64,000 bases of DNA from Aureimonas sp. Leaf324 (lineage in GTDB: Bacteria > Pseudomonadota > Alphaproteobacteria > Rhizobiales > Rhizobiaceae). Of the stretch, positions 1 to 64,000 are shown one piece after another. The notes beneath the pieces are model-generated. The model was given only the letters and a program-made list of their open reading frames with translations, ran no database searches and had not been told where the DNA came from. Position numbers and translations under genes: made by a program. The first letter of the stretch is position 1; each line of letters begins with the position of its first letter. The stretch covers positions 645,679-709,678 of the forward strand of contig NZ_LMOH01000012.1 of NCBI RefSeq assembly GCF_001423245.1, read 5' to 3'.

Positions 1-569
1 TCTCAATTCCCGTCGGCACGTTGGTGGGCCTCGCGCTCGCCAATTACCGCGTACGCTTCGCCAATCTTCTCCAGGTCTATCTTCTCCTGCCCTTCACGAT
101 CCCGCTGATCGGCTCGGGCATCGGACTGATGCTCCTGTTCGGCGAGGCGGGCGTCCTCGGCTCGCTCTGGCCGGTCGGCGTCGCGGCCTGCGTCATCAAT
201 CTGCCCTTCATGATCTGGGCGGTGAGCGCGAGCGCCGGCGCGCTCGATCCCGATCTGGAGCTCGCCGCCTCGATGTGCGGCGCGCCGCCGCTCCAGACGT
301 TCCTCCTCGTCACCGTTCCGGCGGTCGCGCCCGGCATCATCACCGGCTCGCTGCTCATGTTCATCCTGGCCCTCAACGAGTTCCTGGTGAGCCTTCTTCT
401 CGTCGACGCGCGCACGGTGACGCTGCCCGTCCAAATCTACAATTCGATCCGCTCCATCATCACGCCCGATCTCGCCGCCATCTCGGTGGTCTTCATCGCC
501 TGCGCGGCGCTCGCGATCCTCGCGCTCGACCGCCTCGTCGGCCTCGACATCTTCCTGAAATCGAAGTGA
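1..569 (+). CDS. ABC transporter permease, spermidine/putrescine (PotC) type, 5' truncated by window edge
   Basis: This is the C-terminal part of an inner-membrane permease of the binding-protein-dependent transport family. The reading frame is open from base 3 and the true start lies left of the window; the TTG at 21 is internal. About 188 residues are visible, with several hydrophobic segments and the cytoplasmic EAA-like loop (LAASMCGA...P, near bases 262-330) that docks onto the ATPase. Overall pattern and ending resemble PotC/PotI-type permeases that pair with a PotB-like partner. The HisD-like gene starts 8 bases downstream, so both are probably one transcript; the transporter may import the substrate of the following dehydrogenases. 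The solute cannot be inferred. Confidence 0.8.
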   Translation, partial: SIPVGTLVGLALANYRVRFANLLQVYLLLPFTIPLIGSGIGLMLLFGEAGVLGSLWPVGVAACVINLPFMIWAVSASAGALDPDLELAASMCGAPPLQTFLLVTVPAVAPGIITGSLLMFILALNEFLVSLLLVDARTVTLPVQIYNSIRSIITPDLAAISVVFIACAALAILALDRLVGLDIFLKSK

Positions 570-577
570 CGCCTCCC

Positions 578-1912
578 ATGTCCTCGACCCCCTGCTCCTT
601 CCACGACCTCGCCACCCTCGACGACGCCGCGCGCGCCCGGCTCCTGCGGCGCTCCGAGACCGACCTCTCGTCCTTCGTCGAGACGGTCCGCCCGATCATC
701 GAGGCGGTGAAATCGGAAGGCGACGCCGCGCTCTTGCGCTTTGCCCGCGATCTCGACGGCGCGACCGTCGCGCCCGGCGCGCTGCAGGCGAGCGAGGCCG
801 AGTTCGACGCGGCCTTCAAGGCCGTGGAGCCGGAGGTGATCGACGCCATCCGCTTCGGCATCGACAACATCCGCCGCTTCCACGAGGAGCAGAAGCCTGA
901 ACCCATGTGGTTCAAGGAAATGCGTCCGGGCGCGTTTGCCGGCGACCGCTGGACGCCGATCCAGTCCGCCGCGCTCTACGTGCCGCGCGGCAAGGGCGCG
1001 TTTCCCTCTGTCACGATGATGACCAGCGTGCCGGCCGTGGTGGCGGGCGTCTCGGACCTCTGCATCCTCACCCCGCCGACGGCGGACGGCTCGGTGGATG
1101 CCGCGACCCTCGTCGCCGCGCGGCTGGCGGGCGTCGAGACGGTCTACAAGGTCGGCGGCGCGCAGGCCGTCGCGGCGGCCGCCTTCGGCACCGAGACGAT
1201 CCAACCCAAGATCAAGATCGTCGGCCCCGGATCGCCCTTCGTGGTGGCGGCGAAAAGCCTTCTGTCGGGCGTCCTCGACACCGGCCTCCCGGCCGGCCCG
1301 TCCGAGGCGATGATCTTCGCGGACGAGACGGTGGACGGCGCGCTCGCGGCCCTCGATCTTCTGATCGAGGCCGAGCACGGGCCGGATTCGTCGGCCTATC
1401 TCGTCACCCACGACCGCCGCGTCGCCGAAGAGGCGATGGCCGCCCTGCCCGGCCATTGGGCGCGCATGACCGAGCAGCGAGCGACCTTCTCGCGCACCGT
1501 CCTGACCGGCCCTTACGGCGGGATCGTGCTGACGCCCTCGCTGGAAGACAGCTACCGCTTCGTCAACGACTATGCGCCCGAGCATCTCGAGCTTCTGTCG
1601 ACGGAGCCGTTCCGCCATCTCGGTCGGATCACGGAAGCCGCGGAGATCCTGATGGGGCTGCATACGCCGGTGACGCTCGGCAACTTCGTTCTCGGCCCCA
1701 ACGCGGTGCTGCCGACCAGCCGCTGGGCGCGCACCTACGGGCCGCTGTCGGTGACCGACTTCCTGAAGCGCTCGTCGATCGGCTACGTCACCTCCACCGG
1801 CTATCCCGAACTCGCGCTGCACGCCCGCCGCCTCGCGCGCTACGAGGGCTTCTCCTCGCACGAGAACGCCGTGTCGGAGATGCGCGACGCCATCCTGTCG
1901 AAGCCGCGATGA
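578..1912 (+). CDS. Histidinol dehydrogenase-family protein, divergent paralogue
   Basis: The 444-residue protein has the full-length fold of HisD, the NAD- and Zn-dependent alcohol-to-acid dehydrogenase. The catalytic pair in APEHLEL and the late zinc-ligand His (EGFSSH) are present. However, the segment that is DLLSQAEH in HisD reads DLLIEAEH here (Glu for the Gln zinc ligand), GDY reads GNF (Asn for the Asp zinc ligand), and NHVLPT reads NAVLPT (Ala for the substrate-binding His). A true histidine-biosynthetic role is therefore unlikely. It sits between a transporter and a 2-hydroxyacid dehydrogenase (ATGA overlap with the latter), so I infer an oxidation of an imported hydroxy compound. 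ATG at 578 fits the frame, 8 bases after the permease stop. Confidence 0.85.
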   Translation: MSSTPCSFHDLATLDDAARARLLRRSETDLSSFVETVRPIIEAVKSEGDAALLRFARDLDGATVAPGALQASEAEFDAAFKAVEPEVIDAIRFGIDNIRRFHEEQKPEPMWFKEMRPGAFAGDRWTPIQSAALYVPRGKGAFPSVTMMTSVPAVVAGVSDLCILTPPTADGSVDAATLVAARLAGVETVYKVGGAQAVAAAAFGTETIQPKIKIVGPGSPFVVAAKSLLSGVLDTGLPAGPSEAMIFADETVDGALAALDLLIEAEHGPDSSAYLVTHDRRVAEEAMAALPGHWARMTEQRATFSRTVLTGPYGGIVLTPSLEDSYRFVNDYAPEHLELLSTEPFRHLGRITEAAEILMGLHTPVTLGNFVLGPNAVLPTSRWARTYGPLSVTDFLKRSSIGYVTSTGYPELALHARRLARYEGFSSHENAVSEMRDAILSKPR

Positions 1913-3105
1913 CCGCGCGCTTCGTCAATGTCGAGGACGCCCGCCGCATCGCCCGGCGGCGTCTTCCGAAGATCTTCTTCGACTATATCGACGGCGGCTC
2001 CTCCGCCGAGGCGACGCTTTCGTCGAGCACGGCCGACTTCGCAGATTTGCGGCTGGAGCAGCGGGTTCTGGCAGGCCTTCGTCCACGCGACCTGTCGAGC
2101 GAGTTCCTCGGGCAGCGGAACCGCCTGCCCTTCATGCTCGGCCCCGTCGGCTTTCTCGGCCTGTTTGCCGGGCACGGCGAGATCCTGGCGGCGAAAGCCG
2201 CCCATGCGGCCGGCATCCCCACGTGCCTGTCCAATTTCTCGATCGCCTCGCTCGACGACCTTCGCCGTGCCGGCTGCGCCGGGCCGCTGCAGTTCCAGCT
2301 CTATGTCCTGAAGGACCGCGGGCTGGCCGAGGAGTTCGTCGCGGCCGCCGAGCGGGCCGGTGTCGAGGCCCTGCATCTCACCGTCGATACGGCCGTGACC
2401 GGCATTCGCGAGCGCGACGCGCGCAACGGCTTCCGGGCCGCCACGCGGATCACGCCGTGCATGGGCTTCGGCATGGCGCTCCGCCCGGCCTGGGTGTTCG
2501 ATATGCTGCGGACCGGCAAGCCCGGCGTCGGCGCGGTGCGCGGCCGCGCGGAGTTCGGCGCCAACATCCTGGCGCAGGCCGCCAGCCTTTCCCGCCTCAT
2601 CGACCCCGCCCTATCGTGGGACGACGTCGACTGGCTGCGCGGACGCTGGCGCGGGCGCCTGTCGATCAAGGGCATCCTTCATCCCGACGACGCGCGGCGG
2701 GCGAAAGCGGCGGGTGCCGATGCCATCGTGGTGTCGAACCACGGCGGGCGCCAGCTCGACGGGGCCCGCTCGACGATCAGCGCCCTTCCCGGCATCGTGG
2801 ACGCGGCCGATGGCCTCGAGGTTCTTCTCGACGGCGGCGTCCGGCGCGGGACCGACATCGTCAAGGCGATCGCACTCGGTGCTTCAAGCGTCCTTCTCGG
2901 CCGTGCCTATGTCTGGGGCGTGGCGGCGGGCGGCGAGGCAGGCGCGGCCCGCGTCATCCAGCTCCTCTCCGACGAGATCGACGTCACCCTTGGTCTGATG
3001 GGCCTGTCGTCGATCGACGAGTTGAAGGCGCTCGGACGCGGCGCCCTGGTGCCGACACCCGAGGTCGCCGCGTCAGGGAGCGTGGTCCAGCCGGTCGGCC
3101 TCTGA
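1909..3105 (+). CDS. FMN-dependent alpha-hydroxy-acid dehydrogenase (LldD/glycolate oxidase family)
   Basis: This 398-residue protein belongs to the family of FMN enzymes that oxidise L-2-hydroxyacids to 2-oxoacids. Visible hallmarks are QLYV..DR and LTVDT in the barrel core, the flavin-contacting Lys in RLSIKGI, the active-site His in SNHGGRQLDG, and the phosphate-binding DGGVRRGTDIVKA. Length is normal. The start overlaps the HisD-like stop as ATGA, so translation is likely coupled and the two may act in sequence. The last 33 bases overlap tail-to-tail with the dihydropyrimidinase gene on the other strand. Substrate (lactate, glycolate, mandelate or other) cannot be told from sequence. Confidence 0.92.
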   Translation: MTARFVNVEDARRIARRRLPKIFFDYIDGGSSAEATLSSSTADFADLRLEQRVLAGLRPRDLSSEFLGQRNRLPFMLGPVGFLGLFAGHGEILAAKAAHAAGIPTCLSNFSIASLDDLRRAGCAGPLQFQLYVLKDRGLAEEFVAAAERAGVEALHLTVDTAVTGIRERDARNGFRAATRITPCMGFGMALRPAWVFDMLRTGKPGVGAVRGRAEFGANILAQAASLSRLIDPALSWDDVDWLRGRWRGRLSIKGILHPDDARRAKAAGADAIVVSNHGGRQLDGARSTISALPGIVDAADGLEVLLDGGVRRGTDIVKAIALGASSVLLGRAYVWGVAAGGEAGAARVIQLLSDEIDVTLGLMGLSSIDELKALGRGALVPTPEVAASGSVVQPVGL

Positions 3106-4509
3106 ACCGGCGCGCGGGCGCATCGCGTCGGACGGCTCCATGACGACCCGCCGGCCGCGGCCGGGCACCGCGAGGCACATGCCGTCCGCGACGACCACCT
3201 CGCCCCGCGACAGGACGGTCTCCGGCCATCCCGTCACGCTGGTGCCCGCGAACGGATTGTAGCCTGTGTTGTCGTGGAGATCGTCGGCCCCGAACGTGAC
3301 GCGCCGCTCCGGGTCCCAGATCGCGATGTCGGCATCGGCGCCGACCACGATCCGCCCCTTGGCGGCGAGGCCGAAGATCGCGGCGGGCGCGGTCGCCGTC
3401 AGCTCCACGAACCTCTCCGGTCCGAGCCGCCCGCGGCTGACCATCGCGTCGAACATCAGCGGCAGGCGCACCTCGAGGCCCGGAAGCCCGTTGGCGATGC
3501 GGTTGAAGGGGGCATCCGCGCCGTTGGCGAACTTGCCGGTCTCGTCGAGGCGATAGGGCGCGTGGTCGGAGGAGACGACCCGAAGCGTCCCGTCGCGCAA
3601 GCCCTCCCAGAGCGCGTCCTGGTCGTCGGTGCGGCGCTGCGGCGGGCTGCACATCAGGCCGGCGACGTCGCGTCCCGGCGCATCGAGCTGGTCGCCCGTC
3701 ATGAAGAGGTAATGCGGACAGGTCTCGGCGACGACCGGAACGCCGCGCGCCTGCGCCGCGCGCACGATCTCGACACCCTCGCGCGTCGAGACGTGGAACA
3801 GCATGATCGGCTGGCCGGTGAATTCGGAGAAGACGCACATGCGCGACAGCGCCTCGACCTCGGCCGCGCGCGGATGCGACAGCGGGTGGAAGCGCGGCTC
3901 CGTGCGCCCACTCCCGATCAGGCGGCGCGACATCCAGCGGATCAACCCGTCGTTCTCGGCGTGGAAACAGACTAGCGCCCCGCCGCCGCGCACCGTCCAC
4001 AGGACGTCGAGAATGTCCTCGTCGCCCAGACGCACCTTGTCGTAGGTCGTGAAGATCTTGATCGACCGGTGCCCTTCGTCGATGAGTTCGGGCAGGTCGC
4101 GAGCGAGGTTGTCGCCCGAAACGTCCGACACGATCATGTGGAAGGCGTGGTCGATCATCGCGCCGCGCGCCGCCAGCGCGGCATAGTCGTCGACGACCTG
4201 GCGCAGCCGCTTGCCGGGGTGCTGGGCGGCGAAGGACACGATCGAGGTGGTGCCGCCGTGAAGCGCCGAGCGGGTCGCCGTCTCGAACGTGTCGGCGTTC
4301 ATCAGGCCGGCGCCGGAAATCTGCTCGACATGGCAGTGGGTGTCGACCCCGCCCGGCATGACGAGGCGAGCGCGCGCGTCGATTCGGCGCGTCGCTGGAC
4401 CGAGATTTTTCCCGACCGCGACGACGCGCCCGCCGGCGATGCCGACGTCCTCGTCGCGCGAGCCCTCGGCCGTCACCACGCGCCCGCCTTCGATCAGAAC
4501 GTCCAGCAC
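3073..4509 (-). CDS. Dihydropyrimidinase / hydantoinase (cyclic amidohydrolase) 1
   Basis: The 478-residue protein is a binuclear zinc amidohydrolase that opens cyclic amide rings (dihydropyrimidines, hydantoins, related imides). All metal ligands can be placed: His58 and His60 in DTHCH, the carboxylatable Lys151 in RSIKIFTTY, His183 (CFHAEN), His239 (FHVST) and Asp315 (SSDHAPY). These positions match the classical D-hydantoinase numbering almost exactly. It is transcribed divergently from the GntR gene with a GTATAC palindrome between them, which suggests local control. A second, distinct copy lies at 16583-17983. Allantoinase or another imidase is the main alternative; the substrate is unknown. 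Confidence 0.9.
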   Translation of the reverse strand: MLDVLIEGGRVVTAEGSRDEDVGIAGGRVVAVGKNLGPATRRIDARARLVMPGGVDTHCHVEQISGAGLMNADTFETATRSALHGGTTSIVSFAAQHPGKRLRQVVDDYAALAARGAMIDHAFHMIVSDVSGDNLARDLPELIDEGHRSIKIFTTYDKVRLGDEDILDVLWTVRGGGALVCFHAENDGLIRWMSRRLIGSGRTEPRFHPLSHPRAAEVEALSRMCVFSEFTGQPIMLFHVSTREGVEIVRAAQARGVPVVAETCPHYLFMTGDQLDAPGRDVAGLMCSPPQRRTDDQDALWEGLRDGTLRVVSSDHAPYRLDETGKFANGADAPFNRIANGLPGLEVRLPLMFDAMVSRGRLGPERFVELTATAPAAIFGLAAKGRIVVGADADIAIWDPERRVTFGADDLHDNTGYNPFAGTSVTGWPETVLSRGEVVVADGMCLAVPGRGRRVVMEPSDAMRPRAGSEADRLDHAP

Positions 4510-4554
4510 TCCGCCCTCCTGTCACGATCGGCCACCTTGCCAAGGGATACCCAA

Positions 4555-4562
4555 TGTATACA
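4555..4562. promoter_or_regulatory. Putative GntR operator, palindrome TGTATACA
   Basis: An 8-bp perfect palindrome lies in the 140-bp divergent region between the dihydropyrimidinase (start 4509) and the GntR gene (start 4650). A related GTATAC core occurs at 5358-5363, before the next operon. FCD-type GntR proteins often bind short palindromes of this kind; the assignment here is inference. Confidence 0.45.
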
Positions 4563-4649
4563 CTCGACCGCAACAGGAAATCGGACGATGACGACGAACG
4601 TGGGTTCATGGCATATGCACGTGCACAGGCGGGAGGCGAAGGAACGGTC

Positions 4650-5306
4650 ATGAGCCTCAAACCCGCCACGGCGCAGACGCTCGGCCAGTCGGTGCACGAC
4701 CGTCTGAAGGCGATGATCCTCGCCGGCGAACTGCCGGCCGGCACGCCGCTGCAGGAGAAGCTCTTCGCCGAGCGCCTCGGCGTCTCGCGCACGCCGGTGC
4801 GCGAGGCGGTGGCCAAGCTGACCAGCGAAGGGCTCGTCACGCGCAACGGCGGCGGGGTGCCGACCGTCAGCCGCATCTCCGTCACCGAGATCATGGAGAT
4901 TCTCCACGTCCGCCGGCTGCTGGAGGGCGAGACGGCGCGGCAGGCGGCCAGCGTCAACGCCTCGCCCGAGCCCTTCCTGGCGCTGCGCCGACGGCTCACG
5001 CAGTATCTGGAGGGCGAGCGCCCGAGCGTTGCCGAATACGCCCAGTTCGACGAGGACTTCCACACGCTGGTCGCGCGCACGGCGGGCTCGACGCTCCTCA
5101 CGGATCTCGTAAAAGGGCTGAAGCTGAAGACGCGCATCTTCGACAACGGCTCGATCCCCGAGCGATTCGTGCCGGGCTGCCACGAGCATATCGAGATCGT
5201 CGACGCGATCCTCGCCCGCGATCCGCCCCGCGCCGAGGCCGCCATGCTTCGTCACATCGACAACGCGCGCAACGCCATCCTCGGACATCTCTCACGGCTG
5301 TTCTGA
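4650..5306 (+). CDS. GntR-family transcriptional regulator, FadR/FCD subfamily
   Basis: A 218-residue regulator with an N-terminal winged helix-turn-helix (about residues 12-72, with ERLGVSRTPVREAVAKLTSEGLV) and a C-terminal all-helical FCD ligand-binding domain; the metal-binding FCD pattern D..FH...A and the later H..I..A are visible. An upstream ATG at 4554 is in frame, but the N-terminal 32 residues it would add are non-conserved in character and overlap the palindromic operator; ATG 4650 has a purine-rich GGAGG/AAGGA ribosome site just before it, so I chose it. Its position between the dihydropyrimidinase and the VOC-dpp operon, with GTATAC palindromes on both sides, suggests it senses an intermediate of this pathway. 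Confidence 0.9.
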   Translation: MSLKPATAQTLGQSVHDRLKAMILAGELPAGTPLQEKLFAERLGVSRTPVREAVAKLTSEGLVTRNGGGVPTVSRISVTEIMEILHVRRLLEGETARQAASVNASPEPFLALRRRLTQYLEGERPSVAEYAQFDEDFHTLVARTAGSTLLTDLVKGLKLKTRIFDNGSIPERFVPGCHEHIEIVDAILARDPPRAEAAMLRHIDNARNAILGHLSRLF

Positions 5307-5357
5307 AACTCGAGGCTATGCTGCAAGGCAGCATGGAATCCTCTTGCCATTTTTTGT

Positions 5358-5363
5358 GTATAC
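5358..5363. promoter_or_regulatory. Putative second GntR site, core GTATAC
   Basis: The core GTATAC (within TGTGTATACC) lies 36 bases before the VOC start codon and after the GntR stop codon. It repeats the core of the palindrome at 4555-4562. A six-base palindrome alone is weak evidence; the placement before the catabolic operon is what makes it worth listing. Confidence 0.35.
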
Positions 5364-5398
5364 CGCTTGGATGGCGGCAGCATACGAGAGGGGACGAG

Positions 5399-5791
5399 AT
5401 GACCGCAGAGACCGCCACGCGCCCGGAGGGGCCGATCCTCGGCATCACGTTCCTCTACTACCGCGACCTCGAGCACGCCGTGCGTTTCTACGAGACCGTG
5501 CTCGGCTTCACCCTCGCGATCGACCAGGGCTGGTCGAAGATCTACCGCATCACCGGCGCCTCGCATGTGGGCCTCGTCGACGAGGCGCGCGGCATGCACC
5601 GCGCGAGCGATCCCAAGCCCGTCCAGCTCTGCATCCGCGTGCCCGACGTCGACGCCTGGCACCGCTTCGTGCAGGCGCACGGCGTCGCCAACCTCACCGA
5701 GCCGCGCGACAGCGCCGCGCTGAAGATCCGCGCCTTCGTCTTCGACGATCCCGAGGGCTACCAGATCGAGGTCCAGTCCGCCCTGGACTGA
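5399..5791 (+). CDS. VOC / glyoxalase-bleomycin resistance superfamily protein
   Basis: A small 130-residue protein of the vicinal oxygen chelate fold: one beta-alpha-beta-beta-beta module at residues 12-60 (FLYYRDLEHAVRFYETVLGF) and a second ending in AFVFDDPEGYQIEV, which carries the typical late metal-ligand Glu region. ATG at 5399 follows a GAGGGGA ribosome site; the longer open frame upstream is not coding-like. It opens the 5399-16574 operon and may be an isomerase, lyase or dioxygenase acting on a pathway intermediate. The precise reaction cannot be read from this superfamily. Confidence 0.8.
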   Translation: MTAETATRPEGPILGITFLYYRDLEHAVRFYETVLGFTLAIDQGWSKIYRITGASHVGLVDEARGMHRASDPKPVQLCIRVPDVDAWHRFVQAHGVANLTEPRDSAALKIRAFVFDDPEGYQIEVQSALD

Positions 5792-5847
5792 CCCCGCAAC
5801 CGACGTCACGGCGAAGGCCGGCAACCGCATTCCTGGAGGAGGACAAG

Positions 5848-7419
5848 ATGACACTGCACCGTTCGATCCGATGCCTGCTGGCGACGGCGGCTCTCGCCGC
5901 CACCCTGCCGCTCGGCCCCCTCGCCTTCGCCACGGCCGCCGAGGCCAAGGAGGTGACGATCGGCCTGACGTCGGACCCGACGATCCTCGATCCGCAGGCT
6001 GGCGAGGAGCTGTCGAGCAACATCATGTTCTACCACCTCTACGACCCGCTCGTCCGGCGCGACAAGGACCTGAAGTTCGGACCGGGCCTCGCCGAAAGCT
6101 GGTCGCAGAAGGACGACAAGACCTGGGTCTTCAAGCTGCGCGACGGGGTGAAGTTCCATAACGGCGAGACGCTGAAGGCGTCCGACGTCGTGTTCACGAT
6201 CGACCGGCTCAAGGCGTCGGTCATGTCGAACCTCTCGGCCAACATCGCGAGCGCCAAGGCGGTGGACGATCGCACCGTCGAGATCGCGACGCCCGGCCCC
6301 TATGCCGCCCTGCCGAACGACCTCGCCGCGATCCTGATCCTCAACGAGGCCTACACGAAGAAGGTCGGCGACGCCGAACTCGGCCTGAAGCCGATGGGCA
6401 CCGGCCCCTATCGCCTGAAGGAGTGGGCCAAGGAAGACCGGCTGACGCTGGAAGCCTTCCCCGACTACTACGGTGGCAAGGCGAAGATCGACACCGTGGT
6501 GTTCCGTCCGATCACCAACCCGGCGACGCGCACGGCCGCGCTTCTGACGGGCGAACTCGACGTGGTGCAGGATCTCGCCGTGCGCGACATCGACCGCGTC
6601 AAGGCGGAAAGCGGCGTGACGGTCGAAACGCGGCCGAGCCTCCTCAACATCCTTCTCGCCCTCGACGTGCGCGAGGCCTCGCCCACCATCTCGGGCAAGA
6701 ACCCGATGACCGACCGGCGCGTGCGCGAGGCGATGGCCCGCGCGATCGACGTCGCCGCGATCGACCGCGTCATCATGAACGGTCTGGCGACCCCGTCCGC
6801 GCAGTTCGTGCCGGAATCCCATCTCGGTTATGTCGAGGGCGCCGACTTCCATGAGATGTACCCGTTCGACCTCGAGCGCGCGAAGGCGCTGATGGCCGAG
6901 GCCGGCGTGCCGGACGGCTTCGCGGTGACGCTCGACGCCACCAACAACCGCTACGTCAACGACGCGCAGGTGGCCCAGGCGCTGACCTCGATGCTCGGCA
7001 AGATCGGCATCCAGCTGAATCTGAACCTGATGCCGAAATCGAACTTCTGGGGCTACATCCGCGTGCCCTCGCCCAAATCCAGCATGATCATGTCGGGCTG
7101 GGACGTGCCCTCGGGCGACGCCGGCTCGATGTACAACTCGCTCTACTACAGCCGCGACAAGAAGCCGGGCTACGGCGAGGTGAACCGGACGAGCTACTCG
7201 AACCCCGAGGTCGACGCCCTCCTCGACAAGGCGGACTCGACGGCCAACGTCGAGGAGCGCGACTCGCACCTGCAGGAGGCCACCAAGCTTCTTCTGGCCG
7301 ATATCCCGATGATCCCGATCCATTACGAGCAGGACATCTACGCCTCGCGCGACACCGTCACCTTCGAGCCGCGCGTCGACAAGTTCATCTGGGCCTACGA
7401 GATGGACGTCGCCGAGTAA
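5848..7419 (+). CDS. ABC transporter substrate-binding protein, dipeptide/oligopeptide (SBP_bac_5) family
   Basis: The 523-residue protein has an N-terminal Sec signal peptide (hydrophobic stretch from residue 8 to about 30, ending near AAEAKE) and no lipobox cysteine, so it is a soluble periplasmic receptor. The family signature region LRDGVKFHNGETLKASDVVFTIDR is present around residue 95-120, and GTGPYRLKEW near 185. ATG at 5848 has a strong GGAGGAGGA ribosome site. The genes for two permeases and two ATPases follow directly, completing a Dpp-type importer. Despite the family name, such proteins also bind glutathione, nickel chelates, opines or cyclic amides; the catabolic neighbours argue for a small amide or modified peptide. 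Confidence 0.93.
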   Translation: MTLHRSIRCLLATAALAATLPLGPLAFATAAEAKEVTIGLTSDPTILDPQAGEELSSNIMFYHLYDPLVRRDKDLKFGPGLAESWSQKDDKTWVFKLRDGVKFHNGETLKASDVVFTIDRLKASVMSNLSANIASAKAVDDRTVEIATPGPYAALPNDLAAILILNEAYTKKVGDAELGLKPMGTGPYRLKEWAKEDRLTLEAFPDYYGGKAKIDTVVFRPITNPATRTAALLTGELDVVQDLAVRDIDRVKAESGVTVETRPSLLNILLALDVREASPTISGKNPMTDRRVREAMARAIDVAAIDRVIMNGLATPSAQFVPESHLGYVEGADFHEMYPFDLERAKALMAEAGVPDGFAVTLDATNNRYVNDAQVAQALTSMLGKIGIQLNLNLMPKSNFWGYIRVPSPKSSMIMSGWDVPSGDAGSMYNSLYYSRDKKPGYGEVNRTSYSNPEVDALLDKADSTANVEERDSHLQEATKLLLADIPMIPIHYEQDIYASRDTVTFEPRVDKFIWAYEMDVAE

Positions 7420-7482
7420 GGATTTCCGACGGGCGGGGGCGCCGTCGCGCCTCCGCTTTTTCGGACGAAGGGCATTCCCTCC

Positions 7483-8448
7483 ATGTTCGCATTCACGGTC
7501 AGACGGCTGATCCAGACGCTCGTCGTGCTCTGGGCGGTGTCGGTCATCGTCTTCCTGATGACGACCTTCACCGGCGACCCCGTCTTCATGGTCGTCCCGA
7601 TTGACGCGACGCAGGCCGAGATCGAGCAGGCGCGCCGCATCCTCGGCCTCGACCAGACGCTTCTCGTCCAGTACGGCATCTTCCTGAAGGGCCTCCTTCA
7701 GGGCGACCTCGGCCTGTCCTACGTGTTCCGCCAGCCGGCCTTCTCGCTGATCCTGGAGCGCCTGCCGGCGACGATGGAGATCGTGCTGGTCGCCATGGGT
7801 ATCGCCACCGTCGTGGCGATCCCGCTCGGCGTCTATGCAGGCGCCAATCCCGGCAAGCCCTTGTCGCGGCTGATCATGTCGGGGTCGCTGCTGGGCGTCT
7901 CGCTGCCCGGCTTCTGGGTCGGCATGATGCTGATCTGGGTGCTGGCAGTGGAGTATCGGATCTTCCCCTCGTCGGGGCGCGGCGCGGTCGGCACGATCTT
8001 CGGCATCGAGACCTCGCTCGCCACGTGGTCGGGATGGCAGCACATCGTGCTGCCCGCCGTGACCCTCTCGGTCGGCACGCTCGCCATCCTCCTGCGCATC
8101 ACCCGCGCCGGGATGATGGAGGTGACGCGGCAGGACTACATGAAGTTCGCGCGGGCCAAAGGCGCCTCGCGGGCCCAGGTGCTCTACGGCCATGGCCTGC
8201 GCAACGCGCTGATCCCGGTGGTCACGATCTTCGGCCTGCAGCTCGGCGATCTCATCGCATTCGCCACGATCACCGAGACCATCTTCGCCTGGCCCGGCAT
8301 GGGCAAGCTCCTCATCGACAGCATCTACCGCGCCGACCGCCCCGTGATCGTGGTCTACCTGATGCTGGTCGCGCTGATCTTCGTGGTGATCAACTTCGTG
8401 ATCGACCTTCTCTACACGGTCATCGACCCCCGGATCACGGTGCGCTGA
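7483..8448 (+). CDS. ABC transporter permease, DppB type
   Basis: A 321-residue inner-membrane permease with an N-terminal transmembrane helix (residues 10-30, FTVRRLIQTLVVLWAV), about six helices in all, and the cytoplasmic EAA loop near residue 220 (YMKFARAKGASRAQVLYGHGLRNALIPVV), typical of DppB. It forms the transmembrane channel with the DppC-type permease encoded one base downstream. Preceded by a 63-base gap after the binding protein gene. Length and motif are normal for the family. Confidence 0.94.
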   Translation: MFAFTVRRLIQTLVVLWAVSVIVFLMTTFTGDPVFMVVPIDATQAEIEQARRILGLDQTLLVQYGIFLKGLLQGDLGLSYVFRQPAFSLILERLPATMEIVLVAMGIATVVAIPLGVYAGANPGKPLSRLIMSGSLLGVSLPGFWVGMMLIWVLAVEYRIFPSSGRGAVGTIFGIETSLATWSGWQHIVLPAVTLSVGTLAILLRITRAGMMEVTRQDYMKFARAKGASRAQVLYGHGLRNALIPVVTIFGLQLGDLIAFATITETIFAWPGMGKLLIDSIYRADRPVIVVYLMLVALIFVVINFVIDLLYTVIDPRITVR

Positions 8449-8449
8449 G

Positions 8450-9325
8450 ATGGCGACGGGTCTCCTTTCCTCGCAGCTCGCCCACAACTGGCGGCGCAAC
8501 ACCTCCGCTATTCTCGGGTCGGCGATCATCATCGCCTGCGCCATCATCGTCGTGTTCGGCCCTTCGCTCGTGGCCCAGAACCCCTACGACGTGATGCAGC
8601 TCGACCTGATGGACAGCTACCTGCCGCCCGCCTGGATGGACGGCGGCAATCCGAAATACTGGCTCGGCACCGACGGACAGGGCCGCGACGTGCTAGCCGC
8701 CGTCGTCTACGGCACGCGCATCTCGGCGCTGATCGGGCTCGCCGCGACGCTGATGTCCTGTGTGATCGGGACCTTCCTCGGGCTGATGGCGGGCTATTTC
8801 GGCGGCTGGATCGATGCCGTCATCATGCGCGTCGCCGACATCCAGCTGTCCTTTCCCTCGATGCTGATCGCGCTGTTCCTGATGTCGGCCTTCGGCACGG
8901 GCATCGACAAGATCCTGATCTCGCTGACCGCCGTCGGCTGGGTCGTCTATGCGCGCACGGTGCGCGGCTCGACGCTCGGCGAGCGCAACCGCGAATACGT
9001 GCAGGCGGCGCGGGTCGCCGGCCTTCGCACCGGGCCGATCATCCGCCGCCACATCCTGCCCAACGTCCTGACACCGCTGATCGTGGTCGCGACCGTGCAG
9101 GTCGGCACCTTCATCCTGATCGAGGCCTCGCTCAGCTTCCTCGGCGTCGGCGTACCGGTCACCCAACCCTCGCTCGGCCTCCTCATCAAGAACGGCTTCG
9201 ATGTCCTCTTCTCCGGCCTCTGGTGGACCTCGCTGTTCCCCGGCCTGATGATCATGGCGATGGTGTTCGGCATCAATCTCGTCGGCGACTTCCTGCGCGA
9301 CGAACTCAATCCCCGGCTGAAATAG
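8450..9325 (+). CDS. ABC transporter permease, DppC type
   Basis: A 291-residue permease with the N-terminal helix, the motif YWLGTDGQGRDVLAAVVYGTRIS (split across residues 68-90) that is characteristic of DppC/OppC, and the EAA loop REYVQAARVAGLRTGPIIRRHILPN near residues 180-204. The Pro-rich conserved segment SFLGVGVP.TQPSLG follows. It starts one base after the DppB-type stop codon, so the two subunits are co-translated. Confidence 0.94.
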   Translation: MATGLLSSQLAHNWRRNTSAILGSAIIIACAIIVVFGPSLVAQNPYDVMQLDLMDSYLPPAWMDGGNPKYWLGTDGQGRDVLAAVVYGTRISALIGLAATLMSCVIGTFLGLMAGYFGGWIDAVIMRVADIQLSFPSMLIALFLMSAFGTGIDKILISLTAVGWVVYARTVRGSTLGERNREYVQAARVAGLRTGPIIRRHILPNVLTPLIVVATVQVGTFILIEASLSFLGVGVPVTQPSLGLLIKNGFDVLFSGLWWTSLFPGLMIMAMVFGINLVGDFLRDELNPRLK

Positions 9326-9333
9326 GGGTGGCC

Positions 9334-10320
9334 ATGCAGTCCCAGCCCCTCCTCGCGGTGCGCGATCTGCGCACCCACTTCCACACGTTCGCCGGCACCG
9401 TGAAGGCGGTGAACGGGGTCAGCTTCGACCTTGCGGCCGGCGAGATCATGGGCCTCGTCGGCGAGTCGGGCGGCGGCAAATCCGTCGTCGGCTTCTCCCT
9501 TCTCGGCCTCATCGACCCGCCGGGCCGGATCGAGGGCGGCGAGATCCTGTTCCGCGGCGAAGACCTCGCGAAGGCGTCGGAGAAGCGCCTGCGGGAAATC
9601 CGCGGGCGCGAGATCGCGATGATCTTCCAGGACCCGATGACCTCGCTGAACCCGGTGCAGACGATCGGCCGGCAGATGGACGAAATGCTGCGCCTCCACA
9701 CCGATCTCGACAAGGCGGCGCGGCGGGCCCGCTGCATCGAGATGCTGGAGGCCAACGGCATCTCGCGCGCGGCCGAGCGGCTGGACAGCTACCCCCACCA
9801 GTTCTCCGGCGGCATGCGCCAGCGCGTGGTGATCGCGATCGCACTGCTCGCCAAGCCGCGCCTCATCATCGCCGACGAGCCGACCACCGCCCTCGACGTG
9901 ACCATCCAGGCGCAGATCCTGCGCCTCATGCGCCGCGAGATCCGCGACCAGGGTGCCTCGCTGATCCTCGTCACCCACGATCTCGCGGTTGTCGCCGAAA
10001 TGGTCGACAAGGTCACGGTGCTCTATTGCGGCCGGGTGGTCGAGACCGGCCCGGTCCGCCAGATCCTCGAAGCGCCCGCCCACCCCTATACCCGCGGGCT
10101 GATCGATTCGATCCCCGATCCCGATCATCGCCAGCCGCGGCTGCGCCAGATCCCCGGCACCGTGCCCGACGTGCGCCACCTGCCGGACGGCTGCGCCTTT
10201 CGTGCCCGCTGCCCGCGCGCGCAGCCGCTGTGCGCAAGCGTCGAGCCTGAGCTCACACCCCAGCCCGGCGGAGGCCTTGCGGCCTGTCACTTTCCCCTGT
10301 CGGCCGGAGGCATGGCATGA
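9334..10320 (+). CDS. ABC transporter ATP-binding protein, DppD type
   Basis: A 328-residue cytoplasmic ATPase. Walker A is GESGGGKS (residue about 46; the second Gly-Gly replaces the usual Ser/Gly-Cys), Q-loop in IFQDPMTSLNP, signature FSGGMRQRV, Walker B LIIADEPTTALD and switch His in THD. The C-terminal oligopeptide-transporter domain with the four Cys-containing CAFRARCPRAQPLC pattern is present, a trait of DppD/OppD proteins that in some cases bind an Fe-S cluster. I start it at ATG 9334, eight bases after the DppC-type stop; a GTG at 9328 is possible. Its stop overlaps the next ATPase start as ATGA. Confidence 0.93.
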   Translation: MQSQPLLAVRDLRTHFHTFAGTVKAVNGVSFDLAAGEIMGLVGESGGGKSVVGFSLLGLIDPPGRIEGGEILFRGEDLAKASEKRLREIRGREIAMIFQDPMTSLNPVQTIGRQMDEMLRLHTDLDKAARRARCIEMLEANGISRAAERLDSYPHQFSGGMRQRVVIAIALLAKPRLIIADEPTTALDVTIQAQILRLMRREIRDQGASLILVTHDLAVVAEMVDKVTVLYCGRVVETGPVRQILEAPAHPYTRGLIDSIPDPDHRQPRLRQIPGTVPDVRHLPDGCAFRARCPRAQPLCASVEPELTPQPGGGLAACHFPLSAGGMA

Positions 10321-11333
10321 CGGCGATGCTCGAAGTCTCCGGCCTGCGCCAGGAGTTCAGCCTCAACCCCGGCCTTCTCGAGCGCATCAGCCTGAAGGGC
10401 GGCCGGGTCCGGCTGGAGGATCGCGTCGTGAAGGCGGTCAACGGCGTCAGCTTCCAGATCGCCAAGGGCGAGGTGCTGGCGCTTGTCGGGGAATCGGGCT
10501 GCGGCAAGTCGACCCTCGCCAAGTCCGTGGCGCGCATCTATGAGCCGACCGCGGGCACGATCCGGCTGGACGGCGCCGACATCGCGACCCTGCCTCAGGA
10601 CGCACTCCTGCCGCATCGCTCCAAGATGCAGATGATCTTCCAGGATCCCTTCGCCTCGCTCAACCCGCGGCAGAAGGTGCGCGACATCGTGGCCGAGCCC
10701 TTGCGCGCGCAAGGCTCGCTGCCGCCGCGCGAGGTGACCGAGCGCGTCGCGACGCTCCTGTCCAAGGTCGGGCTCAACGCCGAGCACGCGGGGCGCTACC
10801 CGCACCAGTTTTCCGGCGGCCAGCGCCAGCGCATCGGCATCGCGCGGGCGCTCTCGGTCCATCCCGGCCTCATCATCGCCGACGAGCCGGTGTCGGCTCT
10901 CGACGTCTCGGTGCAGGCACAGATCCTCAACCTGATGATGGACCTGCGCGACGAGTTCGCGCTCGCCTATCTCTTCATCAGCCACGACCTGTCGGTGGTG
11001 CACCACATCGCCGATCGGATCGGCGTCATGTATCTCGGCTTTCTGGTCGAGATCGGTCCGAGAGACGCGCTCTTCCGCAGCCCGCGCCACCCCTATACGC
11101 GCGCCCTCCTCTCGGCGGCGCCGAGCATCGACCCGGCGCGCGCGAAGACGGAGATCGCGCTGAAGGGCGAGGTGCCGAGCGCCCTGTCGCTGCCCGAGGG
11201 CTGCTGCTTCCGCACCCGGTGCCCGCTCGCCTTCGACCGCTGCAAAACCGAGCGCCCCGCCATGCGCGAGGTCGGCGGCGGCCAGTCCGTCGCCTGCCAC
11301 CTGACCGACGAGCCGCAAAGGGACCACGCATGA
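10317..11333 (+). CDS. ABC transporter ATP-binding protein, DppF type
   Basis: The second ATPase of the importer, 338 residues. It contains Walker A GESGCGKS (about residue 60), Q-loop IFQDPFASLNP, signature FSGGQRQRIGIARAL, Walker B LIIADEPVSALD and the switch His in ISHD, followed by the oligopeptide-type C-terminal extension ending in a Cys-containing CCFRTRCPLAFDRC segment. It overlaps both neighbours by ATGA, indicating strict co-translation with the DppD-type subunit and with the odd binding-protein homologue downstream. Confidence 0.93.
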   Translation: MTAMLEVSGLRQEFSLNPGLLERISLKGGRVRLEDRVVKAVNGVSFQIAKGEVLALVGESGCGKSTLAKSVARIYEPTAGTIRLDGADIATLPQDALLPHRSKMQMIFQDPFASLNPRQKVRDIVAEPLRAQGSLPPREVTERVATLLSKVGLNAEHAGRYPHQFSGGQRQRIGIARALSVHPGLIIADEPVSALDVSVQAQILNLMMDLRDEFALAYLFISHDLSVVHHIADRIGVMYLGFLVEIGPRDALFRSPRHPYTRALLSAAPSIDPARAKTEIALKGEVPSALSLPEGCCFRTRCPLAFDRCKTERPAMREVGGGQSVACHLTDEPQRDHA

Positions 11334-12751
11334 CGCCGCCCGTCACCATCCTCCAGCGGCGGGCCGATCTCGTCGATCCGCACGACTGCACCGACGCCGC
11401 GGACGACCTGTCGATCCTCTCGGCGATCTGCGAGACGCTCGTCCGTCGCGGCGACGACGGCTTCGTGCCGGGCCTCGCCGAGCGCTGGTCGGTCGAGCCG
11501 GATGCCCGGCGCTGGCGCTTCCGGCTCCGCGACGGGGCCATGTTCCACGATGGCGGTCGCTGCGATGCGCAGGCCGTCGCGCAGTCGCTTCACCGCATGG
11601 CGCGCGAGGACAAGGGCTACACGCTCGGCGCCCCGGCCGTCTGGCGTCAGTATCTCGGGAATGCCGAGATCGCGGGCGACGGGCTCGACCTCTCGATCGA
11701 TCTCGCCGAGCCGATGGCCGACCTTCTCGACGTCCTCGTCCAGGGCTTCATCGCCTCGCCGGACTGCCTCCCGACGATGGACGGGGGCGACATCGCGGCC
11801 GTCGCCGGAACCGGCCCCTACCGGGTCGAGGCGGTGTCCGGAGGGTCGGTGCGGCTGCAGCCGGCCGCGGATGCGGGCCTGCCGCCGCTCGTGTTTCAGG
11901 CGATGCCGGATGCGGAAGCCCGCGCCGCCGCGCTTCGCGACGGCGAGGCCGACGTCGCGACCAATCTCCCCTATGCCGCCGACCTCGGAACCGCGACGAC
12001 GCGGATCGAGACGCTCAATCCCGTCGCGATCATCTTCCTGATGAACGCCGCACGCGGGGCCCTCAGCGACCCCCGCCTTCGTCGCGCCCTGTCTCTCGCG
12101 CTCGACCGCGACGCGCTGGTGCGCGACGTGATGGACGGCGGCGCGACGCCGCTCCACGGTTTCGTCAGCCCTGTCCACTTCGGGGCCGGACACGACGCGG
12201 CACCTGCGCGCGATCTGGCGGCCGCATGGGCGCTGCTCGCGCAAGCCGGCCACGGCGAGGGGCTGACGCTCACGGTCTCCTGCCCGACGCGCCTGCCGGA
12301 CGAGGCGGTCCGGCTGACGGCGGCGCTCGGGGCGCAACTGGCCGCGATCGGCGTCACACTCGACGTCACCTATCACGAGGATCGCGAAGCCTACGCGCAT
12401 CAGGTGCGGCGCAAGGAGATCGGGGATCTCGCCGTGTTCGATTCCAGCCCGCTCTCGACCTACCGCGTCCTCGTCGAGAAGCTCGACGCGCGCGTCGAGG
12501 GGTCCTGGTGGGAGGGCTACCACAACGCGGAGGTCGAAAGCCTGATCGATCGGGGTCGCCGCTCGACGGACGACGCGGAGCGCGCGGCGATCTATCGACA
12601 GGCCTATCGCGTCCTTCAGGACGATCCCGCCTGGCTGACGCTCTACAACCCGGTCCGCGTCTCCGGCCTCCGGGGCCGTCATCCCGGCTTCACCTTGCCG
12701 AAGGACGCCGTCCTCGACGTCATGCGCCTGCCACAGGTGACCCATGGCTGA
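11330..12751 (+). CDS. SBP_bac_5-family binding-protein homologue without a signal peptide
   Basis: A 473-residue protein that aligns in pattern with the dipeptide-binding family (FRLRDGAMFHDGGRCDAQAVAQSLHR at about residues 62-87; GTGPYRVEAV near 160), but begins MTPPVTILQRRAD with no hydrophobic leader, twin-arginine motif or lipobox. The start is fixed by an ATGA overlap with the ATPase gene, leaving no room for a longer N-terminus. It is therefore predicted to stay in the cytoplasm, or to be exported in a way I cannot see. Possible roles are a cytosolic ligand-binding or chaperone function, or a decayed second receptor. Downstream it overlaps the amidohydrolase by 8 bases. Confidence 0.8.
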   Translation: MTPPVTILQRRADLVDPHDCTDAADDLSILSAICETLVRRGDDGFVPGLAERWSVEPDARRWRFRLRDGAMFHDGGRCDAQAVAQSLHRMAREDKGYTLGAPAVWRQYLGNAEIAGDGLDLSIDLAEPMADLLDVLVQGFIASPDCLPTMDGGDIAAVAGTGPYRVEAVSGGSVRLQPAADAGLPPLVFQAMPDAEARAAALRDGEADVATNLPYAADLGTATTRIETLNPVAIIFLMNAARGALSDPRLRRALSLALDRDALVRDVMDGGATPLHGFVSPVHFGAGHDAAPARDLAAAWALLAQAGHGEGLTLTVSCPTRLPDEAVRLTAALGAQLAAIGVTLDVTYHEDREAYAHQVRRKEIGDLAVFDSSPLSTYRVLVEKLDARVEGSWWEGYHNAEVESLIDRGRRSTDDAERAAIYRQAYRVLQDDPAWLTLYNPVRVSGLRGRHPGFTLPKDAVLDVMRLPQVTHG

Positions 12752-14207
12752 TCTCGTCGTCTCCGGCGCCTATGTCATCACCATGGACGGCACACGCCGC
12801 GTCATTCCCGATGGCGCCGTGGCCATCGCGGCCGGTCGCATCGTCGCGGTCGGGTCTCGCGCCGAGGTCGAGGCCGCCCATCCCGACGCCGCGACGCTCG
12901 ACGCCTCCGGCAAGGTGATGATGCCGGGCCTCATCGACGTCCACGCCCATGCCGGCCACGGCCTGATCAAGACCATGGGCATGGAGGACGGCGACCGGTG
13001 GGAGCGGATCTGCGGCGAGGTCTACACGCAGGCCTCGCCGCCGGAGTTCTGGTACGCCGAGGCGCGGCTGGCCGCGTTGGAGCGGCTGCGCTTCGGCGTC
13101 ACCTGCGGCGTCTCGCTGCTCGGCGGCGGCGACACGATCATGCGGACGGACGATCCCGCCTACGGCGCAGCCCATTGCGAGGGCGTCAGGGAGATCGGCA
13201 CGCGCTCGGTGGTGGCCGTCGGCCCGACCCGCGCGCCGCATCCCCGAACCTACGCCACCCGCGATGCAGACGACCGCGCCTTGCCATACCCCGTCTCTTT
13301 CGAGCGGCAGATGGACACCTGCCGGACCCTGATCCGGGACTGGCACGGACGCGGAACCCTGAACCTCGCTCTCCTCTACCCCGTCCTGCGCGACGAGCAC
13401 GAAACCAAGATGGCAGCCGCCGACTATGCGGAGGCCGTGCGCCAGGCGACGATCGTGCGTGCGGCCTCGCGCGAGCACGGTGTCCTCTTCACGCAGGATG
13501 GGCACTGGCGCGGCTCGATCCGCCGCGCGGCCGCGCTCGGCCTTCTTGGCCCCGATGCGCTTCTCTCGCACTGCATCGACATCGACGCGGACGAGATCGC
13601 CCTCTGCGCCGAGACGGGAACGCGGATCGCCCACAATCCGAGCGCCATCGCCTCGATCCTCGGCCGCTGCCCGGCGATTGAGCTGATGGAGGCCGGGGCG
13701 GTCGTCGCGATCGGCTCGGACGCGACGGCGCCCGACCGCTCCGCCGACATGTTCCGCCACGTCCAGCAGGCCATGCACTACCATCGCCGGCACTTCCGCG
13801 ACCCGAGCGTTCTGCCGCCCGGCAAGGCGCTGGAAATGGTAACGATCGACGCCGCCAAGGCGCTCGGGATGGACGACACGATCGGCTCGCTCGAGGTCGG
13901 CAAGGCGGCTGATCTCATCCTGGTCGACATGCAACGCCCGCACCTCTACCCCGTCAACATGGAGCCCTTCCGCGTCGCCTATTTCGCCAACGGCAACGAC
14001 GTCGACACCGTGCTGGTCGGCGGCGAGGTCCTGCTGCAGGGCGGCCGGCCGGTGCGAACCGACATGGCCGGCGTCCTCGCCGATGCGCAACGCGAGGCCG
14101 AGCGCATGATCGCGAGGATCGGTGCCGAAGACATGTTGGGCCTGCCGGACGGCTTCTGGGGCCGGGCGCGCTATCCCAAGCCTGAAGCGGAGGGCGAGCG
14201 CCCATGA
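12744..14207 (+). CDS. Amidohydrolase-superfamily hydrolase (cytosine deaminase / chlorohydrolase-like)
   Basis: A 487-residue metal-dependent hydrolase. The N-terminal beta-sandwich strand precedes PGLIDVHAHAGHG with the metal-binding HxH (His67, His69); later metal/catalytic positions are suggested by LSHCIDID and GSDATAPDRSADMF, and the C-terminal GSLEVGKAADLILVD is typical of the superfamily. The pattern is closer to the ATZ/TRZ-type deaminases and chlorohydrolases than to dihydropyrimidinases, with no carboxylated-Lys motif. The usual HxxE on strand 5 is not evident (TQDGHW instead), so the exact reaction is open: deamination or amide hydrolysis of an imported compound. It overlaps the racemase gene by 4 bases. 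Confidence 0.85.
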   Translation: MADLVVSGAYVITMDGTRRVIPDGAVAIAAGRIVAVGSRAEVEAAHPDAATLDASGKVMMPGLIDVHAHAGHGLIKTMGMEDGDRWERICGEVYTQASPPEFWYAEARLAALERLRFGVTCGVSLLGGGDTIMRTDDPAYGAAHCEGVREIGTRSVVAVGPTRAPHPRTYATRDADDRALPYPVSFERQMDTCRTLIRDWHGRGTLNLALLYPVLRDEHETKMAAADYAEAVRQATIVRAASREHGVLFTQDGHWRGSIRRAAALGLLGPDALLSHCIDIDADEIALCAETGTRIAHNPSAIASILGRCPAIELMEAGAVVAIGSDATAPDRSADMFRHVQQAMHYHRRHFRDPSVLPPGKALEMVTIDAAKALGMDDTIGSLEVGKAADLILVDMQRPHLYPVNMEPFRVAYFANGNDVDTVLVGGEVLLQGGRPVRTDMAGVLADAQREAERMIARIGAEDMLGLPDGFWGRARYPKPEAEGERP

Positions 14208-14884
14208 CCATCTTCGTCGTCAACCCGAACTCCAGCGACGTGGTGACGGCGGGCATCGACCGGGCGATGGAGCCGTTGCGCGCCTCCAGCCCCGCGCCGA
14301 TCGCCGCGATCCAGCTCGACGAGGGGCCGAAAGGCATCGAGACCCAGGCCCATGTCGACGGCGTCGTCGCCCCTCTTCTGAAGCGCGCCGCCGCGCTGGA
14401 GGACGAGGCCTCCGCCTTCGTCGTCGCCTGCTTCTCCGACCCCGGCCTCGCGGCGATGCGCGAGCAGAGCCGTCGTCCGGTGCTCGGCATTGCCGAAAGC
14501 GCGATCCTCACCGCCATGTCGGTCGGCCAGCGGTTCGGTGTCCTGTCGATCCTGTCGCGCTCGGTGCCCCGGCACATGCGCATGTTCGGCGCGATGGGCG
14601 TCATGGACCGGCTCGCCGCCGACCTGCCCCTCGAACTCGGCGTCGCGGACCTCGCCGACGAGGCGCGGACTTTCGGGCGCCTCCAGGAGGTCGGGCGAAC
14701 TTTGCGCGATGCGCATGGCGCCGACGTCCTGATCCTCGGCTGTGCCGGCATGACCCGCTTCCGGGCCGCGCTGGAAGACGCGCTCGGGCGCCCCGTCATC
14801 GAACCCTGCGAGGCCGCAGCCGCCATGGCCATCGGCCGCGTGGCGCTGGCCCGCGCCCAACAGAACCAAGGAGACGACCGGTGA
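14204..14884 (+). CDS. Asp/Glu/hydantoin racemase family protein
   Basis: A 226-residue cofactor-independent racemase. The two catalytic cysteines expected of the family are visible: Cys75 in FVVACFSDPG and the second in LILGCAGMTRF near residue 182. The N-terminal VVNPNSS is the typical first strand. In hydantoin pathways this enzyme interconverts D- and L-5-substituted hydantoins so that both enantiomers can be hydrolysed, which fits the two dihydropyrimidinases nearby. Other members act on aspartate, glutamate or maleate. Overlaps the DapA-family gene by GTGA. Confidence 0.88.
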   Translation: MTIFVVNPNSSDVVTAGIDRAMEPLRASSPAPIAAIQLDEGPKGIETQAHVDGVVAPLLKRAAALEDEASAFVVACFSDPGLAAMREQSRRPVLGIAESAILTAMSVGQRFGVLSILSRSVPRHMRMFGAMGVMDRLAADLPLELGVADLADEARTFGRLQEVGRTLRDAHGADVLILGCAGMTRFRAALEDALGRPVIEPCEAAAAMAIGRVALARAQQNQGDDR

Positions 14885-15804
14885 TACGATTGAACGAGAG
14901 CGCGAAGGGCGTCTACGTCATCGCCGTGACGCCGTTCCAGAGTGACGGGGCGCTCGACCTTGAGAGCACCGATCGGATGGTGGACTTCTACCTCGACTGC
15001 GGCGCGACGGGGCTGACCGTCCTCGGCATGATGGGCGAGGCGCAGAAGCTGACGATCGAGGAGTCCCAGACGATCGTCCGGCGCATCCTCGCCCGCGTCG
15101 CCGGCCGCGTGCCGGTGGTGGTCGGCGTCTCGGCGGCGGGCTTCGCGCAGATGGCGGCGCTGACGACCATGGTGATGGACGACGGGGCGGCCGGCGTGAT
15201 GATCGCCCCGCCGGGCGCCCTGCGCACAGACGACCAGATCGTGACCTATTACCATCAGGCCGCCGAGTTCATCGGCGACGTGCCGTTCGTGCTGCAGGAT
15301 TTCCCGCTCGTCACCAACGTGCAGATGTCCGTGCCGGTGATCCGCCGGATCGTGCGCGATCTCCCGACCTGCGTCTGCCTCAAACACGAGGACTGGCCGG
15401 GGCTCGACAAGATCACGGCGCTGCGGGCCGAGGGCTCGCTCGACCGGCGCATCTCGATCCTGTGCGGCAACGGCGGCATGTTCCTGCCCGAGGAGATGGG
15501 CCGCGGGGCGGACGGCGCGATGACGGGCTTCGCCTATCCTGAAATGATGGTCGACGTCGTCCGCCACATGAACGCCGGCGAGGTTGAGCGCGCCCACGAC
15601 CTCTTCGACGCCTACCTTCCGCTCGCCCGCTTCGAGCAGCAGCCGGGCGTCGGGCTGGCGGTGCGCAAATACGTCATGGCCCGCCGCGGCATCATCGCGA
15701 GCGCCGCGCTGCGCCGTCCCGGCGGCAACCTTACGCCGCAGACGGTGGCCGACATCGAGCGGCTCATCACGCGGCAGGACAAGCGACTGAAGGAACTGAA
15801 CTGA
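14881..15804 (+). CDS. DapA-family Schiff-base lyase/synthase, non-canonical active site
   Basis: A 307-residue TIM-barrel protein of the dihydrodipicolinate synthase / N-acetylneuraminate lyase superfamily. The Schiff-base lysine is Lys168 (CVCLKHED). The Thr-Thr of the proton relay (GTTGE) is Met-Met here (GMMGEAQ, residues 49-55), and the catalytic Tyr of YNVP is Gln139 (LQDFP). It therefore cannot be a normal DapA and probably cleaves or condenses a different 2-oxoacid. It begins with GTG at 14881, overlapping the racemase stop as GTGA; no ATG is available nearby. The SDR follows with a 1-base overlap. Confidence 0.87.
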   Translation: MIRLNESAKGVYVIAVTPFQSDGALDLESTDRMVDFYLDCGATGLTVLGMMGEAQKLTIEESQTIVRRILARVAGRVPVVVGVSAAGFAQMAALTTMVMDDGAAGVMIAPPGALRTDDQIVTYYHQAAEFIGDVPFVLQDFPLVTNVQMSVPVIRRIVRDLPTCVCLKHEDWPGLDKITALRAEGSLDRRISILCGNGGMFLPEEMGRGADGAMTGFAYPEMMVDVVRHMNAGEVERAHDLFDAYLPLARFEQQPGVGLAVRKYVMARRGIIASAALRRPGGNLTPQTVADIERLITRQDKRLKELN

Positions 15805-16574
15805 TGGATCTGGGAATCAAAGGCCGCCGCGCGCTGGTCATGGGCGCGAGCCGGGGCCTTGGCCGCGCGATCGCCGAAGGGCTGCTGGCCGAGGGCGTCG
15901 CTGTCACCGCGGTTGCCCGCGATGCGGCGGCGATCGAGACCTGGGGCAGCGGCCGGACGGGCCTGACGGCCGTCTCGGCGGACCTTTCGGACATCGCGGC
16001 GATCGATGCCCTGGCCGACCGCCTCCTGGCGGACGGCGGCGTCGATATCCTCGTCAACAATTCCGGCGGCCCGCCGCCCGGTCCGGCGGCGACGATGGCG
16101 CGCGCGGACTGGCTCCGCCAGTTCGAGACCATGGCCGCGAACCTCTTCCACCTTTCCGGACGACTGCTGCCGCCGATGCGCGAGCGCGGGTGGGGCCGCA
16201 TCGTCACGGTGGCGTCGTCGGGCGTCGAACAGCCGATCCCGAACCTTGCCCTGTCCAACGGCATCCGCGCCGCCGTCCTCGGCTGGTCGAAGACGCTGGC
16301 GGCCGAAGTGGCGGGCGACGGTGTGACCGTGAACGTCGTGCTTCCCGGCCGGATCGAGACGACGCGGCTCGCCGAACTCGACGCGGCCAACGCGGCGCGC
16401 TCCGGATCGAGCGTCGAGGCCGTCCAGAAGGCCTCGATCGCCGCCATCCCCGCCGGGCGCTACGGGCGACCCGAGGAGTTCGCCGCGGCGGTGGTGTTCC
16501 TCGCCTCGACGCAGGCGTCCTATGTCACGGGCACCAAGCTGCGCGTCGACGGCGGGGCGACCCGCGCCGTCTGA
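15804..16574 (+). CDS. SDR-family protein lacking the YxxxK catalytic pair
   Basis: The 256-residue protein has a Rossmann fold with the nucleotide motif GASRGLG (residues 14-20) and VNNSGGPPPG in place of the usual NNAG. The catalytic Ser is in VASSG, but where YxxxK should be the sequence reads SNGIR, so Tyr is Ser and Lys is Arg. The C-terminal PEEFAAAVVFLAS...YVTGTKLRVDGG is intact. Such SNxxR proteins form a recognisable side branch of SDRs whose chemistry differs or is lost. It closes the plus-strand operon and is convergent with the second dihydropyrimidinase gene, 8 bases away. Confidence 0.86.
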   Translation: MDLGIKGRRALVMGASRGLGRAIAEGLLAEGVAVTAVARDAAAIETWGSGRTGLTAVSADLSDIAAIDALADRLLADGGVDILVNNSGGPPPGPAATMARADWLRQFETMAANLFHLSGRLLPPMRERGWGRIVTVASSGVEQPIPNLALSNGIRAAVLGWSKTLAAEVAGDGVTVNVVLPGRIETTRLAELDAANAARSGSSVEAVQKASIAAIPAGRYGRPEEFAAAVVFLASTQASYVTGTKLRVDGGATRAV

Positions 16575-16582
16575 CGCGGTGC

Positions 16583-17983
16583 TCAGACCTTGGGCAGGGC
16601 ACGGGCACGGTAGCGCCCGTCGCCCTTCGCCCCGGTCAGTTCGCCGTCCCGCACCATGACCTTACCGCCGAGCACGACCGTGGTCGGCCAGCCCTGGATC
16701 TCGATCCCCTCGTAGGGGCTGTAGTCGGCCCCGTCGTGGAGATCGGCATGGCGGATGGTGCGACGCTCGGCAGGGTCCCAGATCGCGATGTCGGCGTCCA
16801 TGCCGACCGCGATGCGGCCCTTGGTGGATAGGCCGTAGACCTTTGCATGGTTCGTGGCCGTCAGCGCGACGAAGCGCGAAAGGTCGATCCGCCCCTTCAT
16901 CACCCCTTCCGAGAAGAGGATCGGCAGGCGCGTCTCGACGCCCGGAATGCCGTTCGGGATGTGCCGGAAGCTCGTCTTGCCCTTCGGGTTCAGCTTGCCG
17001 GCCGGGTCGTCGTAGCGGAACGGGCAGTGGTCGGAAGAAAAGAGATCGAAGACGCCCGTCTCGATGCCCCGCCAGCAGTCCTCCTGGCTCGCCGCGTCGC
17101 GCGGCGGCGGCGAGCAGACGAACTTCGCGCCTTCCCAGTCCATACCCTCAAGATCGTCGGCGGTGAGCATGAGATATTGCGGGCAGGTCTCGCCGATCAC
17201 CTTGCGCCCACGCGCGCGCGCCGCGCGGATCTCGTCGATCGCCGGACCGTTCGAGACGTGGACGATGACCACCGGCACGTCCACCACCTCGGCGAGCGAC
17301 AGGGCACGATGCGTCGCCTCGCGCTCGACCACGATCGGCCGCGTCGTGGCGTGCGCGCGCGGCGCGACGTCGCCCTCGGCCTCGTGCCGCCCGATGAGGT
17401 AGCGGATCGCGTCCTCGTTCTCGCAGTGGACCATGACGAGGGCCCCGGTGCGCCGGGCGACGTCCATCGTCTCCAGAATCTGCGCATCGTTCAACCGCAG
17501 GCCCTCGTAGGTCATGAAGACCTTGAACGAGGTGTAGCCGTCGGCGACCAGCGCCGGCAGTTCCTGACCGAGCACCGACGCGGTTGGGTCCGAGATGATC
17601 ATGTGGAAGGCGTGGTCGGTGTAGCAGTTGCCCTCCGCGAGGGCATGGTAGGCCGTCAGCGCCTCGCGCAGCGACTGGCCCTTCTCCTGCAGGCAGAAGG
17701 GCAGAACCGTGGTGTTGCCGCCGAACAGCGCCGAGCGCGTGCCGCTCTCGAAGTCGTCGGCCATGACGATCCCCTCGCCCGACGGCTGCGAGAGATGAAC
17801 ATGGCTGTCGATGCCGCCCGGCAGCACGAAGCGGCCGGTCGCATCGATCTCCTGCGCGCCCGCCGGAAGCGTCTCGCCGATCTGGACGATCCGCCCGTCG
17901 CGAATGCCGACATCGGCGAGGAACGTATCCGAGGCGGTGGCGACCGTGCCACCGCGGATCACGAGGTCGAAGGCAACACTCAC
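16583..17983 (-). CDS. Dihydropyrimidinase / hydantoinase (cyclic amidohydrolase) 2
   Basis: A 466-residue cyclic amidohydrolase with all metal ligands: His61 and His63 (DSHVH), carboxylatable Lys154 (TSFKVFMTY), His186 (VHCEN), His242 (VHVSN) and Asp318 (SSDHCPF). It is clearly diverged from the copy at 3073-4509, so it is not a recent duplication. The frame continues open far upstream, but the GTG at 17983 gives a start beginning MSVAFDLVIRGG, exactly where the family begins, and overlaps the aminotransferase stop as GTGA. It is the last gene of the amino-acid importer operon, suggesting the imported compound or its transaminated product is a cyclic or cyclisable amide. Confidence 0.9.
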   Translation of the reverse strand: MSVAFDLVIRGGTVATASDTFLADVGIRDGRIVQIGETLPAGAQEIDATGRFVLPGGIDSHVHLSQPSGEGIVMADDFESGTRSALFGGNTTVLPFCLQEKGQSLREALTAYHALAEGNCYTDHAFHMIISDPTASVLGQELPALVADGYTSFKVFMTYEGLRLNDAQILETMDVARRTGALVMVHCENEDAIRYLIGRHEAEGDVAPRAHATTRPIVVEREATHRALSLAEVVDVPVVIVHVSNGPAIDEIRAARARGRKVIGETCPQYLMLTADDLEGMDWEGAKFVCSPPPRDAASQEDCWRGIETGVFDLFSSDHCPFRYDDPAGKLNPKGKTSFRHIPNGIPGVETRLPILFSEGVMKGRIDLSRFVALTATNHAKVYGLSTKGRIAVGMDADIAIWDPAERRTIRHADLHDGADYSPYEGIEIQGWPTTVVLGGKVMVRDGELTGAKGDGRYRARALPKV

Positions 17984-19197
17984 AGCGCGGGCTCCAGCGC
18001 CGCGATGAGGCGATCGACCTCGGCAAGCGTGTTGTAGTGGACCATCGAGACGCGGACGGTGCCGTCGGTCTTCGTCAGCCCGTGCTCCTCGACGATGCGC
18101 TTGGCGTAGAAGTCGCCGTAGCGGATGCCGATCCTGGCCTTGTCCACCGCCTCCACCACCTCGCGCGAGCTTCGCTCGCCCACGGTGAAGGAGACGGTGG
18201 AAACGCGGTCCGCGATCGCCGACGAGGTTCGCCCGATCACGCGGACGGAGTTGCGGCTCTGGAGGAAGTCCATCAGGCGTGCCGTCAGCGCCCGTTCCTG
18301 CTCGGCGATCGCGGCAAAGCCCGCCTCGATCGCGGCCCGCCCCTCGCCGGCCCCGGCGCGCCGGCCGAGGTCCTCGACATAGTCGACGGCGCCGATCGAG
18401 CCCCAGGCGCATTCGTAGTTGATGTTGCCGGGCTCCAGCTTGTGGGGCACGCGGCTCTTGTCGAAGAAGTAGTGGTAGATGTTGTCGAGCGCGAGCAGCT
18501 TCTCGCGCTTGCCGAACATCACCGCATGGTGCGGCCCGAACACCTTGTAGACGCTGAAGATGTAGTAGTCGGCGTCGAGCGCCTTCACGTCGATCGCGCG
18601 GTGCGGCGCGTAGGCGACGGCATCGACGCAGAGCTCGGCGCCGCCGGCATGGGCGATGTCGGCGATCTCGCGGATCGGGTTGATCGTGCCGAGGATGTTC
18701 GACGCGTGGGTGACGCAGACGAGCTTGGTGCGCTCGTTCATCAGCGCCTTCAGGTCCGCAAGGTCGAGCTCGTAGGTCTCCGGATCGCAGCGCCACCAGC
18801 GGATCTTGATGCCGCGTGCCTCATGTTTCAGCCAGGGGCCGATATTGGCCTCGTGGTCGGTGTTGGTGAGGATGATCTCGTCGCCGGGCTGGAGGCGTCC
18901 CGTCATCGCCTCCGACAGGAACCGGATCAGGATCGTGGTCGAGGCCCCTTCGACGATCTCGCCCGGATCGCAGTTCATGAACCGGGCGAAGGCTTCGCGC
19001 GACTGCGAGACGCGGGCCGTCGAGATGCGGCTCGGCTCGTAGCTCGCGCCGGTCTGGACGTTGGTGGTCAAAAGGTAGTCGGACACGCGCTCGGCGACGG
19101 TGCGCAGCACCTGGCTGCCGCCGGCGTTGTCCATGAAGGTCCACTCGCCCTGGAGCGCCGGGAACTGGGCGCGGACGAAATCGAGATCGAGGGTCAT
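17980..19197 (-). CDS. PLP-dependent class V aminotransferase (NifS/cysteine desulfurase-like fold)
   Basis: A 405-residue fold-type I PLP enzyme. The Schiff-base lysine is Lys218 in FSVYKVFGPHH; the ring-stacking His (TDHEAN, residue 115) and the pyridine-N Asp192 (CVDAVAYAPH) are present. There is no obvious catalytic Cys loop as in true cysteine desulfurases, so an aminotransferase, lyase or racemase role is more likely. ATG at 19197 matches the family N-terminus (MTLDLDFVRAQFPAL); an in-frame ATG at 19224 would add nine unremarkable residues. It lies between the ATPase gene and the second dihydropyrimidinase gene. Confidence 0.85.
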   Translation of the reverse strand: MTLDLDFVRAQFPALQGEWTFMDNAGGSQVLRTVAERVSDYLLTTNVQTGASYEPSRISTARVSQSREAFARFMNCDPGEIVEGASTTILIRFLSEAMTGRLQPGDEIILTNTDHEANIGPWLKHEARGIKIRWWRCDPETYELDLADLKALMNERTKLVCVTHASNILGTINPIREIADIAHAGGAELCVDAVAYAPHRAIDVKALDADYYIFSVYKVFGPHHAVMFGKREKLLALDNIYHYFFDKSRVPHKLEPGNINYECAWGSIGAVDYVEDLGRRAGAGEGRAAIEAGFAAIAEQERALTARLMDFLQSRNSVRVIGRTSSAIADRVSTVSFTVGERSSREVVEAVDKARIGIRYGDFYAKRIVEEHGLTKTDGTVRVSMVHYNTLAEVDRLIAALEPAL

Positions 19198-19244
19198 GCT
19201 GCCTGGCCTTGCTGGCGCGTCCACCCCGCGCCTGTCTGGTGGAA

Positions 19245-19997
19245 TCAGTGGTTGAGCACCGCGTCGAGGAAGGCGCGGGCGCGTTCGTTGCGGGTCGAGG
19301 AGAAGAACACGTCGGGCGTCGAGACCTCCCGGATCTCGCCGTCCTCCATGAAGACGATGCGGTCGGCGACCTGCCGGGCGAAGCCCATCTCGTGGGTCAC
19401 GAGGACGAGCGTGACGCCGGAATGGGCCAGCCCCTTGATGACGTCGAGCACCTCGCCGACCATTTCGGGGTCGAGCGCCGAGGTCGGCTCGTCGAAGAGG
19501 AGGATGCGCGGCTCCATGGCGAGCGCGCGCGCGATACCGACGCGCTGCTGCTGGCCGCCGGAGAGCTGCGTTGGGAACTTCTCGGCCTGCGCGCCGATGC
19601 CGACGCGGGTCAACAGCGTCCTCGCCTTGGCGCGGCTTTCGTCCCAGCTCAGCTTCTTCACCCGCACCGGGCCGAGCGCCACGTTGTCGAGCACCGAGAG
19701 GTTCGGGAAGAGGTTGAAGGCCTGGAACACCATGCCGGTCTGCTGGCGGACCTTTAGGAGGTTCCGCCCCCGCTCGACGCGCACGCCACCGACGAACACG
19801 TCGCCCGCGTCGTACTCCTCGAGATGGTTGATGCAGCGGATGAGCGTCGACTTGCCCGAGCCCGACGGCCCCAGAAGCACCACGACCTCGCCGGCGGCGA
19901 CATCGAGATCGACGCCCTTCAGGGCGGTGAAATGGCCGTAGCGCTTCTGGACGCCGCGCATGCGGATGATCGGCTCGGCGGTCGGGGTCGGGGCCAT
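19245..19997 (-). CDS. Polar amino-acid ABC transporter ATP-binding protein (GlnQ/HisP type)
   Basis: A 250-residue ATPase with Walker A GPSGSGKST (about residue 39), Q-loop VFQAFNLFP, signature LSGGQQQRVGIARAL, Walker B ILLFDEPTSALDPE and switch His in THEMGF. The ERxPxxF-like details fit the PAAT importers for polar amino acids. It starts one base after the permease stop, with the periplasmic receptor encoded upstream, so the three genes form one importer. The C-terminus (FFSSTRNERARAFLDAVL) is family-typical. Confidence 0.94.
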   Translation of the reverse strand: MAPTPTAEPIIRMRGVQKRYGHFTALKGVDLDVAAGEVVVLLGPSGSGKSTLIRCINHLEEYDAGDVFVGGVRVERGRNLLKVRQQTGMVFQAFNLFPNLSVLDNVALGPVRVKKLSWDESRAKARTLLTRVGIGAQAEKFPTQLSGGQQQRVGIARALAMEPRILLFDEPTSALDPEMVGEVLDVIKGLAHSGVTLVLVTHEMGFARQVADRIVFMEDGEIREVSTPDVFFSSTRNERARAFLDAVLNH

Positions 19998-19998
19998 G

Positions 19999-20673
19999 TC
20001 AGCGGGCCTCCCGGCTGGAGTAGCGGGTCTCGAAGCGGGCGACGAGGCGCACCAGCGGCAGGAGCAGGATGAGGTAGAGAAGCGCCGCGCCGATCAGCGG
20101 CGTCGGGTTGGCGGCCAGCGCCTGCGCCTGCGTCGCCTGCTTCAGGAGGTCCGGCAGCGCGACCACCGAGGCGAGCGCCGTGTCCTTCATCACATTGATG
20201 GAATTGTTGGTCAGCGGCGGGATCACGATCCGCACGGCCTGCGGCAGGATCACGTCGCGCATCACGTCGAAGGCGTTCAGCCCGATCGACTGCGCTGCCT
20301 CGAACTGGCCGCGCGGGATCGCCTCGATGCCGGCGCGGTAGATCTCGGCCGTGTAGGCCGCCGAGACCGTCGTCAGCGCGAGGCACGCGGAGGCGAAGGG
20401 CGACAGGCGGATGCCGATGAAGGGAAAGGCGTAGTAGACGATCACCAGCCAGACGAGGACGGGCAGCGCCCGGAACACGTCGATATAGGCGATGGACAGC
20501 CAGCGGAGCGGTCGCGGGGCATAGAGGCGCACCAGCGCCAGCGCGAGGCCCCCGACGAGCCCGAGGACGATCGAGAGGCCGCCGAGCAGGATCGTGCGCC
20601 AGAGCCCCTGGAGGAGCTGTGGCATCGAGCGCCAGAGGACGTCGACGTTGAAGAAGGTTGTGACGATGTCCAT
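19999..20673 (-). CDS. Polar amino-acid ABC transporter permease (HisM/GlnP type)
   Basis: A 224-residue inner-membrane protein with about five transmembrane helices and the EAA loop (EAAQSIGLNAFDVMRDVILPQAVRIVIPP, residues 131-160, listed here by its key E-A-A...G...P positions). The N-terminal TLLGG-like segment (LWRTILLGGLSIVLG) is typical. Only one permease gene is present, so a homodimeric channel is likely, as in several members of the family. It is flanked by the receptor gene (75-base gap) and the ATPase gene (1-base gap). Confidence 0.93.
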   Translation of the reverse strand: MDIVTTFFNVDVLWRSMPQLLQGLWRTILLGGLSIVLGLVGGLALALVRLYAPRPLRWLSIAYIDVFRALPVLVWLVIVYYAFPFIGIRLSPFASACLALTTVSAAYTAEIYRAGIEAIPRGQFEAAQSIGLNAFDVMRDVILPQAVRIVIPPLTNNSINVMKDTALASVVALPDLLKQATQAQALAANPTPLIGAALLYLILLLPLVRLVARFETRYSSREAR

Positions 20674-20748
20674 GCGGAACCCTGCAAGGGGGTGGGTCAG
20701 ATGCGGCGCCGGTCGCGCCGCATCCGCAAATCGGTCGGACAGGCCGCC

Positions 20749-21534
20749 TTAGAGCTTGGGAGCCTCGAGGACCTTCGCCGTCGACGTCGACGCGTCGGGC
20801 TTGGAGCCGAACCACTTCTCGTGGATCTTGGCGAGGAAGCCATCGTTCTTCATCTCGGTGATCGCCTTGGTGGCCTCGGCGACGAGGGGCGAGTCCTTGG
20901 CGAACATCACCGAATACTGCTCGCCGGTCGGGATGCGCTCGACCACGGCGTATTGCGGCTTGTCCTTGATGTAGTAGGCGACGGCGGGAATGTCGGAGAT
21001 GTAGCCGTCGATGCGGCCGGCCGCCAGATCGAGCATGGCGGGCGCAAGGCCCTCGAAGCGGCGGATCTCGGAGAGGCCGAGGTCCTTTTCGTGCTGCGTG
21101 GCGTAGATGTCGCCGGTGGAACCAGTGTCGACGCCGACGACCTTGCCCTTGAGGCCCGACAGGCCGGTGATCCCGGAGTCCTTCAGGACCGAGAGCGACT
21201 GGTCGCTGTCGTAGTAGGGCTGGGCGAAGGAGACCGATTCCAGACGCTTCTTGGTGATGGTGATCGAGGAGATCGCCGCGTCGATGCGGCCGGACTGGAC
21301 GGCGGAGAACAGGCCGTTGAAGGGAATGTTCTCGAAGGTCACGTCGTCGTAGCCCATCCGCTTGGCCGCCTCGCGGACCAGATCGACCTCGAAGCCGACG
21401 GTCTCGGACTTCTCGTCCTGGAACTCCCAGGGCACGTTGCCGATGTTGGCGCCGACGGTCAGCGACTTGGCGCTGGCAGGCCCGGCGAAGGCCAGGAGGG
21501 CGGCGGCCAGGGCGGCCAGTTTGAAGCGGGTCAT
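20749..21534 (-). CDS. Periplasmic polar amino-acid binding protein (SBP_bac_3)
   Basis: A 261-residue receptor with a clear Sec signal peptide (about 22 residues, ending PASAKS). The SBP_bac_3 signatures are visible: GFEVDLVREAAKRMGY for ligand carboxylate binding, VQSGRIDAAISSITITKKRLESVSFAQPYY, and GSTGDIYA in the second lobe. It opens the importer-aminotransferase-dihydropyrimidinase operon. Its promoter lies in the 149-bp divergent region shared with the SnoaL-like gene. The ligand is unknown; the operon suggests an amino acid, carbamoyl amino acid or lactam. Confidence 0.93.
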   Translation of the reverse strand: MTRFKLAALAAALLAFAGPASAKSLTVGANIGNVPWEFQDEKSETVGFEVDLVREAAKRMGYDDVTFENIPFNGLFSAVQSGRIDAAISSITITKKRLESVSFAQPYYDSDQSLSVLKDSGITGLSGLKGKVVGVDTGSTGDIYATQHEKDLGLSEIRRFEGLAPAMLDLAAGRIDGYISDIPAVAYYIKDKPQYAVVERIPTGEQYSVMFAKDSPLVAEATKAITEMKNDGFLAKIHEKWFGSKPDASTSTAKVLEAPKL

Positions 21535-21683
21535 GTCGGCTCCTTCGGGACTGGATCAGGGTTGGGGCATCAGCGCAGGGGCGCAGCGCCGGGCCTTGCG
21601 CAAAATTTGTTCAGCGCCCCGCATTGCACTCCACTGGTCAATGGTATGGACTGCATGGAGTTTTGAAAAGAGGAAAAAACGGC

Positions 21684-22106
21684 ATGGATGCGAAATTGCA
21701 TACAGGTTCGGCAGTCGAGGCCCAGCGCGACGCCGACATGGTGCGCGACTACCTGGAAGCATCCATGATCCCGGACCCGGACCGGGCAGCCACCTACATG
21801 GCGCCGGGCTGCGTCATCACCTTCACCGGCGGACGCGTCTTCGATCATCCGAGCGGGCCGATCGCCGTCAACGCCGGGCGCTACCGATGGGTCAAGAAGC
21901 GGATGGAACGCTTCGACGTGGCGCCCGGACCGGACGCGACCGTCGTCTATTCGATCGGCAAGCTCTACGGCGAATGGCCGGACGGGACACCGTTCGACGA
22001 CAACCGCTATGTCGATCGCTTCGAGGTCGTCGACGGGCGGATCACGCGCATGGACGTCTGGAACGACAGCGCCGAGTGGATCCTCGATCCGACGCTGCGT
22101 CGCTGA
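21684..22106 (+). CDS. SnoaL-like / NTF2-fold small protein
   Basis: A 140-residue single-domain protein with the pattern of the NTF2/SnoaL-like cone fold: an early helix (AQRDADMVRDYLEASMIPDPDRAATYM), a strand with VITFTGGR, and C-terminal strands ending RYVDRFEVVDGRITRMDVWNDSAEWIL. Such proteins are isomerases, dehydratases or ligand-binding modules. ATG at 21684 follows an AAGAGGAAAA ribosome site. It is divergent from the amino-acid importer and convergent with the GntR gene (5-base gap), so it probably belongs to the same regulated pathway. Function not assigned. Confidence 0.78.
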   Translation: MDAKLHTGSAVEAQRDADMVRDYLEASMIPDPDRAATYMAPGCVITFTGGRVFDHPSGPIAVNAGRYRWVKKRMERFDVAPGPDATVVYSIGKLYGEWPDGTPFDDNRYVDRFEVVDGRITRMDVWNDSAEWILDPTLRR

Positions 22107-22111
22107 ACGTT

Positions 22112-22867
22112 TCAGCCGTCGGCGGACTGCTTGCGACGTCGGCGCGGCGCGGTCGGCTCGAGCTGAGCATAGGGGGCGAGAATGTCCATGAGGTCGCCGC
22201 GCGCCTCCGGCGCCTTCAGGAGCGCGCGCTGTGCCACCTGGTCGAGATGGTGCGCCATCAGCTCGCCCGCTCTCGCCTCGTTGCCGCTTTCCAGCGCCTT
22301 CAGCACGTCGCGATGCTCGGACACCGCGCATTCCGAGGAATGCGGGCGGCCGAAGGTCGCGAGCGACAGGCAGGAGCGGTAGGCGGTCTCGCGCACGTAG
22401 CGCGACAGGGTCGGTCGTCCCGTCATCTCGGCCAGACGGACGTGGAACTCCGTGGCCAGGCGCAGCGATGCCGCCTCCGAGCCGCCCTTGACCTCCTCCT
22501 CGGCGTCGACATGTGCGGAAAGCTCGGCGATCTGGCGCGGCGTCAGCCGCCCGGCGAGGCGCCGCACGACCAGCCGTTCCAGCTCGATGCGGATGTCGAA
22601 CTCGTCGCGAGCGTCTTCGAAGGAGGGCGTCGCCACGACCGCGATGCGGTTGCGCCGCAGCTCCACCAGCCCTTCGGAGGCGAGCTGTCCGAGCGCGTGG
22701 CGCGCCAGCGTCCGGCTGACCCCGAAGCGCTCGCCGAGCTGGTCTTCCGGCAGCTTGTCGCCCGGCGCCAGAGCGCGCTCCAGGATGGCCCGCCGGATGG
22801 CGCGGCAGATCACCGACGCGCGGTCACCCGCCAACCCTTCGTCGATCGCAGGGGTCTCACCCGTCAC
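22112..22867 (-). CDS. GntR-family transcriptional regulator, FCD subfamily (second)
   Basis: A 251-residue regulator with an N-terminal winged helix-turn-helix (about residues 20-85; LPEDQLGERFGVSRTLARHALGQLASEGLVEL) and a C-terminal FCD domain with the metal-site pattern ATEFHVRLAEMTG and a later H..H pair (MAHHLDQVAQ). The recognition helix reads SRTLARHAL rather than the usual SRTPVREAL. It is adjacent to the SnoaL-like gene and the amino-acid importer operon, which it most likely controls. A 7-bp inverted repeat lies 43 bases upstream of its start. Confidence 0.9.
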   Translation of the reverse strand: MTGETPAIDEGLAGDRASVICRAIRRAILERALAPGDKLPEDQLGERFGVSRTLARHALGQLASEGLVELRRNRIAVVATPSFEDARDEFDIRIELERLVVRRLAGRLTPRQIAELSAHVDAEEEVKGGSEAASLRLATEFHVRLAEMTGRPTLSRYVRETAYRSCLSLATFGRPHSSECAVSEHRDVLKALESGNEARAGELMAHHLDQVAQRALLKAPEARGDLMDILAPYAQLEPTAPRRRRKQSADG

Positions 22868-22909
22868 GCGCTGTCCTCATCCTTCGTATTCCGGCCCGAA
22901 CTAGCACCG

Positions 22910-22927
22910 CTTTCCCCGCCGGGAAAG
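22910..22927. promoter_or_regulatory. Inverted repeat CTTTCCC-N4-GGGAAAG before the GntR gene
   Basis: A perfect 7-bp inverted repeat with a CGCC spacer lies between the kinase stop (23013) and the GntR start (22867). It could be an autoregulatory operator, or a terminator hairpin for the kinase transcript, although no T-tract follows on the minus strand. Confidence 0.35.
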
Positions 22928-23012
22928 GCGAGGATCATAACAACAGCGGGTGATCGAACGGCTACCTCGCATGCAGCATGATGCCTCTTCTGCATACAGG
23001 GACGCAAGCGTC

Positions 23013-25511
23013 CTATCGGGCGAGCAGGCGAAGAAGTTGCGCCGCCAGCTGGGCCTGACTGTAGGGCTTGCCGAGGCGCGGAAGATCGAGGCGCTCGTCC
23101 GCCGGCATCTCGGCATTGCCGGTGGCGAGGAGGATCGGCAGGCCGGGATGGCGGTCGAGCGCGGCCCTGGCAAGCTCCGCCCCGTTCATGCGGGGCATCG
23201 CGAAATCCGTGATCATCAGGTCGAACGGGCCGTAGCGGGACAGGATGTCGAGCGCTTCGGCGCCGGAAGCCGCCTCCGACACGTCGTGGCCGAGGTCGCG
23301 CAGCATGTCCACGGTGCTCATGGAGATCAGCATGTCGTCGTCCACGACGAGGATGCGCGCCGGCGCGGCCTCGCTCGAACCGACGATGATCGGCTCCGGC
23401 GCGGCGACCACGATGGGGGCGGCCCCGTCACCTGCGCAAGGAAGCCAGAGTTCGGCGCGCGTGCCCTTTCCCGGCTCGCTGGAAAGCCGCAGCGCTCCGC
23501 GAAGCTGGATCGCCAGCCCGTGGATCATCGACAGCCCCAGCCCCGTACCCTTGCCGACACCCTTGGTCGAGAAGAACGGCTCGGTCGCCTTCTTCAGCGT
23601 TTCCGCGTCCATTCCCTCGCCCGTGTCGGCGAGGGTCACGCGAATGTAGTCTCCGGGCACCAGATCGCCGTCGCCCGCGGCCCGATCGACCGCAAGCGTC
23701 AGCTGCCCGCCGTTCGGCATCGCGTCGCGCGCGTTGACGGCCAGATTCAGGATCGCAAGCTCCAGCTGGTTGGCATCGACCAGCGCGACCGGCGCCTTGT
23801 CGGGCAAGGCAAGCTGCAGTTCGATGGCGCTGCCGATCGACTGCTCGAGAAGGTCCACCATGCCCCGGACGAGGTCCGACAGGTCTCGGGGCTCGACCGA
23901 CAGATCCTGGCGCCGAGCGAAGGCGAGGAGTCGCTGCGTCAGCGCCGCGCCGCGCTGCGCGCCCATCACCGCGCCGTCGATGAGCCGGGCGGTGCGCGGA
24001 TCGTCGGGCAGGTGCTTGCGCAGGAGTTCGAGATTGCCGAGGACCGCCATCAGCAGGTTGTTGAAATCGTGGGCGACGCCGCCGGTCAGCTGGCCGATCG
24101 CTTCCATCTTCTGGCTCTGGCGCAGCGCGTTCTGCGCCTCGACCAGTTCCGCCTCCTGGCGAAGCCGATCGGTCACGTCTGTAACGAACTGGTAGCAGCC
24201 GATTAGCGCGCCCTCGGCGTCATGGAGCGGACGGAACTTCACCTCGTAGTACGGCCGCACACGGCTGGGATCACCGAATTTCTCGATGAAGGTGATGGTC
24301 TCTCCGGCGAGCCCGCGGCTCCATCCCGCGCGCACCTCGGCCTGCTGCTCCGGGCGGTCGGCGAGGAGCGCCAGCATGTTGTCGCCCGCCTTCGGCTTCA
24401 TGCCGAACACGCGCTCGAACTCGTCGGCATTGGCCGCGTTCAGCGCGAGGATGTTGTAGTCGAGGTCGACCGCCATCACCATCACGTCGGTGTTCTCGAC
24501 GATCGCGCCCAGAAGGTTGCGCTCGGCCGTTCGCTCGGCAACCCGTTCCTCAAGCGTCGCGTTCAGCTGGCGCAGCCCTTCTTCGGCAAGCCGTCGATCG
24601 TGGATGTCGACCGACGCCCCGAACCAGCGGGTGATCGTGCCGGTGTGCCGGTCGCGATAGGAATGGGCGCGGTCCAGGAACCAGCGGTATTCGCCCGATT
24701 TCGAGCGGATGCGATGCTCGGAGAGGTGCGGCTCGTCGCGATCGCGCGCCGTCTGGAACGCCTCCACGACCAGCGGCGCGTCCTCCGGGTGGATGAAGGC
24801 GCCGGCGATCTCGCCCGGTGACATCGAGCGAAAACCCGCGCCGGTGTACTCGGAGAACTGGCGGCTGAGGAATTCCATCTGGCCGTTTGCATCTGCGATC
24901 CAGATGATCTGCGGAACCGTGTCGACCATCAGGCGGAACTCGGCCTCGCTGTCCTTCAAAGTCGTCTCGGCCGTGTCCCGCTGCCGCTCCGCCAGAACAC
25001 GGTCGGTTGTATCCGTCACGACGCAGAGGACGCCGGCCGACGCGTCGCCCTCGTCCGCGACCGGGGAACAGCTGAGATCGACGAAGATTTGCTGCGTCTC
25101 GCCATCGCGCGGAAACGTCAGTTCCCGCGCCTGCTCCTCGAACGTCCCACCGGCCAGAACAGCGGTCATCGTCTCCACGTCGAGGCCGAACGCATCGAAC
25201 CGGCCATCACGGGCGCTCTCGCCGAAGAGACCGGGATGACGATCGCCGGCCAGCACCGAAAACGCATCGTTGTAGAGTGCCCGCCCCTCCGGCCCCCAGA
25301 AGAGCACCATAGGAACGGGCGAGCGCAGCACGATCGACAGCGAGGCGCGCAGGAGCGAGGTCCACGCGGCATCGTCGGCCAGCTCCGTCCCGCGCCAGTC
25401 GTGCGAGGCGATCAAGGTTCCGCATGCGCCGCCACCCCTGGCGAGCTGTTGCAGAAAGACCTTTTCGACGGCAGCAGGCAAAAACAGATCCTCGTCCCGG
25501 CACGGAATCAC
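23013..25511 (-). CDS. PAS-domain hybrid sensor histidine kinase with C-terminal receiver
   Basis: An 832-residue kinase with no transmembrane helix, hence cytoplasmic. Order: PAS-like domain (about 55-175), PAS-PAC (190-310, FIHPEDAP and YRWFLDRA), coiled coil, third PAS (335-450), HisKA with phospho-His481 ([11 protein letters not shown]), HATPase with N-box [12 protein letters not shown]1 DTGEGM and G2 GKGTGLGL, and a receiver with phosphoacceptor Asp769 (LMITDFAMP) and the acidic cluster VVDDD. The start is GTG at 25511. No LOV Cys motif is visible, so the signal is not obviously light. It points away from the PAS-LuxR gene; the two may exchange signal, but the LuxR protein has no receiver domain. 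Downstream is the GntR gene. Confidence 0.92.
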
Positions 25512-25566
25512 CCGAGCCTCCAGGTTCCTGTCTAGGATCTCCCGCAGGGTCCGTCATGATCAAGCT

Positions 25567-25573
25567 GCATCAG
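25567..25573. promoter_or_regulatory. GCATCAG half-site upstream of the kinase
   Basis: The left half of the recurrent palindrome lies 56 bases before the kinase GTG. The right half (CGCGCAA) does not match CTGATGC, so this is at best a weak or accidental site. Confidence 0.25.
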
Positions 25574-25716
25574 TTGCCCGCGCAAGCGGCCGGAATTCGT
25601 CGCTTTTCCATCGGAAACTGCGCCCGGATGCCCCTCCCGAACATATCTCGGCGCGGCGGCCGATGTCGGACGCAGCGCCCAGCCCGTTCGATCCCGCGGC
25701 CCAGATCGCGCCGACT

Positions 25717-25735
25717 GCATCAGTCGGCCTGATGC
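25717..25735. promoter_or_regulatory. Palindrome GCATCAG-N5-CTGATGC, copy 1
   Basis: A perfect 7-bp inverted repeat with 5-bp spacer, extended by GAC/GTC at the outside. It lies 154 bp before the RMF-like start and about 205 bp before the divergent kinase start. Identical halves and spacing recur at 28712-28730 and, with one mismatch, at 27778-27796. A dimeric regulator encoded nearby, such as the PAS-LuxR protein, is the obvious candidate (inference). Confidence 0.7.
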
Positions 25736-25889
25736 GGTCGGCTCTAGCGCGGGGATGGCTCGAGTCTACCTGAGAGCCACGGTCGGCGCACGGTGCGACG
25801 GCCGTCAGCGACCGGATCGACGCCCGACCGTGGGCCAATCGTCCGGCAAGCGTCCGGCGGAAAGCGGACGCCCACGGAGATCGAGACCC

Positions 25890-26123
25890 ATGACATCCAT
25901 TCCCTCGCCCGAACGCAAGGAAGCGGTGAACGCCGGAGCCATGGCGGCGAGGGACGGCGTCCATCGAAGCGAGAACCCGCACCCGGTCGACAGCGAGACC
26001 TGGAGCAACTGGATGGACGGCTTCGATCACCAGACCGCGTGGCTCCAGAACGGGCGCGGCGTCTACGATCCGTTCGCGGCAAACGTTTCGTCGCCGCTCG
26101 AAGGCTCCCTGCCCGCCGATTGA
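25890..26123 (+). CDS. Small RMF/CrpP-like protein (ribosome modulation factor family pattern)
   Basis: A 77-residue protein whose middle follows the RMF/CrpP pattern: A...G..AA..G....NP followed by a Trp, a G-[YF] and a second Trp (AVNAGAMAARDG...SENPHP...WSNWMDGF....AW). Members include ribosome hibernation factor RMF and small Rhizobiales homologues. ATG at 25890 is preceded by CGGAGA; the frame is open upstream but without family character. The C-terminal tail (FAANVSSPLEGSLPAD) is extra. Flanked by a sensor kinase and a PAS-LuxR regulator, with a shared palindrome upstream, it is probably a stress-induced protein. Ribosome binding itself is not shown by sequence. Confidence 0.7.
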   Translation: MTSIPSPERKEAVNAGAMAARDGVHRSENPHPVDSETWSNWMDGFDHQTAWLQNGRGVYDPFAANVSSPLEGSLPAD

Positions 26124-26224
26124 TGGCGCCGGCGCGCCACCCAAGCCCTTGCCCGAGCGGCCCCGTCGCACAACCTTTTCCCGTCGACGCAACGTCGAAC
26201 GCGACCCGGCTGCCTGCCCCCGAG

Positions 26225-27739
26225 ATGGAACGCTTCATGAGTCCCCCCTCCAGCGGACAACGTATCGAACGCCAGCAGCTGCAGCAGATCATCGCCGGCC
26301 TGACCGAGGGCGTCATCCTGATCGATCCCGATCAGACGATCGCCTGGGCGAACACGGCGGCCCTCTCGATGCACGGGGCGCGCGAGTTGGCCGATCTCGG
26401 GCGGACCGTGGACGAGTATCGCGAGCGCTTCCAGCTGCGCTACCGCAACCATCATCGTCTCGACGACGGCACTTATCCGGCGGATCGCGTGGTGGCGGGC
26501 GAGCTCTTCACCGACGTCATGGTCGAGGTCGCGCGCCACGGCGAGACGGAACCCGAATGGGTCCACCGCGTGCGCAGCCTTGTCCTCAACGACGCCAACG
26601 GCGACCCGGACTGCCTCGTCCTGATCGTCACCGACGCCACGGACGAGATGCAGGCGATCGAGCGCTTCGAGCGCGCCTTCAACGCCAATCCCGCCCCCGC
26701 CCTGATCTGCCGCGTCAGCGACCTTCGGTTCATCCGCGTGAACCAGGGCTTCCTCGACATGACGGGCTACACGCGCGAGGCCATCGTCGGGCGCTCGGTC
26801 TACGATCTCGACGTGATGGCCGGCGCGGAGCGGCGCGAGCTCGGCAAGGCGCGCCTGTCGGAATGGGCGACGGTGCCGCAGATGGAGGCGTCGCTGCCGC
26901 TGCCGGAAGGCGAGACCAAGCTCGTCATCGTCGCCGGACAGCCGATCGAGATCGGGGACGAGCGCTGCATGCTCTTCACCTTCGCCGACCTCGAGCCGCG
27001 CCGGAAGGCCGAGACGGCACTGCGCAACAGCGAGGAGAAGTTCGCCAAGACGTTCCGCCTCGCGCCCGTGCCGATGAAGGTCTGCACCATCGACGGCTTC
27101 CGCATCATCGACGTCAACGAGGCCTTCCTCAAGGAGACCGGCTGGGCGATCGAGGAGGTCGTCGGGCGCAGCGCCGCCGAGATCGAGTTGTGGGACACGG
27201 CGACGACGCGACGGCGCATGGAGAGCGAGCTCGTCGAGACCGGCGGCTTCCGCGGCTACGAGGCCAAGCTCAAGAAGAAGGACGGCTCGACCGCCGACTG
27301 CCTCGTCTCGGCCGAGACGATCCGCATCGGCGGCGAGACCTGCGTCCTCGACGTGTTCCAGGACATCACCGCCCGCAAGACGTCCGAACTCGAGCTGGTC
27401 CGGGCCATCGAGGAGGCGCTCGCCGACACGTCCTGGCTCAGCCGGAGCGTGATGGAAAAGCTTGCCGACATGCGCTCGCCGCAGCCCGACGGCGCTCGAC
27501 GCCCGAGCGGCGCCGACCTCACCGAAAAGGAACGGCAGGTGCTCGGGCTGATCTCCCAGGGGCTCGACGACGGCGAGATCGCCAAGCTCCTCTTCCTGTC
27601 GCGCAACACAGTGCGGAACCATGTCCAGCGCATCTATGCCAAGACCGGCGTCCACCGCCGGGGCGAGGCGATCGTCTGGGCGCGCGAGCGCGGGATCGTC
27701 GGATCCCAGCCGCCGGCCAAGAGACCGCGAAAGACCTGA
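26225..27739 (+). CDS. PAS-PAS-PAS-LuxR transcriptional regulator
   Basis: A 504-residue cytoplasmic regulator: three PAS domains (about residues 18-135, 145-260 and 270-390, the last ending VLDVFQDITARK) and a C-terminal LuxR helix-turn-helix (about 430-490; LTEKERQVLGLISQGLDDGEIAKLL..SRNTVRNHV). There is no receiver or kinase domain, so signal input should be by ligand, redox or oxygen sensing through PAS. Two start codons are possible, ATG 26225 or ATG 26237; neither has a strong ribosome site. It is flanked on both sides by the GCATCAG palindrome and is the prime candidate for binding it. Confidence 0.9.
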   Translation: MERFMSPPSSGQRIERQQLQQIIAGLTEGVILIDPDQTIAWANTAALSMHGARELADLGRTVDEYRERFQLRYRNHHRLDDGTYPADRVVAGELFTDVMVEVARHGETEPEWVHRVRSLVLNDANGDPDCLVLIVTDATDEMQAIERFERAFNANPAPALICRVSDLRFIRVNQGFLDMTGYTREAIVGRSVYDLDVMAGAERRELGKARLSEWATVPQMEASLPLPEGETKLVIVAGQPIEIGDERCMLFTFADLEPRRKAETALRNSEEKFAKTFRLAPVPMKVCTIDGFRIIDVNEAFLKETGWAIEEVVGRSAAEIELWDTATTRRRMESELVETGGFRGYEAKLKKKDGSTADCLVSAETIRIGGETCVLDVFQDITARKTSELELVRAIEEALADTSWLSRSVMEKLADMRSPQPDGARRPSGADLTEKERQVLGLISQGLDDGEIAKLLFLSRNTVRNHVQRIYAKTGVHRRGEAIVWARERGIVGSQPPAKRPRKT

Positions 27740-27777
27740 TCGCCAAAGATCGTTTTGCGCGCAATAAAGTTATGTCT

Positions 27778-27796
27778 GCATCAGTCGAACTGGTGC
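27778..27796. promoter_or_regulatory. Palindrome GCATCAG-N5-CTGGTGC, copy 2, before aqpZ
   Basis: Same half-site and 5-bp spacer as copies 1 and 3 with one mismatch in the right half. A -10-like TAATCT at 27819-27824 without a good -35 lies just downstream; the palindrome centre would then sit about 44 bases before the start of transcription, the position expected of a class II activator (inference). aqpZ starts 124 bases downstream. Confidence 0.6.
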
Positions 27797-27920
27797 AGCT
27801 GCGACTTATTTGGGTGGCTAATCTCCTAGCTTCGACGGGGATTGAACGCGGCAGCGGCCGAAGACCGGCCTGCCGTCGATACCATGGCCCCACACTGCCC
27901 GCGGGCAGGTCAGAGACAGG

Positions 27921-28658
27921 ATGGCATTCATGTTCAGAAAGCTCGCCGCCGAAGCTTTCGGCACCTTCTGGCTGGTCTTCGGAGGGTGCGGAAGCGCCGT
28001 TCTCGCCGCAAGCTTCCCGGAGCTCGGCATCGGTTTCACCGGCGTCGCGCTGGCCTTCGGCCTGACGGTTCTCACCATGGCCTACACCGTCGGCGGCATC
28101 TCCGGCGGCCATTTCAACCCGGCGGTCTCGCTCGGCCTCGCCATCTCGGGCCGCTTCTCGTGGAACCAGCTCGGCCCCTACTGGCTGGCGCAGGTGATCG
28201 GCGGCATTCTCGGCGCCGCGGTCCTCTACGCGATCGCCACCGGCAAGGCCGACTTCACGGCCGGCGCCTTCGCGTCCAACGGCTACGGCGCGAACTCGCC
28301 GGGCGGCTACGGCCTCGGGTCGGCCTTCCTGATCGAGTTCGTCCTCACCGCCGGCTTCCTCGTCATCATCCTCGGATCGACGGCCACCGCCGCGTCCGGC
28401 AGCTTCGCGCCGATCGCGATCGGCCTCGGCCTGACGCTCATCCACCTCATCTCGATCCCGGTCACCAACACGTCGGTCAACCCGGCGCGTTCGCTGGCCG
28501 TCGCGTTCTTCGCCGAGACCGGCGCGCTCGGGCAGGTCTGGCTGTTCTGGGTCGCGCCGCTGGCCGGCGCCGTAGCGGGTGCCCTGATCTGGCGACACAT
28601 CCTGTCGCCGGGCGAATCGACGCGCGGCATCGGCGCCGACGACCAGCGCGCGCCCTGA
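27921..28658 (+). CDS. aqpZ: Aquaporin Z-type water channel
   Basis: A 245-residue membrane protein with six transmembrane helices and the two pore-forming NPA motifs, HFNPAV (first half) and SVNPARS (second half). Length, the N-terminal [21 protein letters not shown] and the second-NPA context match bacterial AqpZ, which conducts water across the inner membrane. ATG at 27921 is in the usual position; a ribosome-like AGGAT is close upstream. It carries the cluster palindrome in its promoter region, which suggests osmotic or stress control together with the CsbD-like gene. Confidence 0.95.
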
Positions 28659-28711
28659 GGCGGGCTGCATAACCGGGAAAGCGCGGATGCAGGCGGTCAC
28701 CAAGGTCGCCT

Positions 28712-28730
28712 GCATCAGCCGCCCTGATGC
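28712..28730. promoter_or_regulatory. Palindrome GCATCAG-N5-CTGATGC, copy 3, before the csbD-like gene
   Basis: A perfect 7-bp inverted repeat with a 5-bp spacer, identical in both halves to copy 1. It lies 53 bases after the aqpZ stop and 98 bases before the CsbD-like start, so the latter has its own controlled promoter rather than being only an aqpZ co-transcript. Confidence 0.7.
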
Positions 28731-28828
28731 CCGGGACACTTGGGTGCGAGGGTCCGTCCCTCCATGTTGAAACCACGGGCGGCTTCGCTGGGCGACGCCG
28801 CCCCCAGCCCGAAGCAGAGGAGAACGGG

Positions 28829-29011
28829 ATGGGAGAGAAGATCGATCAGGCGGCCAAGAAGGCAGCGCTCGGATCCGTCAAGGAGGCGCTCGGCAAGGTG
28901 ATCGGCAACGAGCGTGTCGAGGCCGAGGGCGCCGCCGAGAAGGCGGCCGGAAAGGCGGAAGGGCGCAAGAAGGACACCTCGTCCGTCGACGGAAAGTCCG
29001 GCCACTCGTGA
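28829..29011 (+). CDS. CsbD-like small stress protein
   Basis: A 60-residue, Lys/Glu/Ala-rich, hydrophilic protein of the CsbD family (KIDQAAKKA.GS.KEALGK..GN...EAEGAAEKAAGKAEG). These are small general-stress proteins of unknown mechanism. ATG at 28829 is preceded by an AGAGGAGA ribosome site; an in-frame longer reading from 28727 is not family-like and would run over the palindrome. The three charged A-x-G-K-A-E segments are the family's internal repeats. Preceded by aqpZ and followed by the DUF2934 gene. Confidence 0.85.
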   Translation: MGEKIDQAAKKAALGSVKEALGKVIGNERVEAEGAAEKAAGKAEGRKKDTSSVDGKSGHS

Positions 29012-29084
29012 TCCCCCCTCGACCGATGCCCGCGTCGCGCCGTTTGGGGCGACTGGCGTGCTCCTTCCATGGGGTGGACCCATC

Positions 29085-29486
29085 ATGCTGAAGCTCTTTC
29101 GCAAGGATGGTGACATCGTCACCCTCTGCGCCGTTCCGGACACCGCCGACCTGCCGGACTTTCTGTCGGGCGACGGGTGGGCGGACGCGGGCCGGACCGC
29201 GGACATCGCGGAGCAGTTGCCAGAGCCCGACCGGGCGACTCATCGCGCGGTGCTCTCCGAAACCGGCTTCTACCTTTTTTCGCCCGCGCAGACTGTCGAC
29301 CTGGAGGACGACAGCCACGTCGACCTCGAACCGCTCGTCAAGGAGCGGGCCTATTTCCTGTGGGAAGCGGCCGGCTGTCCGCTCGGACGCGAGCACGAGT
29401 TCTGGGCCGCCGCCTCGCGCGAGATCGAAGCCGACGTCCGGGCGCGCCTCGATCGCCGACACGCCGGGCGGCACATCGCGCGATGA
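29085..29486 (+). CDS. Protein with C-terminal DUF2934-like domain
   Basis: A 133-residue soluble protein. The C-terminal part (about residues 85-115) has the DUF2934 pattern: RAYFLWEAAGCPLGREHEFWAAASREIE (key positions Y-x-x-W-E-x-x-G-x-P-x-G-x-x-x-E-x-W-x-x-A). The N-terminal part is acidic and unrecognised. ATG 29085 has a GGGGTGGA ribosome site. No function is known for the domain; it is common in Rhizobiales and often near stress genes, consistent with the CsbD-like and aquaporin genes upstream. Confidence 0.72.
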   Translation: MLKLFRKDGDIVTLCAVPDTADLPDFLSGDGWADAGRTADIAEQLPEPDRATHRAVLSETGFYLFSPAQTVDLEDDSHVDLEPLVKERAYFLWEAAGCPLGREHEFWAAASREIEADVRARLDRRHAGRHIAR

Positions 29487-29502
29487 CCCCTCACGCGGCG
29501 TC

Positions 29503-31770
29503 TCAGACGCCGACGGCCGCGCGGATGCGCTCGCGCGTCAGCGGCAGGTCGTGGATCCGGGTGCCGATCGCGCGGGCGATCCCGTTGGCGAGTGCCGCCC
29601 CGCCCGGCCCCTGGCTGCATTCACCGGCCCCGAGGAACGGATCGCCGGGACGCGGGATCACCTCGACGTCGATCGAGGCCGGCAGCGCATCGAAACGCAG
29701 GATCGGATAGGTCGACCAGTCCACCGAGGTGACGCGGGTCCGGTCGAAGGTGACCGCCTCGTAGAGCGTCCAGCTCGCCGACTGGACGATGCCGCCCTGC
29801 ACCTGGTTGGCGATGCCGTCGGGATTGACGATCTCGCCCGCGTCCACCGCCGTCGAGGCGCGCACCATGCGCACGCGCCCGGTGTCGGGCTCGACCATCA
29901 CCTCCATCGCCACGGCGCAATAGGCCGCAAGGTTCTTGTATCGGGCGAAGGCGAAGCCGTAGCCGTGATGGGCGGGCGCGGTCTGGCCGGCCTTCCAGCC
30001 GAACATGGCCGCCGTGCGCTCGATCACCGCGCGGGCCCGCTCGTCCTGCATGTGGCGCAGGCGATACTCGACGGGATCGGCGCCCGCCTTCAACGCGAGT
30101 TCGTCCATCGCGTTCTCGATGGAGAAGACGTTCATGTAGGCGCCGAGGCCCCGTAGCGCCGAGACCCGCAGCGGCATCTCCTCGATGAAGTGCCAGACGA
30201 CGTCGCGGTTGGGAAAGGCGTAGAGCGGGTTGGAGTTGCGGTCGCCGTTGCCCTCCGGCGTGATGCGGACGGTCGGGATCGTCGGCGCGAACGGGCGGTC
30301 GAGATGCTGCGCAGGCAGGAGGGCCCCAGCCCCGCCCGGCCGCGCGTTGTGGGTGTTGCTCCAGACCTCGTAGGTCCAGTCCTGGATCGTGCCAGAGGCA
30401 TCCGTGCCGGCGCGAACCCGCGTCACCATGCCCGGCGAGAACGGCTCCCAGGCATGCTCCTGCTCGCGCATCCACTGGAGGCGCACCGGGCGGCCCGGCA
30501 GCGCCTGCGCCAGAAGCGCGGCATCGGCCGCCGCGTCGTCCGCGCCGTTATGGCCGTAGCAACCCGACCCTTCGACATGGATGCAGCGCACCGCCTCGAC
30601 GCCGACGCCCAGCATCTCGGAGATCGCCTCCTGGTCGGGATAGACGCCCTGGGTGTGCGTCCAGACCGTCGTCACGCCGTCCCGGAGGACGGCCAGCGCG
30701 CAGGACGGGCCGATCGAGGCGTGCAACTGATAGGGCCGTGTGAAGCGGGCCTCGAACGGCGTGAGACCCGGCGTGCCCGTCCGCCCCTCCTCGGCGACCT
30801 GTCCGTCGGTGAACGGGCGGGACAGGATATGGTCGGCGAGCTGCGACGCGTCCGGCAGGTCCTCGCGCTCTTCCCAGCGGGCGAGCGTCGAGAGCGTCCA
30901 CATCGCCTTGATCGCCTGCCATTCGCGATCCGCAAGGACGCCGAGGAACGAGCCGTTGCGCACGACCTTGAGCACGCCCGGCATCGCCTCGACCGGCGCG
31001 GTGTCGACGGAGACGAGACGCGCGCGCGGGCTCGGCGGGCGCACGACACGCCCGTGCACCATGCCGTCGGGCCGCATGTCCTGCACATAGGCGGGCGCGC
31101 CGGTGACCTTGCCGGGAATGTCGATCCGCGCGCGCGGCCGGCCCATCTCGCGAAACTCGGCCGCGGGCTTCAGCACCGCATCCGGACCGGCGCGTCCCTT
31201 GATGAGGTCGCCGGACACCAGCTCACCGTAGGAGACGCGGCGCCCGTCCGAAGCGACGACGGCTCCGGCCTCCGCCTGCACAGCGTCGGGCGCCACGCCC
31301 CAACGCCGCGCCGCCTCGCCCTTCAGGATCTCGCGCACCTGCGCGCCGACATGCCGGATCGCCCGGCCGCTGTCCTGCACGGAGTGACTGCCGGCAGTGA
31401 AACCCTCGTTCGGGCTCTCGCTCGTGTCAGGTCCGACCAGGGACAGGCTCTCGAACGGCATCTCGAGCTCTTCCGCCGCGATCTGGAGGAGCGCGGTGCG
31501 AATGCCCTGCCCGAGTTCGGCCTTGCCGGTGAAGACGGTGGCGCGCCCGTCGGCGTCGATCCGCAGCCAGGATTCAAGGTTCGGATTGGTCTTGAGGCTG
31601 CCCGGCAGGTCCGGCGCGGCTTCCTCGACGGCCTGGAAGTTCTGCGTCTCGCTGCCCGGCGAGGTCGCCCCTTGCGCGAGGGCCCCGCGCATCGAGAAGG
31701 CCAGCACCAGCGAGCCGGTGCCCAGAAGCACGCTGCGGCGGGTCAGCGCGTGGGGATCGTGGCGGGTCAT
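29503..31770 (-). CDS. Molybdopterin-dependent aldehyde/isoquinoline oxidoreductase-type large subunit
   Basis: A 755-residue molybdenum hydroxylase subunit of the xanthine oxidase superfamily, IorB-like. The N-terminus has a twin-arginine leader (RRSVLLGTGSLVLAF), so it folds in the cytoplasm and is exported to the periplasm. Later landmarks are GKAELGQGI, GGxGxN-like and QG regions, RGLGAYMNVFSIENAMDELA and the active-site Glu in GAGECSQGPGGAA near the end. The open frame continues upstream but the start is fixed at 31770 by a 1-base overlap with the [2Fe-2S] subunit stop. Electrons should pass to the [2Fe-2S] subunit and then to the cytochrome c encoded upstream. The substrate, an aldehyde or N-heterocycle, is unknown. 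Confidence 0.9.
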   Translation of the reverse strand: MTRHDPHALTRRSVLLGTGSLVLAFSMRGALAQGATSPGSETQNFQAVEEAAPDLPGSLKTNPNLESWLRIDADGRATVFTGKAELGQGIRTALLQIAAEELEMPFESLSLVGPDTSESPNEGFTAGSHSVQDSGRAIRHVGAQVREILKGEAARRWGVAPDAVQAEAGAVVASDGRRVSYGELVSGDLIKGRAGPDAVLKPAAEFREMGRPRARIDIPGKVTGAPAYVQDMRPDGMVHGRVVRPPSPRARLVSVDTAPVEAMPGVLKVVRNGSFLGVLADREWQAIKAMWTLSTLARWEEREDLPDASQLADHILSRPFTDGQVAEEGRTGTPGLTPFEARFTRPYQLHASIGPSCALAVLRDGVTTVWTHTQGVYPDQEAISEMLGVGVEAVRCIHVEGSGCYGHNGADDAAADAALLAQALPGRPVRLQWMREQEHAWEPFSPGMVTRVRAGTDASGTIQDWTYEVWSNTHNARPGGAGALLPAQHLDRPFAPTIPTVRITPEGNGDRNSNPLYAFPNRDVVWHFIEEMPLRVSALRGLGAYMNVFSIENAMDELALKAGADPVEYRLRHMQDERARAVIERTAAMFGWKAGQTAPAHHGYGFAFARYKNLAAYCAVAMEVMVEPDTGRVRMVRASTAVDAGEIVNPDGIANQVQGGIVQSASWTLYEAVTFDRTRVTSVDWSTYPILRFDALPASIDVEVIPRPGDPFLGAGECSQGPGGAALANGIARAIGTRIHDLPLTRERIRAAVGV

Positions 31771-32264
31771 CAGCCGGCCCTCGCACCGGTGGTTCCGACG
31801 CCTGCGGTGCGCATGCTTTCCGCCGCCCGCCGGATCGCGGCGAGGATGCGCATATGCGTGCCGCAGCGGCAGAGGTTCGGCTCCATGTGGGCGCGGATCG
31901 CCTCGTCGGAGGCCTCCGGGTTGCGCTCCAGAAGCGCCTGCGCGCGCATCATCATGCCGGGAATGCAGTAGCCGCACTGCGCGGCCTGCTCGGCGATGAA
32001 GGCCGCCTGCATGGGTCCCGGCGCCCCGATCGTGCCGAGCCCCTCGACCGTCGTGACCGACTTGCCCTCCATCACGACGAGCGGGGTGACGCAGGACAGG
32101 ACCGCCTCGCCGCCGACCATCACCGTACAGGCGCCGCACTGGCCGAGGCCGCAGCCGTATTTCGCGCCGTGCAGCCCGAGTTCGTCGCGCAGGACGTAGA
32201 GCAGCGGCGTGTCGGGATCGGCCTCGACCTCGTGCTGCGTGCCGTTCACGGTGAGGCTTACCAT
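31770..32264 (-). CDS. [2Fe-2S] subunit of molybdenum hydroxylase
   Basis: A 164-residue two-cluster ferredoxin-like subunit. The plant-type cluster motif is CGLGQCGAC plus a later Cys (LSC), and the second, C-terminal helical cluster uses CGYC and CRC. It transfers electrons from the molybdenum centre. ATG at 32264 begins MVSLTVNG, the family start; it overlaps the end of the cytochrome gene by 7 bases. It has no leader, so it is expected to be carried to the periplasm with the Tat-dependent large subunit. Confidence 0.93.
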   Translation of the reverse strand: MVSLTVNGTQHEVEADPDTPLLYVLRDELGLHGAKYGCGLGQCGACTVMVGGEAVLSCVTPLVVMEGKSVTTVEGLGTIGAPGPMQAAFIAEQAAQCGYCIPGMMMRAQALLERNPEASDEAIRAHMEPNLCRCGTHMRILAAIRRAAESMRTAGVGTTGARAG

Positions 32265-33685
32265 GTGGGCTCCCGCTTGGAAGGATTGGCCGGGGCGGCG
32301 GAACCGGTGTCGAGCGAGCGCTGGCCGTTCTCGGCCCCGCGCGCCCGCGCCTCGGCGATGAGGTCGGCCGGGTCGTCCCACGGCGGCTTGTCGCTGTAGG
32401 TGCGGCGCATGTAGGCGAGGAGATCGGCGATCTGGCCGTCGTCGAGGGCGCCGGCATAGCCCGGCATGATCGGTCCGCGCTCGCCTTCCGGCGCCGGGAT
32501 GCCGTTGAGGACGACGTTGATCGGATTGGCCGGTGTCGGACCGGAGATCGCGGTGGAATGGTCGAGGCGCAGGCCGCCGTAGGGCAGTGGGCGCCCGGCG
32601 TCGTGGCAGGTCGAGCAGGCGGCGGCATAGATCGCGGCGCCCCGGTCGGATGGGTCGTGCGCGACCGGCACGCTCTGGCTGCCGGCCGACGGGACCACGG
32701 CGCCCGGCGAATGGGTCGTCGCCTCGGCCGTCAGAGCCTCGGCGCGCTGCCGCCGCTCGGGCGACGGCTCACCCATCAACGAGACGATGTAGGTCGCGAT
32801 GGCGCGGGACTCGGCCTCGGGCAGCGTGCCGAGATTGGCGTTCACCGGCGCCATCGGCCCGCGTGCCACGCCGTGCCGGGCCTCCCAGCCCTTGTGCAGG
32901 TAGTGGGTCAGGCTGTCGACGTCCCACGGGATCGGCGCGGGAGAGGCTCCATTCAGGGCGTAGGCCGTCCAGCCTTCGGACTCGCCGCCCGCCAGATGGT
33001 CGTCGCCGCGCTTCTCGGCGCCCAGAAGGTTGCGCGGCGAATGGCAGGCGCTGCAATGGCCGAGGCCCTCGGCGAGATAGGCGCCGCGGTTCCACACGTC
33101 GTCCTCTGCGGGATCGGCTTCGAACGTGCCCTCGCGGAAGAACAGGAGCTTCCAGCCGGCCAGCACCAGGCGCACGTTGAGCGGGAATGGGAGTTCGTTC
33201 GGCGGCGGTTCGGCGATCACCGGCTCGCGCGTCATCAGGTAGGCGTAGAGCGCGCGGTTGTCGGCGTCCGAGACCCGCGTGAAATGGTCGTAGGGAAAGG
33301 CGGGATAGAGGTGCCGCCCCTCCCGGTCGACGCCCTCGCGCATCGAGCGCGTGAAGGCCGCCTCGCTCCAGCGGCCGATCCCGGTCTCGGGGTCCGGGGT
33401 GATGTTGGTCGCATAGATCGTGCCGAAGGGCGTCGGCAGCGGCAGTCCGCCTGCGAAAGGCTTGCCGCCCGGCGCGGTGTGGCAGACCACGCAGTTTCCG
33501 ACCGCCGCCAAGTCCGCCCCCTGTTTCACCAGCGCGGGCTCGAACCCTTCTCTCGAGGCGCTTTCGACGGGGGCGATCTCGCTTTCCCACGCATAGGCCG
33601 TGAAGCCGACCGCGCCGACGACGATGATGGCAAGGAGGCCGAGGCCGGCGTGGCGCAGTTTCATCGGCGGCTCGATTTCAGGCAC
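32258..33685 (-). CDS. Triheme cytochrome c, membrane-anchored electron acceptor
   Basis: A 475-residue protein with one N-terminal transmembrane/signal helix (LGLLAIIVVGAVGFTAYAW) and three CxxCH haem-binding motifs (CVVCH, CSACH, CSTCH), spaced as in the cytochrome subunits of membrane alcohol, gluconate and isoquinoline dehydrogenases. It should pass electrons from the molybdenum hydroxylase to the respiratory chain. Start could be 33685 (MPEIEPPMKL) or 33664 (MKLRHAG); both precede the hydrophobic helix. It is the first gene of the three-gene operon. Confidence 0.92.
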   Translation of the reverse strand: MPEIEPPMKLRHAGLGLLAIIVVGAVGFTAYAWESEIAPVESASREGFEPALVKQGADLAAVGNCVVCHTAPGGKPFAGGLPLPTPFGTIYATNITPDPETGIGRWSEAAFTRSMREGVDREGRHLYPAFPYDHFTRVSDADNRALYAYLMTREPVIAEPPPNELPFPLNVRLVLAGWKLLFFREGTFEADPAEDDVWNRGAYLAEGLGHCSACHSPRNLLGAEKRGDDHLAGGESEGWTAYALNGASPAPIPWDVDSLTHYLHKGWEARHGVARGPMAPVNANLGTLPEAESRAIATYIVSLMGEPSPERRQRAEALTAEATTHSPGAVVPSAGSQSVPVAHDPSDRGAAIYAAACSTCHDAGRPLPYGGLRLDHSTAISGPTPANPINVVLNGIPAPEGERGPIMPGYAGALDDGQIADLLAYMRRTYSDKPPWDDPADLIAEARARGAENGQRSLDTGSAAPANPSKREPTW

Positions 33686-33822
33686 CGCCAGATTGGAAGC
33701 GCTACAAACGATCAGCTAGCGGGATGCCGCTCCCCTCCAAGGCCCGGCCGCGACAGACTGCGTGTGCGGCCATTCAATAAAAGGAGAAAGCGGCCGCTAC
33801 CGGCGCGCCGCACCAGCGCCGA

Positions 33823-35597
<1,775 letters not shown>

Positions 35598-35598
<1 letters not shown>

Positions 35599-36542
35599 CA
35601 CTCGAACACGACCCTCGGGAAGTAGAACGAGACGACCCAGTTCGGCATGTCGACGATCTCGGAGATGCGAAGATCGCCGCAGGTCGAGACGAGCATATAG
35701 GCGTCGACCGGGTTGAGGTTGTAGCGCTGCGCCAGAAGCTCCACCATGTCGGCGACCGCCTGCCGCGCGCCGGTCATCAGGTCCGGGCCGACGCCCGTCG
35801 TCACCTCGTAGCCCTTGGCGTCGAGATGGCGCGTGACGGGACCCGGCGTCGTGAACCGGGGCATGGCGAGATTGGCGCCCTTCAGGAGGTCGAGCGTCAG
35901 CACCGCGTTCATCGGGCTTTCGATCGCCGTGCCGCACACCTCGCCGTCGCCCTGCGCGGCGTGGGTGTCACCGACGGAGAAGAGCGCGCCCGCGACCTCG
36001 ACCGGCAGGTAGAGCGTGGTGCCGGCCGAAAGATCGCGGATGTCGAGATTGCCGCCGACGCGGCGCGGGGGCACCACCGAATGGTGCCCCGGCTCGGCCA
36101 GCGCATTGCCGATCGTGCCGGCGAAGGGCTTCAGCGGCACCCGCCCGTGCTGGCCGAAGGCGGCCGGCTCGAGCGAGTTCGGGTCATAGGTCCAGATCGT
36201 CAGCGCCGGATCGGTGAACTGGTCCGCCAGGAGGCCGAAGCCCGGAATGTTGGCGGTCCAGCCGAAGCCGGACGGCTTGAAGCCCTCGATCGTCACCTTC
36301 AGCGCGTCGCCCGGCTCCGCGCCCTCGACGAAGATTGGCCCCGAGACCGGGTTGATCTTCGAGAAGTCGAGAGCGGTGACGCTCTCGACGGTCGAATCCG
36401 GCGTCAGCTGGCCGGCCGAGGAGTCCCGGCACTCGAACTCGATGGTCGCGCCCGGCGCCACGCGCAGCGCCGGTTCGAACGAGTTGTCCCAGCCGAAATG
36501 ATGCTGCCGGCCATGGATCGTGTAGTCGCACGCCTTGCACAT
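35598..36542 (-). CDS. Acetamidase/formamidase family amide hydrolase
   Basis: A 314-residue FmdA/AmdA-family enzyme, hydrolysing short-chain amides to the acid and ammonia. Recognisable segments are FGWDNSFEPAL near the start, FVEGAEPGDALKV, PRRVGGNLDIRDL, LFSVGDTHAAQGDGEV and STCGDLRISEIVDMPN near the end, with the conserved acidic/His metal-binding region around DTHAAQGDGE. Length is normal. It lies in an operon with an AmiC-like amide sensor, an ANTAR regulator and an importer, so it is likely the catalytic end of that system, releasing ammonia. Confidence 0.93.
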
Positions 36543-36543
36543 C

Positions 36544-38160
36544 TCACTTGGTCTCGACGTAGCGGTAGTTCATCGGGGTGTTGACCGGGTCGATGTAGAG
36601 CGCGTCGTCGCCGCCCATCCGGGCCGAGCGCATGGTGTAGCGCTTTTCGTTGAACACCGGCACCCAAGGGGCATCGGCCATGACGCCCTTGTAGACCTCG
36701 CCCCAGGCGCTCGCCCGCTCAGCAGCCTTCGCCGGATCGACCATCGCGTCGGCGGCGGCCGCCTTCTCGTCGAGCGCCTCGTTGCAGTACTTCGCCCAGT
36801 TCCAGCCGCCGTCCGCCGCGCCCGCGCAGCCGAGGATCGGACCGTAGAAGTTCGACGGGTCGGGGAAGTCGGCGATCCAGGCCATGCCGCCCGACCAGAT
36901 CATCGGCGCGCCCTCGGCCGAGCCGCCGGCGGCGATGACGTTGGCCTGCGCGAGGCTCTGGAGCGAGGCCTTGATGCCGATGGCGGCGAGATCCTGCTGG
37001 ATCGCCTGCGCGATGCGCGGCTGCGGGTCGACATTGGCGACGAAGAGCTCGGTCTCGAAGCCGCCTTCATGACCCGCCTCGGCCAGGAGCTTCTTGGCGG
37101 CCTCGACGTCGTACTTGTAGCCCTCGAAATTCTGGATGTAGCCGGGCATCGTCGGCGGCAGCGGTTGGTTGGCGGGCGTCGCGCGGCCGTTGATGATCTG
37201 GACGATGCGGTCCTTGTTGATCGCCATGTTAACGGCCTGGCGAACCTTCAGGTTGTCGAAGGGCGCGGCCTTGGTGTTCATGGTGATGTAGCCGGTGTGG
37301 AGCTGCACGCCCTCGACCACCTGCGCGGCCTCGGCCGGATTGCCCATCACCTCGCGGAACTTGGCCGGCGGGATGCCGTCGCCCGGCACGTCGACCTCGC
37401 CGTTCTGCACACGCAGGAGCGAGACCACCGGCTCCTGGCCGATCTCGAAGGTGATGCCGCCGAGCTTGGGCGCGCCTTCGCGGTAGTAGTCCGGGTTCTT
37501 CTCGAGGACCAGACGCTGGCCAAGCGTCCACTCGGCGAGTTTGAAGGCCCCGGTGCCGACCGGGTTGCGCCCGAAGTCGGCGCCCGACTTCTCGACCTCC
37601 TCCCGCGGCACGATGAAGGAAAAGTTCAGCGCCATCACCGACAGGAAGGTCGCGTCGGGGCGCGACAGCGTCACCTGCACCGTCTTCGGGTCGAGGATCT
37701 TCACGCCCGACAGCTCGGTGGCCGTGCCGCCCTGCATCGCCTCGAAGCCCTCGATCGAGCCGAGGAAGCCTGCGCCCGGCGACTGGGTGGCCGGGTTCAC
37801 CGTGCGCTCGAACGAGTATTTCACGTCCTCGGCCGTCATCGCGCGGCCGTTATGGAATTTGACGCCGTCGCGCAGCTTGAAGGTGAAGACCTTGCCGTCC
37901 GGCGAGATCTCGTAGGACTCCGCCAGACCCGGCCGCAGCTTGGCGGTGCCGGGCTCGTAGTCCATCAGCCCGTCGAAGATCGCCTTGATCATCGAGAAGT
38001 TCTGCCAGTCGTAGCCGATCGCGGGATCGAGCGTCGCGATGTCGTCCTTGTAGGTGACGGTGATCGTGTCGCCGTCCTGCGCAAGCGCCACCATCGGCGC
38101 GGACAGGACGGCGGCGGAGATGGCGAGCGCTGCGGCGCCGCGCTTGAGACGAGCGAGCAT
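36544..38160 (-). CDS. ABC substrate-binding protein, SBP_bac_5 family (amide operon)
   Basis: A 538-residue periplasmic receptor with a Sec signal peptide (24-27 residues, ending VALAQDGD). The family block FKLRDGVKFHNGRAMTAEDVKYSFER is present, as is NPVGTGAFKLAEW. An open frame extends upstream of 38160 but through the permease region in another frame, so ATG 38160, beginning MLARLKRG, is the true start. It is the receptor of the importer encoded by the adjacent permease and double-ATPase genes; the ligand is most likely an amide or amide-containing compound. Confidence 0.93.
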   Translation of the reverse strand: MLARLKRGAAALAISAAVLSAPMVALAQDGDTITVTYKDDIATLDPAIGYDWQNFSMIKAIFDGLMDYEPGTAKLRPGLAESYEISPDGKVFTFKLRDGVKFHNGRAMTAEDVKYSFERTVNPATQSPGAGFLGSIEGFEAMQGGTATELSGVKILDPKTVQVTLSRPDATFLSVMALNFSFIVPREEVEKSGADFGRNPVGTGAFKLAEWTLGQRLVLEKNPDYYREGAPKLGGITFEIGQEPVVSLLRVQNGEVDVPGDGIPPAKFREVMGNPAEAAQVVEGVQLHTGYITMNTKAAPFDNLKVRQAVNMAINKDRIVQIINGRATPANQPLPPTMPGYIQNFEGYKYDVEAAKKLLAEAGHEGGFETELFVANVDPQPRIAQAIQQDLAAIGIKASLQSLAQANVIAAGGSAEGAPMIWSGGMAWIADFPDPSNFYGPILGCAGAADGGWNWAKYCNEALDEKAAAADAMVDPAKAAERASAWGEVYKGVMADAPWVPVFNEKRYTMRSARMGGDDALYIDPVNTPMNYRYVETK

Positions 38161-38174
38161 GAGCGGGCTTCCTT

Positions 38175-39095
38175 TCACTGGAGCTTGATGCGGGGGTCGA
38201 CGAAGGGGGCGACGAGATCGGCCACGAGGTTGCCGATCACGATGGCGAGGGCGGAGACGAGCGTGACGCCCATGATGATCGGCAGGTCGACGCGCTGGAT
38301 CGCCTGCCAGGCAAGCTGCCCGATGCCCGGCCAGCCGAAGACGCTCTCCACCACCACGATGCCGCTCATGAAGAGGCCGATGTCGATGCCGATCATCGCG
38401 ATGATCGGCAGGATGGCGTTGGGCAGCGCGTGGCGCAGGAGAATGGTCCAGCGCTTCAGGCCCTTGGCGCGGGCGGTGCGCATGTAGTCCTGGCGCAGGA
38501 CGTCCACCATCGAGGAGCGCATCATCCGCGCGTACCAGCCGGCGCCGAGGATGCCGAGCGTCAGCGCCGGCAGCACGAGATGGGAGACGGTGCCGTAGCC
38601 GCCGATCGGAAACCAGCCGAGCTTGACGGCGAAGACGTAGAGGAGAAGCAGCCCGACCACGAACTGCGGCGCCGAGACGGTGACGAAGGACGTCACCATC
38701 AGCGCGTGGTCGCTCGCCCGCCCGCGCCGCACGGCGGCCAGGATGCCCATCGTCAGGCCGAGCACGAGTTCGCAGACGATCGCGGCCAGCATGAGGAGGA
38801 GGCTGGCGGGAAGCCGCGCCCAGATGAGGTCCGCCACCTCCGAGCGCTGAAGGTAGGAGCGCCCGAGGTCGCCCTGCACGAGGTTGCCGAGATAGCGCGC
38901 ATACTGGATGAAGAACGGCTGGTCGAGCCCGAGCTGGCTGCGAATGTTGGCGACCTGCGCGGCGGTCGCCGTGCGACCCGCGATCTGCCGCGCCGGGTCG
39001 GCCGGCAAGAGGTAGAGAAGCACGAAGGTGATGAGGCTGACGCCGATCAGGATGAGGACGGCCTGCACGAGCCGCCGCGCGAGATAGACCGCCAT
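38175..39095 (-). CDS. ABC permease, DppB type (amide operon)
   Basis: A 306-residue inner-membrane permease, N-terminus AVYLARRLVQAVLILIGV typical of DppB, with the ARxxGxxG-like cytoplasmic loop DYMRTARAKGLKRWTILLRHALPNAILPII near residues 217-246. The start overlaps the DppC-type stop by one base. Partner of the following permease; normal length. Confidence 0.94.
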   Translation of the reverse strand: MAVYLARRLVQAVLILIGVSLITFVLLYLLPADPARQIAGRTATAAQVANIRSQLGLDQPFFIQYARYLGNLVQGDLGRSYLQRSEVADLIWARLPASLLLMLAAIVCELVLGLTMGILAAVRRGRASDHALMVTSFVTVSAPQFVVGLLLLYVFAVKLGWFPIGGYGTVSHLVLPALTLGILGAGWYARMMRSSMVDVLRQDYMRTARAKGLKRWTILLRHALPNAILPIIAMIGIDIGLFMSGIVVVESVFGWPGIGQLAWQAIQRVDLPIIMGVTLVSALAIVIGNLVADLVAPFVDPRIKLQ

Positions 39096-40003
39096 CAGCC
39101 GCGCCCCTCTTCGGTCGGGTCGAGCGCATCACGCAGCGCGTCGCCGACGAGGTTGAAGGCGAGCGCGAGAAGGAGGATCGCCGCGCCCGGGAAGAAGACC
39201 AGCCAGGGGGCCGCCTGGAAGTAGGTCTGGTTCTCGAAGATGATGTTGCCCCACGAGGCGTCCGGCGGCTGCACCCCGACGCCGAGGAAGGAGAGCGTCG
39301 CCTCGAGGAGAACCGTCGTCGAGATGCCGAGCGTGCCGTAGACGATGACCGTCGAGGTGAGGTGCGGCAGAACGTGCCGGAACAGGATGCGCGAGGAACT
39401 GGCGCCGAGCGTCACCTCGGCCTGGATGAACTCGCGCTCGGCGAGCGAGCGCGTCTCGGAATAGACGACGCGCGCCACCTGCACCCAGTTCACGAGCGCG
39501 ATGACGAGCGCGACGATCCAGAGGCTCGGCCGCAGCACGGCGGCGAGGCAGATCGCCAGAAGCAGCGCCGGGAACGCCATCATCAGGTCGGTGAAGCGCA
39601 TCAGGAGGGAGCCGACGACGCCGCGATAGTAGCCGGCGACGACGCCCACCAGCGTCCCGATGACGAGCGCCGCCCCGTTGGCGACGATGCCGATGACGAG
39701 CGAGTTGCGCGCGCCGTAGAGGAGGCGCGAGAAGAGGTCGCGGCCGAGAAGGTCGGTGCCGAGCCAGTAGGTCGCCGACGGCGGCAGCGGCGAGCCTTCG
39801 AGCGACAGGCCGTCGAAGAACTGCTCGTTCGGGTCGAACGGGGCGATCATCGGCGCGAAGATCGCGGCCAGCACCACGACCGCGATGACGACGAGGCCGA
39901 GGACGCCGAGCTTGCGCGACAGGAGGCGCTTCAGGACGCCCTCGCCGCCGACCGGCGCGGAGGGCGGGACTGCCGAGGTGTCAGGCGAGACGAGGACGCT
40001 CAT
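39095..40003 (-). CDS. ABC permease, DppC type (amide operon)
   Basis: A 302-residue permease with a Pro/Ala-rich cytoplasmic N-terminus (about residues 1-30), the YWLGTDLLGRDLFSRLLYGARNS motif and the EAA loop EFIQAEVTLGASSSRILFRHVLPH. Its start (ATG 40003) lies 23 bases inside the end of the ANTAR gene, and an upstream extension to 40096 would be wholly within that gene, so I reject it. Part of one continuous minus-strand operon. Confidence 0.93.
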   Translation of the reverse strand: MSVLVSPDTSAVPPSAPVGGEGVLKRLLSRKLGVLGLVVIAVVVLAAIFAPMIAPFDPNEQFFDGLSLEGSPLPPSATYWLGTDLLGRDLFSRLLYGARNSLVIGIVANGAALVIGTLVGVVAGYYRGVVGSLLMRFTDLMMAFPALLLAICLAAVLRPSLWIVALVIALVNWVQVARVVYSETRSLAEREFIQAEVTLGASSSRILFRHVLPHLTSTVIVYGTLGISTTVLLEATLSFLGVGVQPPDASWGNIIFENQTYFQAAPWLVFFPGAAILLLALAFNLVGDALRDALDPTEEGRG

Positions 40004-40586
40004 CCGAGGCCTCCGTGGTCTTGAGTTCGACGATGCGGCGGGCGGCGTCCTCGAGGCTGACCTGCCAGCCCATGGCGAGCGCGCGAAGCTGCGCATAGGC
40101 CTGCTCCTCGCCGATGCCGGCCCCCGACAGCGCGACGACGGCGCGCACGATGGTCTGGCGCTCGCCGATGCGCCGGCGAAGCGAGGCGATCTCCTCGCTG
40201 AGCCGCCGCCGCTCGTCGAAGGCGCGCCGCGCGATCAGGAGCGCCGAGTAGACGCCCGCGTTGCCGACGGGTTTGACGATCTGCGCGTCAGCCTGCAGCG
40301 ACAGCGCCCATTCGATGCGCCCCGGCGCTTCCGAACCGATCAGGGCGACGAGCGGCATCGGCGCCTCGCCGGCCTTCCAAGGAAACTGCTCGTCGAAGCC
40401 GTGGTCGACGTCGAAGAACAGGAAGTCCGCACCGGCGGCGGTCGCGGGGAGATCGGGCCAGGCCTGCTCGACCTCGAGGCCGATCGCGCCGAGCTGGCGG
40501 ATCAGGACCTCGACCGAGGCGTGCTCGCGATGGAGGACGACGGCCCTGGCGCCGCCGAGATGGGGAATGCGCGCGCGCCGGGTCAT
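39981..40586 (-). CDS. ANTAR-domain antitermination regulator, AmiR-like
   Basis: A 201-residue protein with an N-terminal pseudoreceiver (about residues 10-125) and a C-terminal ANTAR domain (about 140-195; IGERQTIVRAVVALSGAGIGEEQAYAQLRALAMGWQVSLEDAARRIVE), the RNA-binding module that disrupts terminators. As in AmiR of Pseudomonas, no canonical phosphoacceptor pocket is visible in the pseudoreceiver. The gene overlaps the AmiC-like gene as ATGA, so the sensor and the regulator are made together and probably form an AmiC-AmiR-type complex. A terminator-like hairpin in the operon leader at 41697-41733 is the probable target. Confidence 0.9.
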   Translation of the reverse strand: MTRRARIPHLGGARAVVLHREHASVEVLIRQLGAIGLEVEQAWPDLPATAAGADFLFFDVDHGFDEQFPWKAGEAPMPLVALIGSEAPGRIEWALSLQADAQIVKPVGNAGVYSALLIARRAFDERRRLSEEIASLRRRIGERQTIVRAVVALSGAGIGEEQAYAQLRALAMGWQVSLEDAARRIVELKTTEASDERPRLA

Positions 40587-41677
40587 TTCACCAGCCTCAG
40601 CGAGGGCCGGAAGGTGGCCACCGGATCGTAGTGCGACAGGTAGGGGTCGGGCTCGACGCGCCCGCGGCTTTCCTCCAGCACCTCGAACCCTTCGCCGCGC
40701 ACGCGGGCGATCCGAACGGGCAGCGCCGTGTGCTGCGTCAGCGGATCGACGCGGATGGGCCCGAGCGCCGTCTGACGGATGCCTGCCCCCATCGCACGGC
40801 GGACCGCCGACGGCTCGTCCGTGCCTACGGCCTCGATCGCGTCGGCGAGCACGGTGACCGCGGCATGGGCCGCCGCCTCGAAGGACGAGCGGGGTCCCGG
40901 CGCGCCATCGTGGACGAAGGGAAGCGAGGAGAGGTGCCCGTCGCCAAAGGGCGCGATGGAGGGCAGTTCCGCCTCGGTCAGGTTGCACGAGACGATCGGG
41001 CGCCGCTCGGGCCGGAAGCGCTCGTCATCGCGCCCGAGCGCCGCATAGGCCTCATAGAACGCATAGGAGGACGGGCCGATCAGGTTGTTGAGAACGAAGT
41101 CCGGCGCGGTCGCGCGGATCTCGGCGACGAGCCGGCCGACGTCGGTGTCGCCGAGCGCGAGGTAGCGCTCGCCCCTCACCTCTCCGCCGGCATCGGCCAC
41201 GAGATCGCGGGCGATGCGGTTCATCTCCCAGCCCCAGATGTAGTTCGAACCGACGAGAAAGGCGTCGCGCCCGTATCGCGCGGCGACATGCGCCACGAGC
41301 GGCACGAGGTGCTGGTTGGGCGCGGCGTTCAGGTAGACGACGTGCTCGTTCGCCTCGAAACCCTCGTAAGGCGCGGGGTACCAGAGCAGGCCACCGTGCT
41401 TTTCCAGAACCGGAATGACGTCCTTCCGGCTCCAGGAGGTGATGCAGCCGACGACGTGGCGCACGCCCTCGGTGACGAGGAGATCGGCGCAGAGCGGTGC
41501 ATAGGCTTCGATCCGTCCGGCCGGATCGCGCTCGGCAACGCGGAAGCGGATGCGCCGCGCGGGATCGGCATTGACCGCCTCGATCGCCCCCATCGCGCCC
41601 TCGCTGCATGCCTCGCCGAGCCGGTCATAGCTGCCGGAGCGGGAGAACAGGACGCCGATGTCGATGGGTTGTTTCAA
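40583..41677 (-). CDS. AmiC-like amide/urea-binding regulator
   Basis: A 364-residue type I periplasmic-binding fold of the AmiC/UrtA group (RPIVSCNLTEAELPSI, YNxPxEGF-like APYEGFEANEHVVYLNAAPNQH, YDPVATFRPS). It has no signal peptide, so like AmiC it should act in the cytoplasm, sequestering the ANTAR partner until an amide binds. The longest frame runs to 41776 but would start inside the leader hairpins; I choose the TTG at 41677, giving LKQPIDIGVLFSRSG, which aligns with the AmiC start. TTG is an unusual start and the real one could be a few codons away. Confidence 0.85.
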   Translation of the reverse strand: MKQPIDIGVLFSRSGSYDRLGEACSEGAMGAIEAVNADPARRIRFRVAERDPAGRIEAYAPLCADLLVTEGVRHVVGCITSWSRKDVIPVLEKHGGLLWYPAPYEGFEANEHVVYLNAAPNQHLVPLVAHVAARYGRDAFLVGSNYIWGWEMNRIARDLVADAGGEVRGERYLALGDTDVGRLVAEIRATAPDFVLNNLIGPSSYAFYEAYAALGRDDERFRPERRPIVSCNLTEAELPSIAPFGDGHLSSLPFVHDGAPGPRSSFEAAAHAAVTVLADAIEAVGTDEPSAVRRAMGAGIRQTALGPIRVDPLTQHTALPVRIARVRGEGFEVLEESRGRVEPDPYLSHYDPVATFRPSLRLVK

Positions 41678-41696
41678 GTCCGCAGTTCCCGAAACG

Positions 41697-41733
41697 AAAA
41701 AGCCCCGCAGGCGCGCCGCGATGCCGGAGGGGC
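41697..41733 (-). terminator. Leader attenuator: GC stem followed by T-tract before the AmiC-like gene
   Basis: On the minus strand: GCCCC-tcc-GGC-(10-nt loop)-GCC-tgc-GGGGC followed by TTTTT. Only about 20 bases separate the T-tract from the AmiC-like start, so it lies in the leader, not at a gene end. A second GCCCC on the minus strand at 41754-41750 could pair with the same GGGGC. In Pseudomonas ami, AmiR (ANTAR) acts on exactly such a leader terminator; the role here is inferred. Confidence 0.65.
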
Positions 41734-41737
41734 GTCG

Positions 41738-41863
41738 CGTCGGACCGACGGGGCTCGAATGCCGTCCGGCAGGCAAGGCCGGTATGTCCCGTGATCCTGC
41801 GACAGGATCACGACGACGTCAACCACTTTGATGAGAACGAAGGCCTGCCTATTTTATAGGCAG
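41738..41863 (-). promoter_or_regulatory. Structured leader and probable promoter of the amide operon
   Basis: Hairpins are seen at 41738-41750 (CGTCG/CGACG), 41766-41782 (CCGGC/GCCGG) and 41790-41812 (perfect 10-bp stem, 3-nt loop). At 41845-41863 there is a perfect 8-bp inverted repeat with TTT spacer; on the minus strand it contains TATAAAAT, a good -10, so the repeat is probably an operator over the promoter. The paired hexaloops typical of known ANTAR RNA motifs are not obvious. Confidence 0.5.
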
Positions 41864-42033
41864 AGTGGTAGACGACCGTCGCACGGCGGATATCGCCGAG
41901 AGGATTGGTGAGCGTGCCACGGCGCCGGTCCCTGCACAACTCGGCAAGCCCCAAGCCCGGCGCCGTGATCCACGCCTGTCGTCATAGCGAGGCTTGACCG
42001 CCCCTTGCCCGGTTTGCTCTACGAAGACCAATT

Positions 42034-43338
42034 ATGGGACCTCATCTCGATCTCGTCGCCAGCGACACGCGCGTGCCGGCCAAGGTGGATTTCGTCGTCG
42101 TCGGCGGCGGCATCATCGGGGCGGCGGCCGCTCTTCATCTTGTCGAGGCCGGCCATTCCGTCGTCCTGTGCGAAAAGGGCCAGGTGGCCGGCGAGCAGTC
42201 CAGCCGCAACTGGGGCTGGTGCCGGCAGGCCGGGCGCGACGAGCGCGAGGTGCCGCTCATCGTCGAGAGCCTGCACCTGTGGCGCAGGATGGCTGAGATG
42301 GTGGGCGCCGATGTCGGCTTTCGCCAGCACGGCACACTCTTCGTCGCCGAGACCGCCGAAGAGGAAGCCTCGTTCGAGGCCTGGGCCCGGATGGCCCGGC
42401 CGCAGGGTGTCGACGCCGAGATCCTGACGGGCGCGCGCCTGCGCGAGGTGACGCGCGACGCGCCGCTGCGCCAGCGCCTCGGCCTCTTCGTCGCCAGCGA
42501 CGGCCGGGCCGAACCTCAGCTCGCCGTCCCGGCCATCGTGCGCGCCGCCAAGGCCAAAGGCCTGACCGTTCTCGCGCCCTCGGCCGTCACCAGCGTCGAG
42601 CGGTCGGGCGGACGGGTCGATGCCGTCCTTACCGAGCACGGGCGAATCGAATGTTCCGGCGTTCTCGTGGCGGCCGGCGCTTGGTCCAGCGCCTTCTGCC
42701 GCAGCCTTGGCCTGCGCCTGCCGCAGCTGAAGGTCCTCGGCTCCGTGTGCCGCACGTCGGCGGTCGAGGGTGGCCCCGAGGCCTCGATCTGGATCGACAA
42801 GATCGGCGTCCGCAAGCGCCTCGACGGCGGCTACACGATCGCCGACAGCTCGACCTACGATGCGCCGCTGACGCCCGACAGCCTCCGCTTCCTGCGCGAG
42901 TTCGCGCCGATGCTGCGCCAGCAGGGTCGCGGCATCCGTCCGCACATCGCGCTCCAGTCCTTCCGCGAGACGCTGGCGCCTCGATCCTATACCGGCGCGC
43001 GGATGCTCGACCCCCGACCCCGCGCCGGCGACGGAGGGGCCCTTCTGCGAAAGGCCGCCGGCTTCTTTCCGGCGCTCGGCGGCGCGCGGATCCTCCAGCG
43101 CTGGGCCGGCTATATCGACGTCACCCCCGACGCGATCCCCTATATCGACCGGATCGAGGCCGATCCCAACGTCGTTGTGGCGACCGGCTTCTCGGGCCAC
43201 GGCTTCGGCATCGGGCCGGGGGCGGGACGCCTCGCCGCCGAGGTGCTGACCGGCCGCCCGACGGTGGTCGGCACGGAGGATTACGCGATCCCGCGCTTTT
43301 CCGACCTCAGCCGCATCAAGCTCGGCACCGCCGTCTGA
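42034..43338 (+). CDS. FAD-dependent oxidoreductase, D-amino-acid dehydrogenase (DAO) family
   Basis: A 434-residue flavoprotein with an ADP-binding Rossmann motif near residue 22-55 (VVVGGGIIGAAAALHLVEAGHSVVLCEKG), a second FAD contact (NWGWCRQAGRD), and the C-terminal GFSGHGFGIGPGAGRL that closes the flavin site. It oxidises amines, amino acids or their N-methyl derivatives, releasing the imine/oxoacid. Located divergently from the amide operon, so possibly under the same signal. The substrate is not predictable. ATG 42034 has only a weak ribosome site. Confidence 0.9.
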   Translation: MGPHLDLVASDTRVPAKVDFVVVGGGIIGAAAALHLVEAGHSVVLCEKGQVAGEQSSRNWGWCRQAGRDEREVPLIVESLHLWRRMAEMVGADVGFRQHGTLFVAETAEEEASFEAWARMARPQGVDAEILTGARLREVTRDAPLRQRLGLFVASDGRAEPQLAVPAIVRAAKAKGLTVLAPSAVTSVERSGGRVDAVLTEHGRIECSGVLVAAGAWSSAFCRSLGLRLPQLKVLGSVCRTSAVEGGPEASIWIDKIGVRKRLDGGYTIADSSTYDAPLTPDSLRFLREFAPMLRQQGRGIRPHIALQSFRETLAPRSYTGARMLDPRPRAGDGGALLRKAAGFFPALGGARILQRWAGYIDVTPDAIPYIDRIEADPNVVVATGFSGHGFGIGPGAGRLAAEVLTGRPTVVGTEDYAIPRFSDLSRIKLGTAV

Positions 43339-43347
43339 GGGCGGCTG

Positions 43348-43367
43348 GGCGGGCGCGGTAGCCCGCC
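43348..43367. terminator. Bidirectional hairpin between convergent genes
   Basis: A perfect 7-bp stem GGCGGGC/GCCCGCC with a 6-nt loop lies in the 48-bp gap between the convergent DAO-family and GDSL genes. It has no T-tract on either strand, so it is a possible rather than certain terminator. Confidence 0.45.
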
Positions 43368-43386
43368 GAGTCGCACCCGCCTCTCG

Positions 43387-45276
43387 TCAGAAGCGGTACT
43401 TCAGGCCGATCTCGCCGACATGGCTGGTGTCGATGTCGGAGCTGGTGCCGTAGGAATAGCGGCCGGTGAGCGACAGGCGATCGGTCAGGCCCGCATCGGC
43501 GCCGACACCCGCCACGAAACCGCGGGCGGCCAGATCGTCGAGCGCGCTGGAGCGTGCGCGGGTGATGCCGCCGGTGATCGCCGCCGAAACGCGCGCGTCG
43601 TCCTCGGTGAGGATGTCCTCGTAGCCGATGCGGCCGGTCAGCGCGAGCGGACGCCCGCCGAGATCGGTGACATAGCCGAGGTGCAGGTTCGCCGAGCCGA
43701 GCAGCGCGTTGCGCTGCGTGTCGCCATAGACGATTTCGGCCGCCGCGCCGCTCTCGGCATAGCCGTCCGCGTCGGAATAGAGATAGTCGAGCCCGAGCGC
43801 GGGCGTGATCGTGAAGGCGCCGGCCTGGAAACCGTACCCGGCCTCGAGGCCGATATTGGCCGACACGCCGTTGGTGTCCGTGCCGCGATTGGTGACGGTC
43901 GAGACCAGCGTGCGCCGGTCGAGATCCTCGTAGTCGTGATGCGCGACGCCGCCCGACAGGGTGACGTAGGCCGGGCCGAACAGCGCGGTGGCGTAGAGGT
44001 CGGCGGCGAAGGACAAGGTGTCGTAGGTGAGGCGCGCATCGTCCACCTCGCCGGCCGCGGCCGACAGCGCGCCGCCGATCAGGACCCGGTCGTTGAGGCG
44101 ATGGTCGTAGCCGATGCGGACCGAGCCGTTGTCGAAGCGATAGTCTCGCGCGCCATCGCGCTCGAAGCGGCTGCCGCCGAGCGAGACGTAGAGGTCGGAG
44201 AACGGCACGGCGATTGCCGCGTCCGAGCCGGTGGCCGGCGGCGGCAGGCGAAGCGCTGCGACGCGGGCCCGGTCGCGCACCGCCTCGTTCGCGCTCATGC
44301 GGTCGAGCAGCGCGGTCTCCATCAGCGAGCCGACCGCCGCGGCGGTGGTTCCGACCGACAGGTAGTCCTCGACGAGCTGAGAGAACAGGCGGTGGACGCC
44401 GGTCGTCGGATGGATGCCGTCCCAGTAGAGATAAGTGTTCTGGACGCTCGCGGGCGCGGCCGCGCAGGCCGGCGTCGACAGGCAGGCGTCGCGGGTGTTG
44501 AGGATGCCGAAACGTGCCGGATCGCTGGCGACCAGCGCCCCGAGGCGCTGGACGTCGACGAGGACGACGTCGGTGTTCGGCAGCGCCGTTGCGACCTGCG
44601 TCACGCCGGCCCGCAGCGCGGTGTTGAAGGCGTTGGTGGCGAGCGTTCCGGCCACCGACCCCTGGAGCGTGCCCGAAAAGGCCGGCGTCGCGCCGATGTC
44701 GGGTAGGTTGAGAACGGCGACCGTGGGCGCGCCGAGACGACCGAGGCGGGCGAGCGAGGCGGCGACATCACCGGCCGACGCCACGGCTTCGGCGCCGACC
44801 AGCGCGGCGGTCGCGCCGGGCGTGTTGATCTCGTGGATGATGTTGTTGGCGCCGCCGAAGAGGGTGACGACGTCGCTCGCGCCGAAGCGCCCGTCCTGCA
44901 GTTCGAACGCGTCGATCTGCGCGGGGATTCCCGGCGGCAGCAGGCCGTCCAGACGATCGGTGCGGGCGTTGCCGAACGCATAGTTCTGCGACAGCTCGGG
45001 ATTGATCCGCACGCCCGCCAGGGTCGCCGCGCCCGCCTGCTGCATCGGACCGCCGTTGAGGTATTCGGTGAAGACCGGCCCGTTCGAGAAGCGACCGGCG
45101 AAGTAGGGCGGCGATGCGGGCCGGCCGGTCAGAAGGTAGAGGTTGCCGTTGTCGGACAAGGAGTCGCCGAAGCTGATGACGGGCCCGGCGACCTGCGCCA
45201 GCGCGGGCAGCGCGGTACCGGCGACGAGAAGCGCGGTGGTGGCGGCCAGAACGGCCCGGCAATCGATACGGCTCAT
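43387..45276 (-). CDS. GDSL-type esterase autotransporter
   Basis: A 629-residue secreted protein. Signal peptide (about 26 residues, ending PALAQ). GDSL/SGNH hydrolase passenger with the nucleophile Ser in SFGDSLSDNGN, oxyanion Asn in GGANNIIH and catalytic D..H in YWDGIHPTTGVHR. The C-terminal roughly 270 residues form an autotransporter beta-barrel, ending in Phe (GLKYRF) as outer-membrane proteins do. ATG 45276 follows a strong GGAGGGGG ribosome site; the 18 extra residues of the longer frame are not needed. It probably stays displayed on the outer surface and hydrolyses lipids or esters, EstA-like. Confidence 0.93.
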   Translation of the reverse strand: MSRIDCRAVLAATTALLVAGTALPALAQVAGPVISFGDSLSDNGNLYLLTGRPASPPYFAGRFSNGPVFTEYLNGGPMQQAGAATLAGVRINPELSQNYAFGNARTDRLDGLLPPGIPAQIDAFELQDGRFGASDVVTLFGGANNIIHEINTPGATAALVGAEAVASAGDVAASLARLGRLGAPTVAVLNLPDIGATPAFSGTLQGSVAGTLATNAFNTALRAGVTQVATALPNTDVVLVDVQRLGALVASDPARFGILNTRDACLSTPACAAAPASVQNTYLYWDGIHPTTGVHRLFSQLVEDYLSVGTTAAAVGSLMETALLDRMSANEAVRDRARVAALRLPPPATGSDAAIAVPFSDLYVSLGGSRFERDGARDYRFDNGSVRIGYDHRLNDRVLIGGALSAAAGEVDDARLTYDTLSFAADLYATALFGPAYVTLSGGVAHHDYEDLDRRTLVSTVTNRGTDTNGVSANIGLEAGYGFQAGAFTITPALGLDYLYSDADGYAESGAAAEIVYGDTQRNALLGSANLHLGYVTDLGGRPLALTGRIGYEDILTEDDARVSAAITGGITRARSSALDDLAARGFVAGVGADAGLTDRLSLTGRYSYGTSSDIDTSHVGEIGLKYRF

Positions 45277-45411
45277 GCGTAACGTCCCCCTCCGGCAGGC
45301 CCCCGCAGCCGGTCCGACGGGAGCATGCAAGACGGCGCGGTGCGGCGACAGCGGATTGTGAAAACACCCCGTGCCGCAAGGCCCGATTGTGGCGGCCCTG
45401 TGGCCGCGCCG

Positions 45412-45433
45412 CCGCAGGCTTTCCCCGCTGCGG
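45412..45433 (-). terminator. Possible terminator hairpin after the Atu4866-type gene
   Basis: CCGCAG/CTGCGG, a 6-bp stem with a 10-nt loop, is located about 15 bases downstream of the Atu4866-type stop on the minus strand. A second stem, GCGGCC/GGCCGC, lies at 45392-45407. No T-tract follows either. Confidence 0.35.
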
Positions 45434-45447
45434 CAGCTCGGCTTCGC

Positions 45448-45765
45448 TTAGCGACGGCGCAACACCATGCCGCCATGTTGCAGCGTATCGGCGTCGACGA
45501 AGTCGCCGTCGGCGGTGAAGCCGGTGTCGTCCCAGTACTCGATATGGGTGCCCGATACCTCGTACCGTCCCCGATAGTCGCTCTCGCGCGTGCCGCGCGC
45601 TTCGTCGTAGCGACCGTTCGGGAGAAGCTCGTGGCGCACGTGGCCGTCGTCGGTCACCCACAGGCCGACATAGGGATGGCTCTGGTCCGGCATGCCGGCC
45701 TCCTCGGCATGAGACGGAAGGACGGACGCCGCGAGGGCGGCGCCCGCAAGGACGAGCCGGCGCAT
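45448..45765 (-). CDS. Atu4866-type secreted small protein
   Basis: A 105-residue protein with a signal peptide (MRRLVLAGAALAASVLPSHA) followed by a compact domain matching the Atu4866 family pattern: HPYVGLWVTDDGHVRHELLPNGRYDEARG (residues about 30-58, key positions W, G, R, L, NGRYDEARG) and a late DDTGFTADGDF and LQHGGMV. No function is known; it looks like a lipocalin-like beta protein. ATG 45765 overlaps the SDR stop by TGATG, so it is co-translated with the SDR and belongs to the same LysR-adjacent operon. Confidence 0.8.
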   Translation of the reverse strand: MRRLVLAGAALAASVLPSHAEEAGMPDQSHPYVGLWVTDDGHVRHELLPNGRYDEARGTRESDYRGRYEVSGTHIEYWDDTGFTADGDFVDADTLQHGGMVLRRR

Positions 45766-46493
45766 CAGTGCGCCGACCGGAGCGGGCGCACGACCACCTC
45801 GCTGACGTCGACGTCCGCCGGCTGCTCCAGTGCGAAGCGCACCGCGCGGCCGATGGCGTCCGGTTTGAGCGCGATCGAGCGATAGCTCTCCATCAGCGTC
45901 GCCGCGTCGCGGTCGGTGATGGTGGAGGCGAGTTCGCTCTCGACGACGCCCGGATGGATGCAGGTCACGCGGATGTCCTGCCGCTCCTGCCGCAGCCCGT
46001 CCGAGATGGCGCGCACCGCGAACTTGGTCGCGCAGTAGACCGCGGCCGTCGGCGACACGGCGAGCGCACCGATCGAGGCGATGTTGACGACGTGGCCGGA
46101 GCCGCGCGCCGTCATCTCCGGCAGGACGGCCGCGATGCCGTAGAGGACGCCCTTCACGTTGACGTCGATCATCCGGTCCCACTCGTCGACCTTCAGCGCG
46201 GCGAGCGGCGACAGCGGCATGACGCCGGCATTGTTGACGATCGCATCGACCCGGCCGAAGGCGGCACGTCCGGCCTCGGCGAAGGCCGCGACGTCGGCGC
46301 GGTCGGTGACGTCGAGGCGGCGGTTCGCCACGCGCGCACCGGTGCGGCGGAGTTCGTCGGCGAGCGCATCCAGCCGATCGGTTCGGCGGGCCCCCAGCAT
46401 CAGCGTGGCGCCGGCGCCGGCAAGTTCACGCGCGATGCCTTCGCCAATGCCGGAGGAGGCGCCGGTGATGAGAACGACCTTATCGAGAGCCAT
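45765..46493 (-). CDS. Short-chain dehydrogenase/reductase
   Basis: A 242-residue classical SDR: GASSGIG nucleotide motif, NNAG, active-site Ser in NIASIG and a proper YCATK for the YxxxK pair, so a working NAD(P)-dependent oxidoreductase. The clostridial-type short C-terminus (HPGVVESELAS) is normal. It is divergent from the LysR gene (142-bp gap), the usual arrangement for a target and its regulator, and overlaps the Atu4866-type gene downstream. Confidence 0.93.
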   Translation of the reverse strand: MALDKVVLITGASSGIGEGIARELAGAGATLMLGARRTDRLDALADELRRTGARVANRRLDVTDRADVAAFAEAGRAAFGRVDAIVNNAGVMPLSPLAALKVDEWDRMIDVNVKGVLYGIAAVLPEMTARGSGHVVNIASIGALAVSPTAAVYCATKFAVRAISDGLRQERQDIRVTCIHPGVVESELASTITDRDAATLMESYRSIALKPDAIGRAVRFALEQPADVDVSEVVVRPLRSAH

Positions 46494-46635
46494 GGGTGAT
46501 GTCCTTTCAGAAGGGGGATGGACCGCGCCGGATCCGGCTCGGACGCCGTCAGGAGCGGTTGCCAGGGAGATAGACCCGCGCCATTGTCGCCAGAAGCCGG
46601 CTTCTGCTTCACGCGCTGGTAAGGCGAACTCACCA

Positions 46636-47538
46636 ATGCGGGACGACCTCAACACCCTCGCCGTCTTCGCGGTCATCGCCGAGGAGACGAGCCTGCGCGC
46701 CGCCGCCGATCGCCTCGGCGTCACGCGGTCGGCGATCAGCCAGTCGCTCCGTCGTCTCGAGGCCGAACTCGGCGTGTTGCTGGTGCGCCGCACGACCCGG
46801 AGCATGAGCCTGACCGAGGAAGGCGAGCGGCTGCGCGACGAGATCGCGCCCGCGATCGCCGACATGCGCGCCGCGCTGGACGGCGTGCGGGCCCATCGCG
46901 CCAAGGTGCGCGGTCAGTTGCGGCTGGCCGTCTCGTCGATCGCCGAAGGCGTGCTCTCGGGTTCACTGCTGGCGAGCTTCTCGGCGGCCCATCCGGCGGT
47001 TCAGCTCGACGTCCTCGTCACCGACGAGGAGTTCGACATCGTCGCCGAAGGGTTCGATGCCGGGGTGCGGCTCGGCGAGGTGATCGAAGCGGACATGATC
47101 GCCGTGCCCGTGTCCGGCGATCAGCGACAGGTCGCGGTCGCGACACCCGGCTACCTCGCAAGAGCCGGCGCGCCGGCTCACCCGCGCGAGCTGGTCAACC
47201 ATCGCTGCATCGGCTGGCGCCCGGCACCACGCGCCGCGCCCTATCGCTGGGAGTTCACGGAGGACGGGCGCGATTTCGCGGTCGCGGTCGAGCCCGAGAT
47301 CACCACGAACGACATGCGCCTGATGGTGCAGCTGGCGCGGGCCGGCGCGGGTATCTGCTTCGGCATGGAGGAGACGTTCCAGGCCGATCTGGCGAGCGGC
47401 GTCCTCGTCCCGGTTCTGGAGCCCTTCTGATCGTCGTTTCCGGGCTTCTTCCTCTACTACCCCAGCCGACGTAACATGCCGCCGCGCCTGCGCGCCTTCG
47501 TCGACCACCTCGCGCAGCATCGCCGGGCGCAGCGCTGA
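46636..47538 (+). pseudogene. LysR-family regulator interrupted by an in-frame TGA
   Basis: The open part (46636-47430, 264 residues) has a LysR winged helix-turn-helix (residues about 5-60, LRAAADRLGVTRSAISQSLRRLEAELGV) and most of the effector domain. At 47428-47430 a TGA stops the frame after LEPF. The same frame then continues for 35 codons, SSFPGFFLYYPSRRN... through LRAFVDHLAQHRRAQR, to a TGA at 47536-47538. That tail is the standard LysR C-terminus, where Cys is commonly found before PxFPG. The full length would be 300 residues, normal for the family. So this is a one-base nonsense change, a sequencing error or, less likely, readthrough. A truncated protein may still bind DNA. Confidence 0.85.
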
Positions 47539-47571
47539 AGACACCCCGCTGCGCTGGCCCGAAAACTTTTA

Positions 47572-47583
47572 TACCCACCGGTA
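47572..47583. promoter_or_regulatory. Operator-like TACC-CACC-GGTA
   Basis: A 12-bp palindromic-ended site, upstream of a TTGACA at 47594-47599. It shares TACC-N4-GGTA with the perfect palindrome at 47629-47640. TetR-type repressors of efflux genes often use such sites; the binder is unknown. Confidence 0.45.
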
Positions 47584-47628
47584 AATTATCCCGTTGACAG
47601 GGCGCGGATGAAGCCTTAGCTCTTTCCA

Positions 47629-47640
47629 TACCGATCGGTA
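47629..47640. promoter_or_regulatory. Perfect palindrome TACCGATCGGTA
   Basis: A 12-bp perfect palindrome located 30 bases after TTGACA, where a repressor would block transcription start. The start codon of the small secreted protein is 210 bases further on. Different from the ACATACG-type sites next to the TetR gene at 53716-54312, so that TetR is not obviously its regulator. Confidence 0.5.
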
Positions 47641-47850
47641 ATGAACCGAAGGGGTCGCGGTTTCCAAGAATCGCCGGTCCTCTCGCGTCGACCGACGGCA
47701 TTCGAAGCCGGCGCATTCCGCGGCCGGCAGGGAGAGGTCGCGCGTCCTGCGTTGCGCCTCTTCGATCCCGCACCGCGAACCCGCCAAGCCCGCGCACCCT
47801 CCCATGTCGCGGCAGCGGACACTTGCGCCCCAATTTCTGGAGATCGTTCC

Positions 47851-48156
47851 ATGCCCCGCCTTCTTCTCTCTGCCTCTGCCGCACTCCTCCTGTCCGCCGG
47901 CTTCGCGTCCGCCGCCGATCTCGTCCCCGGCTCCGATCTCGGCGTCCGCGACGCCCAGGCCGTCGCGGACCATTCGGTCGTGACCGGCCGCGCCGGCGCG
48001 CGCGACCGTTCGGAAAGCTCCTACGGCTACCAGGGCGGCCGGACGGTGCGTTCGCAGTCCTTCGTGCCGGCCGGCGACGCCGGGACCGGCGAGGCCCGCG
48101 TGACGGCCGGCTTCGCCCGCGGCGGCGCCATCGTCCCGGGTTCCGACAGCTTCTGA
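47851..48156 (+). CDS. Small secreted/periplasmic protein of unknown function
   Basis: A 101-residue protein with a Sec signal peptide (about 22 residues, MPRLLLSASAALLLSAGFASA). The mature part is Gly/Ser/Arg-rich, with VPGSD repeated at both ends (ADLVPGSDLG and AIVPGSDSF). No domain is recognised. ATG at 47851 follows CTGGAGA. It lies downstream of two operator-like palindromes and 82 bases upstream of the RND adaptor, so it may be part of the efflux operon; its role is unknown. Confidence 0.7.
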   Translation: MPRLLLSASAALLLSAGFASAADLVPGSDLGVRDAQAVADHSVVTGRAGARDRSESSYGYQGGRTVRSQSFVPAGDAGTGEARVTAGFARGGAIVPGSDSF

Positions 48157-48238
48157 CGAAGCGGCCGCCGGCGGCGTTCCCGCGGCCGTCCGGCGGCCCC
48201 CTCGCCTCTCGCCTTTCCGCCTCGATGAAGGAAGTCCC

Positions 48239-49468
48239 ATGTCCAAACTTCATGTCGTCCTGAACGGCATCGCCGCCGTCATGGCCAGCCTCGTCGCGGC
48301 AGCCTTCGCCTTCACCTTCCTGGGGCTGGGCGTGATCGCGCACGAACCGCGACCGGCGGCCGGGGCCGAAACCACACAGGCCTCGCCCCCGCCCGCCGTG
48401 CCGGCCTCGGTCGCCCGCGTCGAGCGCCGCCCGGTCGAGCTCTGGTCCCGCCATTCCGGCCGCCTCGAGGCCGTGGAGCGGGTCGATATCCGCTCGCGCG
48501 TCGCGGGGGCGGTGCTCGCCACCCATTTCTCGGAGGGTGCGCTGGTCGAGAAGGGCGCGCTCCTCGTCACCATCGATCCCGAGCCCTACCGGACCGCCGT
48601 CGAGCGGGCCCGGTCGGACATCCAGGCGGCACAAGCGCGACTAGCCTTCGCCGTCGGTGAACGCGATCGCGGCGCTCAGTTGCAGGGCAACCGGACCATC
48701 GCCGGTTCGGAATACGAGCGCCGGGTGCAGGCCGCAGCGGAAGCCGAGGCCCAACTCGCCGCCGCCGCCGCGACCCTGCGCAGCGCCGAGCTCGACCTCT
48801 CCTACACCGAAATCCGCGCACCGGTTTCCGGGCGGATCGGCCGCCTCCTCGTCACCAGCGGCAACCTCGTGTCCGCCGGAGCCGCCTCGCCGGTCCTCGC
48901 CCGCATGGTGTCGGTCGACCCGATCTACGCCACGATCGATGCCGACGAGGCGAGCGTGCAGCGCCTCCTCCAGTCGGCTGGCGGCATGGACGGGCTCCAA
49001 CACGTTCCGGCCCGGCTCGATCGCGAGGCCGGCGAGAGCGTCGAGGGTCACATTCAGTTCGTCGATCCGACCGTCGACCCCGCCAACGGGACCGTCGGCA
49101 TCCGCGTCGCCTTTCCGAACGCCGACGGTACGCTGATGCCCGGCCAGTTCGCCAAGGTCCGGCTCGGTGAGCCGCGCTCGGAGCCGGCGATCCTCGTGTC
49201 CGAGCGGGCGGTCGGCACCGACCAGGACAAGCGCTACGTGCTGGTGGTCGACGACACGGACACGGTCGAATATCGCGAGGTCCGCCTTGGCGCCGCCACC
49301 GGCGACATGCGCGTCGTCGAGAGCGGCCTCGCTGCCGACGAGCGCGTCGTCGTCAACGGCCTGCAGCGTCTGCGCCCCGGCGCGAAGGTCGCCCCCCAGA
49401 TGGTCTCGATGGAGACCGGCCGCAGCCTCGACCGGCAGGCCAGCGCGGACGGCCCCGCCACGCGCTGA
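48239..49468 (+). CDS. RND efflux membrane fusion (periplasmic adaptor) protein
   Basis: A 409-residue HlyD/MFP-type adaptor. An N-terminal membrane helix is followed by the biotinyl-lipoyl-like halves (residues 75-110, VDIRSRVAGAVLATHFSEGALVEKGALLVTIDPEPY), a helical hairpin (about 115-170) and the second lipoyl half (YTEIRAPVSGRIGRLLVTSGNLV), then the beta-barrel (YATIDADEASVQRLL). It bridges the RND pump and an outer-membrane channel; no TolC-like gene is present here. The pump gene follows 76 bases downstream. Confidence 0.94.
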   Translation: MSKLHVVLNGIAAVMASLVAAAFAFTFLGLGVIAHEPRPAAGAETTQASPPPAVPASVARVERRPVELWSRHSGRLEAVERVDIRSRVAGAVLATHFSEGALVEKGALLVTIDPEPYRTAVERARSDIQAAQARLAFAVGERDRGAQLQGNRTIAGSEYERRVQAAAEAEAQLAAAAATLRSAELDLSYTEIRAPVSGRIGRLLVTSGNLVSAGAASPVLARMVSVDPIYATIDADEASVQRLLQSAGGMDGLQHVPARLDREAGESVEGHIQFVDPTVDPANGTVGIRVAFPNADGTLMPGQFAKVRLGEPRSEPAILVSERAVGTDQDKRYVLVVDDTDTVEYREVRLGAATGDMRVVESGLAADERVVVNGLQRLRPGAKVAPQMVSMETGRSLDRQASADGPATR

Positions 49469-49544
49469 CCCCGAGGCCCCCGGCGGAGTGTCTCCCGCTC
49501 CCCCGGGGCCGCCCCTCGTCCATCCACTTCGAAAGCGTAAGCCC

Positions 49545-52500
49545 GTGAACATTTCCCGGTTCTTCGTGGACCGTCCCGTCTTCGCGGGCGTCCTGTCCGT
49601 CATGATCTTCCTTGGCGGCCTCCTGTCCATCTTCGCGCTGCCGATCTCGGAATATCCCGAGGTCGTGCCGCCCTCGGTCGTCGTGCGCGCCGCCTATCCC
49701 GGCGCCAACCCGGCCGTGATCGCCGAGACCGTGGCGACGCCGCTCGAGGAGCAGATCAACGGCGTCGAGGACATGCTCTACATGTCGAGCCAGGCGACGA
49801 CGGACGGCACGCTGCAGCTCACCGTCACCTTCCGCATTGGCACCGATCCCGACCAGGCGCAGCAGCTCGTCCAGAACCGCGTCGCGCAGGCCGAGCCGCG
49901 CCTGCCCGAAGAGGTCCGCCGCCTCGGCGTGTCGGTGGTGAAGTCCTCGCCCGACCTCATGCTGGTCGTTCACCTCACCTCGCCCAACGGGCGCTACGAC
50001 CTCACCTATCTTCGCAACTACGCCCTTCTCAACGTACGCGACCGCCTCGCGCGCATCGACGGCATGGGTCAGGTCCAGCTCTTCGGCTCGGGCGACTATT
50101 CCATGCGCATCTGGCTCGACCCCGAGAAGACCGCCGCCCGCGGCCTGTCGGCGAACGACGTCGTGACCGCGATCCGCGAGCAGAACGTGCAGGCCGCGGC
50201 CGGCGTCATCGGCGCCTCGCCGAGCGTCGCCGGCGTCGAGTTCCAGCTGTCCGTCAACGCGCAAGGGCGCCTGCGGGACGTCGAGGAGTTCGCCGACATC
50301 ATCGTGCGCACCGACCCCGAAACGGGCGCGATCACGCGCATTCGCGACATCGGCCGCGTCGAGCTCGGCGCCTCGGAATACGCCCTGCGCTCGCTCCTTT
50401 CCAACGAGCCGGCGGTCGCCATCCCCGTCTTTCAGGCGCCCGGCTCCAATGCCATTGCGATCGCCGACGAGGTGCGTCGCACCATGGCCGAGATCAAGCA
50501 AACGATGCCGGACGGCGTCGACTACGAGATCGTCTACGACACGACCCAGTTCGTGCGCGCCTCGATCGAGGCCGTGGTCGACACGCTGCTCGAAGCCGTG
50601 GTGCTGGTCGTGATCGTCGTCGTGGTCTTCCTTCAGACCTGGCGCGCCTCGATCATCCCGCTTCTGGCCGTGCCGGTCTCGATCGTCGGCACCTTCGCGG
50701 TGATGCATCTCCTCGGCTTCTCGATCAACGCGCTGTCGCTCTTCGGCCTCGTCTTGGCGATCGGCATCGTGGTGGACGATGCGATCGTCGTCGTCGAGAA
50801 CGTCGAGCGCAACATCGAGAACGGCCTTTCCCCGCGCGAGGCGACCTATCAGGCGATGCGCGAGGTATCGGGGCCGATCGTCGCGATCGCGCTGGTGCTC
50901 GTCGCCGTGTTCGTGCCGCTCGCCTTCATCTCGGGACTCACCGGCCAGTTCTACCGGCAGTTCGCGCTGACGCTGGCGATCTCGACCGTCATCTCGGCCT
51001 TCAACTCGCTCACCCTGTCGCCGGCGCTCGCCGCCCTCCTCCTGCGGGGCCACGATGCGCCGAAGGATCGTCTGACGCGCGTCCTCGACGGCGCGCTCGG
51101 CTGGTTCTTCCGCGGCTTCAACCGCTTCTTCGGCGCCTCGTCGCGCCGCTACGGCAACGGGCTGGGACGCCTGATCACCCGCAAGGGCATGATGCTCGGC
51201 GTCTATATCGTGCTCGTCGCGCTGACGGTCGTGCTGTTCCAGAAGGTGCCCGGCGGCTTCGTGCCCGCGCAGGACAAGCAGTATCTCGTCGGCTTCGCGC
51301 AGCTGCCCGACGGCGCCTCGCTCGACCGCACCGAAGCCGTAGCGAAGCGCATGGGCGAGATCGCCCTGAAGACGCCCGGCGTCGAATCGACGATCGCCTT
51401 CCCGGGCCTATCGATCAACGGCTTCACCAACTCGTCGAACGCCGCGGTCGTCTTCCTGACGCTCGCCCCGTTCGAGGACCGCAAGACGCCGGAGCTCTCG
51501 GCCGGCGCCATCGCGCAGTCGCTGAACGGCCAGTTCGCCGGAATCGAGGAGGCTTTCACCGCGATCTTCCCGCCGCCGCCCGTCCAGGGCCTCGGCACCA
51601 TCGGCGGCTTCAAGCTGCAGATCGAGGACCGCTCCGGCCAGGGCTACAAGGCGCTGGACGACGTGGTGAAGGGCTTCCTCGCCAAGGCCTATCAAGCGCC
51701 CGAACTGACCGGCATGTTCACCGGCTACGGCATCGACGTGCCCCAGCTCTTCGCCGATGTCGACCGCGCGCGCGCCCGGCAGCTGAACGTGCCGATTACC
51801 GAGATCTTCAACACGCTGCAGATCTATCTCGGCTCGCTCTACGTCAACGACTTCAACGAGTTCGGCCGCACCTACTCGGTGCGGGTCCAGGCCGACGCGC
51901 CCTATCGCGCAAGGGCCGAGGACATCGGCCGCCTCAAGGTCCGCTCGACCACGGGCGAGATGATCCCCCTGTCGGCGCTCCTGTCGGTCGACACGGTGGC
52001 CGGGCCGGAACGGGCGCTGCGCTACAACGGGTTCCTCGCCGCCGACGTCAACGGCAACGCCGCGCCCGGCTTCTCGTCGGGACAGGCACAGGCCGCGGTG
52101 GAGCGGATCGCCGCGGAGACACTGACGCCGGGCTTCGCCTTCGAGTGGACCGAGCTGACCTACCAGGAGATCATCGCGGGCAATTCCGGCATCGTGATCT
52201 TCCCGCTGGCGCTGCTCCTCGTCTTCCTCGTGCTCGCCGCACAGTACGAAAGCCTGACGCTGCCGATCGCGATCCTCCTGATCGTGCCGGCCGGCCTGTT
52301 CTCGGCGCTGGCGGGCATCTGGCTGACGGCGGGCGACAACAACATCTTCACCCAGATCGGCCTGATCGTGCTCGTCGGCCTGTCGGCGAAGAACGCCATC
52401 CTGATCGTCGAGTTCGCGCGCGAACTCGAAGCCGAGGGGCGCAGCCCGCGCGAGGCGGCGATCGAGGCGGCGCGGCTGCGCCTGCGGCCGATCCTGATGA

Positions 52501-52724
52501 CCTCGCTCGCCTTCATCATGGGCGTCCTGCCGCTGGTCCTGTCGACCGGCGCCGGTGCCGAGATGCGCTCGGCGATGGGTGTCGCGGTCTTCTCCGGCAT
52601 GCTCGGCGTCACCGTGTTCGGCCTGTTCCTGACGCCCTTGTTCTACGTCCTCGTGCGCCGGGGCGCGCGCAAGCCGGCAGCCGCCGGGCGGGAGCCGCAC
52701 GCCGTCCTCCCCCACGCCTCCTGA
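49545..52724 (+). CDS. RND multidrug efflux pump, HAE1 (AcrB/MexB) family
   Basis: A 1059-residue inner-membrane proton antiporter. N-terminus NISRFFVDRPVFAGVLSVMIFLGG is diagnostic; proton-relay residues are visible in GIVVDDAIVVVENVERN (TM4 Asp-Asp) and GLSAKNAILIVEFAREL (TM10 Lys). Twelve transmembrane helices and two large periplasmic loops are implied by length. The start is a GTG at 49545; no nearby in-frame ATG gives the conserved N-terminus. It exports hydrophobic drugs or solvents together with the upstream adaptor. The gene for the alpha/beta hydrolase is convergent, 26 bases away. Confidence 0.95.
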   Translation: MNISRFFVDRPVFAGVLSVMIFLGGLLSIFALPISEYPEVVPPSVVVRAAYPGANPAVIAETVATPLEEQINGVEDMLYMSSQATTDGTLQLTVTFRIGTDPDQAQQLVQNRVAQAEPRLPEEVRRLGVSVVKSSPDLMLVVHLTSPNGRYDLTYLRNYALLNVRDRLARIDGMGQVQLFGSGDYSMRIWLDPEKTAARGLSANDVVTAIREQNVQAAAGVIGASPSVAGVEFQLSVNAQGRLRDVEEFADIIVRTDPETGAITRIRDIGRVELGASEYALRSLLSNEPAVAIPVFQAPGSNAIAIADEVRRTMAEIKQTMPDGVDYEIVYDTTQFVRASIEAVVDTLLEAVVLVVIVVVVFLQTWRASIIPLLAVPVSIVGTFAVMHLLGFSINALSLFGLVLAIGIVVDDAIVVVENVERNIENGLSPREATYQAMREVSGPIVAIALVLVAVFVPLAFISGLTGQFYRQFALTLAISTVISAFNSLTLSPALAALLLRGHDAPKDRLTRVLDGALGWFFRGFNRFFGASSRRYGNGLGRLITRKGMMLGVYIVLVALTVVLFQKVPGGFVPAQDKQYLVGFAQLPDGASLDRTEAVAKRMGEIALKTPGVESTIAFPGLSINGFTNSSNAAVVFLTLAPFEDRKTPELSAGAIAQSLNGQFAGIEEAFTAIFPPPPVQGLGTIGGFKLQIEDRSGQGYKALDDVVKGFLAKAYQAPELTGMFTGYGIDVPQLFADVDRARARQLNVPITEIFNTLQIYLGSLYVNDFNEFGRTYSVRVQADAPYRARAEDIGRLKVRSTTGEMIPLSALLSVDTVAGPERALRYNGFLAADVNGNAAPGFSSGQAQAAVERIAAETLTPGFAFEWTELTYQEIIAGNSGIVIFPLALLLVFLVLAAQYESLTLPIAILLIVPAGLFSALAGIWLTAGDNNIFTQIGLIVLVGLSAKNAILIVEFARELEAEGRSPREAAIEAARLRLRPILMTSLAFIMGVLPLVLSTGAGAEMRSAMGVAVFSGMLGVTVFGLFLTPLFYVLVRRGARKPAAAGREPHAVLPHAS

Positions 52725-52750
52725 GGCGCGGAGGCCCAAGCGCTCGCTCG

Positions 52751-53644
52751 TCAGCCCACGCGGGCGAAGAAGGCGAGCGCCTCGCGGATGCTGCCGGGGA
52801 TCGAGCCCATATGGTCGCCCGGCACGACGCGATGTTCGGCCGTCTGCCCGGCGGCGCGGGCGCGCGCCACGGTCAGGTCGATCGCGCCGCTCGACCGCGT
52901 CTCGCCGTCGCCGTGCGACATGAGGATCGGGCAGCGGAAGCCGGAGGCGAAGCACACGGCCGAGCGCATCTCGACCTCGCGGGGGTCGGCGATGTCGAAC
53001 GGCACCTCGTCGGCGAAACGCCGGAAGAAGGTGCGCGTGTCGGGGGACGCCGACAGGGCGGCCGCCGCACGAAAATCGCCGGCGAGCGCGCCGAGAAGCG
53101 TCAGCGTGCCGCCGATGCTGTGGCCGCTGATGTAGACGCGCTCCGGATCGACGTCGGGGCGTGCTCGCAGAACGGCGGCTGCGGCGAGCACGTCGTCGGT
53201 CTCGTCGTAAAAGGCCGAGAAGTCGCCAAGCTGCCCGTTCTCGCCGCGCATCGTGGGCATCAGCGCATGAAAGCCCGCGGCCACGTAGGGTGCGGCAAGG
53301 TCCTGCCAGTGACCGTGCCAGATCGCGTTGCCGCCGTGGAGCACGAGGACGGCCGGCTTGCGCGCCGAAGCATCGCCCGGCGGACTCGCCCAGGCGACGA
53401 GCTCGCGCGGGCCCGACGGGTAGCTGAGCGCCACTGCGCCGTCCGGGGCCGTCAGCGGATCGCCTTCGTCAGGTGCTGGTCCACGCTGAAGAAGCTTGGT
53501 CCGGAAGCCGGCGCGGGCCGCTCGGTAGTCGCTGCCGAGAAGCGGCGGGTCGGAGAGAGGCTCCGGCGTCGCGGCGTGGGCGGACGCGAGGCCGAGGGGC
53601 GCGAGCGCCATGGCGGCGAGGAGGGAACGACGATCGAGAACCAT
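52751..53644 (-). CDS. Secreted alpha/beta hydrolase
   Basis: A 297-residue hydrolase with a signal peptide (about 25 residues; RRSLLAAMALAPLGLASAHA, with an RR that could be Tat). The oxyanion region is LVLHGGN, the nucleophile elbow GHSIGG, the acid likely in HGDGETR, and the catalytic His in PGDHMGS. Closest in type to dienelactone-hydrolase-like or prolyl-oligopeptidase-like proteins. The longer frame running to 54367 overlaps the TetR gene and is not real. It lies in the same direction as the TetR gene, 71 bases downstream of it. Confidence 0.88.
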   Translation of the reverse strand: MVLDRRSLLAAMALAPLGLASAHAATPEPLSDPPLLGSDYRAARAGFRTKLLQRGPAPDEGDPLTAPDGAVALSYPSGPRELVAWASPPGDASARKPAVLVLHGGNAIWHGHWQDLAAPYVAAGFHALMPTMRGENGQLGDFSAFYDETDDVLAAAAVLRARPDVDPERVYISGHSIGGTLTLLGALAGDFRAAAALSASPDTRTFFRRFADEVPFDIADPREVEMRSAVCFASGFRCPILMSHGDGETRSSGAIDLTVARARAAGQTAEHRVVPGDHMGSIPGSIREALAFFARVG

Positions 53645-53715
53645 GGGTGCACTCCCGAGATCGGAGCGGAGCCTACGCCCGATCGGAGCGGCTGGGTAGC
53701 CGCCCGGCCCCGCGG

Positions 53716-54312
53716 TCAATCGGCGCGCAGGAGGCCCGAGCAGAGCTGCCGGAAGGCGTCGACGGCCTTGCCGAGGACCGCGCGCGGATCCTCCGCCGCC
53801 GCGATCCAGAGCGCCGCGTTGAGAGCCGCGCCGTTGATCAGCCTCGCTGCGGCCTCCGGGTCGACGGGCTTCACGACACGCGCGGCGATCAGGTCCTCCA
53901 GGGTGCGGATCGTCGTTCGCAGGCAGCTGTCCTGCGAGGGCCAGCGCGAGGGATCTCCGAGCACGGCGGGCCCGTCGAGAAGCACGATCCGCTGCACCTC
54001 GGGCTCCAACGCCAGCTCGATATAGGCGATGCCCTCGGCGAGCAGCGCCTCGAAACCGCCACCGACGGCGGCCGCGTCGCGCTTCGCCCGCTCTGCCATC
54101 TCGCCGTCGATCTGGTCGACCACGGCCTGAAGCAGGCCCTTCTTGTCGCCGAAGTTGTGGTAGAGCGCACCGCGCGTCAGGCCCGCCTGCGCGGTAAGCT
54201 CGTCCATCGACGCCGCCGCATAGCCCTTCTCGGCAAAGGCCGCGCGCGCGGCCGCGATCAGCCTGGCGCGCGTCGCTTCCATCTGTTCCGCCCGTCGACC
54301 CGCTGCCGCCAT
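53716..54312 (-). CDS. TetR/AcrR-family transcriptional regulator
   Basis: A 198-residue repressor with an N-terminal helix-turn-helix (residues about 10-55, LIAAARAAFAEKGYAAASMDELTAQAGLTRGALYHNFGDKKGLL) and a helical ligand-binding C-terminus. ATG 54312 gives a normal length; a start at 54429 would read through the operator region. Two ACATACG inverted repeats lie directly upstream, between this gene and the divergent RidA gene, so autoregulation and control of the RidA gene are likely. The co-directional alpha/beta hydrolase may be in the same transcript. Confidence 0.92.
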   Translation of the reverse strand: MAAAGRRAEQMEATRARLIAAARAAFAEKGYAAASMDELTAQAGLTRGALYHNFGDKKGLLQAVVDQIDGEMAERAKRDAAAVGGGFEALLAEGIAYIELALEPEVQRIVLLDGPAVLGDPSRWPSQDSCLRTTIRTLEDLIAARVVKPVDPEAAARLINGAALNAALWIAAAEDPRAVLGKAVDAFRQLCSGLLRAD

Positions 54313-54340
54313 CGCGAATGCTCTCCCGCCCGAGCGCTTG

Positions 54341-54357
54341 ACATACGTCGCGTATGT
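54341..54357. promoter_or_regulatory. TetR-type operator ACATACG-TCG-CGTATGT, copy 1
   Basis: A perfect 7-bp inverted repeat with 3-bp spacer, overlapping a TTGACA box at 54338-54343. It is 29 bases from the TetR start and repeats at 54371-54387, exactly 30 bp further on. Confidence 0.7.
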
Positions 54358-54370
54358 ATGCGACCAATTC

Positions 54371-54387
54371 ACATACGCCGCGTATAT
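54371..54387. promoter_or_regulatory. TetR-type operator ACATACG-CCG-CGTATAT, copy 2
   Basis: Same arrangement as copy 1 with one mismatch in the right half. The 30-bp centre-to-centre spacing, about three helical turns, would place two dimers on the same DNA face. Confidence 0.65.
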
Positions 54388-54464
54388 CAAATGCGCGGGA
54401 GGAAGTGAAGCGCGCGCAAGCGCCTCCACGCCCGCTCCTCCTTATCTATGTCAGGAACCGACCC

Positions 54465-54863
54465 ATGCTTCAGCGCCAGGCCATCATTCCCGCCAACCGC
54501 CACGCCCTCTACGACGCCCATCGCTATTCTGCGGCCATCCGCTCGGGCGACCTCCTGTTCGTGTCGGGTCAGGTCGGCAGCCGCGAGGACGGCTCGCCCG
54601 AGCCCGACTTCGAGGCGCAGGTCCGGCAGGCCTTCACCAACCTCGCCAACGTCCTCGCCGCCGCCGGCTGCACCTTCGGCGACGTGATCGACGTCACCAC
54701 CTTCCACACCGACCCGGAAGCGCAGTTCGAGGCGATCATGAAAGTGCGCGACGGCGTGATCGGCGCGGCGCCCTATCCCAACTGGACGGCGGTCGGCGTC
54801 ACGTGGCTGGCGGGCTTCGACTTCGAGATCAAGGTGATCGCGCGCGTGCCGGCAAGTGCCTGA
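54465..54863 (+). CDS. RidA family (YjgF/YER057c/UK114) protein
   Basis: A 132-residue protein of the Rid family, which deaminates reactive enamine/imine intermediates. The pattern YSAAIRSGDLLFVSGQVG.... and the late IKVIARVP are typical. The Arg that binds carboxylate in RidA proper is not clearly in place, so this is more likely an Rid subfamily member than RidA itself. ATG 54465 gives MLQRQAIIP. Divergent from the TetR gene with two operators between; convergent with the FAD/NAD(P)-binding gene. Confidence 0.88.
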   Translation: MLQRQAIIPANRHALYDAHRYSAAIRSGDLLFVSGQVGSREDGSPEPDFEAQVRQAFTNLANVLAAAGCTFGDVIDVTTFHTDPEAQFEAIMKVRDGVIGAAPYPNWTAVGVTWLAGFDFEIKVIARVPASA

Positions 54864-54872
54864 CGCGGCGGC

Positions 54873-56282
54873 TCAGACGGCCTGCCGCAGGTCTCTGACG
54901 TCTCGATCCTCGGCGAGAACCTCGCCGAGGATGCGGGCGACGAGTTCGGCATGGGCCGTCACCTGCGGCAACCCCATCAACTCGCCGAACGTGCCGCGTG
55001 CCAGCGGCCCGGCGATGAGAAGACCCGGCACGACCGCGCCGTCGCGCCCGATGGCGCGGTGGGCGGCATCGACCCGCAGCCCGAGGCCGACGCGGTCGAG
55101 ATCGACCAGTCCTGCCTCGTAGAGGGAGCGGACCGGCTCGCGGTCCACGACGGCGCGGTGAGCGGGCCCGGTCGTGTTGACGACGACGTCGAAGCGCCCC
55201 GTCTCGACGGCTCGCCGGCCGCGCGGCCGCCACGCGACGTGGAGCCCGTCCGCCTCGGGCCGGGAGGAGACGAGCGAAGCGGCGACGAGGCGAAAGCGGC
55301 CCTCGCCGTCCAGACGGTCGAGAACATCAGCCACCTGCGGCGCGATGCGGAACCGGTGCACATCCCAGAAGCTGCGCAGTCGATGCACCACACGGCGTCG
55401 CTCGGCCTCCGGCAGCGCGCCCCAGATTGCCGCCCCGTCGCCGCGCAGGGCATCGAGAACGGCGTGCCAGCTGATCCCCTGCCCCGTCGCCTCCGCGATC
55501 GCCTGCCGGGCGCGGCGGATGAGTTCGCTCGCCGTGCGGGCGGGGACGGACGTAAAGTCCCCGAACGGCTCGACCGCCGACGGGGCATGGCCGCGCGAGC
55601 GCAGTCCGTTGCGCGACAGCATCAGGATCGGGCCGCGATGCCCGCGCCGGTCGAGCGAGGCCACCATGTCGGCGGCCGTCAGCCCGCTGCCGACGACGAG
55701 GACACGCGCGTCCGACGGCACGCCATCCAGCGCGTCCGGCTCGCCGGGATCGGCGACCAAGCGCGGATCGCCGGCGAGAGGCCGCAGCGCAGCCGGCACC
55801 GCCGGCGGCGGATGCGTCGTCGCCACGACGAGGAGATCGGCTTGGAGCGAGCCGTCCGCGAGAGCGACGTCGAACGTCCCGTCGGCGCGGCGCGCGATCG
55901 CCTCGGCCGCGGTGCGGCGATGGACGATCCGGCCGCTCGCGACGAAGGGCGCGAGGGCGTCGGCGACGTAGCGCCCGAAGAGGCCCCGCTGCGGAAAGGC
56001 CTGGCCCGACGCGATCACGGCGTCCGGGTCGTCCGCGATAGTGCCGGTCGTCCGGAGCCAGCGTGCGAAGGCGTCCGGGTCCTGCGTGTCGAGGCTCATC
56101 CGGTCGGCGGGCACGTTGATGCGATGGGCGGGATCGCGCGTCCCATAGGCGAGCCCCGCCCCCAGGACCTCGCGCGGCTCGACGACGACGATTTGCGCCC
56201 GCCGCCCCGCCGGGGACCGCGCGAGATGGTAGGCGACGGCCGCGCCGGTGAAGCCGCCGCCGATGATCGCAATCGTCGTCAC
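54873..56282 (-). CDS. FAD/NAD(P)-binding protein (YdhS/lysine-hydroxylase-like fold)
   Basis: A 469-residue flavoprotein with an N-terminal FAD motif ([20 protein letters not shown]) and a second dinucleotide site around residues 191-200 ([14 protein letters not shown]), the arrangement of FAD- and NAD(P)H-dependent hydroxylases and YdhS-like proteins. It is the last gene of the organosulfur operon, overlapping the ssuD stop region by 4 bases (ATGA). Role inferred: an auxiliary oxidoreductase in organosulfur use; the substrate is unknown. Confidence 0.83.
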
Positions 56283-57451
56283 GACTGGCTGGCGATCCGC
56301 GTCGGGCGGCTGTCGCCGGCGATCGTCTCGCCGAAGGGCCCGGTGTTGACCCCGGCCGAGCGCGTGCGCAGCGGATGGTTCAAAGGCAGGCGCGGCAGGA
56401 CGAGCTCGGCGAAGCGATAGACTTCCTCCAAATGCGGGTAGCCCGACAGGATGAAGCTGTCGATGCCGAGGCGGCGGTACTCGTCGATGCGCTCGGCCAC
56501 CGTGTCGGGGTCGCCCACCAGCGCCGTGCCGGCGCCGCCGCGCACGAGGCCGACGCCCGCCCAGAGGTTCGGGCTGACCTCCAGCTTGTCGCGGCGGCCG
56601 CCGTGGAGGCGGCTCATGCGGGCCTGGCCGACCGAGTCCATGCGCGAGAACACCTCCTGCGCCTGCGCGATCGTCGCGTCGTCGAGGCGGCTGATCAGGT
56701 CGTCGGCCGCTTCCCAGGCCTTGGTCGTCGTCTCGCGGACGATCACGTGGAGGCGGATGCCGAAGGAGACCTCGCGCCCCTTCTTCTCCGCCAGCGCCCG
56801 CACGGTCTGGATCTTCTCGGCGACGAGCGCCGGAGGCTCGCCCCAGGTCAGATACTTGTCGATCTGTTCGGCCGCGACGTCGTTAGCCGCTTCCGACGAG
56901 CCGCCGAAATAGAGCGGCGGATAGGGGGTCTGGATCGGCGGAAAGAGCAGCCGGCCGTCCGAGATGCGGAAGTGCTTGCCTTCGTGATCCACCGTCTCGC
57001 CTGCGAGCACGCGCTTGTAGATATCGAGGAACTCGCGCGTCACCTCGTAGCGCTCGGCATGGCTGAGGAAGATGCCGTCGCCGCCGTTCTCCTTCGGATC
57101 GCCGCCGGTCACGACATTGATCAGGAGCCGGCCGTTGGAGATCCGGTCGAGCGTCGCCGTCATGCGCGCGGCGAGCGTCGGGGACTGGAGGCCGGGACGC
57201 ACGGCCACGAGAAAGCGCAGCCGCTCCGTCAGCGGCGCGAGCGCCGAGGCGATCACCCAGGAATCCTCGCAGGAGCGACCGGTCGGCAGCAGCGCGCCGT
57301 AATAGCCGAGCTGATCGGCGCCCTGCGCGATCTGCTTGAGATACAGAAGATCGACGGCGCGGCCGCCCTCGCTGGTGCCGAGATAGCGGCTGTCACCGTG
57401 CGTCGGCAGGAACCAGAGGACGTTGATCGCGTCGGGAATGGAAAGGGGCAT
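56279..57451 (-). CDS. ssuD: FMNH2-dependent alkanesulfonate monooxygenase
   Basis: A 390-residue enzyme closely similar to E. coli SsuD over most of its length ([28 protein letters not shown]-equivalent [12 protein letters not shown], and a central [20 protein letters not shown]). It releases sulfite from alkanesulfonates with O2 and FMNH2. The C-terminal about 20 residues ([15 protein letters not shown]) extend past the E. coli protein. The reduced flavin is supplied by the flavin reductase encoded just upstream. The expected SsuABC transporter is not here; a MetNIQ-like one is. Confidence 0.95.
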
Positions 57452-57486
57452 GGGCTCGGGACCTTTTTCGATCGATGCGCCGGGCG

Positions 57487-58032
57487 TCAGACGGCCGCGC
57501 GATAGGCGCCGTAGCGGCCATGGCTGTAGACGAGCGGATCGCCCGCCCCGAGGCGCACGGCTCGTACCGCGCCGAAGACCAGCGCATGGCTATGATGCTC
57601 GATGATCCGCTCGACCTCGCAGTCGACCACCGCAAGCGCACCTTCCAGAAGGCTTGCGCCGGTTTCGAGGATGGTCCAGTCGGCGCCGAGATAGCGGTCG
57701 GCGCCCTTCGCCCCGCCGCGCCCGGCGAAGCGGTCGGCGATGCCCTCGTGGTGTGCCGCCAGGAGGTTGACGCCGTAGTGGCCGAAGCGGCGGACCACCG
57801 GAAGCGTCGAGGACGAGAGGTTGAGCGAGACCAGCATGGTCTCCGGCTCCATCGACAGGGAATGGGCCGAGGTGACGGTGGCGCCCGTCCGATCCGCGCC
57901 GGTGCCGGCGGTGATGACGCAGACACCGCCGACGAGATGACGCATCGCATCCTTCAGGCCGGGCTCGATCGGGGGCACGGCGAGCCCGCCGGCGAGGGAA
58001 TGGCTGAGGATGAAGGGAGCGGTGACGGACAT
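57487..58032 (-). CDS. Flavin reductase domain protein (two-component monooxygenase reductase)
   Basis: A 181-residue NAD(P)H:FMN reductase of the flavin_reduct family: the flavin-binding region [36 protein letters not shown] and the later [22 protein letters not shown] are clear, and the C-terminal [16 protein letters not shown] is typical. It is distinct from the SsuE/MsuE fold. ATG 58032 overlaps the upstream monooxygenase stop by TGATG. It supplies reduced flavin to SsuD and/or the NtaA/DszA-type enzyme. Confidence 0.9.
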
Positions 58033-59444
58033 CACGAGACCTCAAGCGACAGATGGGAGGAGGGCACAGCGGCAGCCGCCGTGCGCGCGGACAGATGGGA
58101 GGACACGCCGGCATGACGCGCGGTCAGGCGATCGCCCTCGCCCAAAAGGCGGCGGCGCAGCGTGCCCTCGGCATAGGCGGTCTTGTAGCGACCCCTCGCC
58201 TGCAGGGCGGGAACCACGAAGCGGCAGACATCGTGCCAGCATTCGGGCACGACGGTTCGGGTCAGGTTGAACCCGTCGATCTCGCCCTCGTCGACCCAGC
58301 GCGCCATCTCGGCCGCGACCGTGTCGCCCGAACCGACAAGGAGCGGATAGCGGCCGCCGAGCTTCAGCCCGTCGAGAAGCTGGCGCTTCGATAGGCCCTT
58401 GCGGCGCGCCGCAGCGGTGGTCGACTGGATGGCGTTGGTCGGGCCGTAGGCGATCTCGTCGTCCGGGCCGTAGCGCGAGAAATCGATGCCGCTGCCGGCG
58501 GCGAAATGCGCAAGGCCCGCCTCCGGGCTGGCATGGGCGACGTAGTCGAGAAGTCGCTCCTCGGCCTCGGCGTCCGTCGCGCCGGTGACGACGCTGAGGC
58601 CGACGAAGATGCGGATGTCGTCAACCCGGCGCCCGGCCGAGACCACGGCCGCGCGAAGCTCGCGCGCGGTGCGGCGCGCGGCCTCCGGGTCGGACGCCGA
58701 GATGAACACGCATTCGGCATGGCGCGCGGCGAAGCGCTGTCCCCGGCCCGAAGTGCCCGCCTGGAAAAGGACCGGCGTGCGCTGCGGCGAGGGCTCCGAC
58801 AGGTGATAGCCCCGCCCTTGGTAGTACGGGCCTTCGTGCCGGATCTCGTGGATCGCGGCGGGGTCGGCGAAGACGCGCGCCGACTTGTCGCGGCGCACGG
58901 CGTCCTCGTCCCAGCTCGTTTCCCAGAGCTTGTAGAGGAAGTCGAGATAGTCGTCCGCCCGGTCGTAGCGCTCGTCGTGCTCGGCCATGGCGTCGCGCCC
59001 GACCGCGCGCGCCGCACTGTCGAGATAGCCGGTGACGATGTTCCAGCCGATCCGCCCGTCCGTCAGGTGATCGAGCGTCGAGAAGCGGCGCGCGAAGGTG
59101 TAGGGGTGTTCGACCGCCGTGTTGACAGTGACGCCGAAGCCGAGATGCTCGGTGACGGCGGCCATCGCCGGCACCAGCAGCGTCGGGTCGTTCACCGGCA
59201 ACTGGATCGCTTCGCGCGCCGTCAGGTCGATCGAGCCGCCATAGACGTCGTAGACGCCGACGATATCGGCGATGAACACGGCATCGAAGAGACCGGCCTC
59301 CAGCGTACGCGCGAGTTCGGTCCAGTAGCCGATCGTCGTGTAGTCCTGCGACCGGTCGCGCGGGTGCGTCCACAGGCCGTGGTTGATGTGGCCGACGCAG
59401 TTCATCGTGAACGCGTTCAAAAGGATCTCTTTGCGGGCCGTCAT
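58032..59444 (-). CDS. FMN-dependent monooxygenase, NtaA/SnaA/DszA family
   Basis: A 470-residue luciferase-like monooxygenase of the NtaA/DszA clade: LNAFTMNCVGHINHGLWTHP near the start, TTVNT-like GVTVNTAVEHPYTFARRFSTLDHLTDGRIGWNIVTG, and RGYHLSEPSPQRTPVLFQAGTSGRG. Relatives oxidise sulfones, nitrilotriacetate or pristinamycin precursors; the operon favours an organosulfur substrate. ATG 59444 has a GAGGAG ribosome site; longer frames run into the upstream gap. The extreme C-terminus carries a duplicated SSHLS from a 14-bp direct repeat (58048 and 58090). Confidence 0.92.
   Translation of the reverse strand: MTARKEILLNAFTMNCVGHINHGLWTHPRDRSQDYTTIGYWTELARTLEAGLFDAVFIADIVGVYDVYGGSIDLTAREAIQLPVNDPTLLVPAMAAVTEHLGFGVTVNTAVEHPYTFARRFSTLDHLTDGRIGWNIVTGYLDSAARAVGRDAMAEHDERYDRADDYLDFLYKLWETSWDEDAVRRDKSARVFADPAAIHEIRHEGPYYQGRGYHLSEPSPQRTPVLFQAGTSGRGQRFAARHAECVFISASDPEAARRTARELRAAVVSAGRRVDDIRIFVGLSVVTGATDAEAEERLLDYVAHASPEAGLAHFAAGSGIDFSRYGPDDEIAYGPTNAIQSTTAAARRKGLSKRQLLDGLKLGGRYPLLVGSGDTVAAEMARWVDEGEIDGFNLTRTVVPECWHDVCRFVVPALQARGRYKTAYAEGTLRRRLLGEGDRLTARHAGVSSHLSARTAAAAVPSSHLSLEVS
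58048..58103. repeat. 14-bp direct repeat GACAGATGGGAGGA
   Basis: Two exact copies (58048-58061 and 58090-58103) lie at the 3' end of the NtaA/DszA-type gene, each encoding SSHLS in the reverse reading. It looks like a local duplication extending the protein tail. Confidence 0.6.
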
Positions 59445-59598
59445 GCCGTTTGCTCCTCGGGTCGCGCCGCGGCGCGAGAAGCAACGGTGCGCAGGAAAGT
59501 TATGGTCGCAGGCGCTCTTCCGCCACGTCGAGAGGCCGAGAACGGGGTCGCCGCGACGGACGCGGGCGGGTGGAAGCGGATCATCGCCGTGTCCCTCC

Positions 59599-60252
59599 TC
59601 AGCGAGTGCGCAGGCGGCGGACGGCGACATCGCCCGCGAACTGCACCACCGAGACCAGCGCCACTAGGATGACGATGACGACCAGCATCAACGTCGTGTC
59701 GAAGCGCTGGTAGCCGTAGCGGATCGCGAGATCCCCGAGCCCTCCGGCCCCGACCGCGCCGGCCATGGCCGACGCGCCGATCATGGTGACGAGCGTCACC
59801 GTGAAGCCGCCGACAAGGCCCGGCAGCGCTTCGGGCAGGAGAACGTGGTGGATGATGTGCCGCCGCCGGCATCCCATCGCCTGCGCCGCCTCGATCAGAC
59901 CGGCGTCCACCTCGCGTAGCGATACTTCCGCGATGCGCGCGAAGAAGGGCGTCGCCGAGATCGACAGCGGGACGATCGCCGCCCAGACGCCGATCGTGGT
60001 GCCGGTGAGAAACCGCGTCAGCGGCAGGAGCGCGACGAGAAGCACGATGAAGGGCGTCGCACGGAAGCCGTTGACGATCGACGACAGGACGCGGTGCGCC
60101 ACGGGGGCGGCGGCGATGCCGCCGGGCGCCGAGAGGACGAGGAACAGGGCCAGCGGAACGCCGGCCAGAAGTGCGATCCCCGCCGAGATGCCGACCATCG
60201 AGAGCGTGTCGAGAAACGCCTGCTGGAGGCGTGTGATCATCGCGTCAGACAT
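59599..60252 (-). CDS. ABC permease, MetI type
   Basis: A 217-residue inner-membrane permease with the MetI pattern: LQQAFLDTLSMVGISAGIAL at the start, RATPFIVLLVALLPLTRFLTGTTIG, and the EAA-like loop IEAAQAMGCRRRHIIHHVLLPEALPGLVGG. It pairs with the MetN-like ATPase, whose stop it overlaps by 8 bases. Although called methionine permease by family, it probably carries an organosulfur compound here. A 154-bp gap separates it from the monooxygenase gene downstream. Confidence 0.92.
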   Translation of the reverse strand: MSDAMITRLQQAFLDTLSMVGISAGIALLAGVPLALFLVLSAPGGIAAAPVAHRVLSSIVNGFRATPFIVLLVALLPLTRFLTGTTIGVWAAIVPLSISATPFFARIAEVSLREVDAGLIEAAQAMGCRRRHIIHHVLLPEALPGLVGGFTVTLVTMIGASAMAGAVGAGGLGDLAIRYGYQRFDTTLMLVVIVILVALVSVVQFAGDVAVRRLRTR

Positions 60253-61375
60253 AGCCGAGAACCTTCGCCTGCGTGTTCGGGATGGCGTTCAGATCGAGCC
60301 GTCCGGCGCCAAGCCTGACGGCCAGGAGGAGGCGCCCTTGCGTGTGGCCGCCGATCCGCTCGAGTGCCGCGTCGACGAGGCGAAGGCTGCCGGGGAAGCG
60401 CGCGGCGAGGAGCGCGAGATCGGGCTCCGCCGCGCCGAGATAGCGAAGTTCGACCAGCGCCTCCTCGTCGTCCGTACCGCGCGGCTCGGGCGTCAGGCGT
60501 GCCGCGAGATCATCCGGCAGGCCGCGCGTCAGCGGCGCCAGCAGCGCCTTCGTCGCCGGATGGGCCGGTCGCCCGAAGACCTGCCAGACCGGCCCGGTCT
60601 CGGCGACCTCGCCGCGGTCGAGCACCAGCACGCGGTCGCAGATCTCGCGGATCACGCTCATCTCGTGGGTGATCAGGATGATCGTGAGCCCGAGCGTGCG
60701 GTTGATGTCTTTCAGGAGCGACAGGATCTGCAGCGTCGTCTCGGGATCGAGCGCCGACGTCGCCTCGTCGCAGAGAAGGATCTCGGGGCCGGACACCAGC
60801 GCCCGCGCGATGCCGACGCGCTGCTTCTGACCGCCCGACAGGCGTGAGGGATAGACGCTCTCCTTGCCCTCGAGGCCGACCAGCGCCAGCACCTCGGCGA
60901 CGCGCCGGTCGATCTCGGCACGCGGGGCGCCGGCGACGCGCAGCGGCAGGGCGACGTTCTCGCGCACCGTCTTGGCCGAGAGGAGGTTGAAGTGCTGGAA
61001 CACCATGCCGACCCGGCGCCGGAAGGCGACCAGCGCGTCGGTGCCGAGCGCGGCGACATCCTCGCCGTCGACGAGGACGCGGCCCTCGGTCGGCTCCTCC
61101 AGCCGGTTCACCAGCCGCAAGAGGCTCGACTTGCCGGCACCGGACCGACCGATGATCCCGAACACGGAGCCCTCGGACACCTCGACGTCGATGCCGCCGA
61201 GCGCCCTGACGTCGCCGGACGCGGCGCGATAGGTCTTGCCGACGCCCTCGAAGCGCACCGAACCGGCGCGACGCCCGACGAGGGGGCGCTCCACCGTCCT
61301 CGATGCCTCGCGTGCGACCGGGGGAAGCGAAGCGGCAAAGCCCGATCGGGCGAGGGGAAGGGCGAGTTCGGACAT
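60245..61375 (-). CDS. ABC ATPase, MetN type with C-terminal NIL domain
   Basis: A 376-residue ATPase. An unusual N-terminal extension of about 50 residues (SELALPLARSGFAASLPPV...) precedes the standard domain: Walker A GRSGAGKSS, Q-loop VFQHFNLLSAKTV, signature LSGGQKQRVGIARAL, Walker B ILLCDEATSALDPET, switch His THEMSVI. The C-terminal about 75 residues (LVELRYLGAAEPDLALLAARFPGSLRLVDAALERI) form a NIL-type regulatory domain, which in MetN binds methionine and shuts the transporter down; here it may sense a sulfur end product. Confidence 0.93.
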   Translation of the reverse strand: MSELALPLARSGFAASLPPVAREASRTVERPLVGRRAGSVRFEGVGKTYRAASGDVRALGGIDVEVSEGSVFGIIGRSGAGKSSLLRLVNRLEEPTEGRVLVDGEDVAALGTDALVAFRRRVGMVFQHFNLLSAKTVRENVALPLRVAGAPRAEIDRRVAEVLALVGLEGKESVYPSRLSGGQKQRVGIARALVSGPEILLCDEATSALDPETTLQILSLLKDINRTLGLTIILITHEMSVIREICDRVLVLDRGEVAETGPVWQVFGRPAHPATKALLAPLTRGLPDDLAARLTPEPRGTDDEEALVELRYLGAAEPDLALLAARFPGSLRLVDAALERIGGHTQGRLLLAVRLGAGRLDLNAIPNTQAKVLGYV

Positions 61376-61422
61376 GGCGAAACCTTCGGATCGGAACCGG
61401 GACAAGGCGGTGGGCCGGGCTC

Positions 61423-62226
61423 TCAGTTCTCCCAGGCGATCGTGTAGAGCTTCGGATCGTTGGCGAACGCCGTGCCGATCGCCTCGCGCACCCGGGGCGA
61501 GGTCTGGAAGATCTTCACGAACCGCGCGATGTCCGGGTCCGCGGCGCGGTCCTTGGCGACCACGAAGCGGATCGCGAACTGGCGGTCGTCGATGCCGGAA
61601 TAGATGAGGCCGCTCGCCGGATCGAAGGCCTTGGCCGCGACGATGAAGTGCGGATAGCCGAGCGCGAGGTCGACGTCGCCGGTGACGCGCACGAGTTGCG
61701 GCCCCTCGACTTCGGTGAAGCTGAGGTTCTTCGGGTTCTCGACGATGTCGTCGAGCGTGCCCTTGAAGCCGACGCCGTCCTTCAGCTTGATGAGGCCCGC
61801 CTTTTCCAGAAGCAGCAGGCCGCGCCCCTGGTTCACCGGATCGTTGGCGATGGCGACCGTTCCGTTCTCGGGGATCTCGTCGAAGCTTTTATGCTTCAGC
61901 GAATAGAGCCCGATATTGGCGAGCGTGCCGGTGCCCACCTCGGCGAACTCGTAGCCGCGCTCGGCCACGGCGTTGTCGAGGAAGGGCTTGTGCTGGAAGT
62001 AGTTGACGTCGATGTCGCCGGCCGCAAGCGCGATGTTGGGCGTCGTCCAGTCCGAGAACTCGACCACCTCGACGTCGAGCCCCTCGGCCTTCGCCTCCTC
62101 GGCGGCCGCCGCCACGGAATCGGCATAGGCGCCCGGCGTGACGCCGACCTTGAGCGCGTCGGCATGAGCCAAGGAGGACAGCCCGAGGACGGCGGTGGCG
62201 ATGCTGGCGAGAAGAAGCGTCTTCAT
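61423..62226 (-). CDS. MetQ/NlpA-family periplasmic binding protein
   Basis: A 267-residue receptor with a Sec signal peptide (about 21 residues, ending LAHADAL) and no lipobox Cys, so soluble rather than lipid-anchored. Family features are VGVTPGAYADS, VNYFQHKPFLDN and NIGLYSLKHKSFDEIP. It opens the organosulfur operon; ATG 62226 is the only start that gives a normal leader, as the extension to 62295 lacks signal-peptide character. Ligand not determined: methionine-like or other sulfur compound. Confidence 0.93.
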   Translation of the reverse strand: MKTLLLASIATAVLGLSSLAHADALKVGVTPGAYADSVAAAAEEAKAEGLDVEVVEFSDWTTPNIALAAGDIDVNYFQHKPFLDNAVAERGYEFAEVGTGTLANIGLYSLKHKSFDEIPENGTVAIANDPVNQGRGLLLLEKAGLIKLKDGVGFKGTLDDIVENPKNLSFTEVEGPQLVRVTGDVDLALGYPHFIVAAKAFDPASGLIYSGIDDRQFAIRFVVAKDRAADPDIARFVKIFQTSPRVREAIGTAFANDPKLYTIAWEN

Positions 62227-62312
62227 GGGTTCCGGGCTCGAGCTTGCGTTGAGTGGCATCAGCCCGCGCCGTGCTGACGGCGTCGAACATGCCATCAGGG
62301 TAAGCCTTCAAT

Positions 62313-62331
62313 ATCTACCGACAAAGTATAT
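62313..62331. promoter_or_regulatory. Operator-like ATCTAC-N7-GTATAT before the MetQ-like gene
   Basis: An inverted repeat, one mismatch, 87 bases upstream of the MetQ-like start. On the minus strand TATACT (62330-62325) is a plausible -10 inside it. It matches the site at 62657-62675 in half-site, spacer length and position near a -10. The T-N11-A outline is compatible with a LysR-type binder (inference). Confidence 0.6.
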
Positions 62332-62656
62332 TATTCTGTTTCCGTCGGACGGGACGGATTCCTTTTTCGGCGTTCTGAACCTCTCGGCGTCGGAGGGATG
62401 CAGCAAGCTCCAGGTGCCGCAGCGGGGCTGACGGTGGATCGCCGCGGACGGCCGGGCGAGGCCGGCTTCGACCCGGTCCACCGGCTGTACGAGCCTACGG
62501 AAACCGCGCACATACGCGCGAACTCGACGCCTGCGGCTCTAATGTCGGACGAGAACGGTGCGACCCTCGATCCGCAACATCGACCGACCCGCTTCGTGCT
62601 CCCGAGCGTCCGATCGACTGCCCGAAATTTGCGTCCCGGCCATCGAAATGAATAAA

Positions 62657-62675
62657 ATCTACCTGTGAAGTAGAT
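62657..62675. promoter_or_regulatory. Operator-like perfect ATCTAC-N7-GTAGAT before msuE
   Basis: A perfect 6-bp inverted repeat with a 7-bp spacer, 49 bases upstream of the msuE start and overlapping a GATAAT -10-like element (62673-62678). Same architecture as the site before the MetQ-like operon, so both operons are probably controlled by one sulfur-responsive regulator that is not encoded here. Confidence 0.65.
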
Positions 62676-62724
62676 AATAGCCGCGTAAGCTTTCAGGCAT
62701 CCAGCGACCTGAGGGGTTCCGCTC

Positions 62725-63303
62725 ATGACCGTCCGCATTCTCGGCATCTCCGGCAGCGTCCGCCGCCCGTCGCGCACCACGACGCTGGTGGCGCAGCTGA
62801 CCCGTCGCATCGCCGGTCCTCTCGGCGGAACGGGCGAGGTGATCGAACTCGTCGACGCCGCGCCCCACCTCCTCTCGGCGCTGGAGCGCGATGCGCTCGG
62901 CGAGATCGGGCAGGACCTGATCAACCGGATCGAGACCGCCGATGCGCTGGTCGTCGGCACACCGGTCTATCGGGCCTCCTATACCGGCGCTCTCAAGCAC
63001 CTCTTCGATCTCGTCGATCACCGGGCCCTCTCGGCTCGGCCGGTCGTCCTCGCCGCGACGGGCGGCAGCACGCTGCATGGCCTCGTGACCGAGCACCAGC
63101 TTCGCCCGCTCCTTTCCTTCTTCGGCGCGCTGACGCTGCCGACGACGCTCTACGCCACCGAGGCAGACTTCGAGAACTTCGCGCTCACCGACCCCGCCAT
63201 CGCCGCGCGCGTCGAGCGCGCCGCGCGCGAGGCCGCTCAGTTGATCGAGGCGCAGCGTCGCGTTTCGACCACCCATCCCGCCCCGATCGCCATCGGCGGC
63301 TGA
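62725..63303 (+). CDS. msuE: NAD(P)H-dependent FMN reductase, MsuE/SsuE family
   Basis: A 192-residue flavodoxin-like reductase with GISGSVRRPSRT (phosphate-binding loop), VVGTPVYRASYTGALKHLFDLVDH and the C-terminal TEHQLRPLLSFFGA. It supplies FMNH2 to the sulfone/sulfonate monooxygenases, and sfnG follows 28 bases downstream, the standard msuE/sfnG pairing. Distinct fold from the flavin_reduct protein at 57487-58032, so the locus has two unrelated reductases. Confidence 0.92.
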   Translation: MTVRILGISGSVRRPSRTTTLVAQLTRRIAGPLGGTGEVIELVDAAPHLLSALERDALGEIGQDLINRIETADALVVGTPVYRASYTGALKHLFDLVDHRALSARPVVLAATGGSTLHGLVTEHQLRPLLSFFGALTLPTTLYATEADFENFALTDPAIAARVERAAREAAQLIEAQRRVSTTHPAPIAIGG

Positions 63304-63331
63304 TCCAACCGTTCCGCCAGGGAGAACCGAC

Positions 63332-64000
63332 ATGAGCCATTCCGTCGACAACCAGCCCACGAAGTTCGCCTACTGGGTGCCGAACGTGTCCGGCGGCCTC
63401 GTGATCTCGAACATCGAGCAGCGCACTAGCCACGACCCGCAATACAACGTCGAGCTGGCGCAGGTCGCCGAGGCCGCGGGCTTCGACTACGCCCTCAGCC
63501 AAATCCGCTTCACGGCCGGCTACGGCGCCGACGAGCAGCACGAGAGCGTCTCGTTCAGCCACCATCTCCTGGCGCACACTACGCGCCTCAAGGTCATCGC
63601 GGCCATCCTTCCCGGCCCCTGGAACCCGGCGCTGGCGGCCAAGCAGATCTCGACGATCAACATCCTCACCGGCGGACGCGTCGCCGTGAACATCGTGTCC
63701 GGCTGGTTCCGTGGCGAGTTCCATGCGATCGGCGAGCACTGGCTCGACCACGACGAGCGCTACCGCCGGTCGGAAGAGTTCATCCGCGCTCTGCGGGGAA
63801 TCTGGACCGAGGACGCCTTCACCCTCCGCGGCGACTTCTACCGCTTCAACGATTATTCGCTGAAGCCGAAACCCGTCGATCCGCAGCCGGAAATCTTCCA
63901 GGGCGGCTCGTCGCGCGCCGCGCGCGACATGGCCGCGCGCGTGTCGGACTGGTACTTCACCAACGGCAACACGCCGGAAGGGCTCGCTGCGCAGGTCGAG
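63332..64000 (+). CDS. sfnG: FMNH2-dependent dimethyl sulfone monooxygenase, 3' truncated by window edge
   Basis: The first 223 codons are visible; the frame is still open at 64000. The luciferase-like domain begins KFAYWVPNVSGGLVISNIEQRTSHD, very close to SfnG, with later SQIRFTAGYGAD, AILPGPWNPALAAKQISTINILTGGRVAVNIVSGWFRGEF and FQGGSSRAARD (each quoted in parts of the family block). SfnG converts dimethyl sulfone to methanesulfinate. ATG 63332 has GGAGAA upstream. Co-transcribed with msuE. Confidence 0.92.
   Translation, partial: MSHSVDNQPTKFAYWVPNVSGGLVISNIEQRTSHDPQYNVELAQVAEAAGFDYALSQIRFTAGYGADEQHESVSFSHHLLAHTTRLKVIAAILPGPWNPALAAKQISTINILTGGRVAVNIVSGWFRGEFHAIGEHWLDHDERYRRSEEFIRALRGIWTEDAFTLRGDFYRFNDYSLKPKPVDPQPEIFQGGSSRAARDMAARVSDWYFTNGNTPEGLAAQVE

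Follow-up and report, generated by a model that had tools for sequence, protein, structure and literature searches.

A palindromic promoter element linked to a triple-PAS LuxR-type regulator gene and a small set of putative stress genes in Aureimonas

Results

Gene organization around the triple-PAS LuxR gene

The window, that is, the whole 64,000-nt stretch of Aureimonas sp. Leaf324 DNA analysed here, carries on its forward strand a gene (26237..27739) for a 500-aa PAS-PAS-PAS-LuxR(GerE) protein, the proposed binder of the sites described below. Pfam detected PAS families and a GerE domain (53.2 bits) but neither a Response_reg nor an autoinducer-binding domain, confirming the initial annotation of a triple-PAS LuxR protein without receiver. 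With its PAS domains, its C-terminal GerE helix-turn-helix (HTH) and no receiver, the protein belongs to the PAS-LuxR one-component class, and an AlphaFold model was obtained with a mean pLDDT of 77 and a pTM of 0.41. Upstream lies a small gene for a 77-aa Rmf/CrpP-like protein (25890..26123, forward strand), whose matches to NF041886 (23.3 bits, cut-off 28) and to Pfam RMF PF04957 (15.7 bits, cut-off 27.9) are both sub-threshold. Downstream, on the same strand, are aqpZ (27921..28658), whose aquaporin Z product passed the NCBIfam equivalog cut-off (NF003838, 354 vs 256 bits) and whose start is most likely at 27921, a position kept in homologues, a gene for a 60-aa CsbD-like stress protein (28829..29011; Pfam CsbD 38.0 bits, E 1.5e-9, cut-off 40), and a DUF2934 gene (29085..29486; 50.9 bits) 3' of csbD that is possibly co-transcribed with it. 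A hybrid histidine kinase gene with PAS, HisKA, HATPase and receiver domains (Pfam) is divergently oriented (23013..25511, reverse strand). A GntR-type gene is also found close to the locus in the window.

For comparison, 12 loci with a group-A regulator were used, the window and 11 others (74-97% identity). The Rmf-like gene is upstream of the regulator and the DUF2934 gene is behind csbD in 9 out of the 11 other loci that reach there in each case, and the divergent kinase is present in just three loci, those of the window and its two closest relatives.

Palindromic sites in the window and in the genome

A pattern scan recovered both perfect copies of the palindrome GCATCAG-N5-CTGATGC and the single-mismatch copy that had been announced for the window. 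Putative operator 1 (25717..25735, GCATCAG-TCGGC-CTGATGC, profile E 4.9e-7) precedes the Rmf-like gene and then the regulator gene, with the kinase gene on its divergent side; putative operator 2 (27778..27796, GCATCAG-TCGAA-CTGGTGC, profile E 3.4e-6) precedes aqpZ; and putative operator 3 (28712..28730, GCATCAG-CCGCC-CTGATGC), the most widely kept site, precedes csbD, all three being read on the forward strand. As annotated, no further full copy exists in the window, where the other two matches have 3 mismatches each; the resulting count of 5 at up to 3 mismatches, against a shuffle mean of 4.06, is nothing special. The half-site GCATCAG described at 25567 is also present (25567-25573), within a block on the kinase side (25552..25575) that is conserved in a three-genome alignment, and it is intact in two of the three genomes having the divergent kinase.

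At up to one mismatch, the three window copies are the only ones in the 4,415,253 bases of the genome (about 4.4 Mb), and all three lie beside the regulator. Copies with two mismatches showed no genome-wide excess (19 observed vs about 24 predicted by a Markov model), and the reversed control pattern occurred at 8 places with up to 2 mismatches. A Markov background yielded 3 copies in 20 Mb at up to one mismatch, and 21 genomes of the genus (about 93 Mb) contained 26 places at this level, 11 of them assigned to the regulator locus or to aqpZ. The window, whole-genome, genus and Markov counts ruled out a chance origin of three palindromes within 3 kb.

Conservation in related genomes

In Aurantimonadaceae, the palindrome accompanies the genes of triple-PAS LuxR orthologues. 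A site with 0-3 mismatches precedes csbD in all 11 other group-A loci that reach this gene, even where aqpZ is absent or lies elsewhere; in Leaf443, the sites before aqpZ and csbD have 3 mismatches each. The site preceding the Rmf-like or the membrane-protein gene is absent in 4 of the 12 loci (L019, L021, L024 and L025; window included among the 12), which weakens the autoregulation step proposed below.

In two genomes, G107 and G115, aqpZ is on a different contig from the regulator and yet has a site (1 and 0 mismatches, respectively), beginning 108 and 102 bp before the aligned aqpZ start; G115 is a draft assembly, and although its contigs end close to both genes, aqpZ is not adjacent to the regulator. 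The scans upstream of aqpZ left out loci L124 and L125. The proposed regulon, annotated as local, is not purely so.

A profile model was searched in 25 genomes, with up to 150 candidates scored per genome. The 10 genomes with a group-A regulator yielded 25 sites at E<0.01, of which 19 had also served to build the model. The regulator locus accounts for 22 of them, a separate aqpZ for 2 and a decayed aqpZ for 1, and away from the regulator locus none of the candidates scored in these genomes, other than those at aqpZ and its relic, reached E<0.01. The site at the decayed aqpZ, an orphan on contig C10 of G107, was read as the promoter of that gene, on the grounds of a 74-bp stretch with 83.8% identity and some weak fragments in the same order. 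A further candidate (G121:C21:106603) scored E 0.0125. The 15 genomes without a group-A regulator gave one site at E<0.01, a perfect copy in G105 that lies within a predicted coding frame and was taken as chance.

Diverged orthologues sometimes have related palindromes and often none. In G112, the diverged (group-B) regulator is accompanied by AACCAG-N5-CTGGTT, and both recognition helix and site differ from those of group A. Within the Acetobacteraceae, G178 has GCATCAG-TTCAG-CTGGTGC at the regulator locus and three weaker related palindromes occur in other members, but 8 of 12 loci have no match to the degenerate consensus with up to 2 mismatches between the regulator and the next gene, and the aqpZ upstream regions of the four loci checked have none with up to 3. 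In G110, csbD is beside the regulator but a related palindrome is absent; G113 and the second G111 copy have neither csbD nor site; and both G527 copies have CsbD-like and membrane-protein matches, the degenerate consensus being matched at 3 mismatches only.

The palindrome is part of a longer promoter element

Position-anchored alignment of 23 sites placed the palindrome in a longer promoter element, consisting of an A-rich AAAGAA, the palindrome, a TCT and a -10-like box, which follows the palindrome at a near-constant spacing of about 30-33 nt. C27 and T28 are present in 23/23 sites, T54 in 18 and A51 in 15, and few positions are conserved outside the element. The -10-like boxes are weak. 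In the window, this alignment predicts a forward-strand promoter for operator 1 at 25743..25772 (TCT 25743-25745, -10-like TACCTG 25767-25772), and -10-like boxes TAGCTT for aqpZ (27827..27832) and CATGTT for csbD (28763..28768), both also on the forward strand. The earlier estimate of some 44 bases between the aqpZ site centre and a predicted start needs correction: with translation most likely beginning at 27921, the start codon lies about 134 bp downstream of the centre, and if a transcription start was meant, the alignment would favour a -10 box displaced by 8 bp in the downstream direction, with the centre near -53.

Paralogous gene copies and EcfG-like promoters

Stress control in Alphaproteobacteria is usually described through EcfG/PhyR/NepR. 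Among the csbD copies compared (30 of 48 matches; the 18 left out include the G110 and G112 copies adjacent to group-B regulators, which were read separately), the ones linked to the regulator had the site in 10/10 cases and an EcfG-like promoter in 0/10, whereas the other copies had the site in 0/20 and an EcfG-like promoter in 16/20. Likewise, for the gene of a 300-aa membrane protein (30 of 32 matches covered), the site was present in 4 of the 5 copies that accompany a group-A regulator and, at up to 3 mismatches, in none of the 25 others. No EcfG promoter (GGAAC-N16-CGTT) was found at 22 anchored sites. The palindrome-bearing genes were not assigned to the EcfG regulon, and the regulator-linked set would form a stress branch separate from EcfG.

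Discussion

We consider it very probable, judging from the sequence comparisons, that the PAS-LuxR protein is a one-component activator which controls a tiny set of stress genes through the palindrome, separately from EcfG. The three PAS domains would sense a signal, and the C-terminal LuxR/NarL-type HTH would bind the 19-bp palindrome as a dimer; the regulator, centred near -53, would turn on sigma-70-type promoters. Between one and three promoters would be live per genome, those of csbD (of which the branch would have its own copy), of aqpZ, of the Rmf-like gene and, in relatives, of the membrane-protein gene; probable read-through from the Rmf-like gene would reach the regulator gene itself, resulting in autoregulation. 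Linkage, the separate aqpZ copies and the paralogue controls lend good support to the initial proposal that stress genes share a site and a single PAS-LuxR regulator; the part invoking ribosome hibernation fared worse, given the sub-threshold Rmf/CrpP match and the missing sites at four loci. As the set includes an aquaporin and CsbD, water or osmotic stress is suggested as its theme.

A repressor, or an activator/repressor switch, would also be compatible with a palindrome near the promoter and an invariant CT that perhaps overlaps the -35 region, and one-component PAS regulators can either activate or repress; nevertheless, the palindrome appears to stop upstream of the predicted -35 and -10, and weak -10 boxes would be expected of activated promoters, so we regard this mode as rather unlikely. 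Improbable to a greater degree is that another transcription factor binds the palindrome and simply counts the PAS-LuxR gene among its targets. Other dimeric factors could have such geometry, genes for a hybrid kinase and a GntR-type protein are near the locus, and distant PAS-LuxR orthologues often have no site. However, the site stays beside the regulator where the locus has no kinase or GntR gene match, where a genome has no group-A regulator, the csbD and membrane-protein copies examined have no site and just 1 in 15 such genomes gave a profile match at E<0.01, and in G112 it changes together with the recognition helix.

That the inverted repeat acts instead as RNA or structured DNA, whether as a terminator or as a palindromic repeat element, has very little likelihood. 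Many copies do come after the regulator stop codon, and in L024 and L025 the arms extend into a long hairpin ending in TTCT, but by eye the outer 6 bases are unpaired in most listed sites, which rules out a hairpin or terminator for these; moreover, operator 1 is between divergent genes, and repeat elements would be genome-wide, which the palindrome is not. We give hardly any credence to mere shared ancestry of a syntenic block: A. phyllosphaerae and a MAG are closely related and have similar flanks, but the low conservation around the 23 sites speaks against it, the site before aqpZ on separate contigs contradicts it, and a single-mismatch copy is found again in Acetobacteraceae, next to an orthologue of 55% identity.

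Beyond the activator model, a broader reading can be put forward only tentatively, and as a whole: an old, rarely kept triple-PAS LuxR stress switch in Aurantimonadaceae and Acetobacteraceae would have its own operator code (GCAYYAG-N5-CTRRTGC and relatives) that drifts with the regulator, an unusually long symmetric promoter element with outer AAGA/TCTT blocks spanning about 40 bp end to end, and private stress-gene copies whose sister copies obey EcfG, the regulon staying at 1-3 promoters per genome. We lowered our confidence in it slightly because several distant orthologues have no related site.

In agreement with the initial annotation, we recognised no described system with this gene set and site among the literature matches listed, subscription literature being mostly outside their scope. 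The Streptomyces PAS-LuxR regulators PimM and PteF (PMC9774167) share the PAS sensor and the C-terminal LuxR HTH, and their operator, located in the -35 region, is likewise palindromic, but they control antibiotic genes through CTVGGGAWWTCCCBAG instead of stress genes through GCATCAG-N5-CTGATGC, and the protein described here has three PAS domains; since the element at the 23 promoters is a different sequence, assignment to the PimM-type subfamily was rejected. In a PDB sequence comparison the best matches were VpsT, NarL and DevR, which share the GerE-family HTH, but the missing receiver speaks against a NarL/FixJ response regulator, as the missing autoinducer-binding domain does against a quorum-sensing LuxR solo (both by Pfam). 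PpsR differs in HTH type and operator. PpsR/CrtJ (4hh2) was the top Foldseek match of the predicted model, through the PAS array, but with TM-scores of just 0.2-0.3. The LOV motif with the reactive cysteine is NCRFLQ, and no motif of this type was seen by eye in the regulator translation, and the regulator was not assigned to the LOV-HTH photoreceptors; EL222 is likewise a one-component sensor-HTH protein whose HTH is matched by the regulator profile (8a5r), but it is named light-activated in PDB, and the regulator has three PAS domains.

The locus resembles the EcfG general stress response of Alphaproteobacteria in that most other csbD copies studied here have an EcfG-like promoter, and in Sphingopyxis granuli EcfG is reported to target csbD directly (PMC7083833); it differs in that the csbD copy linked to the regulator carries the palindrome and lacks an EcfG promoter. 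The csbD family is split within the same genomes, one copy having an EcfG-like promoter and the other lying beside a dedicated PAS-LuxR regulator with a putative operator that is nearly unique in the genome, which makes the locus a clean system in which to study the origin of a private stress branch, the change of a LuxR-type operator with its regulator, and what a triple PAS array senses.

Distribution of the palindrome

A pattern scan of the window confirmed the palindrome GCATCAG-N5-CTGATGC at the three places given in the initial annotation (25717-25735 and 28712-28730 without mismatches, 27778-27796 with one), and a scan of the whole genome (4,415,253 bases, 30 contigs) revealed no further copy at 0-1 mismatch. 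Another 19 places appeared at 2 mismatches, and the reversed pattern, used as a control, gave 8 places at ≤2 mismatches. Across 21 genomes of the genus (about 93 Mb) there were 26 places at ≤1 mismatch; 11 were assigned to the regulator locus or aqpZ, leaving 15 in about 93 Mb, and the Markov-sequence background was 3 places per 20 Mb at that threshold. An exact match of TGCATCAG-N5-CTGATGC occurred in 1 of the 101 genomes of a family sample, that of our strain.

A search with the regulator returned 33 loci. Twelve of them (L016-L026 and L029; group A, 74-97% identity) belong to Aureimonas, Aurantimonas sp. Leaf443, Fulvimarina, Antarcticirhabdus and MAGs. The palindrome is kept next to orthologous genes, as expected of the local regulon initially proposed: with 0-3 mismatches it precedes csbD in all 11 group-A loci that reach this gene. 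It also lies ahead of the rmf-like gene, or of a membrane-protein gene preceding it, in 8 of the 12 loci compared, window included, and no such site was found there in L019, L021, L024 and L025. In genomes G107 and G115 aqpZ and the regulator are on different contigs, yet aqpZ carries the site (1 mismatch, beginning 108 bp before the aligned start, and 0 mismatches, 102 bp, respectively). The upstream regions of aqpZ copies at about 60% identity (G105, G125 and the second copy of G120) had no site. In A. phyllosphaerae, aqpZ matched as two pieces in different frames (L016:5685-6420), reflecting a frameshift that is either real or an assembly error.

A profile built on sequence alone from 20 sites, aligned without gaps over 43 columns, was then applied to 25 genomes, scoring 150 candidates in each. 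At E<0.01 it found 25 distinct sites in the 10 genomes that carry a group-A regulator. Of these sites, 19 had been included in training; the other six were three of the close relative G109 plus G107:C10:376255, G107:C15:436217 and G120:C1:596258. The regulator locus accounts for 22 of the 25, separate aqpZ genes for 2 and an aqpZ relic for 1. This last one (L107:3266-3800, on G107:C10) is a perfect site with no gene behind it and decayed aqpZ remnants downstream; it is taken as the fossil promoter of a decayed aqpZ, and an intact aqpZ with a site persists on another G107 contig. The remaining 15 genomes, four of which carry a diverged (group-B) regulator, gave one site at E<0.01, in G105. That genome lacks the regulator, and its perfect palindrome (G105:C4:102922-102940; L106:2923-2941), located in a predicted coding frame, is probably due to chance.

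Paralogue controls

Among 48 csbD matches in 25 genomes, 30 were examined. All 10 copies linked to a group-A regulator had the site (mismatches 0, 0, 0, 0, 1, 1, 2, 2, 2 and 3) and none had an EcfG-like promoter. The site was found in none of the 20 other copies (best, 4 mismatches), which are partly orthologous to one another and hence not independent events; 16 of them harboured an EcfG-like promoter, GGAAC-N15-18-[CG][GA]TT, at 105-125 bp upstream of the aligned start, among them the second csbD of our strain (L219, G000:C25:175964), with GGAAC-N16-CGTT. A study of Sphingopyxis granuli reports direct control of csbD by EcfG (PMC7083833).

The membrane-protein gene encodes a 300-aa family (NKVSWGAIFAGV...; L022:2930-3829, L023:2838-3740, L018, L024 and L104) that recurs next to the regulator and CsbD, both in Aurantimonadaceae and in some Acetobacteraceae loci; the two members scanned gave no Pfam or NCBIfam match above cut-off. 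Thirty of its 32 matches were examined. The site, with 1-2 mismatches, was present in 4 of the 5 group-A-linked copies (the G123 copy lacked it) and, at ≤3 mismatches, in 0 of the 25 others, two of which adjoin a group-B regulator. EcfG-like matches were rare (2 of 30 copies).

Predicted promoter anatomy

We aligned 23 sites on the palindrome, taking its first base as 0. Upstream, A-14 to A-10, G-9 and A-8 are each conserved in 13 to 20 sites; on the 3' side G23 is found in 21, T26 in 14, C27 and T28 in all 23, A51 in 15, T54 in 18 and A63 in 14. The element would thus read as an A-rich block, the operator, a -35-like TCT and a -10-like box, the latter apparently in the forms TATCTT, CATCTT, CATGTT and TACCTG. 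Transcription is predicted to start near 62-63, which would place the operator centre near -53. Because AAGA and TCTT mirror each other around the centre of the palindrome, these blocks may double as outer contacts for protein. The 22 sites checked showed no EcfG promoter. On the kinase side, the half-site GCATCAG (25567) belongs to a block (25552-25575; TCATGATCAA.CTGCATCA) conserved in the 3 genomes having the divergent kinase, and a conserved TAGACA follows about 32 nt past it in the kinase direction, a spacing close to that of the full-site -10 box.

Diverged regulators

Group-B regulators show 48-60% identity, and the recognition helix differs in those of G112 and G116. In G112 (L101:5240-5620), AACCAG-GTCAA-CTGGTT lies between the regulator and csbD, possibly a natural specificity switch; G116 shows a degenerate form of it ahead of the membrane-protein gene. 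The G110 regulator locus has csbD and no related palindrome; the G113 locus and that of the second G111 copy had neither csbD nor a site. The two G527 copies, with CsbD-like and membrane-protein matches, reach a degenerate consensus, GCAYYAG-N5-CTRRTGC, at 3 mismatches only, and in G256 a 2-mismatch match precedes the regulator.

The orthologue is rare in a class sample (3 of 385 genomes, ours counted). In Acetobacteraceae it was detected at E≤1e-60 in 10 of 120 genomes (12 loci), 8 loci having a CsbD-like match. Allowing ≤2 mismatches, the degenerate consensus GCAYYAG-N5-CTRRTGC matched directly downstream of the regulator in 4 of these 12 loci, a partly circular count because the consensus was drawn from those same sites, and not in the other 8. 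The matches are GCATCAG-TTCAG-CTGGTGC (L178, the only one at 1 mismatch from the original pattern), GCACTAG-CACGC-CTAGTGC (L186), GCACTAG-TCGGG-TTGATGC (L184) and GCACTAT-GCGTC-GTAGTGC (L177). Over the roughly 43 Mb of these 10 genomes, exact matches to the consensus numbered two, both by the regulator (L178, L186); the reversed control gave 8. In Lichenicoccus roseus (G125; L179:1501-3327) the regulator open frame continues in-frame into a CsbD-like stretch, possibly a PAS-LuxR-CsbD fusion or a csbD without obvious start.

A putative one-component activator

Pfam supported the domain reading of the 26237-27739 (+) product: three PAS domains and a GerE/LuxR HTH, with no receiver. Its AlphaFold model had a mean pLDDT of 77 and a pTM of 0.41, so the domain arrangement in it is unreliable. 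Regarding the neighbours, aqpZ is secure by family profile, CsbD scores slightly under the Pfam cut-off, a DUF2934 gene is situated behind csbD, and the small gene matched the Rmf/CrpP profiles weakly, below their cut-offs.

The simplest account of these sequence patterns is a putative one-component activator governing a micro-regulon, which would act through the palindrome on 1-3 live promoters per genome. The regulator is not a member of the LOV-HTH proteins, judging by its sensor motif, although a like mode of action is proposed. Similarly, its operator sets it apart from the Streptomyces PAS-LuxR subfamily as described in PMC9774167, whose regulators its proposed mode of action nevertheless resembles.
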